A DNA stretch of 64,000 nt from Echinicola marina (lineage in GTDB: Bacteria > Bacteroidota > Bacteroidia > Cytophagales > Cyclobacteriaceae): NCBI RefSeq assembly GCF_020463795.1, contig NZ_CP080025.1:5225001-5289000 (forward strand), given 5' to 3'. The notes under the pieces were generated by a model. That model saw only the letters and a list, made by a program, of their open reading frames with translations, was not told the DNA's origin and did no database searches. Each line of letters opens with the position of its first letter. Position 1 is the stretch's first letter. The position numbers were made by a program, and so were the translations under genes. Below are positions 1-64,000 of the stretch, piece after piece.

Positions 1-7
1 GGGTCTG

Positions 8-40
8 CAAAGGTGAGGAAAATATTTCGTTTTACAACAA
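8..40 (-). promoter_or_regulatory. Minus-strand promoter at the left edge (proximal)
   Basis: Read on the minus strand there is a CACCTTTG box (15 to 8) preceded by TTGTTG (40 to 35), with 19 bases between the boxes. This is close to the Bacteroidota consensus of TTG and TAnnTTTG. Upstream of it, A- and T-tracts (about 45-60) resemble an UP element. The predicted start of transcription falls at about base 1, so the transcribed gene lies outside the window. A-rich upstream tracts of this kind are usual in front of rRNA and tRNA genes in this phylum, so a stable-RNA unit is the likely target, but the gene is not visible. Confidence 0.55.
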
Positions 41-116
41 GACTTTTCAAAATATTTTTCGGAAAGTTATCCAAGGCCCTTTCGGCACCTGCCATCACTT
101 CCGCCTTCCCCCTTTT

Positions 117-155
117 GGGTCTGCAAAGATAAACGCTTTTTCCTTAACGGAAAAA
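117..155 (-). promoter_or_regulatory. Minus-strand promoter at the left edge (middle)
   Basis: The minus strand carries TATCTTTG (131 to 124), a perfect TAnnTTTG box. It is followed by the same GCAGACCC initial sequence seen after the proximal promoter at bases 1-7. The -33 box is weak (TTTTT in place of TTG at the 19-base position). An inverted repeat, TTTTTCC (137-143) and GGAAAAA (149-155) with a 5-base loop, occupies the spacer and could be a regulatory site. The repeated TTTGCAGACCC start, 116 bases from the first copy, argues that both promoters serve the same downstream unit. Confidence 0.5.
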
Positions 156-258
156 CATTTTTTTCAAATTTGTTTTCCCCTACTGGAACACAATCTCTTA
201 CATCAATCTTGGAGGAAAAACCCTCCGCTTTTCAAACCCTGTCCGTCCAACAGGATGA

Positions 259-288
259 CAAAGGTAAGAAAGGTTTTACCTGCTGCAA
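259..288 (-). promoter_or_regulatory. Minus-strand promoter at the left edge (distal)
   Basis: TTG (288 to 286), a 19-base spacer and TACCTTTG (266 to 259) match the Bacteroidota promoter consensus exactly on the minus strand. It reads away from the DUF1080 operon terminator and towards the left edge of the window, in series with the two promoters at 117-155 and 8-40. No reading frame worth calling lies between here and base 1, so the target is off the window. Confidence 0.55.
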
Positions 289-344
289 GGGATTTTACCA
301 AAAATAAAACTCGATTTAGGCTAAAACACTGAAAAGCAACATTA

Positions 345-385
345 AAAAAATAGAACAAAAGAATAAGCCCCGAAACCGGGGCTTA
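345..385 (-). terminator. Rho-independent terminator of the DUF1080 operon
   Basis: A GC-rich hairpin, AAGCCCCG (365-372) against CGGGGCTT (377-384) with a 4-base loop, lies 9 bases past the stop of the last DUF1080 gene. On the minus strand it is followed by a T-rich run (363 down to 345). Confidence 0.85.
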
Positions 386-393
386 AAGCAGGA

Positions 394-1002
394 TTATAAT
401 TTCCTTAATTTGATATTTCTCCACGCAACTTTAATTCCTCCACCGTCGTGGATCTGTAAACAAATCCCTCCTTCTCCTTCTCCAATCTTAGCATCAGAGA
501 AATCAACCATTTCAGTTCCGTTCAACCAGCTAATAACTCTATCTCCTTCAACACGGATCTTCATCTTATTCCACTCACCAAATTTCAAGGCTTTATCTTT
601 TTCCGGATCTGGCTTGATCAACCATCCTCTACCATATGACTCATAGATTCCACCTGTAGCATGACCTGGAGGCGCTACTTCTACCTGCCAGCCTTGCACT
701 TTAGTTCCTTCTACAGTAGAACGAATAAAAACACCACTGTTTCCATCAGCACCTTGCTTAAATTCCAATTCCAATTCAAAATCCTTGAAATCTTCATTCG
801 TACCCAAATAGCCATATCCTTTATCCGGGCCACTTTCACAGATCAAAAGACCATCCTCTACATACCACTTCTCCGTGCCATAAACAGTCCATCCAGATAA
901 ATCCTTACCATTGAACAATTTAATCTTCTTGGCTACCACACCTGCAGCTGTCAAAGCAACCACAATCGGTATAATCAATAAATAACGCTGAATTCTTTTC
1001 AT
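394..1002 (-). CDS. DUF1080 / 3-keto-disaccharide hydrolase-like protein (secreted)
   Basis: A 202-residue protein that begins with a hydrophobic signal segment (residues 5-24) followed by a single DUF1080 (PF06439) beta-sandwich. The motif LFNGKDLSGW near the start, GNSGVFIRS in the middle and the C-terminal VAWRNIKLRKL are typical of the family. Members act on 3-keto-glycosides, produced when a Gfo/Idh/MocA oxidoreductase oxidises carbon 3 of a sugar; this link is from the family, not shown here. The start codon is 2 bases past the stop of the next DUF1080 gene, so the two are co-transcribed with the oxidoreductase upstream. The last residues match those of its neighbour (KNIKIRKL), consistent with tandem duplication and divergence. 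The substrate cannot be named from sequence. Confidence 0.85.
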   Translation of the reverse strand: MKRIQRYLLIIPIVVALTAAGVVAKKIKLFNGKDLSGWTVYGTEKWYVEDGLLICESGPDKGYGYLGTNEDFKDFELELEFKQGADGNSGVFIRSTVEGTKVQGWQVEVAPPGHATGGIYESYGRGWLIKPDPEKDKALKFGEWNKMKIRVEGDRVISWLNGTEMVDFSDAKIGEGEGGICLQIHDGGGIKVAWRNIKLRKL

Positions 1003-1004
1003 TT

Positions 1005-1775
1005 TTATAGTTTTCTAATTTTAATGTTTTTATACCAAGTTTTAGCACCATGGTCCTGCAACCCTATATAACCAGACTTTGCCTCTCCATAATCAGGGTA
1101 ATCTTTCCACTTACCTTCAGACTTTCTTTGCTTCCAGTCATCAGACCAAGGATCAAAAGAAACGGTTTTCTTACCATTCAAGAAATACTCCGCCTTGTCT
1201 TCAGTAAAAACAATTCTGGTAGTATTCCATTCACCAGCAGGCTTTACAGCACCTTCAAAATCCGGAGTATACATACCGTAATCAGCACCGATTGATTGCC
1301 ACATCTCTAATTTTTGAGGAAAACCGATTTGATCAATCACCTGATATTCCGGAGCTGTATAATAAGGTGCCTTATGTTTTTCTTCGTCCACAATATGGTA
1401 GAAGATACCACTATTACCTCCCTCAGCAATTTTCCATTCCAATTTCAACTCAAATTCACCGAATTCCTCAGCACCATACACCACGTCTCCTCCAATATCA
1501 CCGCCTTTTCCAAGTGCTACAAACAATTCATCTTCAATTATCCATCCAGCAGGCAATTCTTTGGCTGCATATCCCCTCCAACCCTCTGCACTTTTTCCAT
1601 CAAACAACAATTGCCATCCTTCAGACTTTTCTTCTTCCGTCAAGGCATTTACTGCAGCGACTTCTTCCGTAACTGCTACTTCAACAACTTCAGCTTCAGT
1701 GGCACTTTCTTTACCACCTCCGCATGCAGACAATACTGCTGCAAGGGCAAAAATACTTAGTGTTTTCTTTTTCAT
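1005..1775 (-). CDS. DUF1080 lipoprotein (3-keto-disaccharide hydrolase-like)
   Basis: A 256-residue protein with a type II signal peptide: the lipobox LSAC puts the lipidated cysteine at residue 18, followed by GGG. An acidic, Ala/Glu/Val-rich linker (about 23-50) leads into a DUF1080 domain containing LLFDGKSAEGWRG, GGNSGIFYHI and the C-terminal IGLQDHGAKTWYKNIKIRKL. It should sit on the periplasmic or outer-surface leaflet. It lies 12 bases after the Gfo/Idh/MocA gene and 2 bases before a second DUF1080 gene, in one operon. Family knowledge suggests cleavage or elimination of oxidised (3-keto) glycosides. The two DUF1080 proteins differ in length and anchoring, which may give different substrates or locations. 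Confidence 0.87.
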   Translation of the reverse strand: MKKKTLSIFALAAVLSACGGGKESATEAEVVEVAVTEEVAAVNALTEEEKSEGWQLLFDGKSAEGWRGYAAKELPAGWIIEDELFVALGKGGDIGGDVVYGAEEFGEFELKLEWKIAEGGNSGIFYHIVDEEKHKAPYYTAPEYQVIDQIGFPQKLEMWQSIGADYGMYTPDFEGAVKPAGEWNTTRIVFTEDKAEYFLNGKKTVSFDPWSDDWKQRKSEGKWKDYPDYGEAKSGYIGLQDHGAKTWYKNIKIRKL

Positions 1776-1787
1776 ATTTAATTGAGT

Positions 1788-3134
1788 TTAAACTATTTTC
1801 ATATTTACTGGATCCCATTTGATAAACTTATCCTCAAACAAGCTATCATTACAAAGTAAAGCCGGAGCAGCTGCCCTAAAGCCAAATACGGGATCCTCCA
1901 CTACCGTGCCACCATTCCTGATCGCGCCAAAGAAATTAGAAAAATGATCATAATGAGCTCCCTTATATTCTTTTTCTGCTTTGTAAACCATCTCCCTTGG
2001 CGGAACTATTTCAGCCCTCTTCTCTTCAACGTCCCCGTTAAGCCTTGCCTGAGCTGCTAAAAACGGATCATCACCCACATCATTGCTGTTAAGCTTTACT
2101 ACCACTTCTTCCCATTTCACATCCATGGACCCCTTTGTCCCCACAATTCTAAGATAGGTAGTCCCACTGGTACCATCCTTAAAATTACATCTTAATGAAA
2201 GATTAAAACCAGGATGCTGCTCGGATTCGGGATAATCAAATGTACCTAATAATACATCCGGCACCTCACGACCATCTTTCCAATATCTCAATCCTCCCAT
2301 AGAGGAAATCTTGGTAGGCCCTAAGGAATTTGTAATATAATGTAAGCTCGAAAACAAGTGAACAAACAAATCACCAGACATACCTGTACCATAATCCCTG
2401 TAGTTTCTCCATCTAAAGAACCTCAACGGATCCCAATCTCTCTTTTTGGTGTTGGAAACAAACTTATCCCAGTCTACAGTGGATTCATCTCCATCTTCAG
2501 GCACATGATACTGCCATGCACCTGCAGCTGAATTTCTAGCCCAGAAACCTTCTGCATAAATTATATCGCCAATTGCCCCCTCAGCCAATAACTCCCGGGC
2601 TTTTTCATTCCCCAATGACGAAAGCCCCTGACTTCCCACCATAAATATCTTGCCTGATTTCTTCCATGCATCAATAACCTCATGGCCTTCCTCTACTGAA
2701 TGTACCATTGGTTTTTCACAGTAGACATGTTTTCCTGCTTTCAATGCGTCTATACTGATCTGTTTGTGCCAATGATCTGGGGTTCCGATAATCACCGCAT
2801 CAATATCTTTACGCTTCAGGATATCTTTATAATCCATGGTAGTGTATAAATGATCACCCCATTTCTTTTTGGCACTTTCTAACCTTCCTTGGTAAAGGTC
2901 ACAAACAGCTAACATCTTTACATTAGGAGTTTGAAGCGCTGTATTCATATCTTCGGTTCCCATTCCACCAGCACCAATTAACGCTACATTAATAGTCTTC
3001 CCGGCAAAATCCTCCCCAGCTCTTTTAATGATGTCAAACTTTTTATTTTCCTCAGCGAAAACCATAGGTGCCACTGCAGCAGAAGCCCCAGCCAACCCTA
3101 GCTTCTTGAGGAAAAACCTTCTATTATTCTTCAT
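1788..3134 (-). CDS. Gfo/Idh/MocA family oxidoreductase with Tat signal
   Basis: A 448-residue NAD(P)-type sugar oxidoreductase. The N-terminus has a twin-arginine signal (RRFFLKK at residues 5-11, then a hydrophobic Ala-rich stretch ending near AEE), so it is exported folded with its cofactor. The Rossmann fold shows GAGGMG (54-59), and the family signature EKP lies at 140-142; the remainder fits the GFO_IDH_MocA C-terminal domain. It is the first gene of the operon with the two DUF1080 genes. The likely role is oxidation of a sugar, for example at carbon 3, so that the DUF1080 partner can release it. The length (about 450) is usual for the Tat-exported subgroup in Bacteroidota. The exact sugar is unknown. 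Confidence 0.9.
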   Translation of the reverse strand: MKNNRRFFLKKLGLAGASAAVAPMVFAEENKKFDIIKRAGEDFAGKTINVALIGAGGMGTEDMNTALQTPNVKMLAVCDLYQGRLESAKKKWGDHLYTTMDYKDILKRKDIDAVIIGTPDHWHKQISIDALKAGKHVYCEKPMVHSVEEGHEVIDAWKKSGKIFMVGSQGLSSLGNEKARELLAEGAIGDIIYAEGFWARNSAAGAWQYHVPEDGDESTVDWDKFVSNTKKRDWDPLRFFRWRNYRDYGTGMSGDLFVHLFSSLHYITNSLGPTKISSMGGLRYWKDGREVPDVLLGTFDYPESEQHPGFNLSLRCNFKDGTSGTTYLRIVGTKGSMDVKWEEVVVKLNSNDVGDDPFLAAQARLNGDVEEKRAEIVPPREMVYKAEKEYKGAHYDHFSNFFGAIRNGGTVVEDPVFGFRAAAPALLCNDSLFEDKFIKWDPVNMKIV

Positions 3135-3977
3135 GAGACATATTATTTAAAATCTAAGGACATAAATATAATATTTTCACATATATATTTTAAGTTATAC
3201 TATTTTTTTTATTAATATATCTTTCCAATGGTTACATTCAGTGATGACCGTGAGTGTGTTATAGCACTACTTATAAAAGTATATAGCATTAGCTTCTTAT
3301 AAGTTAACCACTGCGTCATTTAATCCGGAATTAAATACTATTTGAAAAGCTTGAAAAATAGTTGATCACTGAAATGCACAAGATTAAATCACATAAAAAT
3401 CCTCCCACCTTTAACTCTACACAATTAATAGCAAAAAGATCCTAACAGCTCAAACCTGAGGTCCTTATTATTTATTTTGTCCGATGATCCGCTATGGTGC
3501 CAGTAGCAGTTACAAACCAAACCAATCAGCTCCTTAATGGTTGGAAAAATATTGACCTATCTCCATAACAGAAAGAAGAGAGCTTAAGCTGCATCTAGCT
3601 AAAATACTGAATGGTATGTTTCCTAACTTTGCTAGGACTTAAGGTGTAGATTTCCCTAAGTTCCTATTAAGAAAAACACAGCTAAAACACGGGATAAACA
3701 CGGCTTAACTAGGGGTTAAATACGGGTTAAACCATGAACGTTAAAAATGTTAAATTCAATCAATATGGACCAATTTCACACCAGTCACTTGACAGTCAAG
3801 AGATTTCCCATTGATTCCACGGATATACCGAGCGGACAGATAGGTATAATCAATCATTTCTGTTAGAGCCGTACTATTTGGAGATAATGTTTTGAAGTGT
3901 AAAATATACTGGTCTAGTAGAGGAAATATAACTTATATTAAAAGATTCAAATAATTGTAAAATTAAGTCAAATGGAC
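3135..3977. other. Intergenic region, 843 bp, with repeats but no gene seen
   Basis: AT-rich stretch between the Gfo/Idh/MocA operon and the XRE-S24 gene, both on the minus strand. No credible reading frame or RNA gene was found. It contains an inverted repeat ACTTATAA (3269-3276) and TTATAAGT (3297-3304), a run of about 11-bp direct repeats (3683-3745, listed separately) and a palindrome CTTGAC-A-GTCAAG (3788-3800). Confidence 0.6.
3683..3745. repeat. Degenerate about 11-bp direct repeats (TTAAACACGGG-like)
   Basis: Units beginning TAAA/TTAA and ending in CGGG or similar start at 3683, 3695, 3705, 3716, 3727 and 3741, a spacing of 10-14 bases, mostly 11. Examples are TAAACACGGC and TTAAATACGGG. 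The spacing is close to one helical turn and not a multiple of three, so it does not look like protein repeats. It could be a phased protein-binding array or a decayed simple repeat. Confidence 0.5.
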
Positions 3978-4745
3978 TTATTTACTTGGCAAAATAGCGT
4001 GTTTCAAGTCAGCAATCATGGCAGCTATATCTTCCAGTGAGGTTGTTTTGGACTTGTCCTTCGGATTAGGAAAATCGGTGCTAATAAACGCTTTAGCCTC
4101 CCAAACTTCCCTTACATCCTCTCCAGGGATCTCATATGGCTTGTAAAAATCGTTATCAGAAACCAGGAATAGCTTACCATTCTCTTCTAAGTAGTTAAAA
4201 ACTCTTTTATAAACAACTCCTTCCGTGTCAGTGACCAATATATAGGTGTTTCCACTTTTGATATCCGTCAGTTGTTCCACATAAGCCCCGATCACCACAG
4301 TACCAGAAGGCAAGGGAAGCATACTATCACCTTTGATTTCGAAAGCACGGTAAGTAACATTCTTATTCAAATTAGGCAAATGGAATTGGGGCAATTGCTG
4401 CATATATTCAGGATCTGCATATCCATTCAAATAACCTGCTGATGCTTTTTGAGGGACCATGGTGATATTTTCATTTTCCTCTTGGTCCAAAGATACAGTC
4501 AGGATCTTGATTTCCTTTTTCTGGGTTGCTCTCCTGCCCTTCTCCTCAATATCATGATACAATAGTTCATCCAAGGAAACAGAAAAAATATCCCCTATTA
4601 ATTTTAATGTAGTCAGCTTTGGCTCAGACCTTCCGTCCTCATATGCGGATATCATTGTACGTTTTATCCCCAATTGATCAGAAAGATTTTCTTGGGTCAT
4701 TTGCTTGGACTTCCTGAGATATTTTAAGTTTTTCCCTAAAACCAT
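3978..4745 (-). CDS. XRE-S24 self-cleaving repressor (LexA/CI-like)
   Basis: A 255-residue regulator with two domains. An XRE helix-turn-helix covers residues about 4-62 (MTQENLSDQLGIKRTMISAYEDG), and an S24 peptidase domain covers about 95-230. The serine of GDSM (S141) and the lysine of VYKRV (K180) fit the catalytic dyad, and an Ala-Gly pair in KASAGYL (A103-G104) lies where LexA and CI proteins cut themselves. All three elements needed for autocleavage are present, so induction by RecA filaments is plausible, though a chemical signal cannot be excluded. It lies 10 bases after a small gene of unknown function, in one transcript. Inverted repeats in the upstream promoter (5053-5067 and 5095-5115) are good candidates for its own operators. 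No DNA-repair or phage genes are adjacent. Confidence 0.88.
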   Translation of the reverse strand: MVLGKNLKYLRKSKQMTQENLSDQLGIKRTMISAYEDGRSEPKLTTLKLIGDIFSVSLDELLYHDIEEKGRRATQKKEIKILTVSLDQEENENITMVPQKASAGYLNGYADPEYMQQLPQFHLPNLNKNVTYRAFEIKGDSMLPLPSGTVVIGAYVEQLTDIKSGNTYILVTDTEGVVYKRVFNYLEENGKLFLVSDNDFYKPYEIPGEDVREVWEAKAFISTDFPNPKDKSKTTSLEDIAAMIADLKHAILPSK

Positions 4746-4755
4746 TGTCTACGAA

Positions 4756-5013
4756 TTATGCACTGTAAAGATAAAAATTATGATCGTCCCTCCAGTTATT
4801 TTTAAAGGAAAAACGATTGAGATCCATCCTTGATCTTTCCATCATTTCTATCCTTTCTCGTATTTCCTGAATCACATCCCCAACAGCCCTGTTACCAGTA
4901 ACTAACAAATAACCATATTTTGGATGAGCCTCATCATCTACATAAAATTTCACCTGATGGTTTCCCGAAGCTAACTGCTTACTTACGATCCTGATTTTTG
5001 CTGAAGTTGTCAT
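4756..5013 (-). CDS. Small hypothetical protein paired with the XRE-S24 repressor
   Basis: An 85-residue protein that I do not recognise. It has no signal peptide or membrane segment. Residues 5-40 look like alternating beta strands (KIRIVSKQLASGNHQVKFYVDDE, KYGYLLVTG), followed by a helix rich in Glu, Arg and Met (about 46-66), then an aromatic tail. It is the first gene in the transcript with the S24 repressor (10-base gap). The position, directly behind the presumed operators and ahead of the repressor, suggests that it modulates the repressor or is its co-regulated output. The start ATG is well placed about 25 bases after the predicted TACCTTAG box. Confidence 0.7.
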   Translation of the reverse strand: MTTSAKIRIVSKQLASGNHQVKFYVDDEAHPKYGYLLVTGNRAVGDVIQEIRERIEMMERSRMDLNRFSFKNNWRDDHNFYLYSA

Positions 5014-5038
5014 ATTCTATTCCTTTAATTTACTTTCA

Positions 5039-5069
5039 CTAAGGTAGCGTATGTTTATTAAATAAACAA
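5039..5069 (-). promoter_or_regulatory. Promoter of the XRE-S24 operon with overlapping palindrome
   Basis: On the minus strand TTG (5069 to 5067), a 20-base spacer and TACCTTAG (5046 to 5039) form a near-consensus Bacteroidota promoter. A palindrome, GTTTATT-A-AATAAAC (5053-5067), fills the spacer and touches the -33 box. A repressor bound there would block transcription, which fits autoregulation. Confidence 0.5.
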
Positions 5070-5094
5070 TACAGGGTTATTTATAAACACTAAA

Positions 5095-5115
5095 TTGAGA
5101 CATTAATTGTCTCAA
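5095..5115. promoter_or_regulatory. Perfect inverted repeat, candidate operator
   Basis: TTGAGACA (5095-5102) and TGTCTCAA (5108-5115) are exact reverse complements with a 5-base spacer. The site lies about 26 bases upstream of the predicted -33 box of the XRE-S24 operon and about 180 bases before the divergent TonB receptor gene. Its size and symmetry suit a dimeric XRE or S24 repressor. Binding is inferred, not shown. Confidence 0.5.
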
Positions 5116-5291
5116 AAATAAAAAAACAAACTATTATGGTGCATCAATATGACATCCACAGTTTCTTACCCTTCCTCCTCCTAAAGTATTTAGCCGAAAA
5201 TCAGTTTATTCGTCCATTAATCTAAAATCTTATCATAAACCCAACACTTTGAGGCCTATATCAGTTGATATATTATAAACCAAAGAACCAA

Positions 5292-7619
5292 ATGAACCTA
5301 TCTAGATCAATTTTTACGATTTTACTTTTCACTATCACGATGAGCTTACAGGCGCAAATAAGTCTGAAAGGGAGGATTGTTGATAATAATACCGATGAAC
5401 CATTACTTTTTGCCCAAGTCGCACTTTTTGAAGCGGGGACAGACAATAATATTACACACACACAGTCTGATGAAGATGGCTACTTCCAACTGGCAACTGA
5501 AAAAGGTAATTATGATGTTAAGATATTCCTTATTGGCTTTGAAGATAAAATACTAGATGATATAGACCTCCAAGCCAATAAAGATTTGGGGAAAATCACG
5601 CTCGTATCAGAAAACCAACAATTAAACGAGGTTGTAGTCAAGTCCAGTTCTATCCCTATGCGTACTGATGTAGAGGGAATTGTCATTACCCCAGAAAACA
5701 ATTTGGCCAATATTGGAGGAACCTTATTGGACCTACTGCGAAACACACCTTCAGTGAGTGTATCTGAGGATGGGTCCATCTCCCTAAGAGGAAGCTCTGC
5801 CACCAATGTTCTCATCAATGGCAGAAACTCTTCCTTGACAAAAAACTTGGATCAAATTCCGGCCAGTGCCATAGACCAAGTAAAGATCATCAATAATCCG
5901 AACGCAAGATATGATGCAGAAGCAGAAGGTGGCGTGATCAATATTATCCTGAAGAAGGGTGAAAATATGGGTACACATGGAGGAGCCGAAATCACTTATG
6001 GCACCAGAGATCGCTTAAACACAGGAGCTAGAATCAACCATACCACTGCCAAATTCAACGTTTATGCAGGTTATAACTACCGTAATTGGAAAGGTGTTGG
6101 AAATAGGTCTGTATTCAGGGAAATCTTTGAAGACAATGAATTGCTCAATCAAAACACAGCTTCCAGTGACAAACGGGTCAATCACAACCTCAACTATGGC
6201 GCTGATTATTATTTTGGCAAAAATTCCTTAAGCTACCAAGGTGTGTATTTTACTGGAGATGATTATGACAACAGGACGCTGTATTCCCAATTAACGGAGA
6301 AACCTACAGGGGACACTATCTTGGAATATATTAGAAAAAACAGCGAATCGGAAGCCGATGATGGATATGACAATGCTATGATTTATGAGAGGACCTTTGA
6401 TGACAAAAACAGGGAGTTTAAGATAAGCGTCAATAACTCCTACCAAAACCAATACAAAATCCAAAATATCGACATCTACAGGGATGCTTCAGAGGTCGTT
6501 CCAGAAAATCTCAATGGCAGACAGCAGGCCCTTACAGATGAAAAAAGGTACACTACCGTAGCCCAGGCTGATTATGTTCATCCCATTAATGAAAAGGTAA
6601 AACTGGAGATGGGGCTTAAATCTACTTTTAGAAAATTTGACAATGACTATAAGTTCTATGAGTTTTCGGAAAGCGAAAATGACTTTGTAGAAAATCCTGA
6701 TGTGAGTAATCACTTCCTTTACAAAGACAGGATTCAGGCAGCCTATTTTATCTATTCCAGAAGTTCAGAGAAATTTGACTACACACTGGGCACCAGAGCT
6801 GAACACACCCATGTGGAAGGACTATTATATAATACCAATGAACTTAATAAACAGGATTATCTCAATCTCTTTCCCAGTATTCAAACACTATATAAACTAG
6901 ATGACAAAAACTCCTTTAAATTCACCTATAGTCGCCGTATAGATAGACCAACAGCCTGGAGACTAAACCCATTTCCTGATATTACCGATTCGCTCAGCGT
7001 CCGAAGAGGTAATCCTGAGTTAGCACCAGAAATGATTGATTCCTTTGAAATTGGTCATATGGTCAACTTCGAAAACTCCAGTTTGACGACCAATCTGTTT
7101 TACAGACATACCAACGGTGTATTGGATTATATCACGGTAATTGAGGATGGAATTTCATATATGCAACCAGAAAATCTAAATTCTGGTACTGCTTACGGAG
7201 TAGAATTCATTGGAATTGCAGACATTACCGATTGGTGGAATATAAATGGTAGTATATCTGCATTTTACACCAAAGTAGACGGTTCCAATATAGGAGAAGA
7301 ATTTGTCAGCGATGGTTTTATGTTGGTTTCAAAAATCACAAGTAGCTTCAAATTACCATATGGATTGAATTTACAATTAGTAGGGGACTATGAATCTCCT
7401 GAAGTGGAAGCACAAGGAAAAGATTATGCTCGCTACAGTATGGATGCTACCTTGCTAAAGAATTTCTTTGAAGAAAAAGGAAGTCTATCCCTAAGTGTTA
7501 GAGATGTTTTCAATACCGCTAATTTTGGTGGCTATAACCGATCAAACCAGTTTTACCAAGAATTTAGAAACAATTGGGAAACTAGGATATTACTGATTAG
7601 TGCCAGATATAATTTTTAA
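5292..7619 (+). CDS. TonB-dependent outer-membrane receptor, carboxypeptidase-regulatory N-domain
   Basis: A 775-residue outer-membrane protein. The start at 5292 (ATG) is preferred over an in-frame TTG at 5265 because it opens directly into a signal peptide (MNLSRSIFTILLF, ending LQAQ). A CarboxypepD_reg-like domain follows (SLKGRIVDNNTDEPLLFAQV), then a plug domain (about 115-225, with LRGSSATNVLINGR) and a C-terminal barrel of the OMP_b-brl_3 type ending in an aromatic residue (SARYNF). There is no SusD partner, so it is a lone receptor; substrates of this subgroup include metal complexes, peptides and other compounds and cannot be named here. It diverges from the XRE-S24 operon and has its own terminator. 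Confidence 0.88.
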   Translation: MNLSRSIFTILLFTITMSLQAQISLKGRIVDNNTDEPLLFAQVALFEAGTDNNITHTQSDEDGYFQLATEKGNYDVKIFLIGFEDKILDDIDLQANKDLGKITLVSENQQLNEVVVKSSSIPMRTDVEGIVITPENNLANIGGTLLDLLRNTPSVSVSEDGSISLRGSSATNVLINGRNSSLTKNLDQIPASAIDQVKIINNPNARYDAEAEGGVINIILKKGENMGTHGGAEITYGTRDRLNTGARINHTTAKFNVYAGYNYRNWKGVGNRSVFREIFEDNELLNQNTASSDKRVNHNLNYGADYYFGKNSLSYQGVYFTGDDYDNRTLYSQLTEKPTGDTILEYIRKNSESEADDGYDNAMIYERTFDDKNREFKISVNNSYQNQYKIQNIDIYRDASEVVPENLNGRQQALTDEKRYTTVAQADYVHPINEKVKLEMGLKSTFRKFDNDYKFYEFSESENDFVENPDVSNHFLYKDRIQAAYFIYSRSSEKFDYTLGTRAEHTHVEGLLYNTNELNKQDYLNLFPSIQTLYKLDDKNSFKFTYSRRIDRPTAWRLNPFPDITDSLSVRRGNPELAPEMIDSFEIGHMVNFENSSLTTNLFYRHTNGVLDYITVIEDGISYMQPENLNSGTAYGVEFIGIADITDWWNINGSISAFYTKVDGSNIGEEFVSDGFMLVSKITSSFKLPYGLNLQLVGDYESPEVEAQGKDYARYSMDATLLKNFFEEKGSLSLSVRDVFNTANFGGYNRSNQFYQEFRNNWETRILLISARYNF

Positions 7620-7625
7620 AATATA

Positions 7626-7657
7626 AAAGCCGGTCATTTTTGAGACCGGCTTTTTTT
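7626..7657. terminator. Bidirectional terminator between the TonB receptor and tex
   Basis: AAAGCCGGTC (7626-7635) pairs with GACCGGCTTT (7644-7653) around an 8-base loop. Seven T follow on the plus strand, and an AT-rich tail with short T runs follows on the minus strand, so it can serve both convergent genes. Confidence 0.88.
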
Positions 7658-7660
7658 GGA

Positions 7661-9919
7661 TCACTTTCCAAATTTCCCTTTGAGCATGGCCAGCTTGGCC
7701 GCTAAATCCCCTTCTGGCTCTTTTTCACGCTCTCTTCTTCTCTCTCTATTTCCTCCACCAGATTTGCCTTTTCCTCTTTCGGCAAAAGGATCAGACTTCA
7801 TACTCAAACCAATACGTTTTCTAGCCAAATCGATTTCAACCACTGTAACCTCTACTTTTTGGTTTACAGTTACCACTTCATTTGGATCAGAAACATATCG
7901 GTCAGCCAAATGACTCAAATGCACCAATCCATCCTGATGAACCCCAACATCCACAAAAGCACCAAAATTGGTAATATTGGTAATGATGCCAGGAAGCTTC
8001 ATTCCAACCTTAAGATCCTTCATCTCATTCACCCCTTCTTGGAAGCTAAATACCTCAAAAGTTTCCCTTGGATCTCTTCCTGGTTTGGCCAATTCATCAA
8101 TGATATCCTGAAGCGTTGGCAAACCTACTGTATCAGTCACATAGTTCTTTAGGTTTACCTTTGAACGCAAGTCACCATTATTGATCAAATCGCTAAGGTT
8201 AGCTCCAATATCAGCAGCCATTTTACTTACCAACTCATATCGCTCGGGGTGAACAGCACTTCTATCCAATGGATTTTCTGCATTTCTGATTCTCAAGAAA
8301 CCAGCTGCTTGCTCATAGGCCTTATCTCCCAACCTAGGTACCTTTTTGATTTCCTCACGGCTTTTGAAAGGACCATTTTCATTTCTGTAATTAACTATGT
8401 TTTGAGCCAAAGATGGGCCTAGACCAGACACATAGGTCAACAACTGCTTGGAGGCAGTATTAACCTCCACTCCTACACCGTTTACACAGCTCATCACCGT
8501 ATCATCAAGGGAATTCTTCAAGGCGTTTTGGTCAACATCGTGCTGGTATTGACCAACACCTATAGACTTTGGATCAATTTTCACCAACTCAGCCAATGGA
8601 TCCATTAACCTTCTACCGATAGAAACCGCTCCCCTTACAGTTAGATCATGATCTGGGAATTCATCCCTCGCCACTTCTGAGGCAGAATAAATAGAAGCAC
8701 CGCTTTCATTTACCATTACCACTAACACATGATTTGGAAGTCCTAAAGACTTGATAAACTGCTCGGTCTCTCTTCCTGCAGTGCCATTTCCAATAGCAAT
8801 AGCTTGGACTTGATGCTTTTCAACCAAGTACTTTACCAAGGCTCCCGACTCTGTTACTTTTCTTTGTGGCTCATGAGGGAAAATAGCATCATAGTGCAAC
8901 AACTGCCCTTGAGGTCCCAAGCACACTAGTTTACAACCTGTCCTGAAACCAGGATCAATCGCCATCACTGATTTTTCTCCCAATGGGGCTCCCAGCAATA
9001 ACTGGCGAAGGTTCTCAGTGAATACCTTAATAGCCTCTTCATCTGCTTTTTTCTTGGTAAAAAGGCGAACCTCAGTTTCCATGGAAGGCTTCATCAAACG
9101 CTTATAGCAGTCTTTAATGGCCAACTTCACTTGCTCAGCACTGGTATTATTAGCGGTTACCACCATTTTCTCCATTAGCGCCAAAGCATCCAATTCTTCA
9201 GGAGAAGAATCCAACATTAAGAATAATTCCTTTTCACCTCTTCTCATGGCCAGCACCCTATGGGAAGGAGCTGTTTTGATCGGTTCTGCCCAATCGAAAT
9301 AATCTTTATACTTGATCGCTTCGTTTTCCTTTCCTGGAATCACTTTAGAAACAAACTGACCTTCATTGATGAAAAGATCACGCATTTTCTTTCTCAACTC
9401 CGCATTCTCATTCACCCATTCGGCAATGATATCACGGGCTCCCTGCAAGGCTTCCTCCACATTAGCCACCTCTTTTTCCTCATCTATATAAGCACTGGCC
9501 TCACCTTCCAGATCAATTGATTCCTGTTCGAAAACCTTAGTTGCCAAAGGTTCCAATCCTTTCTCTTTGGCAATGGTTGCCTTGGTTCTTCTCTTTGGCT
9601 TATATGGAAGGTAAAGATCTTCCAAGGCTGACATGGTTTCTGCTGCATTGATCTTTTCTTCCAGTTCAGGGGTTAATTTTTCCTGCTCCTTGATTGATTT
9701 CAAGATGGCTTCTCTCCTTTTATCTAAGTCGCGAAGCTGCTGCACTCGGTCCCTGATGGCTGCTACTTGCACCTCATCCAATGAACCGGTTACTTCCTTC
9801 CGGTACCTTGAAATAAATGGTACCGTAGCCCCCTCGTCCAACAATTCAATGGTATCAGACACTTGCTTGTGTTTGATATTAAGCTCTTCGGCTATCTTTA
9901 GATAATGATTGATATTCAT
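7661..9919 (-). CDS. tex: Tex-family RNA-binding transcription accessory protein
   Basis: A 752-residue protein that covers the full Tex layout: an N-terminal helical domain, a YqgF/RNase H-like domain (MAIDPGFRTGCKLVCL, then AIGNGTAGRETEQF), tandem helix-hairpin-helix motifs (LLTYVSGLGPSLAQNIVNYR) and a C-terminal S1 RNA-binding domain (GIITNITNFGAFVDVGVHQDGLVHLSHLA). The final 45 residues are rich in Gly, Arg and Glu, giving a flexible charged tail after the S1 domain. Tex binds nucleic acid and associates with the transcription machinery. It is monocistronic as far as the sequence shows, and converges on the TonB receptor gene. Confidence 0.95.
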   Translation of the reverse strand: MNINHYLKIAEELNIKHKQVSDTIELLDEGATVPFISRYRKEVTGSLDEVQVAAIRDRVQQLRDLDKRREAILKSIKEQEKLTPELEEKINAAETMSALEDLYLPYKPKRRTKATIAKEKGLEPLATKVFEQESIDLEGEASAYIDEEKEVANVEEALQGARDIIAEWVNENAELRKKMRDLFINEGQFVSKVIPGKENEAIKYKDYFDWAEPIKTAPSHRVLAMRRGEKELFLMLDSSPEELDALALMEKMVVTANNTSAEQVKLAIKDCYKRLMKPSMETEVRLFTKKKADEEAIKVFTENLRQLLLGAPLGEKSVMAIDPGFRTGCKLVCLGPQGQLLHYDAIFPHEPQRKVTESGALVKYLVEKHQVQAIAIGNGTAGRETEQFIKSLGLPNHVLVVMVNESGASIYSASEVARDEFPDHDLTVRGAVSIGRRLMDPLAELVKIDPKSIGVGQYQHDVDQNALKNSLDDTVMSCVNGVGVEVNTASKQLLTYVSGLGPSLAQNIVNYRNENGPFKSREEIKKVPRLGDKAYEQAAGFLRIRNAENPLDRSAVHPERYELVSKMAADIGANLSDLINNGDLRSKVNLKNYVTDTVGLPTLQDIIDELAKPGRDPRETFEVFSFQEGVNEMKDLKVGMKLPGIITNITNFGAFVDVGVHQDGLVHLSHLADRYVSDPNEVVTVNQKVEVTVVEIDLARKRIGLSMKSDPFAERGKGKSGGGNRERRREREKEPEGDLAAKLAMLKGKFGK

Positions 9920-10078
9920 ATATAATTAGATAAATAAATGTCCTGCTTAAGACCTGCAATTTAAAGTTTATCGTACAGTTTTCTGAAAGGAAATTGGTTT
10001 TATTGTGATGCTTATCACTAAGGGATTGTAAATCAAAATATAACTTTACCTGTCAATCAAGGAATAGGGGGTTCTGTT

Positions 10079-10113
10079 TTTGGAAACATTGAATTTCTAA
10101 AAGCTTACCTTTG
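10079..10113 (+). promoter_or_regulatory. Promoter of the TlpA-like thioredoxin gene
   Basis: TACCTTTG (10106-10113) matches the Bacteroidota -7 box exactly. TTTG at 10079-10082 is the best upstream box, with a spacer of 23, slightly longer than usual. Transcription would start near 10120, about 30 bases before the ATG. Confidence 0.5.
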
Positions 10114-10148
10114 TTCCACTAGGGTATTATTACTACAATCGAGTATTT

Positions 10149-10721
10149 ATGAATTGGAAAAAGGAATTAAAAAGTTGGGCCATCATTTTAGGGGTGTTTG
10201 GATTTCTCTATTTGATGGACTGGCATACTCCTGTGATGGGAAAAATTCAATCTGTTGTATTGGCCACTGGCTTGTTTACTCCCAATGTGGACAAGGAAGA
10301 AAAGTTGTTTGAAGATTTCAACTATATGGCACAGTTCAAAGATCTCAATGGCAATCCTGTAAATTTGGAGTCTTATCGCGGCAAAACCATCTTCATCAAC
10401 CTTTGGGCCACTTGGTGTCCACCTTGCAGGGCCGAAATGCCCCATATTGCCTCATTGCAAGAAAAGTTAAAAGAAGAAGAGAATATTGCCTTTTTAATGG
10501 TTAGCCTAGACCAGAATATTGATAAAGCTAAAAAATACATAGAGGACAAAGCCTTCACTTTCCCTGTGGTTCATGCAAGCTATGGTCTCAACAGTTCTTT
10601 TAAACATGAGTCAATACCAACCACCATGGTTATCAGCCCTGAAGGAAAGATGGTTTTCCGTCAAGAAGGCATGAGCAATTTTGACAGTGAAGAATTTAGG
10701 AACTTTCTTTTAAGTCTATAG
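10149..10721 (+). CDS. TlpA/ResA-like membrane-anchored thioredoxin
   Basis: A 190-residue protein with one N-terminal membrane segment (residues about 8-24) and a thioredoxin fold from about 58 on. The redox motif is WCPPC with C90 and C93, in the context FINLWATWCPPCRAEMP typical of the TlpA/ResA group. The cis-proline region (SIPTTMVISPEGK) is present near residue 155. It should face the periplasm and reduce disulfides, for example in cytochrome c maturation or outer-membrane proteins; no cytochrome genes are adjacent, so the client is unknown. It ends 7 bases from the convergent beta-lactamase-like gene with no clear terminator between them. Confidence 0.9.
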   Translation: MNWKKELKSWAIILGVFGFLYLMDWHTPVMGKIQSVVLATGLFTPNVDKEEKLFEDFNYMAQFKDLNGNPVNLESYRGKTIFINLWATWCPPCRAEMPHIASLQEKLKEEENIAFLMVSLDQNIDKAKKYIEDKAFTFPVVHASYGLNSSFKHESIPTTMVISPEGKMVFRQEGMSNFDSEEFRNFLLSL

Positions 10722-10728
10722 GCAAGCC

Positions 10729-11646
10729 CTAATCTAAACTCATCACATAATCATATATCATTTTGGAAACCTCGGCCATGGCAGCAACTCCCTGGTCAGG
10801 GTTTTCCATATTTTTTGATAATAACACCAAAACATACTTTCTACCATCAGGTAACTGAACGATACCCGAATCATGTCTAACCCCTGTTATAGATCCTGTT
10901 TTATGGGCTACAATCACTTCCTTAGGTAATTTAGCAGGAATTAGCTCTTTAAAATGCTGGTCTTTAAGCACCCCTATCATTTCCTTACTTGCCTCCTGAT
11001 TCACTGCCTCTCCCTTAGCTATAGCCTCCATGATCAACATTAAATCATAAGCGGTGGTAGTATTGCTCATACCCAACTCATAGGCCTTTATGTCCTCTAC
11101 TCCCCGTAACACCTGAATATCCGTTGCTCCCAGATCTCGCATGCTTTGGTTAACCTTTTTCGCATCCAGATGATCAATCAAAATATTGGTAGCCAAATTG
11201 CTGCTTTTGGTAATCATCTCATAATTAAGTTCCCTGTAGGTAGTTTTTTGGCCGATTTTCCCATAAAGCCCCTCTTGACTATCTACTGAAATGTCCATGC
11301 TATAAGGACTCCCATCCACTATACTTTTAAATTCGTTGATCACCATCACTGAATCATCCAAACTTATTGCTCCATTTTCCACCTGCTTATAAAGCTCGAT
11401 CATTACAGGAGTTTTCATGGTACTAGCCGCATGAAACCCCTCCTTTTCATTGATATAAAGGCTGATGGAGTCATTACCAACCATCTTAAAGGCCATCGCA
11501 AAATCCCCTTGAACAGTGTTCAAAGTAGCCTTGACATTCCTCTTTAACACTTTCAAATCCTCCATATTATTCTTCTCTTCTTTTGGGCTATTGCAGGAAA
11601 TCATGAGCAATGAAAGAATTAAAATTAATGGCATATACTTTTTCAT
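10729..11646 (-). CDS. Class A beta-lactamase-like serine hydrolase (lipoprotein)
   Basis: A 305-residue protein starting at the ATG at 11646; an upstream in-frame TTG (11676) would only add residues before the signal peptide. The lipobox MISC puts the lipidated cysteine at residue 18. Serine beta-lactamase motifs are present: STMK (S75-K78), SSN (148-150, the SDN equivalent) and KTG (249-251). A glutamate at 184 in RGVEDIK lies where class A enzymes keep their general base, but the usual E-x-x-L-N spacing is not conserved. It belongs to the Beta-lactamase2 group (PF13354). It could hydrolyse beta-lactams or act on peptidoglycan peptides; the sequence does not decide. The neighbour upstream is another penicillin-recognising enzyme (dacB-like). 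Confidence 0.82.
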   Translation of the reverse strand: MKKYMPLILILSLLMISCNSPKEEKNNMEDLKVLKRNVKATLNTVQGDFAMAFKMVGNDSISLYINEKEGFHAASTMKTPVMIELYKQVENGAISLDDSVMVINEFKSIVDGSPYSMDISVDSQEGLYGKIGQKTTYRELNYEMITKSSNLATNILIDHLDAKKVNQSMRDLGATDIQVLRGVEDIKAYELGMSNTTTAYDLMLIMEAIAKGEAVNQEASKEMIGVLKDQHFKELIPAKLPKEVIVAHKTGSITGVRHDSGIVQLPDGRKYVLVLLSKNMENPDQGVAAMAEVSKMIYDYVMSLD

Positions 11647-11692
11647 GATCTTTGGAATTTGGCAGTTGAAATTCAATGGTTAAATGGTGGCA

Positions 11693-12988
11693 TTAATATT
11701 TTGAGTGGATATGGTATAATATCTTTTCCATTTCCTTTTTTAGTTCATTGGAACTGATCAGGTAATTGTTGTGCATAAAACTAAAATAAAGCGTCTTGCC
11801 ACTTTTGGTCAGCAAATAACCACTTAAGCAATGTACTCCACTCAAGGTTCCAGTTTTGGCGTAAACGTAGGGGTGTTCATCATCAGACTTATACCAAGAC
11901 CTTATCGTACCCGACTCTCCTCCTGATGGAAAATAGGCATATATTTTATCCTCGGGAACCTCCGCCCTGATCTTTTCCAAAAGCTTGATAATGCTCCTTG
12001 GTGTAAACTTATTATGACTGGAAAGCCCAGAACCATCCACCCACTGGGGTGCATCAGGCAAATCCATCAAATATTCCTTTTTCACATAATCAATAGCCTC
12101 CCCCATATCCAATGAATCAAAAAGTTCATCAGCAACCAATACCATCAGCTGCTCTGCTAAAAAATTATCACTGATCTTCAGCATCTGCTTATAAAGGGAA
12201 TCGGCTGCAATCCCCTTTAATTTTTCATGTGGCCGGTTTTTGAAAGGCGTATAGTCTATTAGTTTGATATCCCTGTTTAGTCGATCACCTAACATCTCTG
12301 CAGTTAATTCAGCTGAGGTCACAAAGGGCTTATCTGTTTCAAATTCCGATGAGGCATTTTTCAGATAATAACTGAACTCATTCCTGTTTTTATCCCTGAT
12401 AATACTATAATCCATAGCCGACAATTTCTTGTTCTCTATTATATGCTGCGTAAAAAAGCTTGGCGTATAAGCCATTTCCTTTTCTTCAGTAGTTTTTATA
12501 AAACGGATAATATTCCCATATATGGGCATGGCAGACCGCTCAGGACCATAGTAGTAATTGTACCAATTCCAAGACCAACCAGAACCGTAAGCGGTCACCT
12601 CATCAAAATTATTGGCCATAAACAGTTTTTTGTCAGTTTTTCCCAAAAGGTCTACTACTGAACTATCCTCGAAATCAGGGTGCAATAAAGAAGGATCTCC
12701 CGTTCCCCAAAAAACCAAAGAGTCACCACTAACCAAATAATCCAAACTATTCACTCGTTCTCCCAAAACCTTATAGGCTGCGTAAAAAGTAAACATTTTG
12801 GTATTTGATGCTGGCGTAAAGTACTTGTCCTCGTTCAAAGCATAAAGCACCTTATCTTTTGCCGGATCATATAGCATAAATCCAGTAAATCCCTGATCAA
12901 AGACCTCCGAATCCCTGACAGACTTTTTAACCTGTTGAACAGTACAGGAAGCACAAAAAATAATAGCTGCAAATATTAATTTCCTCAT
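11693..12988 (-). CDS. dacB: D-alanyl-D-alanine carboxypeptidase/endopeptidase, PBP4-like (S13)
   Basis: A 431-residue lipoprotein read from the ATG at 12988. A longer frame to 13054 would run through the susCD terminator hairpin, so it is rejected. The lipobox CASC places the lipidated cysteine at residue 15. S13 family motifs are visible: SNTK (S61-K64), SDN before FLAEQLMV, and KTG in YAKTGTLSGVH. The family trims D-Ala from peptidoglycan stem peptides or cuts cross-links in the periplasm. It is followed 46 bases later by a class A beta-lactamase-like gene, making a small cell-wall or antibiotic-related pair. The gene symbol is by family resemblance. Confidence 0.85.
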   Translation of the reverse strand: MRKLIFAAIIFCASCTVQQVKKSVRDSEVFDQGFTGFMLYDPAKDKVLYALNEDKYFTPASNTKMFTFYAAYKVLGERVNSLDYLVSGDSLVFWGTGDPSLLHPDFEDSSVVDLLGKTDKKLFMANNFDEVTAYGSGWSWNWYNYYYGPERSAMPIYGNIIRFIKTTEEKEMAYTPSFFTQHIIENKKLSAMDYSIIRDKNRNEFSYYLKNASSEFETDKPFVTSAELTAEMLGDRLNRDIKLIDYTPFKNRPHEKLKGIAADSLYKQMLKISDNFLAEQLMVLVADELFDSLDMGEAIDYVKKEYLMDLPDAPQWVDGSGLSSHNKFTPRSIIKLLEKIRAEVPEDKIYAYFPSGGESGTIRSWYKSDDEHPYVYAKTGTLSGVHCLSGYLLTKSGKTLYFSFMHNNYLISSNELKKEMEKILYHIHSKY

Positions 12989-13000
12989 AGTGTTAGTAGT

Positions 13001-13036
13001 CAATAAAAAAATCTCCTGCATAATACAGGAGATTTT
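13001..13036 (-). terminator. Terminator of the susCD operon
   Basis: AAAATCTCCTG (13008-13018) pairs with CAGGAGATTTT (13026-13036) around a 7-base loop, with a T-run on the minus strand (13010 down to 13004). It separates the susD stop at 13055 from the dacB-like start at 12988 and so helps fix that start. Confidence 0.88.
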
Positions 13037-13054
13037 AGTTAACCTTTCCTTCAA

Positions 13055-14452
13055 TTAATTAACGTCCCACCAGACTTTTCCATAAAGGCTTTCAGGACCA
13101 CCAAACTGGCGTTGGACTGCCTCATTATAATTGTCAGTATTATTGAACTGCTCTGCCTCAATATAAATTTGTCGGTTAGGTACATCAGCACCTCCAGGAG
13201 AAACCATATTATCAGGATAACCTGTCCTTCTGTATTCGGCCCATCCTTCATATCCATGCATAAACAAATGAATCCATCTTTGGGTTGCTATCTGCTCAAT
13301 GGCTCTTGCTGGATCATAAGCAATATCTGGCTGCATCATAAATGCATCCAATCCGCTCATATCAGCATTCCATTGCATCATGGAATTTTCTAACGCCATA
13401 TTATAGTAATTTTCAGCCTCTGCATCTCCCCCAGAAATCCATCCAAGTTTCGCTGCCTCTGCCATAGCAAATAATGCCTGGGCATAAGTTACCAAATATA
13501 CCGGAGCATCCTGTTGATGAATGGCACTTCCCAAAAGGGCATACTTTTCAGTATCGAAATCCTCGGTATCACCGAAAAGCAATCCTGTATAATCACCATC
13601 CGTTCTATTAGGATCTCCGTACACGAAAAGCCTTGGATCTCCATATGGCTTCATTTTTTCCACCAAAGTCTCACTCAATGCCCACCATTCTCTGCCTTGC
13701 AGGTCTATTTGGCTAAACCAATAATTCTGGTTGTTGGCATCTGCCAAATGTTTGAAAACCAAATTATCATCATTGGATTCCATTACACCAGCCTGCATTG
13801 CTGCAGTAAACTGCTGCTGGGCGAGACTTGGATTTACCTCAGACAATCTAAGTGCCATCAACATCCTAATCGTATTGGCCAATTTGGACCACTTAGACAT
13901 ATCACCATCATAAATGATGTCATTACTAATGCTACCGGACACAATTTGATTATTGGCTGCTGTCAAAACACTGAACAAATCGCTGTAAATCGATTCTTGT
14001 GTATCATATGCTGGTGTAAAGTCATCAGCACCTTGAAGTGCCTCGGTATAAGGTATATCTCCCCACCTATCTGTGATATGCCAAGTAAAGTAGGATTTAA
14101 GAATACTTGCTACCGCCAATTGATTGGGTATTGGGCCTTCATTACCACTTAAATCATCTGCATTCAATACGGTTTCCAAGTTCATCAATGGTCCTTGGTA
14201 TAAACCATAAAAACTGGTACTGGACTGAGGGTAAAGGGATGCGTTTACATATTGTGTTTCAGAAAGATACTGAGACATAAACTGAGCCGATGGAGATGAA
14301 CTTAACCCCGGTAAATACAACATGGCATTTGCGATTAGTTGCGTACCTGAAGCTTGGCTAGGGGCGTTTGGGTTGACATTGATATCATCATCAAACTGAT
14401 CACAGCCAGAAAATAAGGCTACTAATAGTATAAATATATTTAACTTCTTCAT
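13055..14452 (-). CDS. SusD/RagB-family outer-membrane lipoprotein
   Basis: A 465-residue lipoprotein with lipobox FSGC (cysteine at residue 17) and the layout of the SusD-like_2 group (TPR-like helices in the first half, the family's C-terminal half after about residue 250). Typical stretches are QYLSETQYVN, SYFTWHITDRWGDIPYTEAL and PVYLVTYAQALFAMAEAAKLGW. It lies 12 bases after the SusC gene and forms the lid of the SusC barrel on the cell surface. No glycoside hydrolase or peptidase gene is linked to the pair, so the substrate is unknown; orphan SusCD pairs of this type take up oligosaccharides or peptides. Confidence 0.92.
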   Translation of the reverse strand: MKKLNIFILLVALFSGCDQFDDDINVNPNAPSQASGTQLIANAMLYLPGLSSSPSAQFMSQYLSETQYVNASLYPQSSTSFYGLYQGPLMNLETVLNADDLSGNEGPIPNQLAVASILKSYFTWHITDRWGDIPYTEALQGADDFTPAYDTQESIYSDLFSVLTAANNQIVSGSISNDIIYDGDMSKWSKLANTIRMLMALRLSEVNPSLAQQQFTAAMQAGVMESNDDNLVFKHLADANNQNYWFSQIDLQGREWWALSETLVEKMKPYGDPRLFVYGDPNRTDGDYTGLLFGDTEDFDTEKYALLGSAIHQQDAPVYLVTYAQALFAMAEAAKLGWISGGDAEAENYYNMALENSMMQWNADMSGLDAFMMQPDIAYDPARAIEQIATQRWIHLFMHGYEGWAEYRRTGYPDNMVSPGGADVPNRQIYIEAEQFNNTDNYNEAVQRQFGGPESLYGKVWWDVN

Positions 14453-14464
14453 GGTTTCTTCTCT

Positions 14465-17400
14465 TTAAAAGGTAACATTTAGATTAAACCCAACAGAACG
14501 TACAGAAGGCAACTGACCTGACTCATACCAACCAATCGACTGGCTTCCAGTGGAAATTTCAGCAGGGTTGATGCCCTTAGGTGCATTTTGGAAAATCATC
14601 GCTAAGTTTCTGCCTACAAGTGCTACCCTTACATTTTCTACAGGTAAGTTCCCCAACTTATTTTTGGTGAAGTTGTAACCTAATCGCACTTCTTTCAATC
14701 TTACATATGAAGCATCATACAACCAGTCTTCATAAATTCTTCTCGCTACCACTCCATAGTATGATCTAGGATTAACATAAGCTACCACATCTTCGCCAGT
14801 CTCTGCAGAAATACCTTCCACTCTTACTCCTCCACCATCTGCCACATCATCACGAACATTGAATCCTTTATCATTGATTTCGGCACTTATTGGGTCAAGT
14901 CCAGTTCTAACTGCCAACATTTTGGATCTACTGAAGAACTGACCACCGATCTGGAAGTCAACCATTGCCGCTAAATCGAAATTCCCATAAGAGAACACGT
15001 TTTGCAAACCACCATTGAAATCAGGCAATACTGTACCAAAATCATGTGTAGCATCTGTATAAAGAGGAAGATTGTTGCCATCTAACAAAATCTTACCAGT
15101 TGCTTCATCTCTTTGGTATGCCTGACCTACCAAACTTCCAAAAGGTTTACCTACATAGGAATTCAAATAGCTAGAAGTGGATGAATAAGTGGTGCTACCA
15201 TACTGATATACATCAATACCCGGGTAAAGTTCAACCACTTCATTTCTGTTTCTACTGATGTTAAAGGCAATGTCCCAATTTAGTTTGCTTTGCTGTAGAG
15301 GAGATGCAGTAATCGCCAATTCAAAACCTTTGTTCTCTATTTGACCTGCATTGATAGTAGCAGATCCATAGCCACTTGCTCCAGACACATCCAAGCTTAG
15401 GATTTGGTTTTTATTGATCTGTTGATAATAGGTAAACGCCAATCCCAACTTTCCTTCGAAGAATTTCAAATCCAAACCTGCCTCATAAGAATGTGCGAAA
15501 GAAGGTTCTACATTTGGATTGTTCAGATTATCAGGCACCGCAAGTGTATTCACTGTGGAAGATCCAGAATAAATTGACCCAACATTATAAAAAGAAGTAG
15601 TACCATATGGAGACAGGTCTGACCCTGCTTGGGCATAGCTCAATCTTAACTTACCTAATGACAATGGTTTCCATTCCATTAGTTCACTGAAGACAAAGCT
15701 ACCCGACAATGATGGATACCAATAGGAATTGTTTCCCTTGGGCAATGTTGATGTATTATCATTCCTGATAGAAGCATCTAAAAAATAAATATTATTATAC
15801 CCTAAAGAAACCATTCCATAGATACTCTTGATTTGCTTTCTCAACTTATAAGAGTTTGTCGCTGGTCTATCAATGGAAGCATCAATATTGTAAAAACCTG
15901 GAGAAGACAAACCTCCAACGGTAGCCATGGATAGATAAGAATAATCCCTATCATAGAAATTGGTACCAAAGTTGGCATCAAGAGAGAATTTGTCCCAAGC
16001 CTTGGTGTATTGGGCCAAAAACTCATAGTTCATCTCTTTATTTTGGTACTTACCTACAGAATAACCCGGGTTTCCACGTCCACCGAAAGCAGCCCTAGAA
16101 TCAATATTCTGTGTGTACATATCTGACCTAACAAAACCGCTTAACTTCAGTTCGGGAAGGACCTGATAAGTTAATCCAACATCACCGAAAAGCCTATCTC
16201 TACTATCATTCGAGAAGTTTTCATAAGCTAAAAAATAAGGGTTTGCCCAGTATAATGGAGAGAAGTTCGTTACTTCACCAGTAGAAGTACTTGGTCTTCT
16301 TAAGTTCCAGTGAAAAAAGCTGCCATCATCATACTTGTAGTTCTTGAGTCTTTCCATATCCAAACTCCTTTGGAACCATTGCCCCATGTACCTTGAACCA
16401 TCCTCAGAACCTTGTCCAGGCCTTCTACCTCTGTTTGCTGCATAATTAATATTGGTAGACACCCTCAACTTCTCTGTTAAATCTGTCCCTACACTCACCC
16501 CTACATTATTTCTTTTAAGCATTGTATTGGGTTCCACTCCTTGGACTCTGGTATCGTTCAAGCTTATTCTATAATTTGAATTTTTTCCTCCACCAGTAAT
16601 GGTTACACCATTATTTACATTAGTGCCAGTCTCATAATAATCCTTGATATTGTCAGGATGAGGAACAAATGGTGCCAATTGGCCATACTCGGGATCCTGT
16701 GGATAGAAGCTTTCCACATGTCTCACCATGGTTCCGTCCATAAGCGGCCCCCAACTCTCATCAACTGCTATATCAACATACTTGTCTCCATTTGGCAAAG
16801 TTCTCCATGTCTGGCTGGAACCTCCACCGTATAAATTCTGATATGGCATCAAGTTATAGACACTTTCTACAAAGACCGCAGAACTCAATTCTACTTTGAC
16901 TTTGGAATCCTCTTGTCCTTTTTTGGTGGTAATCATCACCACTCCATATTGGCCCCTTATTCCATATAATGCTGATGCCGCTGGGCCTTTAAGTACGTTG
17001 ATTGAAGCTATATCCTCAGGGTTTACATCTTGACCCAAGTTACCGTAATCCACTCCTGAACTACCTGAGAAATTAGAGTTTGAAATAGGCGTTCCATCTA
17101 CCACAATAAGAGGTTGGCTACCACCAGAAATGGAATTGACCCCTCTGATTTTGATTTTCTGTGTTCCCCCCATACTTGCTCCTGAAGCTCCTTCTACCTG
17201 AACCCCTGCGATCTTACCGGATAATGATCCCAGCACATTTTGTTCTTTGGTAAAAGTGAGGTTTTCACCATCTACTTCTTGGGTAGCATACCCAATGGAT
17301 CTTTCATCACGGGTGATTCCTAATGCTGTCACTACCACCTCACCAAGCTGAGAAACATCTTCAGCCATTACCACATCTATTTCGGTTCTGTTGTTAATAG

Positions 17401-17659
17401 CAATTGTTTGGGAGACGAAACCAAGGTAAGAAAACACCAAATTACCTTCTCCTTCTGAAACATCAATGGAATACATTCCATCTAAATCTGTCACTGAACC
17501 ACTCGTAGTTCCTTGCAAAAGAACGCTCACTCCAGGCAGGGGAGAACCATCTTTTTGTGTAGTCACTTTTCCTGTAATCATTATCCCCTGGGCCATTACC
17601 TGAAAAACCAGAAGGTATATGAAAACAAAAAGGGACGTTCTCGTAAGTATTTTTTCCAT
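14465..17659 (-). CDS. SusC/RagA-family TonB-linked outer-membrane transporter
   Basis: A 1064-residue protein with a signal peptide (residues 1-23, ending VMAQ), a carboxypeptidase-regulatory-like domain (VTTQKDGSPLPGVSVLLQGT through about 95), a conserved TonB-box region (EDVSQLGEVVVTALG), a plug domain with the SusC signature RGVNSISGGSQPLIVVDGTPIS and a long C-terminal barrel ending in an aromatic residue (GFNLNVTF). It pairs with the SusD gene 12 bases downstream. Its length and order are normal for the family. No regulator (hybrid two-component, ECF sigma/anti-sigma) is adjacent, so control of the pair is not visible here. Confidence 0.95.
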   Translation of the reverse strand: MEKILTRTSLFVFIYLLVFQVMAQGIMITGKVTTQKDGSPLPGVSVLLQGTTSGSVTDLDGMYSIDVSEGEGNLVFSYLGFVSQTIAINNRTEIDVVMAEDVSQLGEVVVTALGITRDERSIGYATQEVDGENLTFTKEQNVLGSLSGKIAGVQVEGASGASMGGTQKIKIRGVNSISGGSQPLIVVDGTPISNSNFSGSSGVDYGNLGQDVNPEDIASINVLKGPAASALYGIRGQYGVVMITTKKGQEDSKVKVELSSAVFVESVYNLMPYQNLYGGGSSQTWRTLPNGDKYVDIAVDESWGPLMDGTMVRHVESFYPQDPEYGQLAPFVPHPDNIKDYYETGTNVNNGVTITGGGKNSNYRISLNDTRVQGVEPNTMLKRNNVGVSVGTDLTEKLRVSTNINYAANRGRRPGQGSEDGSRYMGQWFQRSLDMERLKNYKYDDGSFFHWNLRRPSTSTGEVTNFSPLYWANPYFLAYENFSNDSRDRLFGDVGLTYQVLPELKLSGFVRSDMYTQNIDSRAAFGGRGNPGYSVGKYQNKEMNYEFLAQYTKAWDKFSLDANFGTNFYDRDYSYLSMATVGGLSSPGFYNIDASIDRPATNSYKLRKQIKSIYGMVSLGYNNIYFLDASIRNDNTSTLPKGNNSYWYPSLSGSFVFSELMEWKPLSLGKLRLSYAQAGSDLSPYGTTSFYNVGSIYSGSSTVNTLAVPDNLNNPNVEPSFAHSYEAGLDLKFFEGKLGLAFTYYQQINKNQILSLDVSGASGYGSATINAGQIENKGFELAITASPLQQSKLNWDIAFNISRNRNEVVELYPGIDVYQYGSTTYSSTSSYLNSYVGKPFGSLVGQAYQRDEATGKILLDGNNLPLYTDATHDFGTVLPDFNGGLQNVFSYGNFDLAAMVDFQIGGQFFSRSKMLAVRTGLDPISAEINDKGFNVRDDVADGGGVRVEGISAETGEDVVAYVNPRSYYGVVARRIYEDWLYDASYVRLKEVRLGYNFTKNKLGNLPVENVRVALVGRNLAMIFQNAPKGINPAEISTGSQSIGWYESGQLPSVRSVGFNLNVTF

Positions 17660-17860
17660 AGAGATATGATTTATGAGTTACCAATAATAATTAAAATAAA
17701 ATTTCATAAAATAAATTAAAACAGAACTAAAAACTAAACAAGATTTAAATATCAATACATTCAAAACATACTACTTCAATTTTGTAAATAATTTGTTAAG
17801 AAACAAACCGCTAAAATAAATTTCACTTAATAATCCATTTAAATTTTTGTTCATTTATTA

Positions 17861-17905
17861 AGCAATAAAAAAACCCCGAAAGAATTCCGGGGCTTTTTTA
17901 TTGCT
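17861..17905 (-). terminator. Long hairpin terminator of hppA
   Basis: An 18-base arm (17861-17878, ending CCCCG) pairs with 17888-17905 (starting CGGGG) with one mismatch, around a 9-base loop. The hairpin contains its own A- and T-runs, so it can terminate on either strand. It lies just past the hppA stop and before the susC promoter region. Confidence 0.85.
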
Positions 17906-17943
17906 ATTATCAACTTATCTTTTTCATATATACCCTGAATATA

Positions 17944-20175
17944 TCATTTCATTGGGTTTTGGTTGTTCTTAATTTCCGAAAAGGCTGTCAATTCAGATTT
18001 TACTTCGTCCACCTGAATCACTTTTTCCTCTTGCTCAATATTTCCCACGCTATGATGATCGACTTCCGAAATATGCGGTGCGATGATCAAGGAAACAATG
18101 GAAGTCAGCTTGATCAAAATATTCATGGATGGCCCTGAAGTATCTTTGAATGGATCCCCAACTGTATCTCCTGTCACAGATGCCTTATGTGGTTCTGACC
18201 CTTTATATTCCATTTGCCCATTTATTTCAACTCCTTTTTCAAATGATTTCTTGGCATTGTCCCATGCTCCTCCAGCATTATTTTGGAAAATCCCCATCAG
18301 CACACCAGACACCGTTACTCCAGCCAAAACACCTCCCAGTACTTCCGGGCCAAAGCTAAATCCCACGATAATAGGCGCAAGCAAGGCAATTGCCCCGGGT
18401 GCAATCATTTCCCGGATAGAGGCTTTGGTGGAAATTTCCACGCACTTGTCATATTCAGGCTTGGCCTTATACTCCATGATACCGGGAATCTCCCGGAATT
18501 GCCTTCTTACCTCATTGACCATATCCATGGCCGCACGCCCTACGGCAGCTATGGCCAATGAAGAAAATATAAAAGGTATCATAGCGCCCACAAATAAGCC
18601 TGAGAGCACATCTGCCTTATAGATATCAATAGAGTTGATCCCTGCGAGACCAACATAAGCTGCAAACAAGGCCAAGGCAGTCAAGGCAGCTGATGCAATG
18701 GCAAAGCCCTTACCCGCAGCAGCAGTAGTGTTTCCGACTGCATCCAAAATATCTGTTCTTTCCCTTACTTTTTTATCGCAACCTGACATTTCTGCTATTC
18801 CACCAGCATTATCAGCTATAGGACCAAAAGCATCAATGGCCAACTGCATGGCCGTAGTGGCCATCATACCTGCAGCCGCAATGGCCACTCCATATAAACC
18901 TGCACTCCAAAAAGAAGCATAAATTCCTGATGCCAATACCAAAATAGGTAATACAGTAGATTCCATTCCCACAGATAAGCCGCCAATAATATTGGTGGCA
19001 TGACCAGTAGAAGACTGCTTAATAATACTATTAACCGGTCTACGTCCCATAGCTGTATAATACTCTGTAATCATACTCATCAAGGCTCCGACGATCAGGC
19101 CTATAAACACCGCGCCAAATACGCCCATTTTTGTAAAAGTCGGAGAACCTTCTCTCATCATTCTGAGATCACCATCGGGCAACAAAAAGTCGATTAGAAA
19201 ATAAGAAGCAGCAACAGTGAGAATGATGGAAATCCAATTCCCCTTGTTCAGGGCAGCCTGAACACTATCACTTTCACTTTTTATCTTGACAAATAGGGTC
19301 CCAATTATCGAAAACGCCAATCCAATTCCGGCAATCAATAAGGGTAATAATATCGGAGCAATTCCTCCAATTTGATCATTGGAGACAATTTCCCTTCCCA
19401 ATACCATGGACGCTAAAATCGTGGCCACATAAGAACCAAAAAGGTCGGCCCCCATTCCAGCTACATCACCTACATTGTCCCCAACATTATCTGCTATGGT
19501 GGCTGGATTCCTCACATCATCCTCAGGAATGCCTGCCTCAACCTTTCCTACCAAATCTGCCCCTACATCGGCTGCCTTAGTATAAATACCTCCGCCCACT
19601 CTAGCAAAAAGAGCGATGGACTCCGCTCCCAAAGAAAAACCGGCAAGTACTTCCAATGCCTTTTCCATGTCCAGACCGTTCACATCTCCTCCTGTACTGA
19701 CCACATAGACATGGTAAAAAACAATAAACAAAGAACCCATTCCCAAAACTGCTAGGCCTGCTACACCCAAGCCCATTACTGAACCGCCAGTAAAGGACAC
19801 TTTTAAGGCTTTTTCCAGGCTGTTCTTGGCCGCCTCGGTGGTTCTCACGTTGGCCTTTGTGGCAATATTCATTCCTATATAACCTGCAAAAGCGGATAAA
19901 AAAGCACCCAAAACAAAGGAAACAGCTATTATTGGGGTAGAATTATCTACCAAGGTGCCTGACCAGGCCAAGATAATCCCTGCAATAATTACAAAGTAGA
20001 ACAAAACCTTCCACTCTGCTTTTAAAAATGCCATGGCTCCCTTGGCGATATGTCCTGCTAATTCCAACATATTCTCATCACCATTGGCCTGTTTGTTGAC
20101 CCAGGAAGATTTGATGGCCATGACTATTAAACCCAAAATCCCCAGCGCGGGGACTACATAGATAACTTGTTCCAT
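17944..20175 (-). CDS. hppA: Membrane-bound ion-pumping pyrophosphatase
   Basis: A 743-residue polytopic protein, the usual size for the family with about 16 membrane helices. The pyrophosphate site is visible in DVGADLVGKVEAGIPEDD followed by NPATIADNVGDNVGDVAGMGADLFGSY (about 205-265). The motif GNTTAAAGKGFAI has Ala where potassium-independent enzymes have Lys, so it should be the potassium-dependent type. Whether it pumps protons or sodium cannot be told safely. The last 45 residues form a hydrophilic, charged tail beyond the usual C-terminus. It hydrolyses pyrophosphate and stores the energy as an ion gradient. A consensus promoter lies about 37 bases upstream of the start. Confidence 0.96.
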   Translation of the reverse strand: MEQVIYVVPALGILGLIVMAIKSSWVNKQANGDENMLELAGHIAKGAMAFLKAEWKVLFYFVIIAGIILAWSGTLVDNSTPIIAVSFVLGAFLSAFAGYIGMNIATKANVRTTEAAKNSLEKALKVSFTGGSVMGLGVAGLAVLGMGSLFIVFYHVYVVSTGGDVNGLDMEKALEVLAGFSLGAESIALFARVGGGIYTKAADVGADLVGKVEAGIPEDDVRNPATIADNVGDNVGDVAGMGADLFGSYVATILASMVLGREIVSNDQIGGIAPILLPLLIAGIGLAFSIIGTLFVKIKSESDSVQAALNKGNWISIILTVAASYFLIDFLLPDGDLRMMREGSPTFTKMGVFGAVFIGLIVGALMSMITEYYTAMGRRPVNSIIKQSSTGHATNIIGGLSVGMESTVLPILVLASGIYASFWSAGLYGVAIAAAGMMATTAMQLAIDAFGPIADNAGGIAEMSGCDKKVRERTDILDAVGNTTAAAGKGFAIASAALTALALFAAYVGLAGINSIDIYKADVLSGLFVGAMIPFIFSSLAIAAVGRAAMDMVNEVRRQFREIPGIMEYKAKPEYDKCVEISTKASIREMIAPGAIALLAPIIVGFSFGPEVLGGVLAGVTVSGVLMGIFQNNAGGAWDNAKKSFEKGVEINGQMEYKGSEPHKASVTGDTVGDPFKDTSGPSMNILIKLTSIVSLIIAPHISEVDHHSVGNIEQEEKVIQVDEVKSELTAFSEIKNNQNPMK

Positions 20176-20497
20176 ATGAATTCAGTGGTTTTTTAATAAA
20201 ATACAACTAAACAAAGATATTATTATTCATCAATCAAACAACTAACATTTTATCTCGTAAAAACACAGTTATGATAACATAAATAGCAAATAAACACCTC
20301 ATTAACCGAAATATTATTTAATATTAAATTTTAAATAATATTTATTAATAAAAAGAAAAGAATTTCCTCATTTCCTTAATAATCAAGCTTATGAATATTT
20401 TTTATGGGCACAGGCGCTAATAGCGCAATCTTCCTAACTATTCTTTTAGCCTCTATGCTTAATCTCTTATATTTAATTAAAGATTTAATTATCCAAT
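20176..20497. other. Divergent intergenic region, 322 bp
   Basis: It holds the hppA promoter at its left side. In the right half there is a perfect inverted repeat GCGCT-AAT-AGCGC (20414-20426), about 70 bases before the quinone reductase start, which could be an operator or a small hairpin. The remainder is AT-rich and I see no gene. Confidence 0.5.
20212..20241 (-). promoter_or_regulatory. Promoter of hppA
   Basis: On the minus strand TTG (20241 to 20239), a spacer of exactly 19 bases and TATCTTTG (20219 to 20212) match the Bacteroidota consensus. The predicted transcript starts about 30 bases before the hppA ATG. Confidence 0.65.
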
Positions 20498-21487
20498 ATG
20501 AAAGCAGTCATCATAAGCAAACCAGGCAAACCTGAAGTACTACAGGTACAGGAAAGAGATATTCCAAAACCAAAGGCCCATGAAGTATTGATAAAAGTCA
20601 AAGCTGCAGGAATCAACCGACCAGATATTATCCAACGAAAAGGGTTCTACCCCGCTCCACCTGATGCTCCAGCAGATATACCCGGCTTGGAAGTTTCTGG
20701 AACCATTACTGCCAAAGGTCCTGATGTGGAACATTGGCAAATTGGTGATGAGGTATGCGCACTAGTTGCTGGTGGTGGATATGCAGAGTTTGTTTGTGCA
20801 CCTGCTGCTCAATGCTTACCTATCCCTGAAGGTATATCCCTGATCGATGCGGCTTCACTTCCAGAAACATTTTTCACAGTCTGGAACAATATTTTCGATA
20901 TAGCCAAATTTCTGCCAGGCGAAACTGTCCTTATTCATGGAGGAAGCAGTGGAATCGGCGTGACTGCCATCCAAATGGTCACCGCTATGGGTGGGAAAGC
21001 AATAGTTACTGCTGGATCAACAGAAAAATGCGGTATCTGTGAATCTCTTGGGGCAATTAAAGCCATCAATTATAATGAAGAAGACTTTGAAGAAAAGGTA
21101 ATGGAATATACCGATGAAAATGGTGTGGATATCATTTTGGACATGATCGGTGGAGACTACGGGCCTAAGAACATCAATATCCTTAAACCCAAAGGAAGGT
21201 TGGTAATGATCAATGCCATGAAGGGCAAAATTGCAGAAATAGACTTGATGAGGGTGATGAAAAATCAATTGACAATCACTGGTTCTACCCTTCGTCCTAA
21301 ACCGATTGATTATAAAGGTAAAATAGCCCAAAATCTGCTAAAACATATTTGGCCACTGTTTGATGAAAAAATAAAACCGGTCATCTATACAACTTTCCCA
21401 ATGGAAAGGGCCACTGAGGCCCATCAACTCATGGAAAGTTCCAAGCATATTGGTAAAATACTGTTGCAAAATACAGAAACAATATAA
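20498..21487 (+). CDS. Zinc-less MDR quinone oxidoreductase (PIG3-like)
   Basis: A 329-residue medium-chain dehydrogenase/reductase without the structural-zinc cysteine cluster. The N-terminal GroES-like domain has KAAGINRPDIIQRKGFYPAPP, and the Rossmann domain starts near residue 140 with VLIHGGSSGIGVTAIQM. The RKGFYPAPPDAP and GSTLRPKP stretches are typical of the PIG3/TP53I3 group, which reduces quinones with NADPH. It reads divergently from hppA and is followed 95 bases later by an amidohydrolase gene in the same direction; co-transcription is possible but not clear. The physiological substrate is unknown. Confidence 0.9.
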   Translation: MKAVIISKPGKPEVLQVQERDIPKPKAHEVLIKVKAAGINRPDIIQRKGFYPAPPDAPADIPGLEVSGTITAKGPDVEHWQIGDEVCALVAGGGYAEFVCAPAAQCLPIPEGISLIDAASLPETFFTVWNNIFDIAKFLPGETVLIHGGSSGIGVTAIQMVTAMGGKAIVTAGSTEKCGICESLGAIKAINYNEEDFEEKVMEYTDENGVDIILDMIGGDYGPKNINILKPKGRLVMINAMKGKIAEIDLMRVMKNQLTITGSTLRPKPIDYKGKIAQNLLKHIWPLFDEKIKPVIYTTFPMERATEAHQLMESSKHIGKILLQNTETI

Positions 21488-21582
21488 TGAATGATATTTA
21501 ATAAAATTAAACAAAAGTCAATCAATAAATGGTTTTAGTGTTTTAATAAGAAAAAAATCAAGTAGCTTTAATTAGAAACAAC

Positions 21583-22989
21583 ATGACTTATCCTATGAAT
21601 GGCTTTTTAAAATTATTTACATTCCTGCTGGCGATTCAGATTCTAGCAGCCTGTCAAAATCAAAATAAGGAACAAACAGAAAACCTTAAAAATACCCAAA
21701 TCATCACCAATGTAAACCTAATTGATATCAGAACAGGAGATATCAATAAAGCACAAGTGATTATAGAAGATCAAAAAGTAAAAAGCATCTTAGCACCGAG
21801 CAATAAAACAATAAAGGATGCTGTTTTGATCAATGGAGAGGGAAAGTATCTCGTTCCAGGATTGGCAGAGATGCACGCGCATATCCCTTCTGTAATTTGG
21901 AACGATCCCCAAATGGAAGAAACCTTATTCTTGTATCTTTCCAATGGTGTCACTACTATTAGAGGTATGCTAGGTCATCCTCTGCATTTGACACTAAGGG
22001 AAAAAGCAGATAGCATGGCCATTTTAAGCCCAAGAATCTATACTTCCAGCCCCTCCCTAAATGGCAATAGTGTCACTACAGTGGAACAGGCCCAAAGCAT
22101 GGTCACAAACTTCCAAAAAGAGGGTTATGACTTCCTTAAGCTTCATCCAGGAATACGTTTACATGTATTTGATGAGATCGTAAAAACGGCAAATGAAGTA
22201 GGAATTCCCTTTGCGGGTCACGTTTCCACTTTGGTAGGAATCAGACACGCTTTGGAAAGTAAATATGGCAGCGTGGACCATATAGATGGTTTTTTAGAAG
22301 GTTTGGTTCCGGAATCATTGGAGGTCAATCCTAGTGAAAACGGATTTTTCGGATACAATTTCACTTCTTTGGCAGATACCAGCCTTATACCCGAACTTGT
22401 CCAAATGTCCTCAGAAAATAAAGTGTGGGTAGTACCTACCCAAAGCCTGTTCACCCGCTGGTTCTCCCCTATTCCTGCTGATTCTTTGGCCAATCAGCCA
22501 GAAATGCAGTATATGGCTCCTGAAGTGATTGAAAACTGGACCAACAGCAAAGTAAACCTTACGGAGGGCGAAGGCTATGATCCTGAACAATGGGAAGATT
22601 TCATGCACATCAGAAAGCGATTGATCAAATCCTTACATGATAATGGACAAGGCTTATTATTGGGATCAGATGCTCCACAAGTATTCAATGTTCCTGGCTT
22701 TTCCATCCAACATGAACTCCAAGCCATGGTTGATGCTGGCTTAAGCCCCTTGGAAGCATTACAGATTGGCACAATCAACCCGGCAAAATATTTTAACCAA
22801 TCTGGAAAATTCGGAGAAATCAAGGAAGGAGCAAGTGCAGACATGATTTTATTGGACAAAAACCCCTTAGAAGATATCAGAAATATGGAACACCCAGCTG
22901 GGGTAATGGTCAGGGGAACTTGGATAAGCAGAGACGAAATTGACCAAAAGTTAAAATCCATATCTGATAAATTCAAGACAGAAAAATAA
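21583..22989 (+). CDS. Amidohydrolase-family lipoprotein
   Basis: A 468-residue enzyme with a lipobox LAAC (cysteine at residue 24), so it is anchored in the envelope. The metal-dependent amidohydrolase fold is shown by MHAH (H98 and H100) after the beta-strand YLVPGLAE, by histidines in FAGHVST and VDHIDGF, by the catalytic aspartate region LLGSDAPQ, and by the C-terminal ASADMILLDKNPLEDI of the composite beta domain. This subgroup includes imidazolonepropionase-like and prolidase-like enzymes acting on cyclic amides or peptides. No pathway genes are adjacent that name the substrate. Confidence 0.88.
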   Translation: MTYPMNGFLKLFTFLLAIQILAACQNQNKEQTENLKNTQIITNVNLIDIRTGDINKAQVIIEDQKVKSILAPSNKTIKDAVLINGEGKYLVPGLAEMHAHIPSVIWNDPQMEETLFLYLSNGVTTIRGMLGHPLHLTLREKADSMAILSPRIYTSSPSLNGNSVTTVEQAQSMVTNFQKEGYDFLKLHPGIRLHVFDEIVKTANEVGIPFAGHVSTLVGIRHALESKYGSVDHIDGFLEGLVPESLEVNPSENGFFGYNFTSLADTSLIPELVQMSSENKVWVVPTQSLFTRWFSPIPADSLANQPEMQYMAPEVIENWTNSKVNLTEGEGYDPEQWEDFMHIRKRLIKSLHDNGQGLLLGSDAPQVFNVPGFSIQHELQAMVDAGLSPLEALQIGTINPAKYFNQSGKFGEIKEGASADMILLDKNPLEDIRNMEHPAGVMVRGTWISRDEIDQKLKSISDKFKTEK

Positions 22990-23060
22990 CATCATAAAAA
23001 ACTGATTTACAGAAAAATATATACATATACAAAAATCAATGAAACCTTTTCTCAATAATA

Positions 23061-23074
23061 AATGTATATACATT
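23061..23074. promoter_or_regulatory. 14-bp palindrome upstream of pirin
   Basis: AATGTATATACATT is a perfect palindrome 36 bases before the pirin ATG. It is the right size for a dimeric regulator such as a MarR- or GntR-type protein. No regulator gene is next to it, so this is a candidate only. Confidence 0.35.
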
Positions 23075-23109
23075 AAATTCAACTACATTAATTAATCCAG
23101 GAGGATATC

Positions 23110-24129
23110 ATGAAGGATACAGCAATAAAAAAAATCAGACAATTAGGTTTCCAGTGGCAGACCCAAGATCCATTCTTGTTTTGTGCCTACCATTTGGATG
23201 ATTACCCTGAAGGCAATGAAAGCCTAGGTCCAAAAGCTTCTTTGGAAGGAAGAAACATAGGTCAGGATTTCACTATTAAAGATGGCTGGAGAATGTACCA
23301 TGGTTCTAAAGTTCCTGGATTTCCAGCGCATCCCCATAAAGGCTTTGAAACGGTTACGCTCGTAGAAAGAGGTTTGGCTGACCACTCCGACTCCTTGGGC
23401 GCTGCCGGTAGATTTGGAGAAGGAGATGTACAATGGATGACAGCTGGCAAAGGGGTAATGCACAGTGAAATGTTTCCATTGCTCAACCAAGACAAAAAGA
23501 ATCCTTTGTTACTTTTCCAATTGTGGTTAAATCTTCCCAAAGCCAGTAAAAATGTGCCTCCACATTTCAAAATGCTATGGGCAGACACTATTCCTTACCA
23601 TAATGAAGTAGACAAAAATGGCAACAAAACTCAAATTAAGGTAATTGCTGGACAAATCGGTGAAACCAAAGCTCCAGCACCCAATCCTGATTCTTGGGCA
23701 GCAGATCCTGAAAACCATGTGGCTATTTGGACCATCAAAATGGATGCTCATGCTATTTGGACACTTCCTGCAACAGAAGAAGGCATAAACAGGAGCCTGT
23801 TCTTCTACGAGGGAAGTCAATTGGAAACAGAGGGCTTCGAACTGCCTGAGGGACATTCTATAGACTTGTATTCTGAAAAGGAAATTACCTTTGTAAATGG
23901 AGATCAGCCAGCTGAATTACTCTTTTTACAAGGTAAGCCTATCAATGAGCCTGTAGTACAACATGGTCCATTCGTAATGAACAGCAATCAGGAAATTCAT
24001 CAGGCCATAAAGGAATTCCAGACTACCCAATTTGGAGGTTGGCCTTGGCCGAATCATGAGCCTACCCATCCAAAAGAAAGGGGAAGATTTGCTATTCATG
24101 CAGATGGTAGAGAAGAAATAAAAGATTAA
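23110..24129 (+). CDS. Pirin-family cupin protein
   Basis: A 339-residue protein with the pirin double cupin. The N-terminal metal site is complete: H74 and H76 in [10 protein letters not shown]118 and E120 in GVMHSEMFP. The C-terminal half holds a pirin_C-like domain. Family members include quercetinase-like dioxygenases and transcription cofactors; the complete site supports an iron- or other metal-bound form. The start is fixed by a strong Shine-Dalgarno sequence, AGGAGG (23099-23104), five bases before the ATG, which is unusual in a phylum that mostly lacks such sites. Its own terminator follows. Confidence 0.9.
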
Positions 24130-24134
24130 TGCTC

Positions 24135-24172
24135 AAGAGGCTGTTTCTTTAGGAAGCAGCCTCTTATTTTTT
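24135..24172 (+). terminator. Terminator of the pirin gene
   Basis: AAGAGGCTG (24135-24143) pairs with CAGCCTCTT (24157-24165), followed by ATTTTTT. The T-run overlaps the 3' end of the convergent glycerate kinase gene. The minus strand has no T-run after the hairpin, so it serves the plus strand. Confidence 0.85.
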
Positions 24173-25288
24173 GGTTTCAAATAAGGTACCCCAAGAGAAT
24201 TCTTGCATTGATTTTTTTAGACTTTCTATGGCTTTATCCTCATAGTTATGTTGATTAGAATCCAGTTCAGGTAATAGCACGACTTCATCAAAACCACTTT
24301 CTATGGCTTCATCTTTTTCTCCGGAAGTAATGATTAGACATTTTTTTCCCATAGACTTCACCAGCTGAAGTAATTCATAGCTCCCCTTCCCTCCTGCCGA
24401 TTGGCTATCAAATCGGCCTTCTCCGGTTATTATCCAATCTGCGGCTTTTACCTTCTCCACCATTTTGACCTGATCAAAAAAATATTGAGCTCCGGATTTT
24501 ATCTCCACCGGAAAAAAGGCACTCAAGCCCAGTGCAATCCCACCTGCAGCTCCAAATCCCTCCCTATCCATTAAAACTCCTTTAGACTTCTTCTGTAAAA
24601 GTTGAAAAAGGCTTTTGGCTGAATCCTCAAATGCTGAAATATCATCAGGAGCTATCCCTTTCTGTGGCCCAAAAACAGGAATTGCTCCCTTTGGCCCAAA
24701 AAAGGTATTGTCCACATCACAAAGACAAGTAAAGCGAATAGGCTGCCTTTTCGCTGGTCTTTGGATATGGGCTATTCGGGAGATAAATCCATGACCAAAC
24801 ATCGAAATCTCTCTACCATTTTGATCAAGAAAAAGAAAACCCAAGGCCCTCAAAATACCCGTTCCCATATCCACGGTGGCACTGCCTCCAAGTCCAAGTA
24901 TTACTTCATTCACTCCTTCCTTAATAGCTTCAACAATGAGCTCCCCAGTACCATAAGTACTGCTCAGATTGGCATCCACTTGAAAAGGCTTCAGCCCATC
25001 CAAACCACTAACAGTGGAAACATCCAGCATGGCTTTGTTTTGACTTTTATTCAAATAAAAAACACCTGCCTTAGGCCTTCCAATAGCATCTAAGGCCGTA
25101 CATTCCCTAGGCTCCCATCCCAACTCATTGGCCAATAAAAAGCAAGTCCCATCACCTCCATCGGCAATGGGACTTGTTTGTATATCAAGATTGGAATCAA
25201 CGGCTAGAAGGCCATTTTTGATGATTTTGGCGGCCAGATCCGCCTTAATGGTTCCTTTGAAGGCATTTGGAGCTATTAGGATGTTCAT
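24164..25288 (-). CDS. Glycerate kinase (GarK/GlxK family)
   Basis: A 374-residue enzyme that matches the glycerate kinase family end to end: N-terminal ILIAPNAFKGTIKADLAAK, the substrate-site ADGGDGTC, GLGGSATVDMGTGILRALG and GEGRFDSQSAGGKG. It phosphorylates D-glycerate, giving 2-phosphoglycerate in the GarK/GlxK group. The ATG overlaps the stop of the upstream AGCS symporter by 4 bases (ATGA-type overlap), so the two are translationally coupled. This suggests that the symporter brings in a compound feeding glycerate (for example an amino acid such as serine via hydroxypyruvate), which is inference. Confidence 0.92.
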   Translation of the reverse strand: MNILIAPNAFKGTIKADLAAKIIKNGLLAVDSNLDIQTSPIADGGDGTCFLLANELGWEPRECTALDAIGRPKAGVFYLNKSQNKAMLDVSTVSGLDGLKPFQVDANLSSTYGTGELIVEAIKEGVNEVILGLGGSATVDMGTGILRALGFLFLDQNGREISMFGHGFISRIAHIQRPAKRQPIRFTCLCDVDNTFFGPKGAIPVFGPQKGIAPDDISAFEDSAKSLFQLLQKKSKGVLMDREGFGAAGGIALGLSAFFPVEIKSGAQYFFDQVKMVEKVKAADWIITGEGRFDSQSAGGKGSYELLQLVKSMGKKCLIITSGEKDEAIESGFDEVVLLPELDSNQHNYEDKAIESLKKSMQEFSWGTLFETKK

Positions 25289-26640
25289 ATATCCTTTTCC
25301 TTCATTCTTTTGAAATAATCCTTGGTTGCAGCAATGACCTTAGGTGAAAGATAAATGGCCGAAATCATGGTTGGAAAAGCCATGATAGCATACATCCCAT
25401 CCACAAAACTCATCACCACTTGCAAGGATACCACTGCCCCTCCTACTATGGTAAGCAAATAGAAATAATTATAATAATCAGCCTTGTCTGCCCCAAAAAG
25501 ATAATTGAAGCACTTGTGGCCATAATAGCTATAGGTAAACATCGTAGACAATGCAAATACCAATACGGCAGCCATTAAAAAGTATTTACCTAAACCAGGA
25601 ATACCACTTTCAAAGGCAGAAAGGGTCATCAACACACCGTCCTTTTCTCCGGATTCCCAAACACCTGTAACCATAATGGTCAGGGCAGTCAAAGTACATA
25701 CTATTATCGTATCAATAAATGGGCCCAACATGGCAATCAAGCCCTCCCTAACTGGCTCCTCATTTTTGGAAGCTCCATGAACCATCGGTGCTGTACCAAT
25801 ACCTGCTTCATTGGAAAAAGCAGCCCTTCTAGCACCTGTAATAATCACCGCCCCTACTGATCCTCCTAAAACAGCCTTGCCAGAGAAGGCATCTTCCACA
25901 ATAAACAATAATGAAGATATAATTTGGTCATTGAACCGCACCAAAATCAGCACAACACTGATAAAATAAAGACTGACCATAAAAGGTACAAGTTTTGAGG
26001 CCACGTTGGCTATCCTTTTAATTCCTCCTAAAATAACTGTAGCAACTAAAATCATCATTGAAATTCCCAAGATCCATCGTGTGCTAGCACCATGATCAAG
26101 CCCAAAAGGCTTTAACATCACTACTCTCAAAACATCAGTCAGCTGGTTTGCCTGAAATATGGACAATAGTCCCAAAATCCCTGCGACACAAAATATAATG
26201 GACAAGGGCTTCCACTTCTTGCCCATCCCCTCTTCTATTACATACATTGGACCACCTTGAATATGTCCCGCACTGTCTTTTCCTCGGTACATGATCGCCA
26301 AAGTACAGGTAAAATATTTGGTAGCCATTCCCACAAAAGCAGATACCCACATCCAGAAAATAGCTCCTGGCCCACCAGTACTAATGGCCAATGCAACGCC
26401 ACTGATATTGCCCAAACCTACAGTAGCAGCAATGGCTGAACTCAAGGCCTGGAAGGAAGTAATATCCCCTTTTGCATTTGGATCATCATATTTTCCACCT
26501 ACCACTTTCATGGCATGCGCAAATCCCCTGAAAGGAATCAGGCCTGAATAAAGAAATAAGAGGGTTCCTCCGCCCAATAAAAGGTAAAGCAACGGCCATC
26601 CCCATATCCAATTACTAAAATCAATAATTAATTGCCCCAT
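25285..26640 (-). CDS. AGCS-family sodium:amino-acid symporter
   Basis: A 451-residue membrane protein with about 10-11 hydrophobic segments. The alanine/glycine:cation symporter family is shown by LLLGGGTLLFLYSGLIPFRGF at the start, ATVGLGNISGVALAISTGGPGAIFWMW (about 73-98) and ITGARRAAFSNEAGIGTAP (about 266-285). It should import alanine, glycine or a related amino acid with sodium ions. It is the first gene of a two-gene operon with glycerate kinase and overlaps it by 4 bases. The pairing is less common than AGCS genes standing alone and hints at a shared substrate route. Confidence 0.92.
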   Translation of the reverse strand: MGQLIIDFSNWIWGWPLLYLLLGGGTLLFLYSGLIPFRGFAHAMKVVGGKYDDPNAKGDITSFQALSSAIAATVGLGNISGVALAISTGGPGAIFWMWVSAFVGMATKYFTCTLAIMYRGKDSAGHIQGGPMYVIEEGMGKKWKPLSIIFCVAGILGLLSIFQANQLTDVLRVVMLKPFGLDHGASTRWILGISMMILVATVILGGIKRIANVASKLVPFMVSLYFISVVLILVRFNDQIISSLLFIVEDAFSGKAVLGGSVGAVIITGARRAAFSNEAGIGTAPMVHGASKNEEPVREGLIAMLGPFIDTIIVCTLTALTIMVTGVWESGEKDGVLMTLSAFESGIPGLGKYFLMAAVLVFALSTMFTYSYYGHKCFNYLFGADKADYYNYFYLLTIVGGAVVSLQVVMSFVDGMYAIMAFPTMISAIYLSPKVIAATKDYFKRMKEKDI

Positions 26641-27117
26641 AAGATCCGGTAGTTCTTTAACGGTTTTTCATGGCCACTTGGCCGCTATATAAATTAAAAC
26701 AAAATGAATATTAGCACCAATTTCCATTTAATCCAAACCTTAGCAGGATTCTGAATCCTAGTTAATTGCCATTAATGATTGGACTTCAATACTTAATATC
26801 TGATATGCTTTGATTTAGTATCATGGATTTATGCTTAGAGTCCAATAAATTGCTAGTGAATTTAAAGCTCACTGATTTCTCTGATTTGCACAGATATATT
26901 TTATCTAAAAAGAAAATACATTGATTTTTCTAGTCACTAAAGCTATTTTAACCTTTCATATCCAACAATTTCTCAGTAAAAATCCTTGCCATTCGTGAGG
27001 ACTTCCCTCTGTCTTCAGAAAGTATATACTTTTATAAAATACCGCATTTCAATAATAAAAAACATAGCACTATCTGATAATCCTTATTATTTTTGGTTTC
27101 AGTTTGATAATCAGTAT
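26641..27117. other. Divergent intergenic region between the AGCS symporter and proB
   Basis: About 477 bases once proB is started at 27118. A TATTTTTG box (27088-27095) could serve proB, though it would leave a very short leader and has no good TTG partner. An inverted repeat GGCCACTTGGCC lies near 26673-26684. No gene or RNA structure was recognised; an in-frame extension of proB into this region has no conserved features. Confidence 0.45.
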
Positions 27118-28209
27118 ATGGTACAGCAAAAGGGAAAAACAGTAGTCATCAAGATAGGTTCCAATGTATTGACCCAAGCAGACGGATCCCCGGACAAATC
27201 ACGCATGGAAGCCCTTGTACATCAAATGGTTTACCTTCGAGAACAAGGGGTAAAAATTGTATTGATCTCTTCAGGGGCAGTAGCCTTTGGACGAAAGTCA
27301 ACGGTTTTTGAGGAAAAAACTGATCCGGTCGTTCAAAAGCAAATTCTTGCCGCTATCGGTCAGATAGAACTGATCAATTCCTATAAATCCCTTTTTGGTA
27401 ATCGTCAAACTCCCATAGCACAAATAATGGTCACCAAAAGTGATTTCAGGGATAGAAAGCATTACCTGAATATGAAAAACTGCCTGGAAGGATTGGTAAA
27501 AAACAATATCATCCCAGTTATCAATGAAAACGATACTGTGGCAGTCACTGAGCTGATGTTCACGGACAATGATGAATTAGCAGGATTAGTAGCAGCCATG
27601 ATGGATGCACAGGAAATGATCATTTTAAGTAATGTGGATGGTATTTTCAAGGGCCATCCCAATGATCCTGACTCGGAGTTAATCGAACATGTAGACGCCA
27701 AGTCTCCATCTATGAACAGCTATATCTCCTCTAGCAAATCTTCCTTTGGAAGGGGTGGGATGCTAACCAAAATGAATATGGCCAAAAAATCAGCCGATTT
27801 GGGGATTGGAGTGATAATAGCCAATGGCAAAAGAGAAAATGTACTGGTAGACTATTATCAAAAGACACTTCGTTGTACCTACTTTGAGCCTTCCAAGGCC
27901 AAACTTAACCCCAAAAAGTGGATCGCCCATAGTGACCATTATTCAAAGGGCGAATTAATCATTAGCAGCGGAGCAGAAAGTGCCCTAAAATCCAGTAAGA
28001 TTACCAGCTTACTCCCTATCGGAGTTTTAAAGGTAAAAGGAGACTTTATAAAAGGTGAAATTATCAGAATAATCAGTGAAGATGGCAGAAAAATTGGTTT
28101 AGGTAAGGCGGCTTATGGCGCTAAAGTAGCTATCGAAAAAATAGGTATAAGTAATCAGAAACCCATAATCCATTATGATTACCTCTACCTTCACCACAAC
28201 AATCAGTAA
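27118..28209 (+). CDS. proB: Glutamate 5-kinase
   Basis: A 363-residue protein read from the ATG at 27118; a longer in-frame start at 26986 adds 44 residues unrelated to the family. The amino-acid kinase domain opens with [17 protein letters not shown] and contains [33 protein letters not shown] and [13 protein letters not shown]. The last 90 residues fit the PUA domain ([27 protein letters not shown]). It phosphorylates glutamate in the first step of proline synthesis. It sits 2 bases before proA, and the two form the standard proBA operon with a terminator after proA. Confidence 0.94.
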
Positions 28210-28211
28210 TT

Positions 28212-29459
28212 ATGAATTTACAAGATACATTCTCTAAGGTCAACAAAGCCAGTAGGTCTCTGGCATTGCTCACAGAAGATAAAATCAATAAAACATTAGA
28301 TGATCTTGCCCAATTAACATGGGAAAACATCCCAGAAATATTGGCAGCCAATGAAAAGGATCTAGCAAGAATGGATCCGGAAGATCCAAAATATGATCGA
28401 CTTAAGCTTACCCAAGCAAGAATAGAAGCGATTGCTGCAGATATCTTAAATGTGGTCAAACTCCCTTCTCCCCTGAACAGAACCTTGTCAGAAAAATCCT
28501 TGGAAAACGGGCTGAAATTAACAAAGGTATCCGTTCCCCTAGGTGTGATTGGTATTATTTATGAAGCCAGACCCAATGTAACCTTTGATGTGTTCAGTCT
28601 TTGCCTGAAATCAGGAAATTCCTTGGTGCTAAAAGGAGGTAGTGACGCCCATGATTCCAATACAGCCATCGTTAAACTGATCCACCAAGTGCTTGAGAAA
28701 AACGAAATTGATCCCAATATAGTAGCCTTGCTACCTCCTGACAGGGAAGCCACTGCTGAGATGCTTCAAGCGGTAGATTATATTGATATTATCATCCCAA
28801 GGGGAAGCCAGGGACTAATCAATTTTGTAAGGAATAATTCCAAAGTACCTGTCATTGAGACTGGAGCTGGTATAGTTCATACTTATCTGGACAAATCCGG
28901 AGATATCGAAAAAGCAGCCAAAATCGTTACCAATGCCAAAACCCGAAGGGTGAGTGTCTGCAACGCATTGGACTGTTTGGTGATCCATCAGGATAAACTG
29001 GAAGATTTACCCAAAATCGCTAAATCTCTAGGAGAAAAGCAGGTAAAAGTCTTTGCTGACAAACCAGCCTATGAGGTCTTAAAAGAAAGCTATCCTAAAG
29101 CTTTATTATTTGAAGCTGAGGATGAACATTTTGGAACTGAATTCCTGGCCATGACCATGTCCATTAAAACGGTTCCTTCAATGGAGTCTGCTTTGGAACA
29201 TATTGCCAAACACAGCTCCAAACACAGTGAAGCTATCGTAGCTGAAGATCAGGCTGCTTTGGACATTTTCCTAAAATCTGTCGATGCAGCGGCGGTTTAT
29301 GCCAATACCTCCACGGCCTTTACCGATGGAGCCCAATTTGGCCTAGGCGCTGAAATAGGTATTTCTACCCAAAAGCTACATGCCAGAGGCCCCATGGCCT
29401 TGGAAGAGCTTACTTCTTATAAGTGGATCATTCGTGGAGATGGCCATATTAGGGATTAG
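28212..29459 (+). CDS. proA: Gamma-glutamyl phosphate reductase
   Basis: A 415-residue aldehyde-dehydrogenase-fold enzyme. The family regions [19 protein letters not shown] (108-126), [12 protein letters not shown] and the nucleophile C250 in [12 protein letters not shown] are present, and the C-terminus has the GPR signature ([30 protein letters not shown]). It reduces gamma-glutamyl phosphate to glutamate semialdehyde, using the proB product directly. It begins 2 bases after the proB stop. Confidence 0.95.
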
Positions 29460-29495
29460 ATCAGTTGCACCCTCAATATTCAAAACATTATCACT

Positions 29496-29528
29496 AAAGC
29501 CGAGTTAGAAGCTCAGCTTTACTTTTTT
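29496..29528 (+). terminator. Terminator of proBA
   Basis: AAAGC-C-GAG (29496-29504) pairs with CTC-A-GCTTT (29512-29520) with one internal mismatch, followed by ACTTTTTT. Confidence 0.65.
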
Positions 29529-29722
29529 CTAAATCATCGGATAACCATCTAAATTTCCAAAAAGTTGAATACATAGGTTTTGTTAAATGTGAATACTAAA
29601 CTTGCCTTGAAAGGCAAAAATATTCCAATACTGATATATTATAATAAAATCAATATTTTCTATTGCCTTAACCAGAAACATGCACTTTCTTGTAACTTTA
29701 TAAGCCATTAACCAGAAAAGCT

Positions 29723-30709
29723 TTGAAAGCAATTACCCGAAACCAATATGGAAACAGTGATGTCCTCCAAATAAGCCACATTGGAAAGCCTGTCCCCTCC
29801 TCTAAGGAAGTATTGATAAGAGTTCATTTTACAACCATTAACAGGACTGATTGTGGAATATTAACCGGGAAGCCCTTTGCCATTCGATTTTTTACTGGCC
29901 TATTTAACCCCTCTTCAAAGGTCACTGGAACTGATTTTGCTGGTGAGGTGGTGGCCATTGGTCAAAACGTAAAGAACTTCAAAGTTGGAGACCGAGTTTG
30001 GGGCTTAAATGACGAAGGGCTAGCTTCTCAGGCTAAGTTTATGACAATAAATGAAAACAAGGCTGTTTGCCTGATTCCAGAAAATATTAGCTACCAAGAA
30101 GCTGTTGCTTCTGCAGAAGGAGCTCATTATGCCTATAATTTTGTTAATAAAGTTCATCTCAAAAAGGGAAATAAAGTGCTCGTAAACGGTGCAACTGGAG
30201 CCATTGGTTCTGCTGCCCTTCAGATCCTAAAAAGTCAAGGAATCTATGTTACTGCAGTGGGAAACAGCAAAAATATAGATTTGCTAAAGTCCCTTGGTGC
30301 GGACAAAATCTATAATTTCGAAAAAGAGGATTTCACTGAAATAGATAAGGAAAAGTATGACTTTATTTTTGATGCTGTAGGAAAGAGTTCTTTCGGGAAA
30401 TGCAAAAAGCTGCTCGTGAAAAATGGTATTTATATTTCCTCAGAACTTGGCCCAAATGCTGAAAACCTGTACTTGCCCTTGCTTACAAAGTTCAAAAAAG
30501 GCAGAAGGGTGATCTTTCCAGTTCCACAAAACTGTAAAAGGAGCTTATTATTTGTCAAGCAGCTTATGGAGAAAGGCAAGTTCAAAGCAGTCATAGACAG
30601 ATATTATCAGCCTGAGGAAATTAAAGAGGCTTATAATTATGTCATGAGTGGACAAAAGACCGGAAATGTACTTATTAATTTCTCATCTGATCAAAATCCA
30701 TTAGATTAA
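29723..30709 (+). CDS. Zinc-less MDR NAD(P)-dependent oxidoreductase
   Basis: A 328-residue medium-chain dehydrogenase/reductase. The GroES-like domain has TTINRTDCGILTGKP and VTGTDFAGEVVAIG, and the nucleotide site is VLVNGATGAIGSAALQILKSQG (about 151-172). The catalytic zinc ligands of alcohol dehydrogenases are absent, which points to a quinone or enone reductase. The start codon is TTG at 29723, giving the sequence KAITRNQYGNSDVL that matches the family start; no ATG is as good. It differs clearly from the quinone reductase at 20498. It is followed 61 bases later by a DUF1801 gene that also begins with TTG. Confidence 0.88.
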   Translation: MKAITRNQYGNSDVLQISHIGKPVPSSKEVLIRVHFTTINRTDCGILTGKPFAIRFFTGLFNPSSKVTGTDFAGEVVAIGQNVKNFKVGDRVWGLNDEGLASQAKFMTINENKAVCLIPENISYQEAVASAEGAHYAYNFVNKVHLKKGNKVLVNGATGAIGSAALQILKSQGIYVTAVGNSKNIDLLKSLGADKIYNFEKEDFTEIDKEKYDFIFDAVGKSSFGKCKKLLVKNGIYISSELGPNAENLYLPLLTKFKKGRRVIFPVPQNCKRSLLFVKQLMEKGKFKAVIDRYYQPEEIKEAYNYVMSGQKTGNVLINFSSDQNPLD

Positions 30710-30770
30710 TTTACATCAACTGGATCAAATGGAGCGGTTAACTTAACTATATCATTAAATCAGTAGTATT

Positions 30771-31196
30771 TTGAAACTCATAACTACCCCTGAAGTCGCT
30801 GCAGTATTTGCTGAATACCCTGACTTTGTTAGGCATAAAATGCAGGATTTGAGAGAACTGGTCATCAAAACTGCCAAAGAAATAGAAGGAATTGATGAAC
30901 TGGAAGAAACCCTGAGATGGGGAGAGCCCAGCTATATCTGTAAAAAGGGTAGCACACTTAGGATGGACTGGAAAGCCAAATCCCCTGACCAATATGCCAT
31001 GTATTTTAAATGCACCAGTAGATTAGTTGAAACTTTTAAGTTGGTTTTCGAAGACAAATTTCAATTTGAGGGTAAAAGGGCCATAGTTTTTCAAATAGAC
31101 CAAAAAATCCCAGAAAAAGAACTAAAAGCATGTATCAGGGCTGCCCTTTCTTATCACAAGGTAAAGCAATTGGACGATTTAGGAATTCAGTATTAA
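30771..31196 (+). CDS. DUF1801-family protein
   Basis: A 141-residue soluble protein of the DUF1801 (YdhG-like) family: LRELVIKTAKEIEGIDELEETLRWGEPSY is the conserved core, followed by MDWKAKSPDQYAMYF. The start is TTG at 30771; the first in-frame ATG would remove 23 residues that belong to the domain. Members resemble the iron chaperone frataxin-like fold, but the function here is unknown. It may be co-transcribed with the MDR gene upstream and ends before a shared terminator. Confidence 0.8.
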   Translation: MKLITTPEVAAVFAEYPDFVRHKMQDLRELVIKTAKEIEGIDELEETLRWGEPSYICKKGSTLRMDWKAKSPDQYAMYFKCTSRLVETFKLVFEDKFQFEGKRAIVFQIDQKIPEKELKACIRAALSYHKVKQLDDLGIQY

Positions 31197-31325
31197 GAAC
31201 AATTGAACAAAAGTCAACAACTTAGGTAGGTTAAAATAGAACAACTCACACTGAAGTTAAACTACTATTAAACAACACGATAGTTATTGAACTTAATTCA
31301 ACAACAACTCTTTCATTCATACTTC

Positions 31326-31362
31326 AAAAAAGGTCCAACCAATAGGTCGGACCTTCTTCTTA
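31326..31362. terminator. Bidirectional terminator between DUF1801 and pgi
   Basis: AAGGTCC-A-ACC (31330-31340) pairs with GGT-C-GGACCTT (31345-31355) with one mismatch around a 4-base loop. T-rich sequence follows on the plus strand, and an uninterrupted T-run (31331 down to 31326) follows on the minus strand. Confidence 0.85.
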
Positions 31363-31408
31363 TTATTCTCAAGTTATTAACCATTGTAATGGCTATAACT
31401 GTGTCATT

Positions 31409-33722
<2,314 letters not shown>

Positions 33723-34445
33723 TTATCCAAACAGGATTTTTTGCATGTGTTGGTAATTGTTCAGAAAATCCTTGGTCACCCTAAAAGTATCCGTTTCTTC
33801 ATAGTTGATTTTTCGAATTCCCTTATTAGAAAAATCATAAATATCCGCATGAGGATAAGACAAAAGAATGGGAGAATGCGTCGAAATGATAAATTGAGAA
33901 TTGTTTTTCACTAATCTATGAATATGGACCAATGCCTCCATTTGTTTGGATGGACTAATTCCAGATTCAATTTCATCAAAAAGGTAGAAGCCCTTTCCCA
34001 GTAGTCTTTTTTCTAATAAGGTCATGAAGGATTCACCATGAGACCTCGTATGCAGGGACCGATTTCCATAAGCCAAGTGAATATCATCAGCTATCCGATC
34101 TATCTCAGAAGCTACATTGTAAAAAGATTCGGCCCGTAAAAAGTAACTATCCTTGGGTCTTGTAATCCCCCTTATCATTTTTAAATCCTCAAAAAGGAGG
34201 CTATGCGTTTCTTCTGTGGCAAAGTGAAAGTGCCTGCTTCCGCCTTCCGGGTTAAGCCCCATCCCAATAGCGATCGCTTCCAATAAAGTGGATTTTCCGC
34301 TACCGTTTTCTCCAACAAAGAAAGTTACTGGACGGTCAAAAGACAGCTCCTTTAATGAGGATAAAGCAGGAATATCATAAGGATATCCCCTCATATTGGT
34401 CTTCTTCTTTCGAATCGACTGCAAATAGTTCGGGTTGTCATACAT
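33723..34445 (-). CDS. COG3910-type predicted ATPase
   Basis: A 240-residue single-domain ABC-like ATPase. Walker A is GENGSGKS (45-52), the signature-like motif is SHGES (135-139), Walker B is FYLFDEIE (153-160, D157 and E158) and the switch histidine is H190 in ISTHSPIL. The order and the stretches RPVTFFVGENGSGKSTLLEAIA, LRAESFYNVASEID and SQFIISTHSPILLSYP match COG3910. Walker B continues ESGISP where I recall EAALSP for that group. Its function is not known; relatives of this fold occur in DNA repair and in anti-phage systems. It overlaps the stop of the upstream 116-residue gene by 1 base (TAATG), so the two are translationally coupled. Confidence 0.88.
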   Translation of the reverse strand: MYDNPNYLQSIRKKKTNMRGYPYDIPALSSLKELSFDRPVTFFVGENGSGKSTLLEAIAIGMGLNPEGGSRHFHFATEETHSLLFEDLKMIRGITRPKDSYFLRAESFYNVASEIDRIADDIHLAYGNRSLHTRSHGESFMTLLEKRLLGKGFYLFDEIESGISPSKQMEALVHIHRLVKNNSQFIISTHSPILLSYPHADIYDFSNKGIRKINYEETDTFRVTKDFLNNYQHMQKILFG

Positions 34446-34795
34446 TATATTAGTCCTTTGTCCTCCAATTCTCTTTTTAAGGAATAATAGTTTTTCAATT
34501 TACTTTCAATGATCATATCATTGACTTCATTCTCAGTTCTTATATTGACCGGTTGGCTTAATCCCTCTTTGTCTTTTTTATCTTTGATTTTGATCGTGAT
34601 TTCATCATTCAGGAAAATAGCTTCTTGTAACCAGTCAAAATGTTGATGGTTTTCCGGATTATATCCACCAAGATGGACTGTTATTTCATCTTTTGTTTGG
34701 TTTTTAAGTCGGCAAAGACTAAAAGTCATTACTCCATGATTTATGGCTGTCTGTACCTTATTTTGTTGATTAATCTTAATTTCAAAAATGATCAT
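34445..34795 (-). CDS. Hypothetical protein coupled to the COG3910 ATPase
   Basis: A 116-residue protein that I do not recognise. It has no signal peptide or membrane segment. The first two thirds look beta-rich (MIIFEIKINQQNKVQ, TFSLCRLKNQTKDEITVHLGGY, EITIKIKDKKDKE); the end is helical (DMIIESKLKNYYSLKRELEDKG). The start ATG is at 34795, and the stop overlaps the ATG of the ATPase by one base, so the two should be made in a fixed ratio. It is a candidate partner or substrate receptor for that ATPase. Confidence 0.7.
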   Translation of the reverse strand: MIIFEIKINQQNKVQTAINHGVMTFSLCRLKNQTKDEITVHLGGYNPENHQHFDWLQEAIFLNDEITIKIKDKKDKEGLSQPVNIRTENEVNDMIIESKLKNYYSLKRELEDKGLI

Positions 34796-34863
34796 CTAAA
34801 ATTTATTTAATTCTGAAAATTACATTTATAAAAAGGCCATTCGCCTCTATAAGACAAACAATT

Positions 34864-35562
34864 TTATTTCCCAATTTGAAGCAGGTAATCCAAAAATCTC
34901 TGACCTTGCTCTTTATAATATGTGAGAGGTTCACGATCCACATATTCTTGGATTTCTTCAATATATTCTTTGGTTATTGGATCGGAAATTGAAGCTTGCA
35001 ACTGTGTCAGTTTTTGTGCTGCCCTTTTGTTTTCTTGAAATAGTTTCCTGATGGAATCAGAGAGCCTAGTTCCATTTTTGATTGAAGCTCCAAGCGTATC
35101 ATTTATTTTCTTTAATGTCCCTTGATAAATCTTTAATTGACTTTCGTTCAAATGAGCTGTGAGGAAGTTCAAAAGTGATAAGGAACAGTTTAAACCAATA
35201 TCATAGCGCTTTAAGGTAAGTTCTGCCAGATCTACTGCCTTATTGATAGCCTCAATTCTTTCCAAAAGGCGAACCAATGAAAGAGAATTCACGCCTATTT
35301 CATAATCATCCCTTGGGGTTTTGTTTATACTTTCTTCAAGCAATTCATGATAGATTGACATGGCCTTGGGGAAATCCCCAATATCTTCGTGGATTTTGGC
35401 TTTTGTGGAATAAAACACAGCCCTAATACCTTCAAAATCAGGACCTCCACTGTTTCTATCTTCAAAAGCAGCCAATTCTTCAAGCGCTACAGAAGGCTCA
35501 GACTTGAATACCTTTACAAGTAGATGATGGAATTCGTCCTGAATAGCATGATTTTGTTCCAT
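34864..35562 (-). CDS. Helical-repeat protein of unknown function (paralogue A)
   Basis: A 232-residue soluble, mostly helical protein with TPR-like patterning (FPKAMSIYHELLEES, INKAVDLAELTLKRYDI). It is clearly related to the next gene upstream (35613-36146): both share an N-terminal F-x-x-LL segment, the pattern YHELL/LYELL, the core AVDLAELTLKRYDIG versus AVSIARSTLDKYQIE, and a following LLNFL/LLKIL helix. It has an extra C-terminal part of about 60 residues that the paralogue lacks. It lies 50 bases after the paralogue and 68 bases before the coupled small gene, all on one strand. Confidence 0.72.
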   Translation of the reverse strand: MEQNHAIQDEFHHLLVKVFKSEPSVALEELAAFEDRNSGGPDFEGIRAVFYSTKAKIHEDIGDFPKAMSIYHELLEESINKTPRDDYEIGVNSLSLVRLLERIEAINKAVDLAELTLKRYDIGLNCSLSLLNFLTAHLNESQLKIYQGTLKKINDTLGASIKNGTRLSDSIRKLFQENKRAAQKLTQLQASISDPITKEYIEEIQEYVDREPLTYYKEQGQRFLDYLLQIGK

Positions 35563-35612
35563 AGGTGCTTAAATTTTTAAAGTTCAACCAACTCTATTGC
35601 CCTCTAATTTAA

Positions 35613-36146
35613 CTATTCTCCTCTTTCATACATTCTATAAAGCGCTAATACAGCTTCAGTAACCTTGATACTTTCAGGAAGTTGTACTTCCATTTCATGT
35701 GCTATATTCTCTATAAGGCCTTTATACTTGTACAGCCCTTCTTCATCCCCCTTTGCTAAGATCTTCAGTAAATATAGTGTACCTGACCATTCGATTTGGT
35801 ATTTGTCCAAAGTGCTCCGAGCAATACTAACTGCTTCTTGATTTCTTTCGGTCAAATCCAGGAATTTAGCCAGGGTAAATGAAGTCCCAGAAGCTTGGAC
35901 TAAATCACCAGTAGAGGAATGTAAAAGTTCATATAATAAGTCTATTGCTTCCTCTTCCCTTTGGGTTTCAAACATAAAAGTGGCCATAAAATTCTGGCAT
36001 GTTTGCTGAATAGCAGCGTAATCTACTTTTTCAATATTGGCCTCATGGAACGCTGTAAATAATTTCAGGTTTTCTTCATCAGTTCTTTTTGTTATGGAAA
36101 TCAATAAATCACGAAAACTACTTTGTACAGGACTTCTTTGTTTCAT
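35613..36146 (-). CDS. Helical-repeat protein of unknown function (paralogue B)
   Basis: A 177-residue helical protein, first in the four-gene minus-strand cluster. Its middle (EEAIDLLYELLHSSTGDLVQASGTSFTLAKFLDLTERNQEAVSIARSTLDKYQIEWSGTLYLLKILAKGDEEGLYKYKGLIENI) aligns well with the downstream gene, showing a tandem duplication. No signal peptide, membrane segment or catalytic motif is seen. Helical-repeat proteins next to an ATPase often act as scaffolds, but nothing in the sequence proves that here. Confidence 0.7.
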   Translation of the reverse strand: MKQRSPVQSSFRDLLISITKRTDEENLKLFTAFHEANIEKVDYAAIQQTCQNFMATFMFETQREEEAIDLLYELLHSSTGDLVQASGTSFTLAKFLDLTERNQEAVSIARSTLDKYQIEWSGTLYLLKILAKGDEEGLYKYKGLIENIAHEMEVQLPESIKVTEAVLALYRMYERGE

Positions 36147-36336
36147 TTTTTTAATTCTATTTAATTTCCATCATGTCAAAATTTACTTTGCTATATTTTT
36201 CAAAATGAAAAGCTCACTAAGTTGGATACTTAAAAAACTGTTCATAAAAATTGAAATCAGGATAAAATATTCCTAGAATAAATTTAGCTACCCATTAATG
36301 TCTTACAAAAACTCATAGGATAATTATTCATTTAGC

Positions 36337-37452
36337 CTAAAGCTCCCTATTTATCCAGTTGGCTACTTCCAAAAATGATTTTCTTGAATAAGCTCTTTTC
36401 TTACTTTTTGGCATTTCTTGACTGATTCCAAGCAAAAAGTTCAAACTATCCGAAGGCTGAGCCTGCTTATAAGAATGGTTGATGCTGTCCAATAATATCA
36501 CTTGGTAGTTGCTTTTTGAACTGCTTTTAAACAAATTTTCAATGCCAGTTATATTCTCCTCCCACTCCAGCTTCTCATCCATCTTTCCATAGATCACCAA
36601 TGCGGGACAGCTTATTTTAGGGTAATATAATCCAGGCTCAAATTGAATATAAGCGATCCTATGCGGATTCAGCCACTGGATAGAATCCATCTTGTAGGTC
36701 TTATCAAGGTTTCCGAAAAGATTTGGGTCTTTGTCCGCATATTTCTCATAATAATACCGCTTACTTTCCTTAAGCAGACCTTGCATGGTAGCTATATCCT
36801 CATTTCTATTGATTATTTCAATGGTCTTCCTTACCGATGAACGCATAGCTGCTTTAATTTCTTCCTCCCCCTGATAAATTTTATCAAGGGCATTAGAAAA
36901 TTGTGAATAGCTCAATTCATCGCCAGCTATTCCCTGAGTGGACATCAAAACCACAAAATCAATCTCAGTGTTTCTTGATGCAGCAATAGCTACTGCGGCT
37001 CCTCCTTCACTGTGTCCCACTAGTCCAATCTTGGCATGGGTAAATCGTGGGTCATCATGCAATGCCATAAAGGCCTTTTCTGCATCTGCGGCCTGTCCGT
37101 GCATGGTATAGTCTTTTTTTCTAGCTAAAGCGGGGTCAATAAATGATCGGTTATCATACCTCAGCACCGCAATGCCATTGCTTAGAAGAATATCTGCCAG
37201 CTCGCTGTATAAGCCTCCATAATCCCTTGAAATCGGAAGTGGTGGAGAAACTAAAATAACCGCTTTCTCAATAGCATTATGGCTGACATTATTCGGAACG
37301 CTTAGCGTCCCCGTTAAAATCAAATTATCAGCAGCCCTAAATAAAAAAGACTCTTCATGTATTTGTAGTTCCTTCTCCAACACAACATTGCCCTTTCCTC
37401 CCCAGAGGAAAGTCCAAAAGTTGATGATTAGAAAGAGGGAAACTTTTATCAT
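36337..37452 (-). CDS. Alpha/beta hydrolase, secreted or membrane-anchored
   Basis: A 371-residue hydrolase read from the ATG at 37452; an in-frame TTG at 37497 would add 15 residues ahead of the signal segment and is rejected. Residues 1-18 are hydrophobic (IKVSLFLIINFWTFLW), giving a signal peptide or anchor. The alpha/beta-hydrolase nucleophile is S148 in GHSEGG, the acid is probably the Asp of YGKMDEKLEW and the base the His of LLDSINHSYKQ. It resembles acylamino-peptidase or esterase-like proteins of the Hydrolase_4 type with LRYDNRSF after the second strand. No partner gene is obvious. Confidence 0.85.
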   Translation of the reverse strand: MIKVSLFLIINFWTFLWGGKGNVVLEKELQIHEESFLFRAADNLILTGTLSVPNNVSHNAIEKAVILVSPPLPISRDYGGLYSELADILLSNGIAVLRYDNRSFIDPALARKKDYTMHGQAADAEKAFMALHDDPRFTHAKIGLVGHSEGGAAVAIAASRNTEIDFVVLMSTQGIAGDELSYSQFSNALDKIYQGEEEIKAAMRSSVRKTIEIINRNEDIATMQGLLKESKRYYYEKYADKDPNLFGNLDKTYKMDSIQWLNPHRIAYIQFEPGLYYPKISCPALVIYGKMDEKLEWEENITGIENLFKSSSKSNYQVILLDSINHSYKQAQPSDSLNFLLGISQEMPKSKKRAYSRKSFLEVANWINREL

Positions 37453-37554
37453 AGCTTCAATATAATATATAACCACAGATAAGAAGGATGAAAACAACTC
37501 GTTTTAACCCTTGTCTATCTGTGGTCAATCATTAGAAGTTTTAGAACATGGAAA

Positions 37555-40332
37555 TCAATCCTGCTTTAAAAATTGCCTGAGGACATAATGTAGAATCCCA
37601 CCGTTTTTATAATAGGCCACCTCTATCTCTGAGTCCAATCTACATATCACCTCAAAATTGACTTTGGCACCGCTGTCCTTTTCTGCCTCCACCTGTAATT
37701 TTTTCAAAGGCCTAAGCTCATCGCTGATACCTTTAATGCTGATTTTTTCCTTGCCATCCAGCCCCAATTCTTCGGCAGATTGACCTTCAGCATACTGTAA
37801 AGGCAATACACCCATTCCCACCAAATTAGACCGGTGAATTCTTTCATAGCTTTCTGCAATGACAGCTTTAATTCCCAAAAGATTGGTGCCCTTTGCTGCC
37901 CAATCTCTTGAAGAGCCACTACCATATTCCTTGCCAGCCAAAACCACCAAAGGTGTATTCGATTCAATATATTTTTCGGCAGCTTCGAAGACAGTCATTT
38001 CTTCACCAGAAGGTATATGTGTCGTATAACCTCCTTCTTGTGTGGCTAATTGGTTCTTGATTCTCACATTGGCAAAGGTTCCCCTGACCATCACTTCATC
38101 ATTACCGCGCCTGGAACCATAGGAATTAAAGTCTTTCTTCTCCACTCCTCTCCCAACAAGGTACTTGCCTGCTGGAGAAGTAGCTGCAAAGGCACCTGCT
38201 GGAGAAATATGGTCTGTAGTGATAGAATCTCCCAGTTTCAATAATACATGACTATTTTCAATATCCTTGGGTACTGGCACCTCACTGGAAATTCCTTTGA
38301 AGAATGGGGCTTCCTTGATATAAGTTGATTTATTTGACCACTGGTAAACCTGGTCATTAGGAGCCTCAAGGGCCTTCCATTGCTCATTTCCTTCAAAGAT
38401 TTCACCATAATTTTTCTCAAAGTCTCCAGGGCTGAGCACCTTGCCCATCACCTCAAAAATTTCGTCATTACTAGGCCAGATATCCTTCAGGTAAACAGGC
38501 TCTAAATTAGGGTCATAGCCCAGTGGTTCATTATTTAAATCTACATCCACCCTACCTGCAAGTGCATAGGCCACGACCAGCATAGGGGACATCAGATAAT
38601 TCATTTTAACTTGTGGATGTACCCTGGCTTCGAAATTCCTGTTACCAGATAGTACTGAAGCCACTACCAAATCATTTTCTTCTACAGCATGGGCAATATG
38701 CCTGGGCAAAGGACCTGAATTCCCAATACAGGAAGTACAGCCATATCCTACCACATGAAATCTTAGCGCTTCCAAATCATCCAAAAGCCCAGATGCTTTC
38801 AAATAGTCGGTCACCACCTTGGAGCCTGGTGCAAGTGAAGTCTTGACCCAAGGCTTTACATCCAAGCCTCGCTCCCTGGCCTTTTGAGCCACCAAGCCGG
38901 CACCTATCATCACACTTGGATTGGACGTATTGGTACAAGAAGTGATCGCCGCAATGACTATACTACCATCAGATAAAGCAAATTCTTCATTATTGATCCT
39001 AACCTCCACGGTCTTGAGGCCGTTTTTAGTTTTAGTTGCTATTTCCACATCTTCTGGTAGATCTCCAGCCTTATGGGCAGGTTGACTGCCTCCTTCCCCA
39101 AACCAACGGCTTTTGTCCCTTTTGTCAATTGGGATATATTCCCTTCCATGCACTTCCTCAAGCAACTCCCCAAACTTCTGCTTAAAATTCCTCACCAATA
39201 TTTTATCCTGTGGCCGCTTAGGACCTGAAACTGTAGGCTCCACCGTGCTTAAATCCAATTCTACCACACTGCTGTAGTGTATAAGTTCTTCGTTCTCCCT
39301 CCAAAGCATATTGGCCTTGGTATAGTCTTCTACCAATTGTATTTGATCCTTTGGGCGGTTAGTCTTGGACATATAATCCAAAGTGCGGTCATCAATCGGG
39401 AAATAGGTCACCGTACAGCCAAACTCAGGAGACATATTGGAAATAGTGGCCCTATCTGGGACAGTTAGGTGATCCAGTCCTGGCCCAAATACCTCCACAA
39501 ACTTCCCTACCACACCATGCTTTCTCAACAGCTCGGTGATGGTCAATACCATATCAGTAGCAGTTGTCCCTAGGGGCAATTTCCCTGTAAGCTTCAATCC
39601 TACCACCTCAGGCATAATAAAATAAATGGGCTGGCCCAGTATGGCTGCCTCAGCTTCAATTCCTCCTACCCCCCATCCAACTACTCCTATTCCGTTTACC
39701 ATCGGGGTATGGGAGTCTGTTCCCACCAATGTATCAGGGAAAACCTGGTCATCTCTGGCTATGACACCTTGTGCCAAGTATTCAAGGTTTACCTGGTGGC
39801 AAATTCCCATTCCTGGGGGAACTACCGAAAAATTATCAAAAGACTTTTGCGCCCATTTCAAAAACTCATATCGCTCTCCGTTCCTCTCATACTCAACGTC
39901 CACATTTTTCTTATAGGAATAATTGGTTCCGAAGTAATCCACTTGAACCGAATGGTCGACTACAAGATCCACAGGAATGAGGGGGTTGATTTTATTGGGA
40001 TCCTTACCCTTTCTAACTGCCTCAGCCCTTAGCGAAGCAATATCCACTACAGCGGGGACTCCCGTAAAATCCTGCATTAATACCCTTGCAGGTTTGTAAG
40101 GTACATCTTTATCACTCGCCTCAGGCTTCCAGCCCAATAAGGTTTCTGTATGTTCCTTCGTAATAGCAAAATCATCAAAATTCCTTAGGGCATTCTCCAA
40201 AAGAATTCTAATAGAGAATGGAAGTTGGTTAATCTTAAAACCTTGCTCTTGAAGTTTCTCTAGACTCCAATAGGTCAAGTTCCCTTTTGCTGATTGAAGT
40301 TTACTTTTGATTTTATATGGGTCTAATGGCAT
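37555..40332 (-). CDS. acnA: Aconitate hydratase, AcnA/IRP1 type
   Basis: A 925-residue enzyme of the AcnA/iron-regulatory-protein branch. The 4Fe-4S ligands are C466 in ITSCTNTSNP and C532 and C535 in GYGCTSCIGN. The substrate regions DLVVDHSVQVD, VGTDSHTPMVNGIGVVGWGVGGIEAEAA and the C-terminal swivelling domain (LGDSITTDHISPAGAF, YGSRRGNDEVMVRGTFANVR) are present. It isomerises citrate and isocitrate in the TCA cycle. It is monocistronic as far as visible. A 7-2-7 inverted repeat (TGCTTAT-GG-ATAAGCA, 40361-40376) lies about 30 bases upstream of the ATG and may be a control site. Confidence 0.96.
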   Translation of the reverse strand: MPLDPYKIKSKLQSAKGNLTYWSLEKLQEQGFKINQLPFSIRILLENALRNFDDFAITKEHTETLLGWKPEASDKDVPYKPARVLMQDFTGVPAVVDIASLRAEAVRKGKDPNKINPLIPVDLVVDHSVQVDYFGTNYSYKKNVDVEYERNGERYEFLKWAQKSFDNFSVVPPGMGICHQVNLEYLAQGVIARDDQVFPDTLVGTDSHTPMVNGIGVVGWGVGGIEAEAAILGQPIYFIMPEVVGLKLTGKLPLGTTATDMVLTITELLRKHGVVGKFVEVFGPGLDHLTVPDRATISNMSPEFGCTVTYFPIDDRTLDYMSKTNRPKDQIQLVEDYTKANMLWRENEELIHYSSVVELDLSTVEPTVSGPKRPQDKILVRNFKQKFGELLEEVHGREYIPIDKRDKSRWFGEGGSQPAHKAGDLPEDVEIATKTKNGLKTVEVRINNEEFALSDGSIVIAAITSCTNTSNPSVMIGAGLVAQKARERGLDVKPWVKTSLAPGSKVVTDYLKASGLLDDLEALRFHVVGYGCTSCIGNSGPLPRHIAHAVEENDLVVASVLSGNRNFEARVHPQVKMNYLMSPMLVVAYALAGRVDVDLNNEPLGYDPNLEPVYLKDIWPSNDEIFEVMGKVLSPGDFEKNYGEIFEGNEQWKALEAPNDQVYQWSNKSTYIKEAPFFKGISSEVPVPKDIENSHVLLKLGDSITTDHISPAGAFAATSPAGKYLVGRGVEKKDFNSYGSRRGNDEVMVRGTFANVRIKNQLATQEGGYTTHIPSGEEMTVFEAAEKYIESNTPLVVLAGKEYGSGSSRDWAAKGTNLLGIKAVIAESYERIHRSNLVGMGVLPLQYAEGQSAEELGLDGKEKISIKGISDELRPLKKLQVEAEKDSGAKVNFEVICRLDSEIEVAYYKNGGILHYVLRQFLKQD

Positions 40333-40360
40333 ATCTTTAATGGTTTTGGGTTAAAAGACT

Positions 40361-40376
40361 TGCTTATGGATAAGCA
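40361..40376. promoter_or_regulatory. Inverted repeat in the aconitase leader
   Basis: TGCTTAT and ATAAGCA with a 2-base centre form a perfect palindrome upstream of acnA, within the 159-base gap to the divergent EEP gene. It could be an operator for either gene or a small hairpin in the leader. No regulator is known from the sequence. Confidence 0.35.
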
Positions 40377-40491
40377 CCATAAAAACTGACTGATTCCTTA
40401 ATTTAAGTTTTTTTCGTTAATTGTAAATCCATTAACAGCGGGAAATTCCCCCAACTAAAAAACCTTAATAATCACCTGATCCAATTATTAG

Positions 40492-41538
40492 ATGAAATCA
40501 GCATTATATGTTTTTTCGATTATAATTATTTCCGCAAGCCTCATGCCATTAGTAAAAAAAGACTATTGGACTTTTAGGGTTTTTGACTATCCGCGCTTCC
40601 AAAAGCTTATATTGATATTAACCTTGATAGCCTTCTGGTTTTTCGAGGATTACGATAAATTAACACAAGTGGATTTTGGTATCTTAACTGTGCTAATCCT
40701 ACTCTTTTTTTACCTATTGAAGCAAATAATTCCCTATTCCCCGTTCAGTACCAAAATGGTGAACTCTGCCAAAAAACATGAAAAAACAACACTGTCACTA
40801 CTTACTGCCAATGTCTACCAATACAATCGGGATTTTACAAAAAGCCTAAACCTGATAAAAAAACTTGCCCCTGATGTATTTATGTTGGTAGAAACAGATC
40901 AGGGCTGGGCAGATGCCATGTCCAGTCTTAAAACCAATTACCCTTACTGTATCGAATTACCAAAAGACAACACCTATGGCCTCCTCTTTTACTCCAAATT
41001 TCCCTTAACAAACACCACCATCAATTATTTAATTGATAATGAAATCCCATCGGTCTTTACAGACTTGAATTTGGGGCATCAGTTGATCAGAATATATGGC
41101 ATCCATCCAACCCCACCAGTCCCAGGAGAAAATACGCGCAGTACTGAACGTGATGCTGAGATTCTATTGGTAGGCAAAAAAGCCAAAGCCTATAACAAAC
41201 CATGTATTATCATGGGGGATTTGAATGATGTGGCTTGGAGCTACACTACAGAGCTATTTCTCAAAATAAGTGGTATGGGCGATCCTAGAAGAGGAAGAGG
41301 GATGTTCAATACATTTCACGCCAAATACCCTATACTGAGGTGGCCACTGGATCATATCTTTGTCAGTAAACATTTCAAAGTAAAAAAACTGAAAGTTCAG
41401 CCGTCCATAGGTTCAGACCATTTTCCTATCAGCATCGAACTGGTATTGGATAAATCTATGGAAAATGAACAATTAAAAGCCGACCAAGAAGACAAAATTG
41501 AAGCTCAGGAAAAAATAATTAGCGGGATTGAATTCTAA
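40492..41538 (+). CDS. Membrane-anchored endonuclease/exonuclease/phosphatase-family protein
   Basis: A 348-residue protein with two or three N-terminal membrane segments (about 3-20, 37-52, 60-78) and a C-terminal EEP domain of about 220 residues. Metal- and substrate-site motifs are visible: LTANVY, VETDQGWA, GIHPTPPVPGE, IMGDLNDVAWS, WPLDHIFVS and GSDHFPI. The domain should face the periplasm and cut a phosphodiester or phosphate ester (lipid, nucleic acid or nucleotide); the family does not tell which. It converges on mlaD and shares a terminator with it. The charged C-terminal tail (about 325-348) is extra. Confidence 0.85.
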   Translation: MKSALYVFSIIIISASLMPLVKKDYWTFRVFDYPRFQKLILILTLIAFWFFEDYDKLTQVDFGILTVLILLFFYLLKQIIPYSPFSTKMVNSAKKHEKTTLSLLTANVYQYNRDFTKSLNLIKKLAPDVFMLVETDQGWADAMSSLKTNYPYCIELPKDNTYGLLFYSKFPLTNTTINYLIDNEIPSVFTDLNLGHQLIRIYGIHPTPPVPGENTRSTERDAEILLVGKKAKAYNKPCIIMGDLNDVAWSYTTELFLKISGMGDPRRGRGMFNTFHAKYPILRWPLDHIFVSKHFKVKKLKVQPSIGSDHFPISIELVLDKSMENEQLKADQEDKIEAQEKIISGIEF

Positions 41539-41628
41539 TCTAAACAAGCAAAAAAACACATCAACTGATACCTGACCAACTTGAACCGTATTCAAACACC
41601 TGCCTTCATTTCAAAACATCATAAAATA

Positions 41629-41664
41629 AAAATAGGGTGACCATGTATCTGGACACCCTATTTT
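41629..41664. terminator. Bidirectional terminator between the EEP gene and mlaD
   Basis: AAAATAGGGTG (41629-41639) pairs exactly with CACCCTATTTT (41654-41664) around a 14-base loop, with T-rich runs on both outgoing strands. Confidence 0.85.
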
Positions 41665-41686
41665 GTTCTATTTTTTCCTTTTACCC

Positions 41687-42679
41687 TTATTCTTGGGCTG
41701 CAGCTTCAGCTTCTTTGGCCTCAGCTTTTTCTTTTCTTTTATGCGCCTTTCTCATGATCCAAGCATATTTCAAGGCTTCAAGATTTTCATTCAATAATTC
41801 TGTGGTTACCTCTGCATTGGCGAGGCTTTCTTTTATATAGGCTGCAAACTCCTCATCGTTCAAAAGCATACCAAGGGCATTGTCCGTGGAGTTTAACTTG
41901 CCGGTAGCCTGATTGATGTTGGAAGCTGCTAAAGATGCTTCATCGGTGGTTTTTTCCAATTTGGAGGCCGAGCTTTTCAAGCTGGCAAAGATGCTGGTAT
42001 CATTGGCCAGCTCATACATTAATGTTCCTTCTTTTTCTAAGCTGGAAGAAAACTCCTTAAGATCTGCAGTAAGTTGGTTACTATTTACGGCAGTTTGCTC
42101 TAAGTTGGCCATCATTTGTCTGAAGTTCTCAGCCAATAAACTATCTGTCAAGACTGCTCCTACTATGCCTTCTCCTTTAGCGATCTTTCCTGTAAGCACT
42201 TTTAAGTCATTCGTTATAGAGACTAAGTTTTCATTATTTTCTTGAAGGGTTTCCATCATACTATCCGTATCCAAAGGCATTATTGCCTCTAGCCGGTCCC
42301 CATCTTCAATTGCTGGCGCCTGGGTAGTTCCTCCATAAATGACAATGATTTTATTACCGATCAAACCATCTGAACTAATGGTAGCCTTGGAATCCTTTCG
42401 GATAAAGTCCTGGGTATTGGCATCCACATTCATTTCGATTTCCACTTGGGAATCTCCATAGAATCTAATTTTCGACACGGTACCGATTTTCACCCCAGAA
42501 AACCAAATATTATTCCCAGTCTGCAAACCTTCGACATCATCAAAAACGGCCTTCAGTTTGTAACTTTTTACAAAAACCTTTTGCTGGGCACCCAAGGTCA
42601 ATATTCCAGTTACCATAATAATGATCCCAATCAATACGAAGATCCCAACAATAACTGATTTTTTATTATCATTTCTCAT
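41687..42679 (-). CDS. mlaD: MlaD/MCE-family lipid-transport protein
   Basis: A 330-residue protein with a single N-terminal membrane helix (about 8-28) followed by an MCE domain (KLKAVFDDVEGLQTGNNIWFSGVKIGTVSKIRFYGDSQVEIEMNVD, about 42-86) and a long helical, coiled-coil region to residue 310. The end is Ala/Glu/Lys-rich. It is the periplasmic lipid-shuttling subunit of the Mla-type ABC system, with its ATPase and permease genes directly upstream. It overlaps the mlaF stop by 1 base. Gene symbols follow the family; the transported lipid and direction are not shown. Confidence 0.9.
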   Translation of the reverse strand: MRNDNKKSVIVGIFVLIGIIIMVTGILTLGAQQKVFVKSYKLKAVFDDVEGLQTGNNIWFSGVKIGTVSKIRFYGDSQVEIEMNVDANTQDFIRKDSKATISSDGLIGNKIIVIYGGTTQAPAIEDGDRLEAIMPLDTDSMMETLQENNENLVSITNDLKVLTGKIAKGEGIVGAVLTDSLLAENFRQMMANLEQTAVNSNQLTADLKEFSSSLEKEGTLMYELANDTSIFASLKSSASKLEKTTDEASLAASNINQATGKLNSTDNALGMLLNDEEFAAYIKESLANAEVTTELLNENLEALKYAWIMRKAHKRKEKAEAKEAEAAAQE

Positions 42680-43428
42680 TACACAATGAAATTATAGTCA
42701 TAAAATGATTTCACTCTTTGATCTTGAGGGTTATTGAAAACCTCCTCAAATTTTCCTTCAGCGCCAAACACGCCGTCCAATAATACTGCCACCCGGTCTC
42801 CTGTATCCTTTGCACAGGTCAAATCATGGGTAATGATGATAGAGGAAGTATTGAAATTTTCCCTCACCTCATTTATCAAGTTATTGATATCACTACAAGT
42901 AATTGGATCCAAGCCAGCAGTAGGCTCATCATAAAGCATGATTTCTGGCTTCAATATCAAGGTCCTTGCTATACCAATTCTCTTTCTCTGCCCACCAGAA
43001 AGTTCAGAGGGCATTTGGTTGATGGTTTGTAAAAGTCCTACGGCATCCAGCACTTCTTCAACCATCTTATTCTTTTCTCCTCTGCTCAGCCCCTTTACAT
43101 TCCTTACCAAAGGAAATTCAAGATTCTCCCTTACGGTCATGCTATCGTACAAGGCACTCGCTTGGAAGGAAAAACCAATTTTTAACCTTAGGTCATTCAA
43201 TTGCTTTGCAGTTAGGTTAGACACCTCATCTCCCAAAACATTCATGCTACCTTCATCTTGAGTAAGTAGCCCAACCATTATCTTGATCAAAACAGATTTA
43301 CCCGTACCTGATTTTCCTAAAACAACCACGTTCTCCCCTTTGTACAAATCAAGGTCCACCCCCATCAGTACATCCAAATCACCGAATGACTTCTTTAATC
43401 CTCTTACCTCTACTACTTTTTCTCTCAT
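42679..43428 (-). CDS. mlaF: Mla-type ABC transporter ATP-binding protein
   Basis: A 249-residue ABC ATPase. Walker A is GKSGTGKS (about 38-45), the signature is LSGGQRKR, Walker B is IMLYDEPTAGLDP and the switch His is in IIITHD. It belongs to the MlaF/Ttg2A group (MREKVVEVRGLKKSFGDLDVLMGVDLDLYKGENVVVLG). It lies 3 bases after the permease and overlaps mlaD by 1 base, in the order mlaE-mlaF-mlaD. It powers lipid movement between the inner and outer membranes. Confidence 0.94.
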   Translation of the reverse strand: MREKVVEVRGLKKSFGDLDVLMGVDLDLYKGENVVVLGKSGTGKSVLIKIMVGLLTQDEGSMNVLGDEVSNLTAKQLNDLRLKIGFSFQASALYDSMTVRENLEFPLVRNVKGLSRGEKNKMVEEVLDAVGLLQTINQMPSELSGGQRKRIGIARTLILKPEIMLYDEPTAGLDPITCSDINNLINEVRENFNTSSIIITHDLTCAKDTGDRVAVLLDGVFGAEGKFEEVFNNPQDQRVKSFYDYNFIV

Positions 43429-43431
43429 ATT

Positions 43432-44235
43432 TTATGACATTCTCAAAAAGTTCACGATCTGTAATGCCAACAATTCCTCTATGAAGATCAAGAACATGGC
43501 CAAAACCACCGCTGCATTGGCTGCCTTTCCTACCCCTTCTGTACCTTTGGAAGAATGATAACCTTTATAACAGCCCACAATCCCGATGGTAAAACCAAAA
43601 ACCAGGGACTTTATGATAGAAGAGAAGATATCCAAAAAGGAAATCGCCTCAAATACCTGAACAAAGAAAGTGTCTATACTCACCATTTCTTTACTGTGTA
43701 CGGATAAAAATGCACCCATCAGCGCAACAAAATCAGTGTACATCACCAAAATCGGAATCATAAAGGTGGAAGCCAACACTCGAGTCACCACCAAAAACTT
43801 AAAAGGATTGGTTGCAGATACCTCCATTGCATCTATCTGCTCAGTAACTTTCATGGAACCAATCTCCGCACCAATACTTGATCCCACTTTCCCCGCTGCT
43901 ATCAGCGCCGTCACTAAAGGCCCCATGGCCCTTACAATGGCAATGGAAATCAATGCTGGCAACCAGGATGTGGCGCCAAACTCCGATAGTGAGGGCCTAG
44001 ATTGATTGGTAAATACTATCCCAACGATAAAACCTGTAAGGGAAATCAAGGCCAAAGAATTATAGCCTATCTTATAGCATTGTCGGATTACTTCTTTAAA
44101 TTCATATGGAGGCAACCAAACCTCCACAAAGAACCTTTTGACAAAAGCAAAGGCATCCGTCAGCGCCAGCAGCATTTTATCTATCTTGGGACTTATGATA
44201 TTTTCGTTTTTACTTGATTTATCAGCCATAGACAT
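43432..44235 (-). CDS. mlaE: Mla-type ABC transporter permease
   Basis: A 267-residue permease of the MlaE family, with about five membrane segments and the core GFIVGIVFTNQSRPSLSEFGATSWLPALISIAIVRAMGPLVTALIAAGKVGSSIGAEIGSMKVTEQIDAMEVSATNP-type region spread over about 65-145. It is the first of the three mla genes; the gap to mlaF is 3 bases. Upstream (66 bases) is the 3' end of a disrupted DHp-receiver gene on the same strand, so mlaE may depend on that gene's promoter. Confidence 0.93.
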   Translation of the reverse strand: MSMADKSSKNENIISPKIDKMLLALTDAFAFVKRFFVEVWLPPYEFKEVIRQCYKIGYNSLALISLTGFIVGIVFTNQSRPSLSEFGATSWLPALISIAIVRAMGPLVTALIAAGKVGSSIGAEIGSMKVTEQIDAMEVSATNPFKFLVVTRVLASTFMIPILVMYTDFVALMGAFLSVHSKEMVSIDTFFVQVFEAISFLDIFSSIIKSLVFGFTIGIVGCYKGYHSSKGTEGVGKAANAAVVLAMFLIFIEELLALQIVNFLRMS

Positions 44236-44301
44236 TTAATGAAAGTGCGAAACTAATAATTTTAGATAGATTAGGCTTTATATATTTCGGATAATTTAAC
44301 C

Positions 44302-45438
44302 TTATAGTATATCATTCAAAGCCTCTTTCTTTAAAGGTTTCGTCAAAAAACCACTTATCATATCATATTGTTTACATTTTTCTTCATCTCTAGGGTCTAT
44401 AGAAGAGGAAAGCATTTTAACATCCACATATATCCCTAATTCAACTAAATGGTCCAAAAATTCCCAGCCCTTCATTTCTGGCATATTGATATCCAACAAA
44501 AGCTGGTCCACAGAATTATGTTTGATCCATTCTAATGCTTCAACTGGATTATCAAAAAAGTACAAATCCAAATCAGGATTATACTTTAGGAGAATACGCT
44601 TATTGATCATGTGCTGCACCTTATCATCATCTATTATAAGGACGGATTTAACTTGATCTCTTTTAATTTTATCTGACATTTCTATCGTTAACTTCTCTCC
44701 GTTTAAAATATCATTCATCTTTCTTACTTCAATATCCAATTGCTCCGAAGATTGTCTAAGAAGCCCTATTACATCTCCTGATTTCTTTTCATTCGAATCA
44801 ATCAGATTAATGATCCCAAGTATATTCGAAAGCGGTCTTCTTAAGTTATGGGAATTTATAAATGAATACTTCTTCAATTGCTCGTTTTGTTTCCTCAGAT
44901 CCGCATTGAGCTGGGTCTTTTCTTTCAATGTTTTTCTCAAATCTGTATTATCCACAGCAGTGATAACGATTAGCTCCAAATCATCCATCCTAAGCGACAT
45001 TGTATAAAGATCAAGTTCCCTCAAGACGCCTTTATTATCCCTTACTTTCACATCCTGAATCAGGCAATTATCCTCCCTGAAAATTTGAATATTTTCTTCA
45101 TCTGTTAAAGGAAGGACCTCATTGAATTTCAGGCTATTTTTACCATTTTGTTCCGATTTAAAATATTGCTCCGCAATAAGGTTTACCGCATAAACCGTCT
45201 GCCCATCTTTACGGACCAACCATTTATAGATTGGACTATACCTGAACATGGAAAAATAACTACGCCATAGATTACGCTCCCTTTCCAATGCACGGTCCAC
45301 AAGAAAATAAATCAAGACGCCTGAAAGAATCACAAAGAAGACTGCCTTGAACACTTCCATCAAAATATACTTGGCCACACCAATCTCTTCTAAAACCTCC
45401 CCTAAATAAAGGGATGAAAAAGCTACCCAAGTACTTCC
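44302..45438 (-). pseudogene. Signalling gene (DHp-receiver), 3' part, disrupted by IS21
   Basis: The larger part of a gene cut by the IS21 element. Rejoining it to 48082-48128 gives one open frame of 392 residues from the ATG at 48128. The product has an N-terminal membrane region, a PAS-like region, a coiled coil, a DHp-type helix with the phosphoacceptor His (H211 in SHNLRRPL; H177 counted from the GTG at 45378) and a C-terminal receiver (IIDDD, D330 in LLDINMP, K381 in LTKP). There is no HATPase domain: the DHp helices run directly into the receiver. A GTG at 45378 could start a shorter 358-residue form that keeps one membrane helix, so some activity may remain. It lies 66 bases before mlaE. 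Confidence 0.9.
45434..45438. repeat. Target-site duplication of the IS21 element (left copy)
   Basis: CTTCC at 45434-45438 is repeated at 48082-48086, directly abutting the TG and CA ends of the element. Confidence 0.9.
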
Positions 45439-45528
45439 TGTATATTCCGATGATCTTGACCACCAATCCGGTCATCCTGACCACCCTTTCAATTAGGGTT
45501 TTCAGTTACCGTTTGGAGGCTGTTAAAG

Positions 45529-46254
45529 TTATTGTTTTTTTCTCATTGATTCTCCTTTTAGCTCGATTCTGTGTGCGGTGTGCACCAGTCTGTCGAGAAC
45601 AGCGTCGGCTATGGTACTGTCACCTATGGTTTCGAACCATTTTGTAACCGGAAGTTGTGATACCACTATTGTTGAAGCCCTTCCATGGCGGTCTTCTATG
45701 ATTTCAAGCAGGGCCATTCTTGCCATTTCATCCAGTTGCTGAATGCCGAAGTCATCCAGGATCAATAAATCCTGTTTTTCTATTCTCGCTATCTCTTTGA
45801 TATATGAGCCGTCAGCTTTCAGCATTTTGAGTTTCGGGAACAGCTTGGTGGTATTATAATATTGGGTTCTGACCCCTTGCATACAGGCTTGGTTTCCCAG
45901 GGCCGAAGCAATGTAGCTTTTGCCGGCCCCTGTTGCTCCTGTGATCAGTATGTTTTCTTTTCGTTTAATAAAGGACATATCAGCAAGTCTGAGGACCTGC
46001 ATTTTATCCAGCCCCCGGTTTGGAGAGAACTCAAGCTCTTCAACAGTGGCACTGTACCTGAACTTTGCCGTTTTGTACAGTCTGTTGATTTTCCTGTTCT
46101 CTCTTTCTTCCCATTCTGCCTGCAAGAGATGGTTTATAAGCTCTTCGGGATTGAGATCATGATGTTTGTTGCTGTCCAGAATGGTTTTGTATGCTTCCAT
46201 CATTCCGTGAAACTTCATTTTGGACATCTGGTTCAATGCGATGCTCTGTGTCAT
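45529..46254 (-). CDS. istB: IS21-family helper ATPase
   Basis: A 241-residue AAA+ protein of the IstB/DnaC group. Walker A is GATGAGKS (106-113) and Walker B is LILDDFG (164-170); the N-terminal helices (about 5-60, LNPEELINHLLQAEWEERENRKINRLYKTAKF) are typical. IstB selects the target and activates the IstA transposase. It starts 29 bases after the istA stop and belongs only to the mobile element. The whole IS has a higher GC content by eye than its surroundings. Confidence 0.95.
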   Translation of the reverse strand: MTQSIALNQMSKMKFHGMMEAYKTILDSNKHHDLNPEELINHLLQAEWEERENRKINRLYKTAKFRYSATVEELEFSPNRGLDKMQVLRLADMSFIKRKENILITGATGAGKSYIASALGNQACMQGVRTQYYNTTKLFPKLKMLKADGSYIKEIARIEKQDLLILDDFGIQQLDEMARMALLEIIEDRHGRASTIVVSQLPVTKWFETIGDSTIADAVLDRLVHTAHRIELKGESMRKKQ

Positions 46255-46283
46255 AATTGTGTGATCGGTTATATGTTTGATAA

Positions 46284-47831
46284 TTACCTGAAGCTTTCCG
46301 CTCCCCTTATGTTTTCGTGGTCAACTGATTTATCGGACTTGTTTTCAGTATCTAAAGGGATTGAATCCATCCCGCTGTTGAGTATTCTGGTGATGACCGA
46401 ATAATTATAAGTGTTGTAGTGTTTGGCACGTATTACTGCGTTTATGAGCCTTTCCCTGCCTGCCTTTTTATCATATCCCAAAATCCCCAGACAGCTTTTA
46501 TAGGCCTGTTCCGGATACGGGTAACTGTCGAGGATAACCTGTAAATAATGCCGGACTTCAGGATGTATCCCTTTTGCCCAGTTCAGGAAGAATTCAGGGT
46601 TCCAGTCACTTACAAACCTGTGGGCTGAAGGCATATGGTCCTGGACCGTAGTGTATCCGCGCTCCTTAAGGCTTCTTTTATGAAAAGCGATCCTTTCCCC
46701 ATCGTAGAAAACAGAAACGTAACTGGCTGAGTACACAACCTTGACTTTTTTGCCGATATACCTGTAGGGAATAGAATAATAATGGTTTTCAGGGTTCAGG
46801 GATATGTGGGAGGTTTTAGTGACGGTGGCATACTTGAACTGTTTGAGTTCATATCTTTCGGCAGGCAGGGGGGCCAGGGTTCCCTTTTCTTCCCTGTCGA
46901 AAAGCTCCTTCCTTGTTTCCGGTCTTTTCTGGAAAGGGGTATTGTTATGGATATTGAGGTAGTGCCGTATATCCGCATTCAGTGTATTGATGTCATGGTA
47001 AACTTTGTTTCTGAGCGGGGCGTATATCCTGCTGTAGACAATGCTGACGGTCTTTTCCACCAAGGCCTTGTCCTGCGGCTTCCTGCTCCTTGCCGGAAAG
47101 ACCACACAGCCGTAATGGTTGGCAAAGTCCAGGAAATCGGGGTTGATGGCCGGTTCATACTTGTCGGCTTTGGTGACCGCGCTTTTGAGGTTGTCGGGCA
47201 CCAGGGCCCTGGGAACACCGCCCAGGTAATGTAAAGCATTTTCAGTGGCTGCTATGAAGTCTTCTTTTCTTTGGGAGGGAATGGCTTCTACATAGCTGTA
47301 TTGACTGGCTCCGAGTGTGGCAACATACACTTCCAGATCAGTGAGTTCACCTGTTACAGGATCTACTATGGACAGCCTATCACCCGTAAAGTCTATATAG
47401 AATTTATCTCCCGGAACATGTTCAATTCTCATACTGGCAGATAGACCGGTACGCCACTGCCTGAAGCTTTCACAGAACTGTGAGTAACTGTATCCGTCAG
47501 GATGTTTTTGTCTGTATTCTCCCCACAGGACCCAACGGTTCACACCGGTCCGTTTAAGCTCCGGTTCCATATAGGGAAAAAAAGATATAAGCTCCTGGTA
47601 CCGCTCCCCTGAAACATGGTCCGGATCAGAAAGTAGGGCATCAAGCTCTTCGTCATTCATGGACAAAAGCTCTCCGTAAGAAAAACCTTTGGAATCAATC
47701 AGCTGAAGGTACTTCTTGACCGTGTTCCGGGCAATTCCCAAGGTTTTGGAGATGGTCTGCAGTGCCATTCCGTTGTCACGGTGGCGAATTATCTGTTTGA
47801 GATTACTCATGGTTATCGTTTTTCCTGCCAT
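46284..47831 (-). CDS. istA: IS21-family transposase
   Basis: A 515-residue transposase. An N-terminal helix-turn-helix (LKQIIRHRDNGMALQTISKT at about 11-30) precedes a DDE integrase core with D147 in FYIDFTG, D213 in LVPDNLKSAV and E259 in KALVEKTVS. The C-terminal domain carries the usual SLNPENHYYSIPYRYIGKKVKV beta region. Length and order match complete IstA proteins, and no stop or frameshift is seen, so the protein should be functional. Confidence 0.95.
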   Translation of the reverse strand: MAGKTITMSNLKQIIRHRDNGMALQTISKTLGIARNTVKKYLQLIDSKGFSYGELLSMNDEELDALLSDPDHVSGERYQELISFFPYMEPELKRTGVNRWVLWGEYRQKHPDGYSYSQFCESFRQWRTGLSASMRIEHVPGDKFYIDFTGDRLSIVDPVTGELTDLEVYVATLGASQYSYVEAIPSQRKEDFIAATENALHYLGGVPRALVPDNLKSAVTKADKYEPAINPDFLDFANHYGCVVFPARSRKPQDKALVEKTVSIVYSRIYAPLRNKVYHDINTLNADIRHYLNIHNNTPFQKRPETRKELFDREEKGTLAPLPAERYELKQFKYATVTKTSHISLNPENHYYSIPYRYIGKKVKVVYSASYVSVFYDGERIAFHKRSLKERGYTTVQDHMPSAHRFVSDWNPEFFLNWAKGIHPEVRHYLQVILDSYPYPEQAYKSCLGILGYDKKAGRERLINAVIRAKHYNTYNYSVITRILNSGMDSIPLDTENKSDKSVDHENIRGAESFR

Positions 47832-47886
47832 GCTTTACGGTTGGTTTTAAATCAACCGTAAAGGAAACGATAACTGAAAAATTAAA

Positions 47887-48081
47887 GGTGGTCAATAATG
47901 TCATTCTGGCCATTCTGACCACTTAAAGTGGTGGTCAACATGGCCGGATTGACAGTGGTCAATATCACCGGAATTTTACCCTTCGACAAAAGTTGATACC
48001 CAGAAGGGGGGTGGTCAACATCATCGGAAAAAAGTGGTCAGCATCACTGGAACAGGTGGTCAACATGAATCGGAATATACA
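47887..48081 (+). repeat. Right-end IS21 terminal repeats (GTGGTCAACAT-like)
   Basis: Copies of about 20 bases begin at 47887, 47931, 47955, 48011, 48034 and 48056, each with a core GTGGTCAAnATnnnCGGAA. Two more lie on the opposite strand in the left end (about 45439-45487). They are probably transposase-binding sites. The last copy runs into the terminal inverted repeat that ends at 48081. Confidence 0.88.
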
Positions 48082-48086
48082 CTTCC
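48082..48086. repeat. Target-site duplication of the IS21 element (right copy)
   Basis: CTTCC, identical to 45434-45438. The pair defines the insertion point within the codons for Gly-Ser (GGA AGT on the minus strand) of the disrupted gene. Confidence 0.9.
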
Positions 48087-48128
48087 TATCAAAATATAAA
48101 TTAAGGGGATTCTATAACTAGATTTCAT
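48082..48128 (-). pseudogene. 5' fragment of the IS21-disrupted signalling gene
   Basis: From the ATG at 48128 the minus strand codes for MKSSYRIPLIYILIG in frame up to the insertion point, where it would continue as STWVAFSSLYLGEVLEEIG at 45433-45379 and then the 358-residue remainder. The frame is kept exactly (15 codons plus two bases on this side, one base plus 18 codons on the other before the GTG). An AGGA lies immediately upstream of the ATG, as a weak ribosome-binding site. Confidence 0.88.
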
Positions 48129-48861
48129 TCCTTTATTGAGTAAGTAACTAAGATAAAAAATAATCTGCAAAAAAGGGCCCCGCCAAACATCTTAACAGTG
48201 CCTTATTTTGATTTAGTTTAAACTAATTTTTTTAGCCTAAACTTATTTAGCTTTATCTAAACTTATCTTAATACACTATATTTCAAATATTTAATATATT
48301 TTAATTAAACCTTTTTATAAGAATATATTTGTTCATATATACAATTCATCCTTTGGTATTTCTCATCATTTATAAAAGCTCTATTTATCATAATACACGC
48401 CATTAAAAGTAACTTCTACAGGTACAATAAGTCCTAATACACTTTTAATAAACCTCTCTTCACCAATGAATCTATAAGCCTTGCTCCTATCCTTTTTCAT
48501 CCATTACTTCAATAGATTATCTGCTTGGTTTTATCTAAGTAATCTTCTTTCTCATTCAATTCATCAATCCAAAAAAAACATTAATTTTATAAATAAAGAG
48601 AGTGTCTACATACCTGCAACCACTTAAAAAAGGGGGCAAAAAAAGAACAATAACTATCTTCCTTTTATTAAAACTATTCGGTATTTTCCATATGCTATGA
48701 CCGCCCGTCCATAATCCAAAGGAAAATAAATTATAGAAAAACAGAAAAAGACATTATCATAGATCAAATCCGGAAATAAAAACAAGTTATATTCACTAGT
48801 TTAACACGTACAATATACCAGCCTATAATCACAAAAACATCCTCCTTAACTCCCTTTAATC
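48129..48861. other. Intergenic region, 733 bp, AT-rich
   Basis: No gene was recognised. It includes the presumed promoter of the disrupted signalling gene (TATCTTAG on the minus strand, 48155 to 48148) and a cluster of TAAACT-type repeats at about 48213-48275: a perfect 14-base palindrome TTAGTTTAAACTAA (48213-48226) followed by CTAAACTTATTTAG and CTAAACTTATCTTA. These could be operators. The remainder has no clear structure. Confidence 0.45.
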
Positions 48862-49314
48862 ATGAAAAAATTAATAGCAGTATTCCCCCTTATACTATTG
48901 TTAAATCTGACCGGATATGGACAAGAAAAATACGATGCAGAACTTGCTGAAAAATACAAAGCCGATGATTATGGAATGAAAAAATATGTCATGGCATTCT
49001 TGAAAAAGGGACCAAATGTAGCGAACTATTCTGAGGAAGAAAGAAACAATATTCAGCAAGGACATATGGCACATATTGGAAAAATGGCCGAAGTAAAAAA
49101 ACTAGTTTTGGCAGGTCCTTTTTTTGGAGATGGTGAACTAAGGGGCATCTTTCTTTTTGATGTAGATAATCTGGAAGAAGCAGAAAAACTGACCAGTGAA
49201 GATCCCGCTGTAAAAGCTGGAGTTTTGACCATGGAATTACTAGAATGGTACGGATCTGCAGCTGCGATGGCTATTCCTGAAATTCATGAAAAAATTCAAA
49301 AAACGGCATTCTAA
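48862..49314 (+). CDS. Secreted YCII-related protein
   Basis: A 150-residue protein with a signal peptide (residues 1-20, ending YGQ) and a YCII-like domain (KKYVMAFLKKGPNVANYSEEERNNIQQGHMAHIGKMAEVKKLVLAGPFFGDGELRGIFLFDVDNLEEAEKLTSEDPAVKAGVLTMELLEWYG-type pattern). The His in QGHMAHI and the region LAGPF match the YCII fold. A periplasmic YCII protein is a common Bacteroidota arrangement; its function is not known. It starts with no clear neighbour and converges on addB. Confidence 0.82.
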   Translation: MKKLIAVFPLILLLNLTGYGQEKYDAELAEKYKADDYGMKKYVMAFLKKGPNVANYSEEERNNIQQGHMAHIGKMAEVKKLVLAGPFFGDGELRGIFLFDVDNLEEAEKLTSEDPAVKAGVLTMELLEWYGSAAAMAIPEIHEKIQKTAF

Positions 49315-49331
49315 AAACTGTAAAAAGAAAT

Positions 49332-49368
49332 AAAAAAATGGCCGGAATCAGTATTCTATTCCGGCCAT
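49332..49368 (-). terminator. Terminator of addB
   Basis: ATGGCCGGAAT (49338-49348) pairs exactly with ATTCCGGCCAT (49358-49368) around a 9-base loop. On the minus strand it is followed by a T-run (49338 down to 49332); on the plus strand there is no T-run. Confidence 0.85.
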
Positions 49369-49394
49369 AAGCTGTTCAATTAATTCTTGGAATA

Positions 49395-52256
49395 TCACCT
49401 TCCACAGATTTTATTATAAGGACAATATTTACATTTTTCCCAATCCTCTGTCTGTCCAAACGGAACCTCATCATCAAAAATCTCCTGAAGCAAACCTTTA
49501 AGACCTTGTTCAAATTCTTCTTGGTAATTCCTGTAATCATCTATTTCTTCAACCTTCCCCCTACCCTCTTTTAACTGCAAGTAAGGATTAAAATCATTGC
49601 TAAATATCTCCTTAAGATTATAAATAGCTGGCTTGAGTGGAAGGCTGTTTTCTGGAAATTTTTCTTGATATAGCATTCCATATATCAATGTTTGCATGGC
49701 CGCTTTATTGCGCTTAGGATCATCCCTATCGAATAAGGACGTCACAGAAGGAAAATCTTTCTGGTCTTTTCCAGATTTATAGTCTATCAAACGTACTACC
49801 CCGTCCTGCTTATCTACCCTATCAATAATCCCTCTAATGGCAATTTCATACTTGCGGCCGCTTACCTCTACTGGCACTTCTGCTTGATAGCGCACATCCT
49901 TTTCCAAGCTTACCAGTTCAAACGGTGCTCCAGCTTTATCCAAATCCAATAGGGCTGTGATATATTTCTGCAAAACATCCCTCACAATGGCCATTTGCCC
50001 AGTCAATTTGGTATCGGCCCCTACTTCAAGATGATAAAAATCACGAATGGCCTTTTCTATGGAAGGAAAGATATACTTAGACAGTTGGTCGAAGTCACCC
50101 TTTTCAACCACCCTTCTTTGCTTCCTCTCCATAAATCCTTTATACAAAAATTCCAGGCTATAATGTGCCAAATTGCCAAAAACTGATGCACTGACCTCTT
50201 CCTCTACTTTTTCCTTTTCCTTGATATTGGCCAAATACTGAAAATAAAACTTCAGTTTACAATCCAGCCAAACACTGAACGCAGAAGGAGAAAAGGCTGT
50301 CAAGGACTTACCATCTTCCTGCACTACATATTTTTCCAAAAGCGCAGAGATTGCGGGAGTCTTCGCAATACTGATCTCTTTTGGCTGCTGAAGATCTACG
50401 GGCACAAATACGACTTCCTCTTCTATTTCAATGGGCATTTCTGCCATCATTTGCTGTATATAACGACTTTTTTCTCCTACTTTTCCTTGATCTGCCGCCG
50501 TAGCATACACCATATGCACCTCTTCTGCCCTATGAAGCAACCTGTAAAAAGTATAAGCATAAATAGCATCATTTTGCTCCTGTACTGGCAAACCAAAAGC
50601 TCTTCGTAGATTAAACGGGACCAAGGAATTAAGGGCTGAAGAAGGCGGGAAACTCCCTTCATTCATATTGGCGATGATTACCCTCTTAAAATCAAGATTT
50701 CTGGACTCCAGTACTCCCATTACCTGTAGACCTGCCAAGGGCTCTCCTTCAAAGGGCAATCTAACTTCTTTAAAAATTTGCCTAAATAACCTGATAAAGA
50801 ATTCCAAGTTAAAGTCTATCTCGGTCTGGGATTGAAAAATCTCTTTGAGCCTCACTAATTGTTTATGACACTGATAGAGATAACTCCCCTGCAGGGTGTC
50901 TTCCTTAAGCTGATTTGCCAAACTTATCATCAAGGACTCCAGGTAGTCAAAAAGTTGTTCGGGCACCAGTCGCTGAAACACAAGTGCATAAAACGCTCCT
51001 CCTGCTGCTAAATCCTCTTGACTAATATATATTTGATTCTGCTTTTGAATTCTTTCCAAAAACTGCTTGACAAAAACTTCATTCCCAATTTTCAAATAGG
51101 TAGAGGAAAGCAAATCCTTTACTACCTGATGATAAAAATACACTTTCGAATTCTCTACCTTCACATAGCGCTGTAAATCCAGCAATGACTCTAAAAAGGC
51201 ATATACAGGTGCATTTCTAACCGGATAGCCCATTGTGACGTTGACACGGTCTATATGAGATGGCAATTGATGCATTACCGGAAACAAAAGCTGTTCCTCT
51301 GGAAGTATCACAACCGTTTCTTCTAAATGCTCCCCAGGCAGCACCTCATCAAGGATAGTTCCGATCAAATTGGCCTGATTAACCTTCAGCGGAGTAACAT
51401 ATACCTTAATCTTAGCTGGTTTAGTGCTGATATTTTCTGGCAATTCCTTCGGAAAAGTTGGCCCAAGTATTTTATCTTTTTGGTAATCCCTAAAAAATAA
51501 ACCTGCCTCTTGTTGTGGACTCTTGGTATAATAGGCATCCAGATCCCAATAGATTTTCGCACCAAATTTTGCCGTAAAATGTTTGACAAGCTTTTCTTCT
51601 GTGCCCGTAAAGGCATTGAAACCTACAAAAACGAATTGCTTAGATGGCCGTTCGAGTTTGTCCAACTGTTCTGCCACCTTTCTGTACAATTTGCCGGAAT
51701 AAGCATATCCCAAAACATTCAATTCCTCTTGAAACCTATCATACAGACTGGTCAAAAGCTGCCAAAACCGCAGAAATTTATCCTGATGTCCCCTCCCTTC
51801 TCTTTCAAAAGATTTCCAAAACTGCTTAATTAACTCGACCTGACTATTAGTCAAAAAACTTAAATCTGATTCTATTGATTTTATGTCTGAAAGTAGACTG
51901 TAAAGCTTTCTGTGGTCCACCAAGAACTGGTCGATATCATTAAAATCCTTTAGGATCATTTCCCCCCAATAATAAAACCTATCAAATGGCTCTGGATCGG
52001 GCTGTAGCTCCTTGTATATTTTATATAGCTCAAAAATCAAGCTCAGCTGATCGGTGGGTCTTTGCCCGGCCAAATCATAAAATAAGTCTTCTATCGTTCG
52101 TACAGCAGGCATCCACATCGGTTGACTAATGAGTTGCCCCAGATATTTGGTAAAAAACAAACCTGCTCTTCTGTTGGGAAGAATAACTGTCACTTCCTTT
52201 AGATCTGGATATTTGACCAGCAAGTCCTCAGCGGTATCTTTTAGAAATCCCTGCAT
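49395..52256 (-). CDS. addB: AddB-like subunit, PD-(D/E)XK nuclease (double-strand break processing)
   Basis: A 953-residue protein with a helicase-like fold (VILPNRRAGLFFTKYLG at the N-terminus and LESRNLDFKRVIIANMNEG) and a C-terminal RecB-type nuclease. The nuclease core shows IDYKSGKD, and cysteines at 942, 945 and 951 (CxxCx5C) together with the earlier Cys in WLDCKLKFYFQY form the iron-sulfur staple typical of AddB. It lies 1 base after addA, in the order addA-addB, and forms the helicase-nuclease that resects broken DNA for RecA loading and degrades foreign linear DNA. The terminator follows. Confidence 0.9.
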   Translation of the reverse strand: MQGFLKDTAEDLLVKYPDLKEVTVILPNRRAGLFFTKYLGQLISQPMWMPAVRTIEDLFYDLAGQRPTDQLSLIFELYKIYKELQPDPEPFDRFYYWGEMILKDFNDIDQFLVDHRKLYSLLSDIKSIESDLSFLTNSQVELIKQFWKSFEREGRGHQDKFLRFWQLLTSLYDRFQEELNVLGYAYSGKLYRKVAEQLDKLERPSKQFVFVGFNAFTGTEEKLVKHFTAKFGAKIYWDLDAYYTKSPQQEAGLFFRDYQKDKILGPTFPKELPENISTKPAKIKVYVTPLKVNQANLIGTILDEVLPGEHLEETVVILPEEQLLFPVMHQLPSHIDRVNVTMGYPVRNAPVYAFLESLLDLQRYVKVENSKVYFYHQVVKDLLSSTYLKIGNEVFVKQFLERIQKQNQIYISQEDLAAGGAFYALVFQRLVPEQLFDYLESLMISLANQLKEDTLQGSYLYQCHKQLVRLKEIFQSQTEIDFNLEFFIRLFRQIFKEVRLPFEGEPLAGLQVMGVLESRNLDFKRVIIANMNEGSFPPSSALNSLVPFNLRRAFGLPVQEQNDAIYAYTFYRLLHRAEEVHMVYATAADQGKVGEKSRYIQQMMAEMPIEIEEEVVFVPVDLQQPKEISIAKTPAISALLEKYVVQEDGKSLTAFSPSAFSVWLDCKLKFYFQYLANIKEKEKVEEEVSASVFGNLAHYSLEFLYKGFMERKQRRVVEKGDFDQLSKYIFPSIEKAIRDFYHLEVGADTKLTGQMAIVRDVLQKYITALLDLDKAGAPFELVSLEKDVRYQAEVPVEVSGRKYEIAIRGIIDRVDKQDGVVRLIDYKSGKDQKDFPSVTSLFDRDDPKRNKAAMQTLIYGMLYQEKFPENSLPLKPAIYNLKEIFSNDFNPYLQLKEGRGKVEEIDDYRNYQEEFEQGLKGLLQEIFDDEVPFGQTEDWEKCKYCPYNKICGR

Positions 52257-52257
52257 A

Positions 52258-55200
52258 TCACTTTACTTCAATTATTTTCCCTGTTTCCAAATAACATAAA
52301 TAGCCTTTAACCATTTTATGGCCCAATTCCTCTAGCAATGCTATATAGCCTTTCACCTGTTTGAAATATTGTTCCTTTTCCTCTCCCGTCTTAAAATCCA
52401 CTACTATGGCCTTATCTTCTAACAAAATCACCCTGTCAGGTCGCTTTTGCATACCTCCAGGCAAAATGATGCCTTGCTCCGTCAGCATTTCTCCGGGGCC
52501 TTCAAACCAATCATTAAAAACCTTATTGGAAAACAGGTTTTCTAGTTGCTCCTCTACCATCAACATTTCATTCTTATCCAGTCTCCCCTCAAAATAATAG
52601 GACTGCAAAAAGCTAAAGGCTTCCTTTTTATTCCTTGATTGCTCCAATAACTCATGGATCAATAATCCGAAATTTCTTTTTTGTCTGTGTTTCAATCCCT
52701 CCTCACTAAAATCAACCGCATTGGTTTTCACCTTCAACAACTCAGACCAATCTCTATATTTCCAAGAAAATTGCGTAGTTGGGGAATACTGAACATTCTC
52801 AATATCCTTTGCTTCTTCCGGCCATTCCCCCCAATCAAAAAGCTTTTTCTCCGAATCATAAAACGTCGTCAAATCTTCCTTTTCAGTCCTTAATCGACCA
52901 TTTTCGAAGATGAGCTTTATATTGTTTTCTATCGGATTTAAAGAAGGAGCAGTTTTAAGCGCCTTATATGGACTTAAGGTCCACAGCACCTCTTCTGCCC
53001 TGGTCAATGCCACATAAATCATGTTCAGGGTATCCAAATAAGACATGGTTACCTCCTCCTCATGAATAGGCTGAAAAACAGATTCAGCCAATTCTTTCCT
53101 CATAGTCAGGGGAATAATAGCCTGCATATTATGAGCTGAATCCTTAAATGGAGACCAAATGATATTGTCCTTTTTAAAATCCACTATTTCCCAACTCAAA
53201 AATGGCATTAGTACAACCTTAAACTGAAGACCTTTGGATTTGTGAATGGTCATTATGGACATGGCATTGTGCCCCTCGGGAATCTTGACGGTTCGTTTGG
53301 TGCTGTTCTCCTCCCACCAAGAAAGAAAACCTACTAAATCAGCTCGACTATTGAGCACATAATCATATACTGCTTCTTTGAAACCGGAGACATAGGCCAA
53401 CTCTTCTTTCAATTCATAAAAATCTAGCAATACAATCAGTTCCTCCACCATTTCAAATAATGGCAACTGACTTAGTAAAGCTTGTTTTGATATAAATGCT
53501 TTTATTTTCTCTTCCAGCCAAACTGGATGTGCCTTATCACCAAAAATATCATGGCCTATTTCCTTTTGGTGCAAACTGCTCCAATAGAACCACATGGTTT
53601 GAAAAGGCACCTTATCCTCTGGATCTAATAGAAACTGTAAACCTGCAACCAAGGCTTTCACAGTGGCCGCCCTGTCCAGAAACATGGACTCATCTGAAAC
53701 CACCTCGAAATTATAATTGAGTGCAGGATTTTCTGATTTATAGGCCATAAGCGCATCAGCAATCATAGCCCCCTCACTTTTTCTCCTGACCAAAAAAGCA
53801 ATGTCCTTTGGTTCATACCCTTTATCCTGAAGTTGCATAACCATTTCAGGAAGCCTTTCAACCACTTTGTCTTTGAATTTAAGCTCCTCATGCCTGCTTT
53901 CTTCCAAAAACTCCATGCGCACTTTTCCTTTATAGGTCACACTTGATTTTCTCCCTGAAACCTTCTGGGCAACATCTTCATAGGCTTTAACGAGGATATC
54001 TCCGCCATCCAAACCTACCTGTTTTGAAAAACTCAACTGTAATTGCTCAGGCAATAACTTAAATAATGCATTATTGAAATCAACAATATTCGGTAAACTC
54101 CGGTAATTGGTATCCAGGTTTTTGACTGATATTTGCCTGTCCCCAATATCTTCCTCCACTTTTTCCAACAATAATTTCATATCTCCCCCGCGCCACCTAT
54201 ATATTGACTGCTTCACATCTCCAACCAAAAGGTTTTTATTTCCTTGGGCAAGTGAATTCTCTAATAGTGGTTTAAAGCTTTCCCACTGAAAACTTGAAGT
54301 ATCCTGAAATTCATCTATCAAAAAATGACGATATTGATTGCCTACTTTTTCATATATAAATGGCGCATCATTCTCTTTGGTAATCTCTTTTAGAAAATCA
54401 TTAGCATCAGAAATCATCAAAAGGTTTTCTTCGTCCTTGAAATCCCTTAATTCATCCAACAGGTTCCTAAATAAACCATAGGCATAAAAGTTTTTATTGA
54501 TGGCTTCAAAAGTTAGCCATTCAGCCCGCATTGGAATCAATTTACCCCACATTTCTCCCAAACCAGCATAATAAGCGGAAAATATGGTATCCCTCAGCTT
54601 ACTACTCTTGGTAGCCCATTTGGATTCATCATGGACCAGCTCTTTTTGGGGGCCTGTAAGCTCTGGAACAGGCTCTTCTTTTATACCTAGCTTGTCGAAT
54701 TTACTGGCAAATCCTCTGGAAAAGTCAGACCATTCTAGCCCAAACTGCTGCCTGAGCTCATTGGCCTGTCTCTTTAATGCCAGGGCATTATCAACAATCT
54801 CCTTTCTCCTCTGCTCTAAATACTTCTTAAAAGCTTCTATATTTTCTTCATTAGACAGAAACTCCCTAATAAACTGCTGGTATTGTTTAAAATTTTCCGT
54901 GAATATTTCCCTGCCCAATGACTTGATATTAGCCCTGATATCCCAAGATTTACCATTCTGAATCTGAGTCAAAGCATAATCCACCAACCATTTATGTAAG
55001 TACTGATCTTCCAGCACATTTTGAACTACCCTATCCACCACCTGCTCCAAAACGGCCTCTTGATCAAGGGCAATATCAAATTTGGCCTGCAAGTCTATTT
55101 CCCTTGCAAAAGCCCGAACTACCTTTTGGAAAAAGCTATCAATGGTACTGACCGAAAACTGGGCATAGTCATGCAAAATAGCGCTGAGTACTTTTCCAGC

Positions 55201-55479
55201 CCTTACTTGCAGCTCCTGGGCATCTGTACCCAAATGTTTCATCAGCTCTTGATCCAAAAACTCGGTAGGATTCACCTCGATTTTTAGTCGGGCAAGTTCT
55301 TCTAAAATCCTACTTTTCATTTCTTGGGTAGCCTTATTCGTGAACGTCACAGCCAAAATAGACTTAAAGGCTGTTTCATTCACCAAAGCTAGCTTCAAAT
55401 ATTCCAAGGTCAGGGTATAGGTTTTACCCGAACCTGCCGAGGACTTATATATAATAAATGGCTTTTGATCCATGGACAT
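52258..55479 (-). CDS. addA: AddA-like helicase-nuclease (UvrD/Rep family)
   Basis: A 1073-residue UvrD-family helicase with a C-terminal nuclease domain. Walker A is SSAGSGKT (13-20), motifs NLLVGDVKQSIYRWRGGD and MTIHKSKGLQFKVVLMP are present, and the nuclease core VVDFKTGEEKEQYFKQVKGY lies at the end. It is shorter than many AddA proteins but keeps all main motifs. It pairs with addB (1-base gap) and should process double-strand breaks. The start ATG at 55479 is supported; an in-frame ATG at 55473 is also possible. Confidence 0.9.
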   Translation of the reverse strand: MSMDQKPFIIYKSSAGSGKTYTLTLEYLKLALVNETAFKSILAVTFTNKATQEMKSRILEELARLKIEVNPTEFLDQELMKHLGTDAQELQVRAGKVLSAILHDYAQFSVSTIDSFFQKVVRAFAREIDLQAKFDIALDQEAVLEQVVDRVVQNVLEDQYLHKWLVDYALTQIQNGKSWDIRANIKSLGREIFTENFKQYQQFIREFLSNEENIEAFKKYLEQRRKEIVDNALALKRQANELRQQFGLEWSDFSRGFASKFDKLGIKEEPVPELTGPQKELVHDESKWATKSSKLRDTIFSAYYAGLGEMWGKLIPMRAEWLTFEAINKNFYAYGLFRNLLDELRDFKDEENLLMISDANDFLKEITKENDAPFIYEKVGNQYRHFLIDEFQDTSSFQWESFKPLLENSLAQGNKNLLVGDVKQSIYRWRGGDMKLLLEKVEEDIGDRQISVKNLDTNYRSLPNIVDFNNALFKLLPEQLQLSFSKQVGLDGGDILVKAYEDVAQKVSGRKSSVTYKGKVRMEFLEESRHEELKFKDKVVERLPEMVMQLQDKGYEPKDIAFLVRRKSEGAMIADALMAYKSENPALNYNFEVVSDESMFLDRAATVKALVAGLQFLLDPEDKVPFQTMWFYWSSLHQKEIGHDIFGDKAHPVWLEEKIKAFISKQALLSQLPLFEMVEELIVLLDFYELKEELAYVSGFKEAVYDYVLNSRADLVGFLSWWEENSTKRTVKIPEGHNAMSIMTIHKSKGLQFKVVLMPFLSWEIVDFKKDNIIWSPFKDSAHNMQAIIPLTMRKELAESVFQPIHEEEVTMSYLDTLNMIYVALTRAEEVLWTLSPYKALKTAPSLNPIENNIKLIFENGRLRTEKEDLTTFYDSEKKLFDWGEWPEEAKDIENVQYSPTTQFSWKYRDWSELLKVKTNAVDFSEEGLKHRQKRNFGLLIHELLEQSRNKKEAFSFLQSYYFEGRLDKNEMLMVEEQLENLFSNKVFNDWFEGPGEMLTEQGIILPGGMQKRPDRVILLEDKAIVVDFKTGEEKEQYFKQVKGYIALLEELGHKMVKGYLCYLETGKIIEVK

Positions 55480-55626
55480 TAAAACAATTTAGACAAAACA
55501 AGAGCATTTTTTCGGATTATAAAAATGAAGGACACAGACTGTCATATTTAATTGATGAGATAGCTTTAATTTAATATTAAAGCTTAATTTCATGCTTTGA
55601 AAAACTATTAATTGAATCTCAACCCT

Positions 55627-56397
55627 ATGTTCTTTTATCTAGCCCAATTCCTCACATTTTTAGCAATGCCGCTTACCATAGTGATAGGCCTATTTATCCT
55701 TGCCTATTTATTTAGAAGAAAAGCATTGGGCAAAACATTTTTATTATCAGGACTTATCTTAACGCTTTTCTTTTCCAATCAATTTATATCCAATGCAGTC
55801 ATGAATGCTTGGGAGCCTGATTTTGAACGAATAGCTGACTTGCCAACATACGAACTAGGAATCGTACTTACAGGTGTAACCAATCTGGACAAGACCGTTT
55901 ATGATAGGACTTTTTTCAATAAGGGAGCTGACAGGGCAACCCAAGCCATGCAACTCTATAAAATGGGTAAAATAAAACACATACTCATCACTGGTGGACA
56001 AGGCCTCAACCCCACCAATCCCAATACAGAAGCAGAACTCCTGGCCGACTTTATGATGATAGCCGGTGTTCCTCCTGAAGACATCACCATAGAAAACAAA
56101 GCTGTCAATACACGTCAAAATGCCTCATTTACAAAAGACCTAATAAAAAAATCAGGTATTGATATTGAAAAAGAACACTTACTGATCACTTCCGCATTTC
56201 ATATGGCCAGAGCCAAAGCATGTTTTGATAAAGTGGGCCTTAATACCAAAGCTTTCCCAGTGGATTACTATTCTCATGACATGAAATTAACCTTCAAATC
56301 ACTGCTTACACCGTCTCCAGAAGGATTTGTAATTTGGCATAAGCTATTTAAAGAATGGATTGGACTGATAGTATACAAACTGGTGGGCTATATATAA
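55627..56397 (+). CDS. DUF218 (YdcF/ElyC/SanA-like) membrane protein
   Basis: A 256-residue protein started at the ATG at 55627 rather than the in-frame TTG at 55612. Two N-terminal membrane helices (about 2-25 and 33-50) lead to a DUF218 domain with IKHILITGGQG, EAELLADFMM, NTRQNASFTKD and LLITSAFHMARAKACF. Members take part in cell-envelope carrier-lipid or peptidoglycan handling. It reads divergently from addA and converges on the CBS gene. The exact role is not known. Confidence 0.85.
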   Translation: MFFYLAQFLTFLAMPLTIVIGLFILAYLFRRKALGKTFLLSGLILTLFFSNQFISNAVMNAWEPDFERIADLPTYELGIVLTGVTNLDKTVYDRTFFNKGADRATQAMQLYKMGKIKHILITGGQGLNPTNPNTEAELLADFMMIAGVPPEDITIENKAVNTRQNASFTKDLIKKSGIDIEKEHLLITSAFHMARAKACFDKVGLNTKAFPVDYYSHDMKLTFKSLLTPSPEGFVIWHKLFKEWIGLIVYKLVGYI

Positions 56398-56425
56398 AAA
56401 AGTAGTTTACTGAAAAGTAAACTAC
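56395..56425 (-). terminator. Terminator at the 3' end of the CBS gene
   Basis: GTAGTTTAC (56402-56410) pairs with GTAAACTAC (56417-56425) around a 6-base loop and includes the CBS stop codon. A T-run follows on the minus strand (56401 down to 56396). Confidence 0.75.
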
Positions 56426-56883
56426 CAAGTTGTGGACTTGAGTTTTGGGATAGCCCTAATGATGTCGCTCAGACTTATTTGCCCAATCAGCTTACCCTCT
56501 TTTAAGACAGGGAACCTTCTGATTTTAAGTTCAAGAAACTTATGGGCAGCATCAAAAATGGTGAGTTCAGGATCCATCGTAATTACATCTTTGCTCATAT
56601 GCTCCCTGACTTTTCCAGCGATCCTTGGTGAATTATTGTATTTTCCCTTAATGATCTCTTTTAAACAATCCACTTCTGATACTACTCCAACAAGATTCTG
56701 GAAATCATCCACTACTGGAGCTCCAGATATTTTCTTTTGGGTGAGTATTTCTATGACATAATCAATAGGATCATCAGGATGAAAGGTGACTAGATTTGTG
56801 CTCATATGATCTTGTACCAACACTGCTTGTGCTGGGGATTTCTTGGGCTCGGCTAGCCTGACTCCTTGAAAGCTTTTTACCAT
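56422..56883 (-). CDS. CBS-domain pair protein
   Basis: A 153-residue protein started at the ATG at 56883; an in-frame TTG at 56907 would add 8 residues. It consists of two tandem CBS motifs (about 26-75 and 88-145: MSTNLVTFHPDDPIDYVIEIL, MSKDVITMDPELTIFDAAHKFLELKIRRFPVLKEGKLIGQISLSDI). A CBS pair on its own usually binds adenine nucleotides and controls a partner; no partner is fused or adjacent. The stop codon lies within its terminator hairpin. Confidence 0.85.
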   Translation of the reverse strand: MVKSFQGVRLAEPKKSPAQAVLVQDHMSTNLVTFHPDDPIDYVIEILTQKKISGAPVVDDFQNLVGVVSEVDCLKEIIKGKYNNSPRIAGKVREHMSKDVITMDPELTIFDAAHKFLELKIRRFPVLKEGKLIGQISLSDIIRAIPKLKSTTW

Positions 56884-57071
56884 AATTTTTGGGTTTAGTG
56901 TACCCAATAATATAACAACAAATAGCTTCTAATCAAAACATAAAAAGACATCTACACAATTTTTCAACATAAAAAAACAACAAACAAGCGGATTACATCA
57001 TTACTCCACTGCTATATATTTACCAAAAAATGACATTTTCACCCTATATAAATTAAATGACCTTTTGTAAT

Positions 57072-57114
57072 AAAAAAAGTGGTTTCAATAGCTCTCTGCT
57101 AGTAAAACCACTTT
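57072..57114 (-). terminator. Terminator of the AGA-cutC operon
   Basis: AAAGTGGTTT (57076-57085) pairs exactly with AAACCACTTT (57105-57114), followed on the minus strand by a T-run (57078 down to 57072). It lies 68 bases past the cutC stop. Confidence 0.8.
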
Positions 57115-57181
57115 CAATTAGTCTTAACCTCAGGTTTATTTTACCAAAACTTAAATTATCGGTAAAATAAAATCTCTGGCT

Positions 57182-57922
57182 CTATTTTATCACTTTCAAG
57201 AATTTATCAACCTCTTCCTTACTTACAGACAACACCCTATCTTGGTATTTTGGGACACTGCTTAAAACTAAGTCTTTATTCCAATACTCGCTAAAGGAAT
57301 TCCTCCAGACCTTACAACTCGCATGAATTTCTTTAAGATTTCCAGAGGCCGACAGTGGTGCAACCAAATCAGGTTTCATTCCACCTCCAGGCATAATTAC
57401 AATACGGTTACCTGCTTTCTTAATCAGCCTATTGATCATCTCCATACCTTCTGAGACAGTATTTTTCCCTCCTGATGTCAAAATTCTCCTAAACCCACAT
57501 TCAATGACCGCTTCCAATGATTTTTCCAAGTTCCTTGATGCATCAAAAGCCCTATGGAAAGTACAAGGTAATCCTCCCGTAGCCTCTATCAATTGCTCGC
57601 AAGCTCCAATATTTACTTCTCCCAAAGGAGTCAAAACACCAAACACAAATCCATCAGCACCTAGCCCCTTGAGTACTTTAATATCTTCTTTCATCACTTC
57701 AAGCTCCTCACTGGTATAAACGAAATCCCCACCACGGGGCCTGATCATGACAAAAACAGGGATATCGACCTTTTCCTTGATAAGTTTCAAGGTACCTGCA
57801 CTGGGAGTCTCCCCTCCTTCCAGAAAATCAGCACATAATTCCAACCTGTCAATACCATATTCGGCAGCTTTCAGGGCTGCCTCCACAGTAAAAACCGGAG
57901 CTTCTAAAATCAACGAAGACAT
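57182..57922 (-). CDS. cutC: CutC-family protein
   Basis: A 246-residue TIM-barrel protein with the CutC signature: LEAPVFTVEAALKAAEYGIDRLELCADFLEGGETPS, MIRPRGGDFVYTSEE and FHRAFDASRNLEKSLEAVIECGFRRILTSGG. The family was first linked to copper handling, but that role is disputed, and in Bacteroidota it often lies near glycan-degradation genes. Here it begins 5 bases after an aspartylglucosaminidase gene in the same operon, which fits a role in sugar or glycoprotein breakdown. The function of the protein itself remains inferred. Confidence 0.9.
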   Translation of the reverse strand: MSSLILEAPVFTVEAALKAAEYGIDRLELCADFLEGGETPSAGTLKLIKEKVDIPVFVMIRPRGGDFVYTSEELEVMKEDIKVLKGLGADGFVFGVLTPLGEVNIGACEQLIEATGGLPCTFHRAFDASRNLEKSLEAVIECGFRRILTSGGKNTVSEGMEMINRLIKKAGNRIVIMPGGGMKPDLVAPLSASGNLKEIHASCKVWRNSFSEYWNKDLVLSSVPKYQDRVLSVSKEEVDKFLKVIK

Positions 57923-57927
57923 ATTTG

Positions 57928-58908
57928 TTAAAATTTACTTTTTGAATCAATCAATGATTTCCCACCTTGGTGATGCATGGCATAATTAAATCCTGGATGA
58001 ACTGCGTAAGCTCCATGCTCCCCATCTTTATTCATCGCCAAGAAACCAGCCTGTATTCCTTCTATGCCCTTGTTCTTTCTTACAAGCCTTTTAACTGCTT
58101 CTTCACAGGCTTCCTGAGGCGTTCTCCCCTGACGCATCAATTCCACAATCAAGAAACTACCACAAACCTTAATGATCGACTCTCCCAAACCGGTTGCGGT
58201 CGCAGCACCAACTTCATTATCAACATACAATCCGGCACCAATGATAGGACTATCACCTACTCTTCCATGCATTTTATAAGCCAAGCCACTGGTCGTGCAT
58301 GATCCGGCCAAGTTACCATCTTTATCCATACCAATCATTCCAATGGTATCATGGTTTTCAATATTGATTATAGGCTTATATTCAGATTTTTCCTTCCATT
58401 TTTCGTATGCCTTTTTGGCAGCAGGACTCATTTCTTCCTTTTCGATCGGCATACCTAATTCCATGGCATACTGACGCGCTCCCTCACCTGCTAACATCAC
58501 ATGCGGTGTATCTTCCATCACCTTTCTGGCCAATGAAATCGGATGTTTCACCTGCCTCACAAAACAAACTGAACCACATGAACCGTCTCCTTTCATGATC
58601 GAAGCATCTAATGTAACGATGCCTTCCCTATCAGGTAAACCCTGCAGCCCAACAGATAAATTCGTCAAGTCCGACTCGGTCACCATTACTCCTTGTTCCA
58701 CGGCATCCACAATACTACCAGTTTCTCCTAAAACTTCCCATGCTTTATCATTGGCTGCCATTCCATGATTCCATGTTGAAAGGATCAATGGTTTGTGTTT
58801 CTCTTTTTTTCCTTTCGCTCTCAAAGACAAGCTTGGGCTCATGGTTCCAGGAAGAATCAGCGCTGACGACAATAAGGTATTTTTGAGGAATTTTCTTCTA
58901 TTTGACAT
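57928..58908 (-). CDS. N4-(beta-N-acetylglucosaminyl)-L-asparaginase (Tat-exported)
   Basis: A 326-residue Ntn hydrolase of the aspartylglucosaminidase type. An N-terminal twin-arginine signal (RRKFLKN, then a hydrophobic stretch) indicates export of the folded protein. Autocleavage should expose Thr188 in NHDTIGMIGMD as the nucleophile; GRVGDSPIIGAGLYVDNEVGAATATGLGE follows in the beta chain. It removes the asparagine from N-glycan-linked GlcNAc. It is followed by cutC 5 bases later. Together with CutC it forms a small operon that suggests use of N-glycosylated peptides. Confidence 0.92.
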   Translation of the reverse strand: MSNRRKFLKNTLLSSALILPGTMSPSLSLRAKGKKEKHKPLILSTWNHGMAANDKAWEVLGETGSIVDAVEQGVMVTESDLTNLSVGLQGLPDREGIVTLDASIMKGDGSCGSVCFVRQVKHPISLARKVMEDTPHVMLAGEGARQYAMELGMPIEKEEMSPAAKKAYEKWKEKSEYKPIINIENHDTIGMIGMDKDGNLAGSCTTSGLAYKMHGRVGDSPIIGAGLYVDNEVGAATATGLGESIIKVCGSFLIVELMRQGRTPQEACEEAVKRLVRKNKGIEGIQAGFLAMNKDGEHGAYAVHPGFNYAMHHQGGKSLIDSKSKF

Positions 58909-59040
58909 ATTATACTTAAACTATAAGGTGATCTTTGTGACGAAAATTAGAAAATTTTACACAGAAAAAACATTTTTCGTTATACTATTTTTTTAATCAA
59001 CTAAATCGATATATCAATATTTTTTCCTAAAGTATCAAAA

Positions 59041-59075
59041 CAAAAAAGCACCTCATTGAATATGAAGTGCTTTTT
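59041..59075 (-). terminator. Terminator of the OmpA/TPR lipoprotein gene
   Basis: AAAAAGCAC (59043-59051) pairs with GTGCTTTTT (59067-59075), with an inner TCAT/ATGA stem and one mismatch. It contains T-runs on both strands and lies 16 bases past the stop of the minus-strand gene. Confidence 0.85.
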
Positions 59076-59091
59076 ATAATTATCTATCTTA

Positions 59092-60894
59092 TCATCTTAT
59101 CGCTTCCCTAAACTCAGGTTTTGAAAAATAGTCCTCAAATTCCATGTCTGTAGCAGCCCTTCTTTTAAGATAAGGACTTCTTTGAACAGCCTTTTTTAAA
59201 TTCTCATAAAGTCGCTCCTCATCACTGTTCTCTGCGGCAACCATGGCCAATCCATAAAATGCATAACCAAACTCCATGTTTTGGAGGGCACTTTCTTCAA
59301 AAGCTACTCCTGCTTCAGCATATTCTTGGGCTAAATAATAGGCCAAGCCTTTATTGAAAAGGTTAGTAGCAGTTTCAGGCGCTTTATCTAATCGGATAGT
59401 GGCCAATTTATAATCTCCCCTGATAATGTCTATAGCTCCTCTTTTACCTTCATTGAAACTATTGAACACTGAATCTTCTCTCGAAAGGGCATTGGCTTTG
59501 GATATTTCCAAATAGGCTGCGCCATAGTCTTCCCACATCAAATATGCCTGCCCCATATTATGAGTAGCATAGGCGCTTTCCCTAAGGTCATTGGCCATCC
59601 TAAATAACTTCATGGCTTCATTCACCTTCCTATTCTTATCACTGACTTTGATCATTCTGTGTGCTTGGTTAAGGTAAACCACTCCAAGATTATTCAATGC
59701 CAATGCAGAACCTCTCTTCGCTAGCATTGCCTCATACAATAATTGCTTTTCATTTAATCCTGGATTAAATTCAGCTGCCCGGGCCAGTTCTGCCTCTGTC
59801 AACTCATCTCCTTCAGCCGTTCCATTGATGTATCTATTGGCTAAGGCTGAGATTTCTGGATCATCACGAAGTTCTTTATCCGTTGCAAATGCAACCTGTG
59901 CCATTTGCATTTCTGAAAACTTCTCTCTTGAAAACTGTTTGTAAGAAGGCAATTCCTTCATAGCAGTCACCTTTGAAGCATATGAATCATCCGCATAAAT
60001 AATATCAAAGTATTTATCCCTTTCATTCATATCTATTTTGTCAAAGGTCCTTAAAAGGTACCTAAACATTAACCAGTCAGGCTCCTTTTTGATCAATTTA
60101 AACGTTATGTCACTTGTTTCAAAAGCATAGCCTGCTTTCTCCAAAGCTTCTTTTATATAAGTCTCTAGCGTTTGGGCACGTTTTGCTGCCAATACATCAT
60201 AATTGGATTCGTCAGGTGAAGCCATCCCACTAATGAGAATTTCGTTGATTTCCTCTCCCTTGGAAACGAGTTCCTCCACCTGAGCTTCGAAAGCATCGTT
60301 ATTAATAGCAGGATTTATATTTGATCCTTCTTTAGCAAAGAAAAATGCCGTTTCATGGGAGGACATATTACCAAACTCTCCTTCATAACTCATATAAGCA
60401 CCCACTTCAGGAATATTTTCCCCCGGAGCAAACTGTCCCACTCTGCTTAGCTTAGGCGTACTGATTATTCCTTCTGCCAATTCAATATAGGGAGTAGTAT
60501 AGCTTTTACCAGACTCCACCTCCTCCATCAAACCTTTCACTCTAAGTTTTCCTCTATCCATACCTTCCATATATGGAAATGACATCTTCTTGATGATTTC
60601 CACAGCTTGTCCTTTTCCGGCCAAATCTTCCACAGTAATTTCTATTTCTTCTAAAGGCAAGGCACCTTCTCCATATTCATATTCTGGCAAGAGCGTGTAA
60701 TTACTTTTCTCAGAAACCAGTCCCCCGGGGATGCTGGCTTTCAAGGTAAACTGTATGGAATCCTTGTGCAGAACCAAAGGATCCCTATCCACAGAAATAT
60801 TTGGCTTACCAGCCGTATCAAAAATGGAACGAGTATTGCAGGCTGAGAAAACCACTGTAATACAAAGTATTAAATACTTATAAGAATGTTTCAT
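59092..60894 (-). CDS. OmpA-like / TPR lipoprotein
   Basis: A 600-residue lipoprotein started at the ATG at 60894; earlier in-frame starts (60933, 60909) precede the signal peptide. The lipobox FSAC gives a lipidated Cys at about residue 19. An OmpA-like segment lies in the middle (about 190-260: FFFAKEGSNINPAINND, ILISGMASPDESNYDVLAAKRAQTLETYIKE), in which the usual Asp of the peptidoglycan site is replaced but the Arg is kept. The C-terminal half has TPR-like helices (ALALNNLGVVYLNQAHRM, NLFNKGLAYYLAQEYAEAGVAFEESALQNMEFGYAFYGLAMVAAENSDEE). The OmpA segment ahead of TPR helices is the reverse of the common TPR-OmpA order. It probably links the outer membrane to the wall or to assembly partners. 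Confidence 0.8.
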   Translation of the reverse strand: MKHSYKYLILCITVVFSACNTRSIFDTAGKPNISVDRDPLVLHKDSIQFTLKASIPGGLVSEKSNYTLLPEYEYGEGALPLEEIEITVEDLAGKGQAVEIIKKMSFPYMEGMDRGKLRVKGLMEEVESGKSYTTPYIELAEGIISTPKLSRVGQFAPGENIPEVGAYMSYEGEFGNMSSHETAFFFAKEGSNINPAINNDAFEAQVEELVSKGEEINEILISGMASPDESNYDVLAAKRAQTLETYIKEALEKAGYAFETSDITFKLIKKEPDWLMFRYLLRTFDKIDMNERDKYFDIIYADDSYASKVTAMKELPSYKQFSREKFSEMQMAQVAFATDKELRDDPEISALANRYINGTAEGDELTEAELARAAEFNPGLNEKQLLYEAMLAKRGSALALNNLGVVYLNQAHRMIKVSDKNRKVNEAMKLFRMANDLRESAYATHNMGQAYLMWEDYGAAYLEISKANALSREDSVFNSFNEGKRGAIDIIRGDYKLATIRLDKAPETATNLFNKGLAYYLAQEYAEAGVAFEESALQNMEFGYAFYGLAMVAAENSDEERLYENLKKAVQRSPYLKRRAATDMEFEDYFSKPEFREAIR

Positions 60895-60977
60895 AATCTG
60901 TTTCAGCATGGACTGATTTATTGGAATATTCATTATATTTTCACTACTTTTATCACTTTAAATTAAATCTTATAAAA

Positions 60978-61196
60978 ATGGAAAAACTGAAAATATTCTT
61001 CGAAGACAGGGCATTTGGCGTTTGTTCCAAATTAGGAGAAAGACTTAATTTCCCTATCGACAGCATTCGGTTGTTCTTCATTTACACCTCTTTTATCACC
61101 CTTGGCTCTCCGGTAATCATATATGTGGCCATGGCCATGATGATGAAAATCAGAAAGTATTTCAGAAAGAGTAATAACCCTATTCTGTTTGACTAA
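60978..61196 (+). CDS. PspC-domain membrane protein
   Basis: A 72-residue protein read from the ATG at 60978; a longer frame from 60921 would overlap the divergent lipoprotein gene's upstream region and adds nothing conserved. The PspC domain is seen in FFEDRAFGVCSKLGERLNFPIDSIRLFFIYTSFITLGSPVIIYV, with one membrane segment. Such proteins sense or stabilise the cytoplasmic membrane under stress; no pspA is adjacent. Its stop overlaps the stop of the convergent glycosyltransferase by 4 bases. Confidence 0.85.
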   Translation: MEKLKIFFEDRAFGVCSKLGERLNFPIDSIRLFFIYTSFITLGSPVIIYVAMAMMMKIRKYFRKSNNPILFD

Positions 61197-62200
61197 ATCC
61201 GAGAGTATATTTTTTTCCTTTTCAGGTAGTAAGTCATAATGATTGAATAGACTTTTTTACCAGCATTTTGGAAAGGCAATTTTGATGCCAAAGGAAGTGT
61301 TTTTTGGATTTGATTCCGCATTTTGTAGAAGTCAATATAGGCTGAAACCACCTTTTTGGCATGATTGGTTTTTCCCCCTAAAAATAGATATAAGGCAGCT
61401 ACTATATCAAACATGCCCCTCACCAACATCACTTTAATAAATCCCCAAGTACTGAGGTTTTTATATAGCATTAATAAATTGTTTCTGAAATTCAGGTAGG
61501 TTTTATAAGGACTGTTTCTAGACAAGGTACCGCCACCTACATGATAAACCCCCACTGCCCCTAGATAGCCTAGTTTATATCCATTAAGGTTCATCCTCCA
61601 ACACAAGTCTATTTCCTCCATATGCGCAAAAAATATATCCTCAAAACCACCCATTTCATGGAATATTTCTGCACGAATCGCAAAACAAGCACCTGAAACC
61701 CAATCAACCTGAACCGTATCATCATATTGTCCTTGGTCCTTCTCAATAGTATTCAAAATCCTACCCCTGCAAAACGGAAAACCCAACCGATCTATATAAC
61801 CACCTCCGGCTCCAGCATAATCAAAACACTCTTGAGCCTGCTGAGACAGTATCTTGGGTTGAACTGCAACATATCCAGCATGGACTTCAAGCCAGTCTAC
61901 TAATTCAATATCCCAATTTGGGCTAACTTCAACATCCGAATTCAAGAGAATATAATAAGCAAACTCTCCTTGAATCTGCTTCAAGGCTTCATTATACCCT
62001 CCGCTAAAACCACTGTTAGAAGAAAGAATAATAGTACGCAATTGGGAAAATTGGGATTCCAAAAAATTTACTGATTCATCAGTGCTAGCATTATCAGCTA
62101 TAATAATCTCAAAACTGCTGTTTTGAATAATAACGGGAAGGAATTTTTCCAACATTTCCTTCCCATTATAGTTCAGTATGACAATGGCCGCCTTTTTCAT
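61193..62200 (-). CDS. Family 2 glycosyltransferase (rhamnosyltransferase-like)
   Basis: A 335-residue GT2 enzyme. The N-terminal GT-A fold has ILNYNGKEMLEKFLP, IIADNASTDES, SSNSGFSGGYNEAL and the metal motif region LLNSDVEVSPNW (a DxD-like NSDVE). WVSGACFAIRAEIFHEMGGFEDIFFAHMEEIDLCWRMNLNGYKLGY is the usual acceptor-side region. A C-terminal hydrophobic stretch may bind the membrane. It makes extracellular polysaccharide or glycan parts. Its ATG overlaps the stop of ybaB (TAATG), so the two are co-transcribed. Confidence 0.9.
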   Translation of the reverse strand: MKKAAIVILNYNGKEMLEKFLPVIIQNSSFEIIIADNASTDESVNFLESQFSQLRTIILSSNSGFSGGYNEALKQIQGEFAYYILLNSDVEVSPNWDIELVDWLEVHAGYVAVQPKILSQQAQECFDYAGAGGGYIDRLGFPFCRGRILNTIEKDQGQYDDTVQVDWVSGACFAIRAEIFHEMGGFEDIFFAHMEEIDLCWRMNLNGYKLGYLGAVGVYHVGGGTLSRNSPYKTYLNFRNNLLMLYKNLSTWGFIKVMLVRGMFDIVAALYLFLGGKTNHAKKVVSAYIDFYKMRNQIQKTLPLASKLPFQNAGKKVYSIIMTYYLKRKKIYSRI

Positions 62201-62532
62201 TAAACCATATTGCCAAAATCCATTCCTGGAATATTTGGCATCATGCCTTCTGTCGCCTTTTTCATTTCCTCTTTGATTTGTATCTCAATACTTTCATAGG
62301 CTTTATTAGTGGCTGCAACAATCAAATCCTTCAACATATCCTTATCATCAGGTGTAAAAAGGCTATCATCAATGATTATGTCCACTACTTTTCTGTGGCC
62401 ATTTACTATTACCTTAACCATTCCTGCTCCTGCTTCTCCCTCGGCAGTAAGATGAACTAACTCGGCCTGCTTTTCCTTAATCTTGGCCTGAGCTTCCTTC
62501 ACCTTATTCATGATATTCATAAAGTCAAACAT
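62200..62532 (-). CDS. ybaB: YbaB/EbfC-family nucleoid-associated protein
   Basis: A 110-residue protein with the YbaB pattern: helix MFDFMNIMNKVKEAQAKIKEKQAELVHL, then EGEAGAGMVKVIVNGHRKVVDIIIDDSLF and helix DKDMLKDLIVAATNKAYESIEIQIKEEM. It forms DNA-binding dimers. The usual dnaX-recR neighbours are not seen; instead it overlaps a glycosyltransferase by 1 base. A TATATTTG box on the minus strand (62564 to 62557) may be its promoter, although no TTG partner lies at the usual distance. Confidence 0.9.
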   Translation of the reverse strand: MFDFMNIMNKVKEAQAKIKEKQAELVHLTAEGEAGAGMVKVIVNGHRKVVDIIIDDSLFTPDDKDMLKDLIVAATNKAYESIEIQIKEEMKKATEGMMPNIPGMDFGNMV

Positions 62533-63000
62533 ATCTCAACTAATTATTTTTAGACCCAAATATAAACTATTTGCGAGAACTATTCGAGACAATGAAAAGC
62601 TAAAACCACCAACTCCTTCAGCATGCCATATAACCCTATTCCATATTCTCTTCATAAATAAAAGATTATCACCTATTAAACAAATTCCCCCTTCACCTTC
62701 TAACCATTACACCTTCTGAACAAAATTTCATAAAATTGAATAGAACCTTCCTTTTAAATGCATGCCTTGTATTTCTCAAAACATCTGTGTATAATCCATG
62801 TCTTCTGTAAGAAACACTTAAATGGTTTGGATTCAATGGTCCAATTGATTATAAAGAAAAGGGACCATTCACAAAAGTCTTTTCTGAAAAACACTCTTGA
62901 TAAATTGTCCCATAATACCAAAACAGGACTGTCCCAGAATCCCTCCCTCCACTGAGGTAACGGCTATCACAGTATCAGACAGCCACCAAAAAATACAATC
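62533..63000. other. Intergenic region, 468 bp
   Basis: Between hisS and ybaB, both on the minus strand. Apart from the possible ybaB promoter box (62557-62564) I see no gene, RNA or clear repeat. Short open frames on the plus strand lack any protein-like features and are not annotated. Confidence 0.4.
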
Positions 63001-64000
63001 TTATTTTTCCTTAATCGCAAGAATGGCCTCTTCCAGACTAAGCATTCTTTGCTCCCCTGTGGCCAGATCCTTCAAGGCCACCTTATTTTGGGCAATCTCT
63101 TCTGATCCGATCATCACGACAAACGGAATCTGCTTTTTATCAGCATAATTGAATTGCTTTTTCACTTTGGCATAATCAGGATAAATCTCTGTCGCTATTT
63201 CAACTTTTCTTAGCTGATTTAAAACATTCAAACCGTAATTCCTGCCCTCTTCATCAAAATAACCTATCATCACAGCGGTAGACTGCATTTGATCCTCTGG
63301 AAATAAGCCCAACTCCTCCAATACATCATAAATCCTATCCACTCCAAAAGAAAATCCAACCCCAGAAACTCCTTCAAGGCCAAAGACTCCTGTGAGGTTA
63401 TCATATCTTCCACCTCCACTAATGGAGCCAATGGAAACATTGTTTACCTTAACTTCAAATATCGCTCCTGTATAATAAGAAAGGCCTCTGGCCAATACCA
63501 CATCTAGCTCCACATGACTTTCATCCTCACCTAAATGCTTCAAAATTTCGAGCACTGACTCTAATTCCTCCACTCCTTTCAAACCCTCCTGACTAGAAGT
63601 CAAAAAAGATTTTAAAAATGATAGCATCTCTTCGTTGTCTCCTTTAAGATGAATGATCGGAGCCAATTTAGCCACAGCATCATCGGTAAAACCTCTTTGC
63701 TGCAATTCTTCCTGAACCTTTTCCCAGCCAATTTTATCCAATTTATCAATAGCAACACACAATTCTGCCTCTTTTCCTGGCTCACCGATCACCTCAGAAA
63801 TTCCAGTCAAAACTTTACGGTTATTGACCTTGATATCATAATCGCTAAGCTTCAATTGGGCCAAAACCCGTCTGATCATCAAAAGAATTTCAGCCTCACA
63901 AATCAAGCTATCCGTACCGACCACATCGGCATCACATTGGTAAAACTCCCTATACCTCCCCTTCTGCGGCCTGTCTGCCCTCCAAACTGGCTGAATTTGG
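63001..64000 (-). CDS. hisS: Histidyl-tRNA synthetase, C-terminal part (cut by window edge)
   Basis: The minus-strand frame stays open from the right edge to the stop at 63001. From the edge it reads PVWRADRPQKGRYREFYQCDADVVG, the class II motif 2 region of HisRS, and continues with LDVVLARGLSYYTGAIFEV and motif 3 (SISGGGRYDNLTGVFG through GVGFSFGVDRIYDVLEEL). The C-terminal anticodon-binding domain follows (VMIGYFDEEGRNYGLNVLNQLRK). The 333 residues seen are about the last three quarters; the start lies beyond 64000. An internal GTG at 63924 is not the real start. Confidence 0.95.
   Translation of the reverse strand, partial: QIQPVWRADRPQKGRYREFYQCDADVVGTDSLICEAEILLMIRRVLAQLKLSDYDIKVNNRKVLTGISEVIGEPGKEAELCVAIDKLDKIGWEKVQEELQQRGFTDDAVAKLAPIIHLKGDNEEMLSFLKSFLTSSQEGLKGVEELESVLEILKHLGEDESHVELDVVLARGLSYYTGAIFEVKVNNVSIGSISGGGRYDNLTGVFGLEGVSGVGFSFGVDRIYDVLEELGLFPEDQMQSTAVMIGYFDEEGRNYGLNVLNQLRKVEIATEIYPDYAKVKKQFNYADKKQIPFVVMIGSEEIAQNKVALKDLATGEQRMLSLEEAILAIKEK

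Follow-up and report, generated by a model that had tools for sequence, protein, structure and literature searches.

An IS21-family element interrupts a conserved receiver gene upstream of mlaEFD in Echinicola marina

Background

Has an insertion sequence in the chromosome of Echinicola marina broken a gene that its relatives keep whole and, if so, what gene is it and how long ago was it broken? The question is raised by a stretch of 64,000 nucleotides (contig NZ_CP080025.1, positions 5,225,001 to 5,289,000; hereafter the window, to which all positions below refer), in which an IS21 element had been predicted, from the letters alone, to lie between 44302 and 48128 inside a signalling gene.

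The element and its boundaries

The element and its parts are as follows.

45439..48081, minus strand (transposition genes): complete IS21-family insertion sequence of 2643 bp, with seven chromosomal copies having the same boundaries and matches to the IstB and IstA families
45439..45487, no strand: left element end, with the 13-bp terminal repeat and two TTGACCAC/CTGACCAC repeats
47885..48081, no strand: right element end, with the 13-bp terminal repeat and six TTGACCAC/CTGACCAC repeats
46284..47831, minus strand: istA, DDE transposase of 515 aa, in which D147, D213 and E259 align with the catalytic triad of IS5376 (PDB match)
45529..46254, minus strand: istB, AAA+ helper ATPase of 241 aa (PF01695, E 2.6e-68; Walker A GATGAGKS)
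45434..45438, no strand: target duplication CTTCC, left copy, read from the bases
48082..48086, no strand: target duplication CTTCC, right copy, read from the bases

The original prediction had placed the element at 45439-48081, with TG...CA ends and a CTTCC duplication, and these coordinates are exact; the ends are not guessed, since the seven full-length chromosomal copies have precisely these boundaries. The terminal repeats, described beforehand as near-matching, turn out to open with the same 13 bases at both ends, TGTATATTCCGAT, and the two transposition genes are intact, as had been supposed, both with family matches. IstA aligns with the solved IS5376 transposase (E 1.2e-21), the three acidic residues included; the numbering of the catalytic residues of the latter is that given in PMC11208146. 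The element bears several marks of the IS21 family, namely istA and istB, TG...CA ends, multiple terminal repeats and a short target duplication. The G+C content of the element is 45%, that of the window 39%. Its near-identical copies suggest that the element is able to transpose.

The interrupted gene

The gene lies in two pieces, one on each side of the element.

48082..48128, minus strand: 5' fragment, with the start codon (15 codons plus 2 bases), identified from orthologues
44302..45433, minus strand: 3' fragment, with the rest of the first predicted membrane helix (TM1), TM2 and the PAS-like, DHp-like and receiver parts, identified from orthologues and the model of an intact orthologue

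When 48128-48082 is joined to 45433-44302, the element and one CTTCC being removed, 392 codons are read without a stop, so that the exact rebuild claimed for the frame and its 392-residue product holds; the same length is found in the two closest relatives. The insertion point follows the second base of codon 16. This lies within the first of the predicted membrane helices, which spans residues 6-33 of the orthologue model, in agreement with the predicted splitting of the first membrane segment. The closest named orthologues are those of E. salinicaeni (85%) and E. shivajiensis (79%). A whole-genome search finds the gene intact and adjoining mlaE in 10 out of 10 congeners, with products of 391-395 residues. 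All ten carry the rebuilt N-terminus, on whose presence in relatives the claim of disruption depended, and the two sides of the junction are homologous without a break in protein as well as in DNA (for example MKSSYRIPLIYILIGSTWVAFSS in E. salinicaeni); the proposed comparison with orthologues for the empty site returns a whole gene next to mlaE in each of the ten congeners searched.

In E. marina, the 5' stub now encodes 22 residues and then meets a stop inside the element, and, read from the element into the 3' part, the frame offers no start codon before the GTG at 45378; the full-length protein is probably no longer made. As to a possible compensating paralogue, among the best four of 14 matches in the same genome all except the gene itself cover the receiver part only.

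There is very little doubt, then, about the course of events: IstA and IstB put a complete IS21-family element, recently multiplied to seven copies in this chromosome, into codon 16 of a membrane PAS-DHp-receiver gene that is conserved in the genus and lies just upstream of mlaEFD. The insertion left a 5-bp duplication, and it parted the body of the gene from its start codon, from the upstream sequence and from half of the first membrane segment.

Domain make-up of the gene product

The window's 3' part was aligned with 19 intact relatives (20 proteins in total; Pfam matches at E up to 0.1). The receiver (PF00072) is present in all 20, PAS families are matched in some of them, and HisKA in nine (E up to 0.1; best E 3.7e-5); in L009 and the window protein, HisKA falls short of the Pfam cut-off. 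H211 is invariant in 20/20, as are D285, D286, D330 and K381 of the receiver. No HATPase (CA) domain was found in any of the 20 at E up to 0.1, none of the 17 families matched by these members being HATPase; an ordinary histidine kinase is rejected on this ground.

For the intact protein of E. salinicaeni, the model contains helices at 6-33 and 38-80, then a PAS-like domain (85-177), a helical hairpin (179-268) and, coming directly after the hairpin, a receiver (279-391); the placement of the domains is uncertain, given a pTM of 0.41 and a mean pLDDT of 78. Searched with Foldseek, the model comes closest to PAS-type sensor kinases, to receivers and to PAS domains. Taken together, the gene product is a putative membrane protein with two predicted helices, a PAS-like domain, a DHp-like hairpin and a receiver, devoid of a kinase domain of its own. 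The label of signalling gene has to be refined in two respects: the kinase catalytic domain is absent, and the gene lies directly upstream of mlaEFD. No direct precedent for CA-less DHp-receiver proteins was found among the listed papers of one open-licence library.

Two multi-PAS proteins from the same order (L051:1462-3444 and L052:334-2181), inspected by eye, seemingly end in an H-box hairpin followed directly by a receiver, with no kinase domain, so that proteins built in this way may occur more widely in that order.

Linkage to the Mla genes

Three genes, whose names mlaE, mlaF and mlaD we take from their sequence type, follow the interrupted gene.

43432..44235, minus strand: mlaE-like permease gene, directly downstream on the same strand and a neighbour in 41/41 locus rows
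42679..43428, minus strand: mlaF-like ATPase gene, identified by locus comparison
41687..42679, minus strand: mlaD-like MCE gene, identified by locus comparison

In each of the 41 locus rows compared (L009-L034, L036-L050), a relative of the interrupted gene is followed by relatives of mlaE and mlaF on the same strand. Six rows being duplicates, there are 35 distinct loci, and in all 35 a receiver gene, long or receiver-only, lies directly upstream of the mlaE and mlaF relatives. The long form (membrane-PAS-DHp-receiver) accounts for 25 of them, and the other ten (L028-L034, L047, L048, L050) match in the receiver only, with open frames 122-150 codons long. Collection of the loci went by the receiver gene alone, so that the mla genes had no part in their choice; weaker receiver matches fall mostly outside the count, which may thus miss homologues without mla neighbours. 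The upstream neighbours are less constant, the window's two upstream genes being undetected near L045. Such linkage points to a possible role in the regulation of Mla transport; the listed papers of one open-licence library yielded no direct precedent for an association of MlaE with response regulators.

Residual function

The insertion is real, yet the function may be kept. The element and the interrupted gene run in the same direction, and no terminator-like site turned up on the minus strand when the stretch from istB to the gene was scanned, so that read-through from istAB may carry transcription into the 3' part and on into the mla genes. With in-frame start codons upstream of TM2 and a 3' frame that is open, a shortened protein could be translated from the GTG at 45378 or the ATG at 45360, anchored by TM2 only and retaining all cytosolic domains. 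Against this, the gene has been cut away from its normal start and its upstream sequence, and TM1 has been halved. Survival of function in such a shortened form is possible, if rather doubtful.

Age of the insertion

The genome is a single contig of 5.69 Mb and holds seven full-length copies of the element, that of the window included; four of the others are identical to the window copy and two differ from it by one base each (two substitutions in total). In a family-wide search of 295 genomes (two candidates scored per genome, E up to 1e-50), matches were retrieved from seven genomes; one is E. marina itself, and the matches in the other six are partial, at 67-88% identity. At the genus level, where up to 27 candidates were scored per genome (some first-look candidates of G002, G003 and G009 remaining unscored), no full or near-identical copy was found in 10/10 congeners. 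Five of these show short matches to other IS21-type elements, of at most about 420 bases and 64-83% identity, and the remaining five no match at all.

The six other near-identical full copies, along with the lack of any such copy in the ten congeners, speak for a recent spread; judged from these sequences, the element looks like a recent arrival or expansion in the window lineage. The 3' frame is also still open, and the original wording of a probably recent insertion is accordingly retained.

An old insertion, in a gene already under relaxed selection beforehand, finds some encouragement in the residue changes unique to each lineage in the 3' fragment; when E. shivajiensis serves as outgroup, 28 of these fall in the window lineage and 13 in that of E. 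salinicaeni (p 0.019). However, the six neighbouring genes, pooled, give 73 vs 58 by the same count, a ratio that is not significantly different (Fisher p 0.20); moreover, the 3' fragment runs over 376 codons without a stop or frameshift, and the element copies are nearly identical. The dN/dS between the 3' fragment and E. salinicaeni is 0.06, but dS is saturated. With an undecayed frame and an excess that is not significant against the neighbouring genes, great age is improbable and was rejected in favour of a recent insertion. Lastly, seven near-identical repeats of 2.6 kb could mislead an assembler into placing a copy at the wrong site, an artefact that is barely credible here given a one-contig assembly and a perfect duplication distinct from those of the other six copies, the seven carrying differing duplications.

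Length of the target duplications

At the seven sites of the window element, the duplications measure 5, 5, 6, 4, 7, 5 and 4 bp. A second IS21-type element on the same chromosome, with two copies 94.7% identical (L087:1049-3580 and L088), has left duplications of 7 and 5 bp. The survey took in the window element (L001-L007), this second type (L087, L088) and five elements from three congeners (L116-L142); in these four Echinicola genomes, 32 of 36 sites were resolved, with 4 bp at two sites, 5 bp at 15, 6 bp at four and 7 bp at 11. The length of the duplication, mostly 5 or 7 bp, hence varies even among near-identical IS21-type copies.

Four sites were dropped: one end could not be located in L116, L136 and L142, and L121 has both ends but shows no duplication; L116 and L121 overlap, two elements lying side by side. 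The ends of three elements were taken as the pair that gives the most duplication-bearing copies, and those of the other two were set by hand, a choice that favours the finding of duplications, not of any given length. Chance is rejected as their source, for each of the 32 resolved sites has flanks that agree over 4-7 bp, whereas abutting matches of at least 4 bp occur in 11 of 992 mismatched left/right pairs.

Duplications of 4-8 bp are the range of the IS21 family as a whole, and the variation described here may for this reason already be familiar to specialists; no direct precedent concerning IS21 duplication length was found among the listed papers of one open-licence library. According to work cited in PMC10122671, IstB is required for correct duplications.

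The sites of other copies offer some observations of their own. The copy in L006 (element 1501-4145) sits in a prokaryotic Argonaute gene, the left piece of which covers 1-102 of the pAgo_I profile and the right piece 110-455; the adjoining gene matches an Argonaute-associated nuclease-type family. The copy in L003 (element 1501-4143) sits in an IS110-type transposase gene, IS110 families matching both flanks. In L004, an open frame running into the element copy (4149-4445) bears a weak resemblance to a zeta-toxin family (E 3.2e-4, under the cut-off), and in L002 an unbroken UG5 defence-type reverse transcriptase gene (4517-5641) starts about 370 bases from the element copy.

Significance

As an event, the insertion is an ordinary kind of gene disruption, cleanly documented. 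The by-products are of greater interest, namely a conserved receiver gene at the head of the Mla genes, and duplications of 4-7 bp left by near-identical copies of one IS21 element. The insertion marks a receiver protein that this strain has probably lost by natural means and that is retained in its relatives beside the Mla lipid-transport genes, and comparing the strain with these relatives would therefore be an easy first test of the role of that protein, whose family deserves attention in its own right. Likewise, the seven near-identical copies form a clean series of differing duplication lengths, which bears on how the IstB helper spaces the two cuts.

A wider proposal may be advanced, tentatively and with the odds rather against it as a whole: that a receiver family, membrane PAS-DHp-receiver or receiver-only according to genus, heads mlaEFD across the Cyclobacteriaceae and, itself lacking a kinase domain, regulates Mla lipid transport by phosphorelay; that this strain is a natural knockout; and that the IS21 element cuts its target with a flexible spacing of 4-7 bp.

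Comparison with known systems

The product of the interrupted gene is akin to hybrid histidine kinases and response regulators in its PAS-like domain, its H-box-like hairpin with an invariant His, and its receiver with invariant Asp and Lys; unlike hybrid histidine kinases, its family is without the HATPase catalytic domain in 20/20 aligned proteins (E up to 0.1). Spo0B and ChpT are phosphotransfer proteins with a DHp-type hairpin. Compared by description, the interrupted gene's product shares with them a DHp-like hairpin and the lack of a working kinase in the same chain, and differs in being apparently membrane-anchored and fused to a receiver.

The element itself is close in plan to IS5376, of the IS21 family, which, as described in PMC10122671, likewise has istA and istB, TG...CA ends, multiple terminal repeats 21-24 bp apart near the ends and direct target repeats. 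It departs from IS5376 in the length of these target repeats: the ten in-vitro insertions of IS5376 described in that paper all carry duplications of 5 bp, whereas the seven of the Echinicola element range from 4 to 7 bp.
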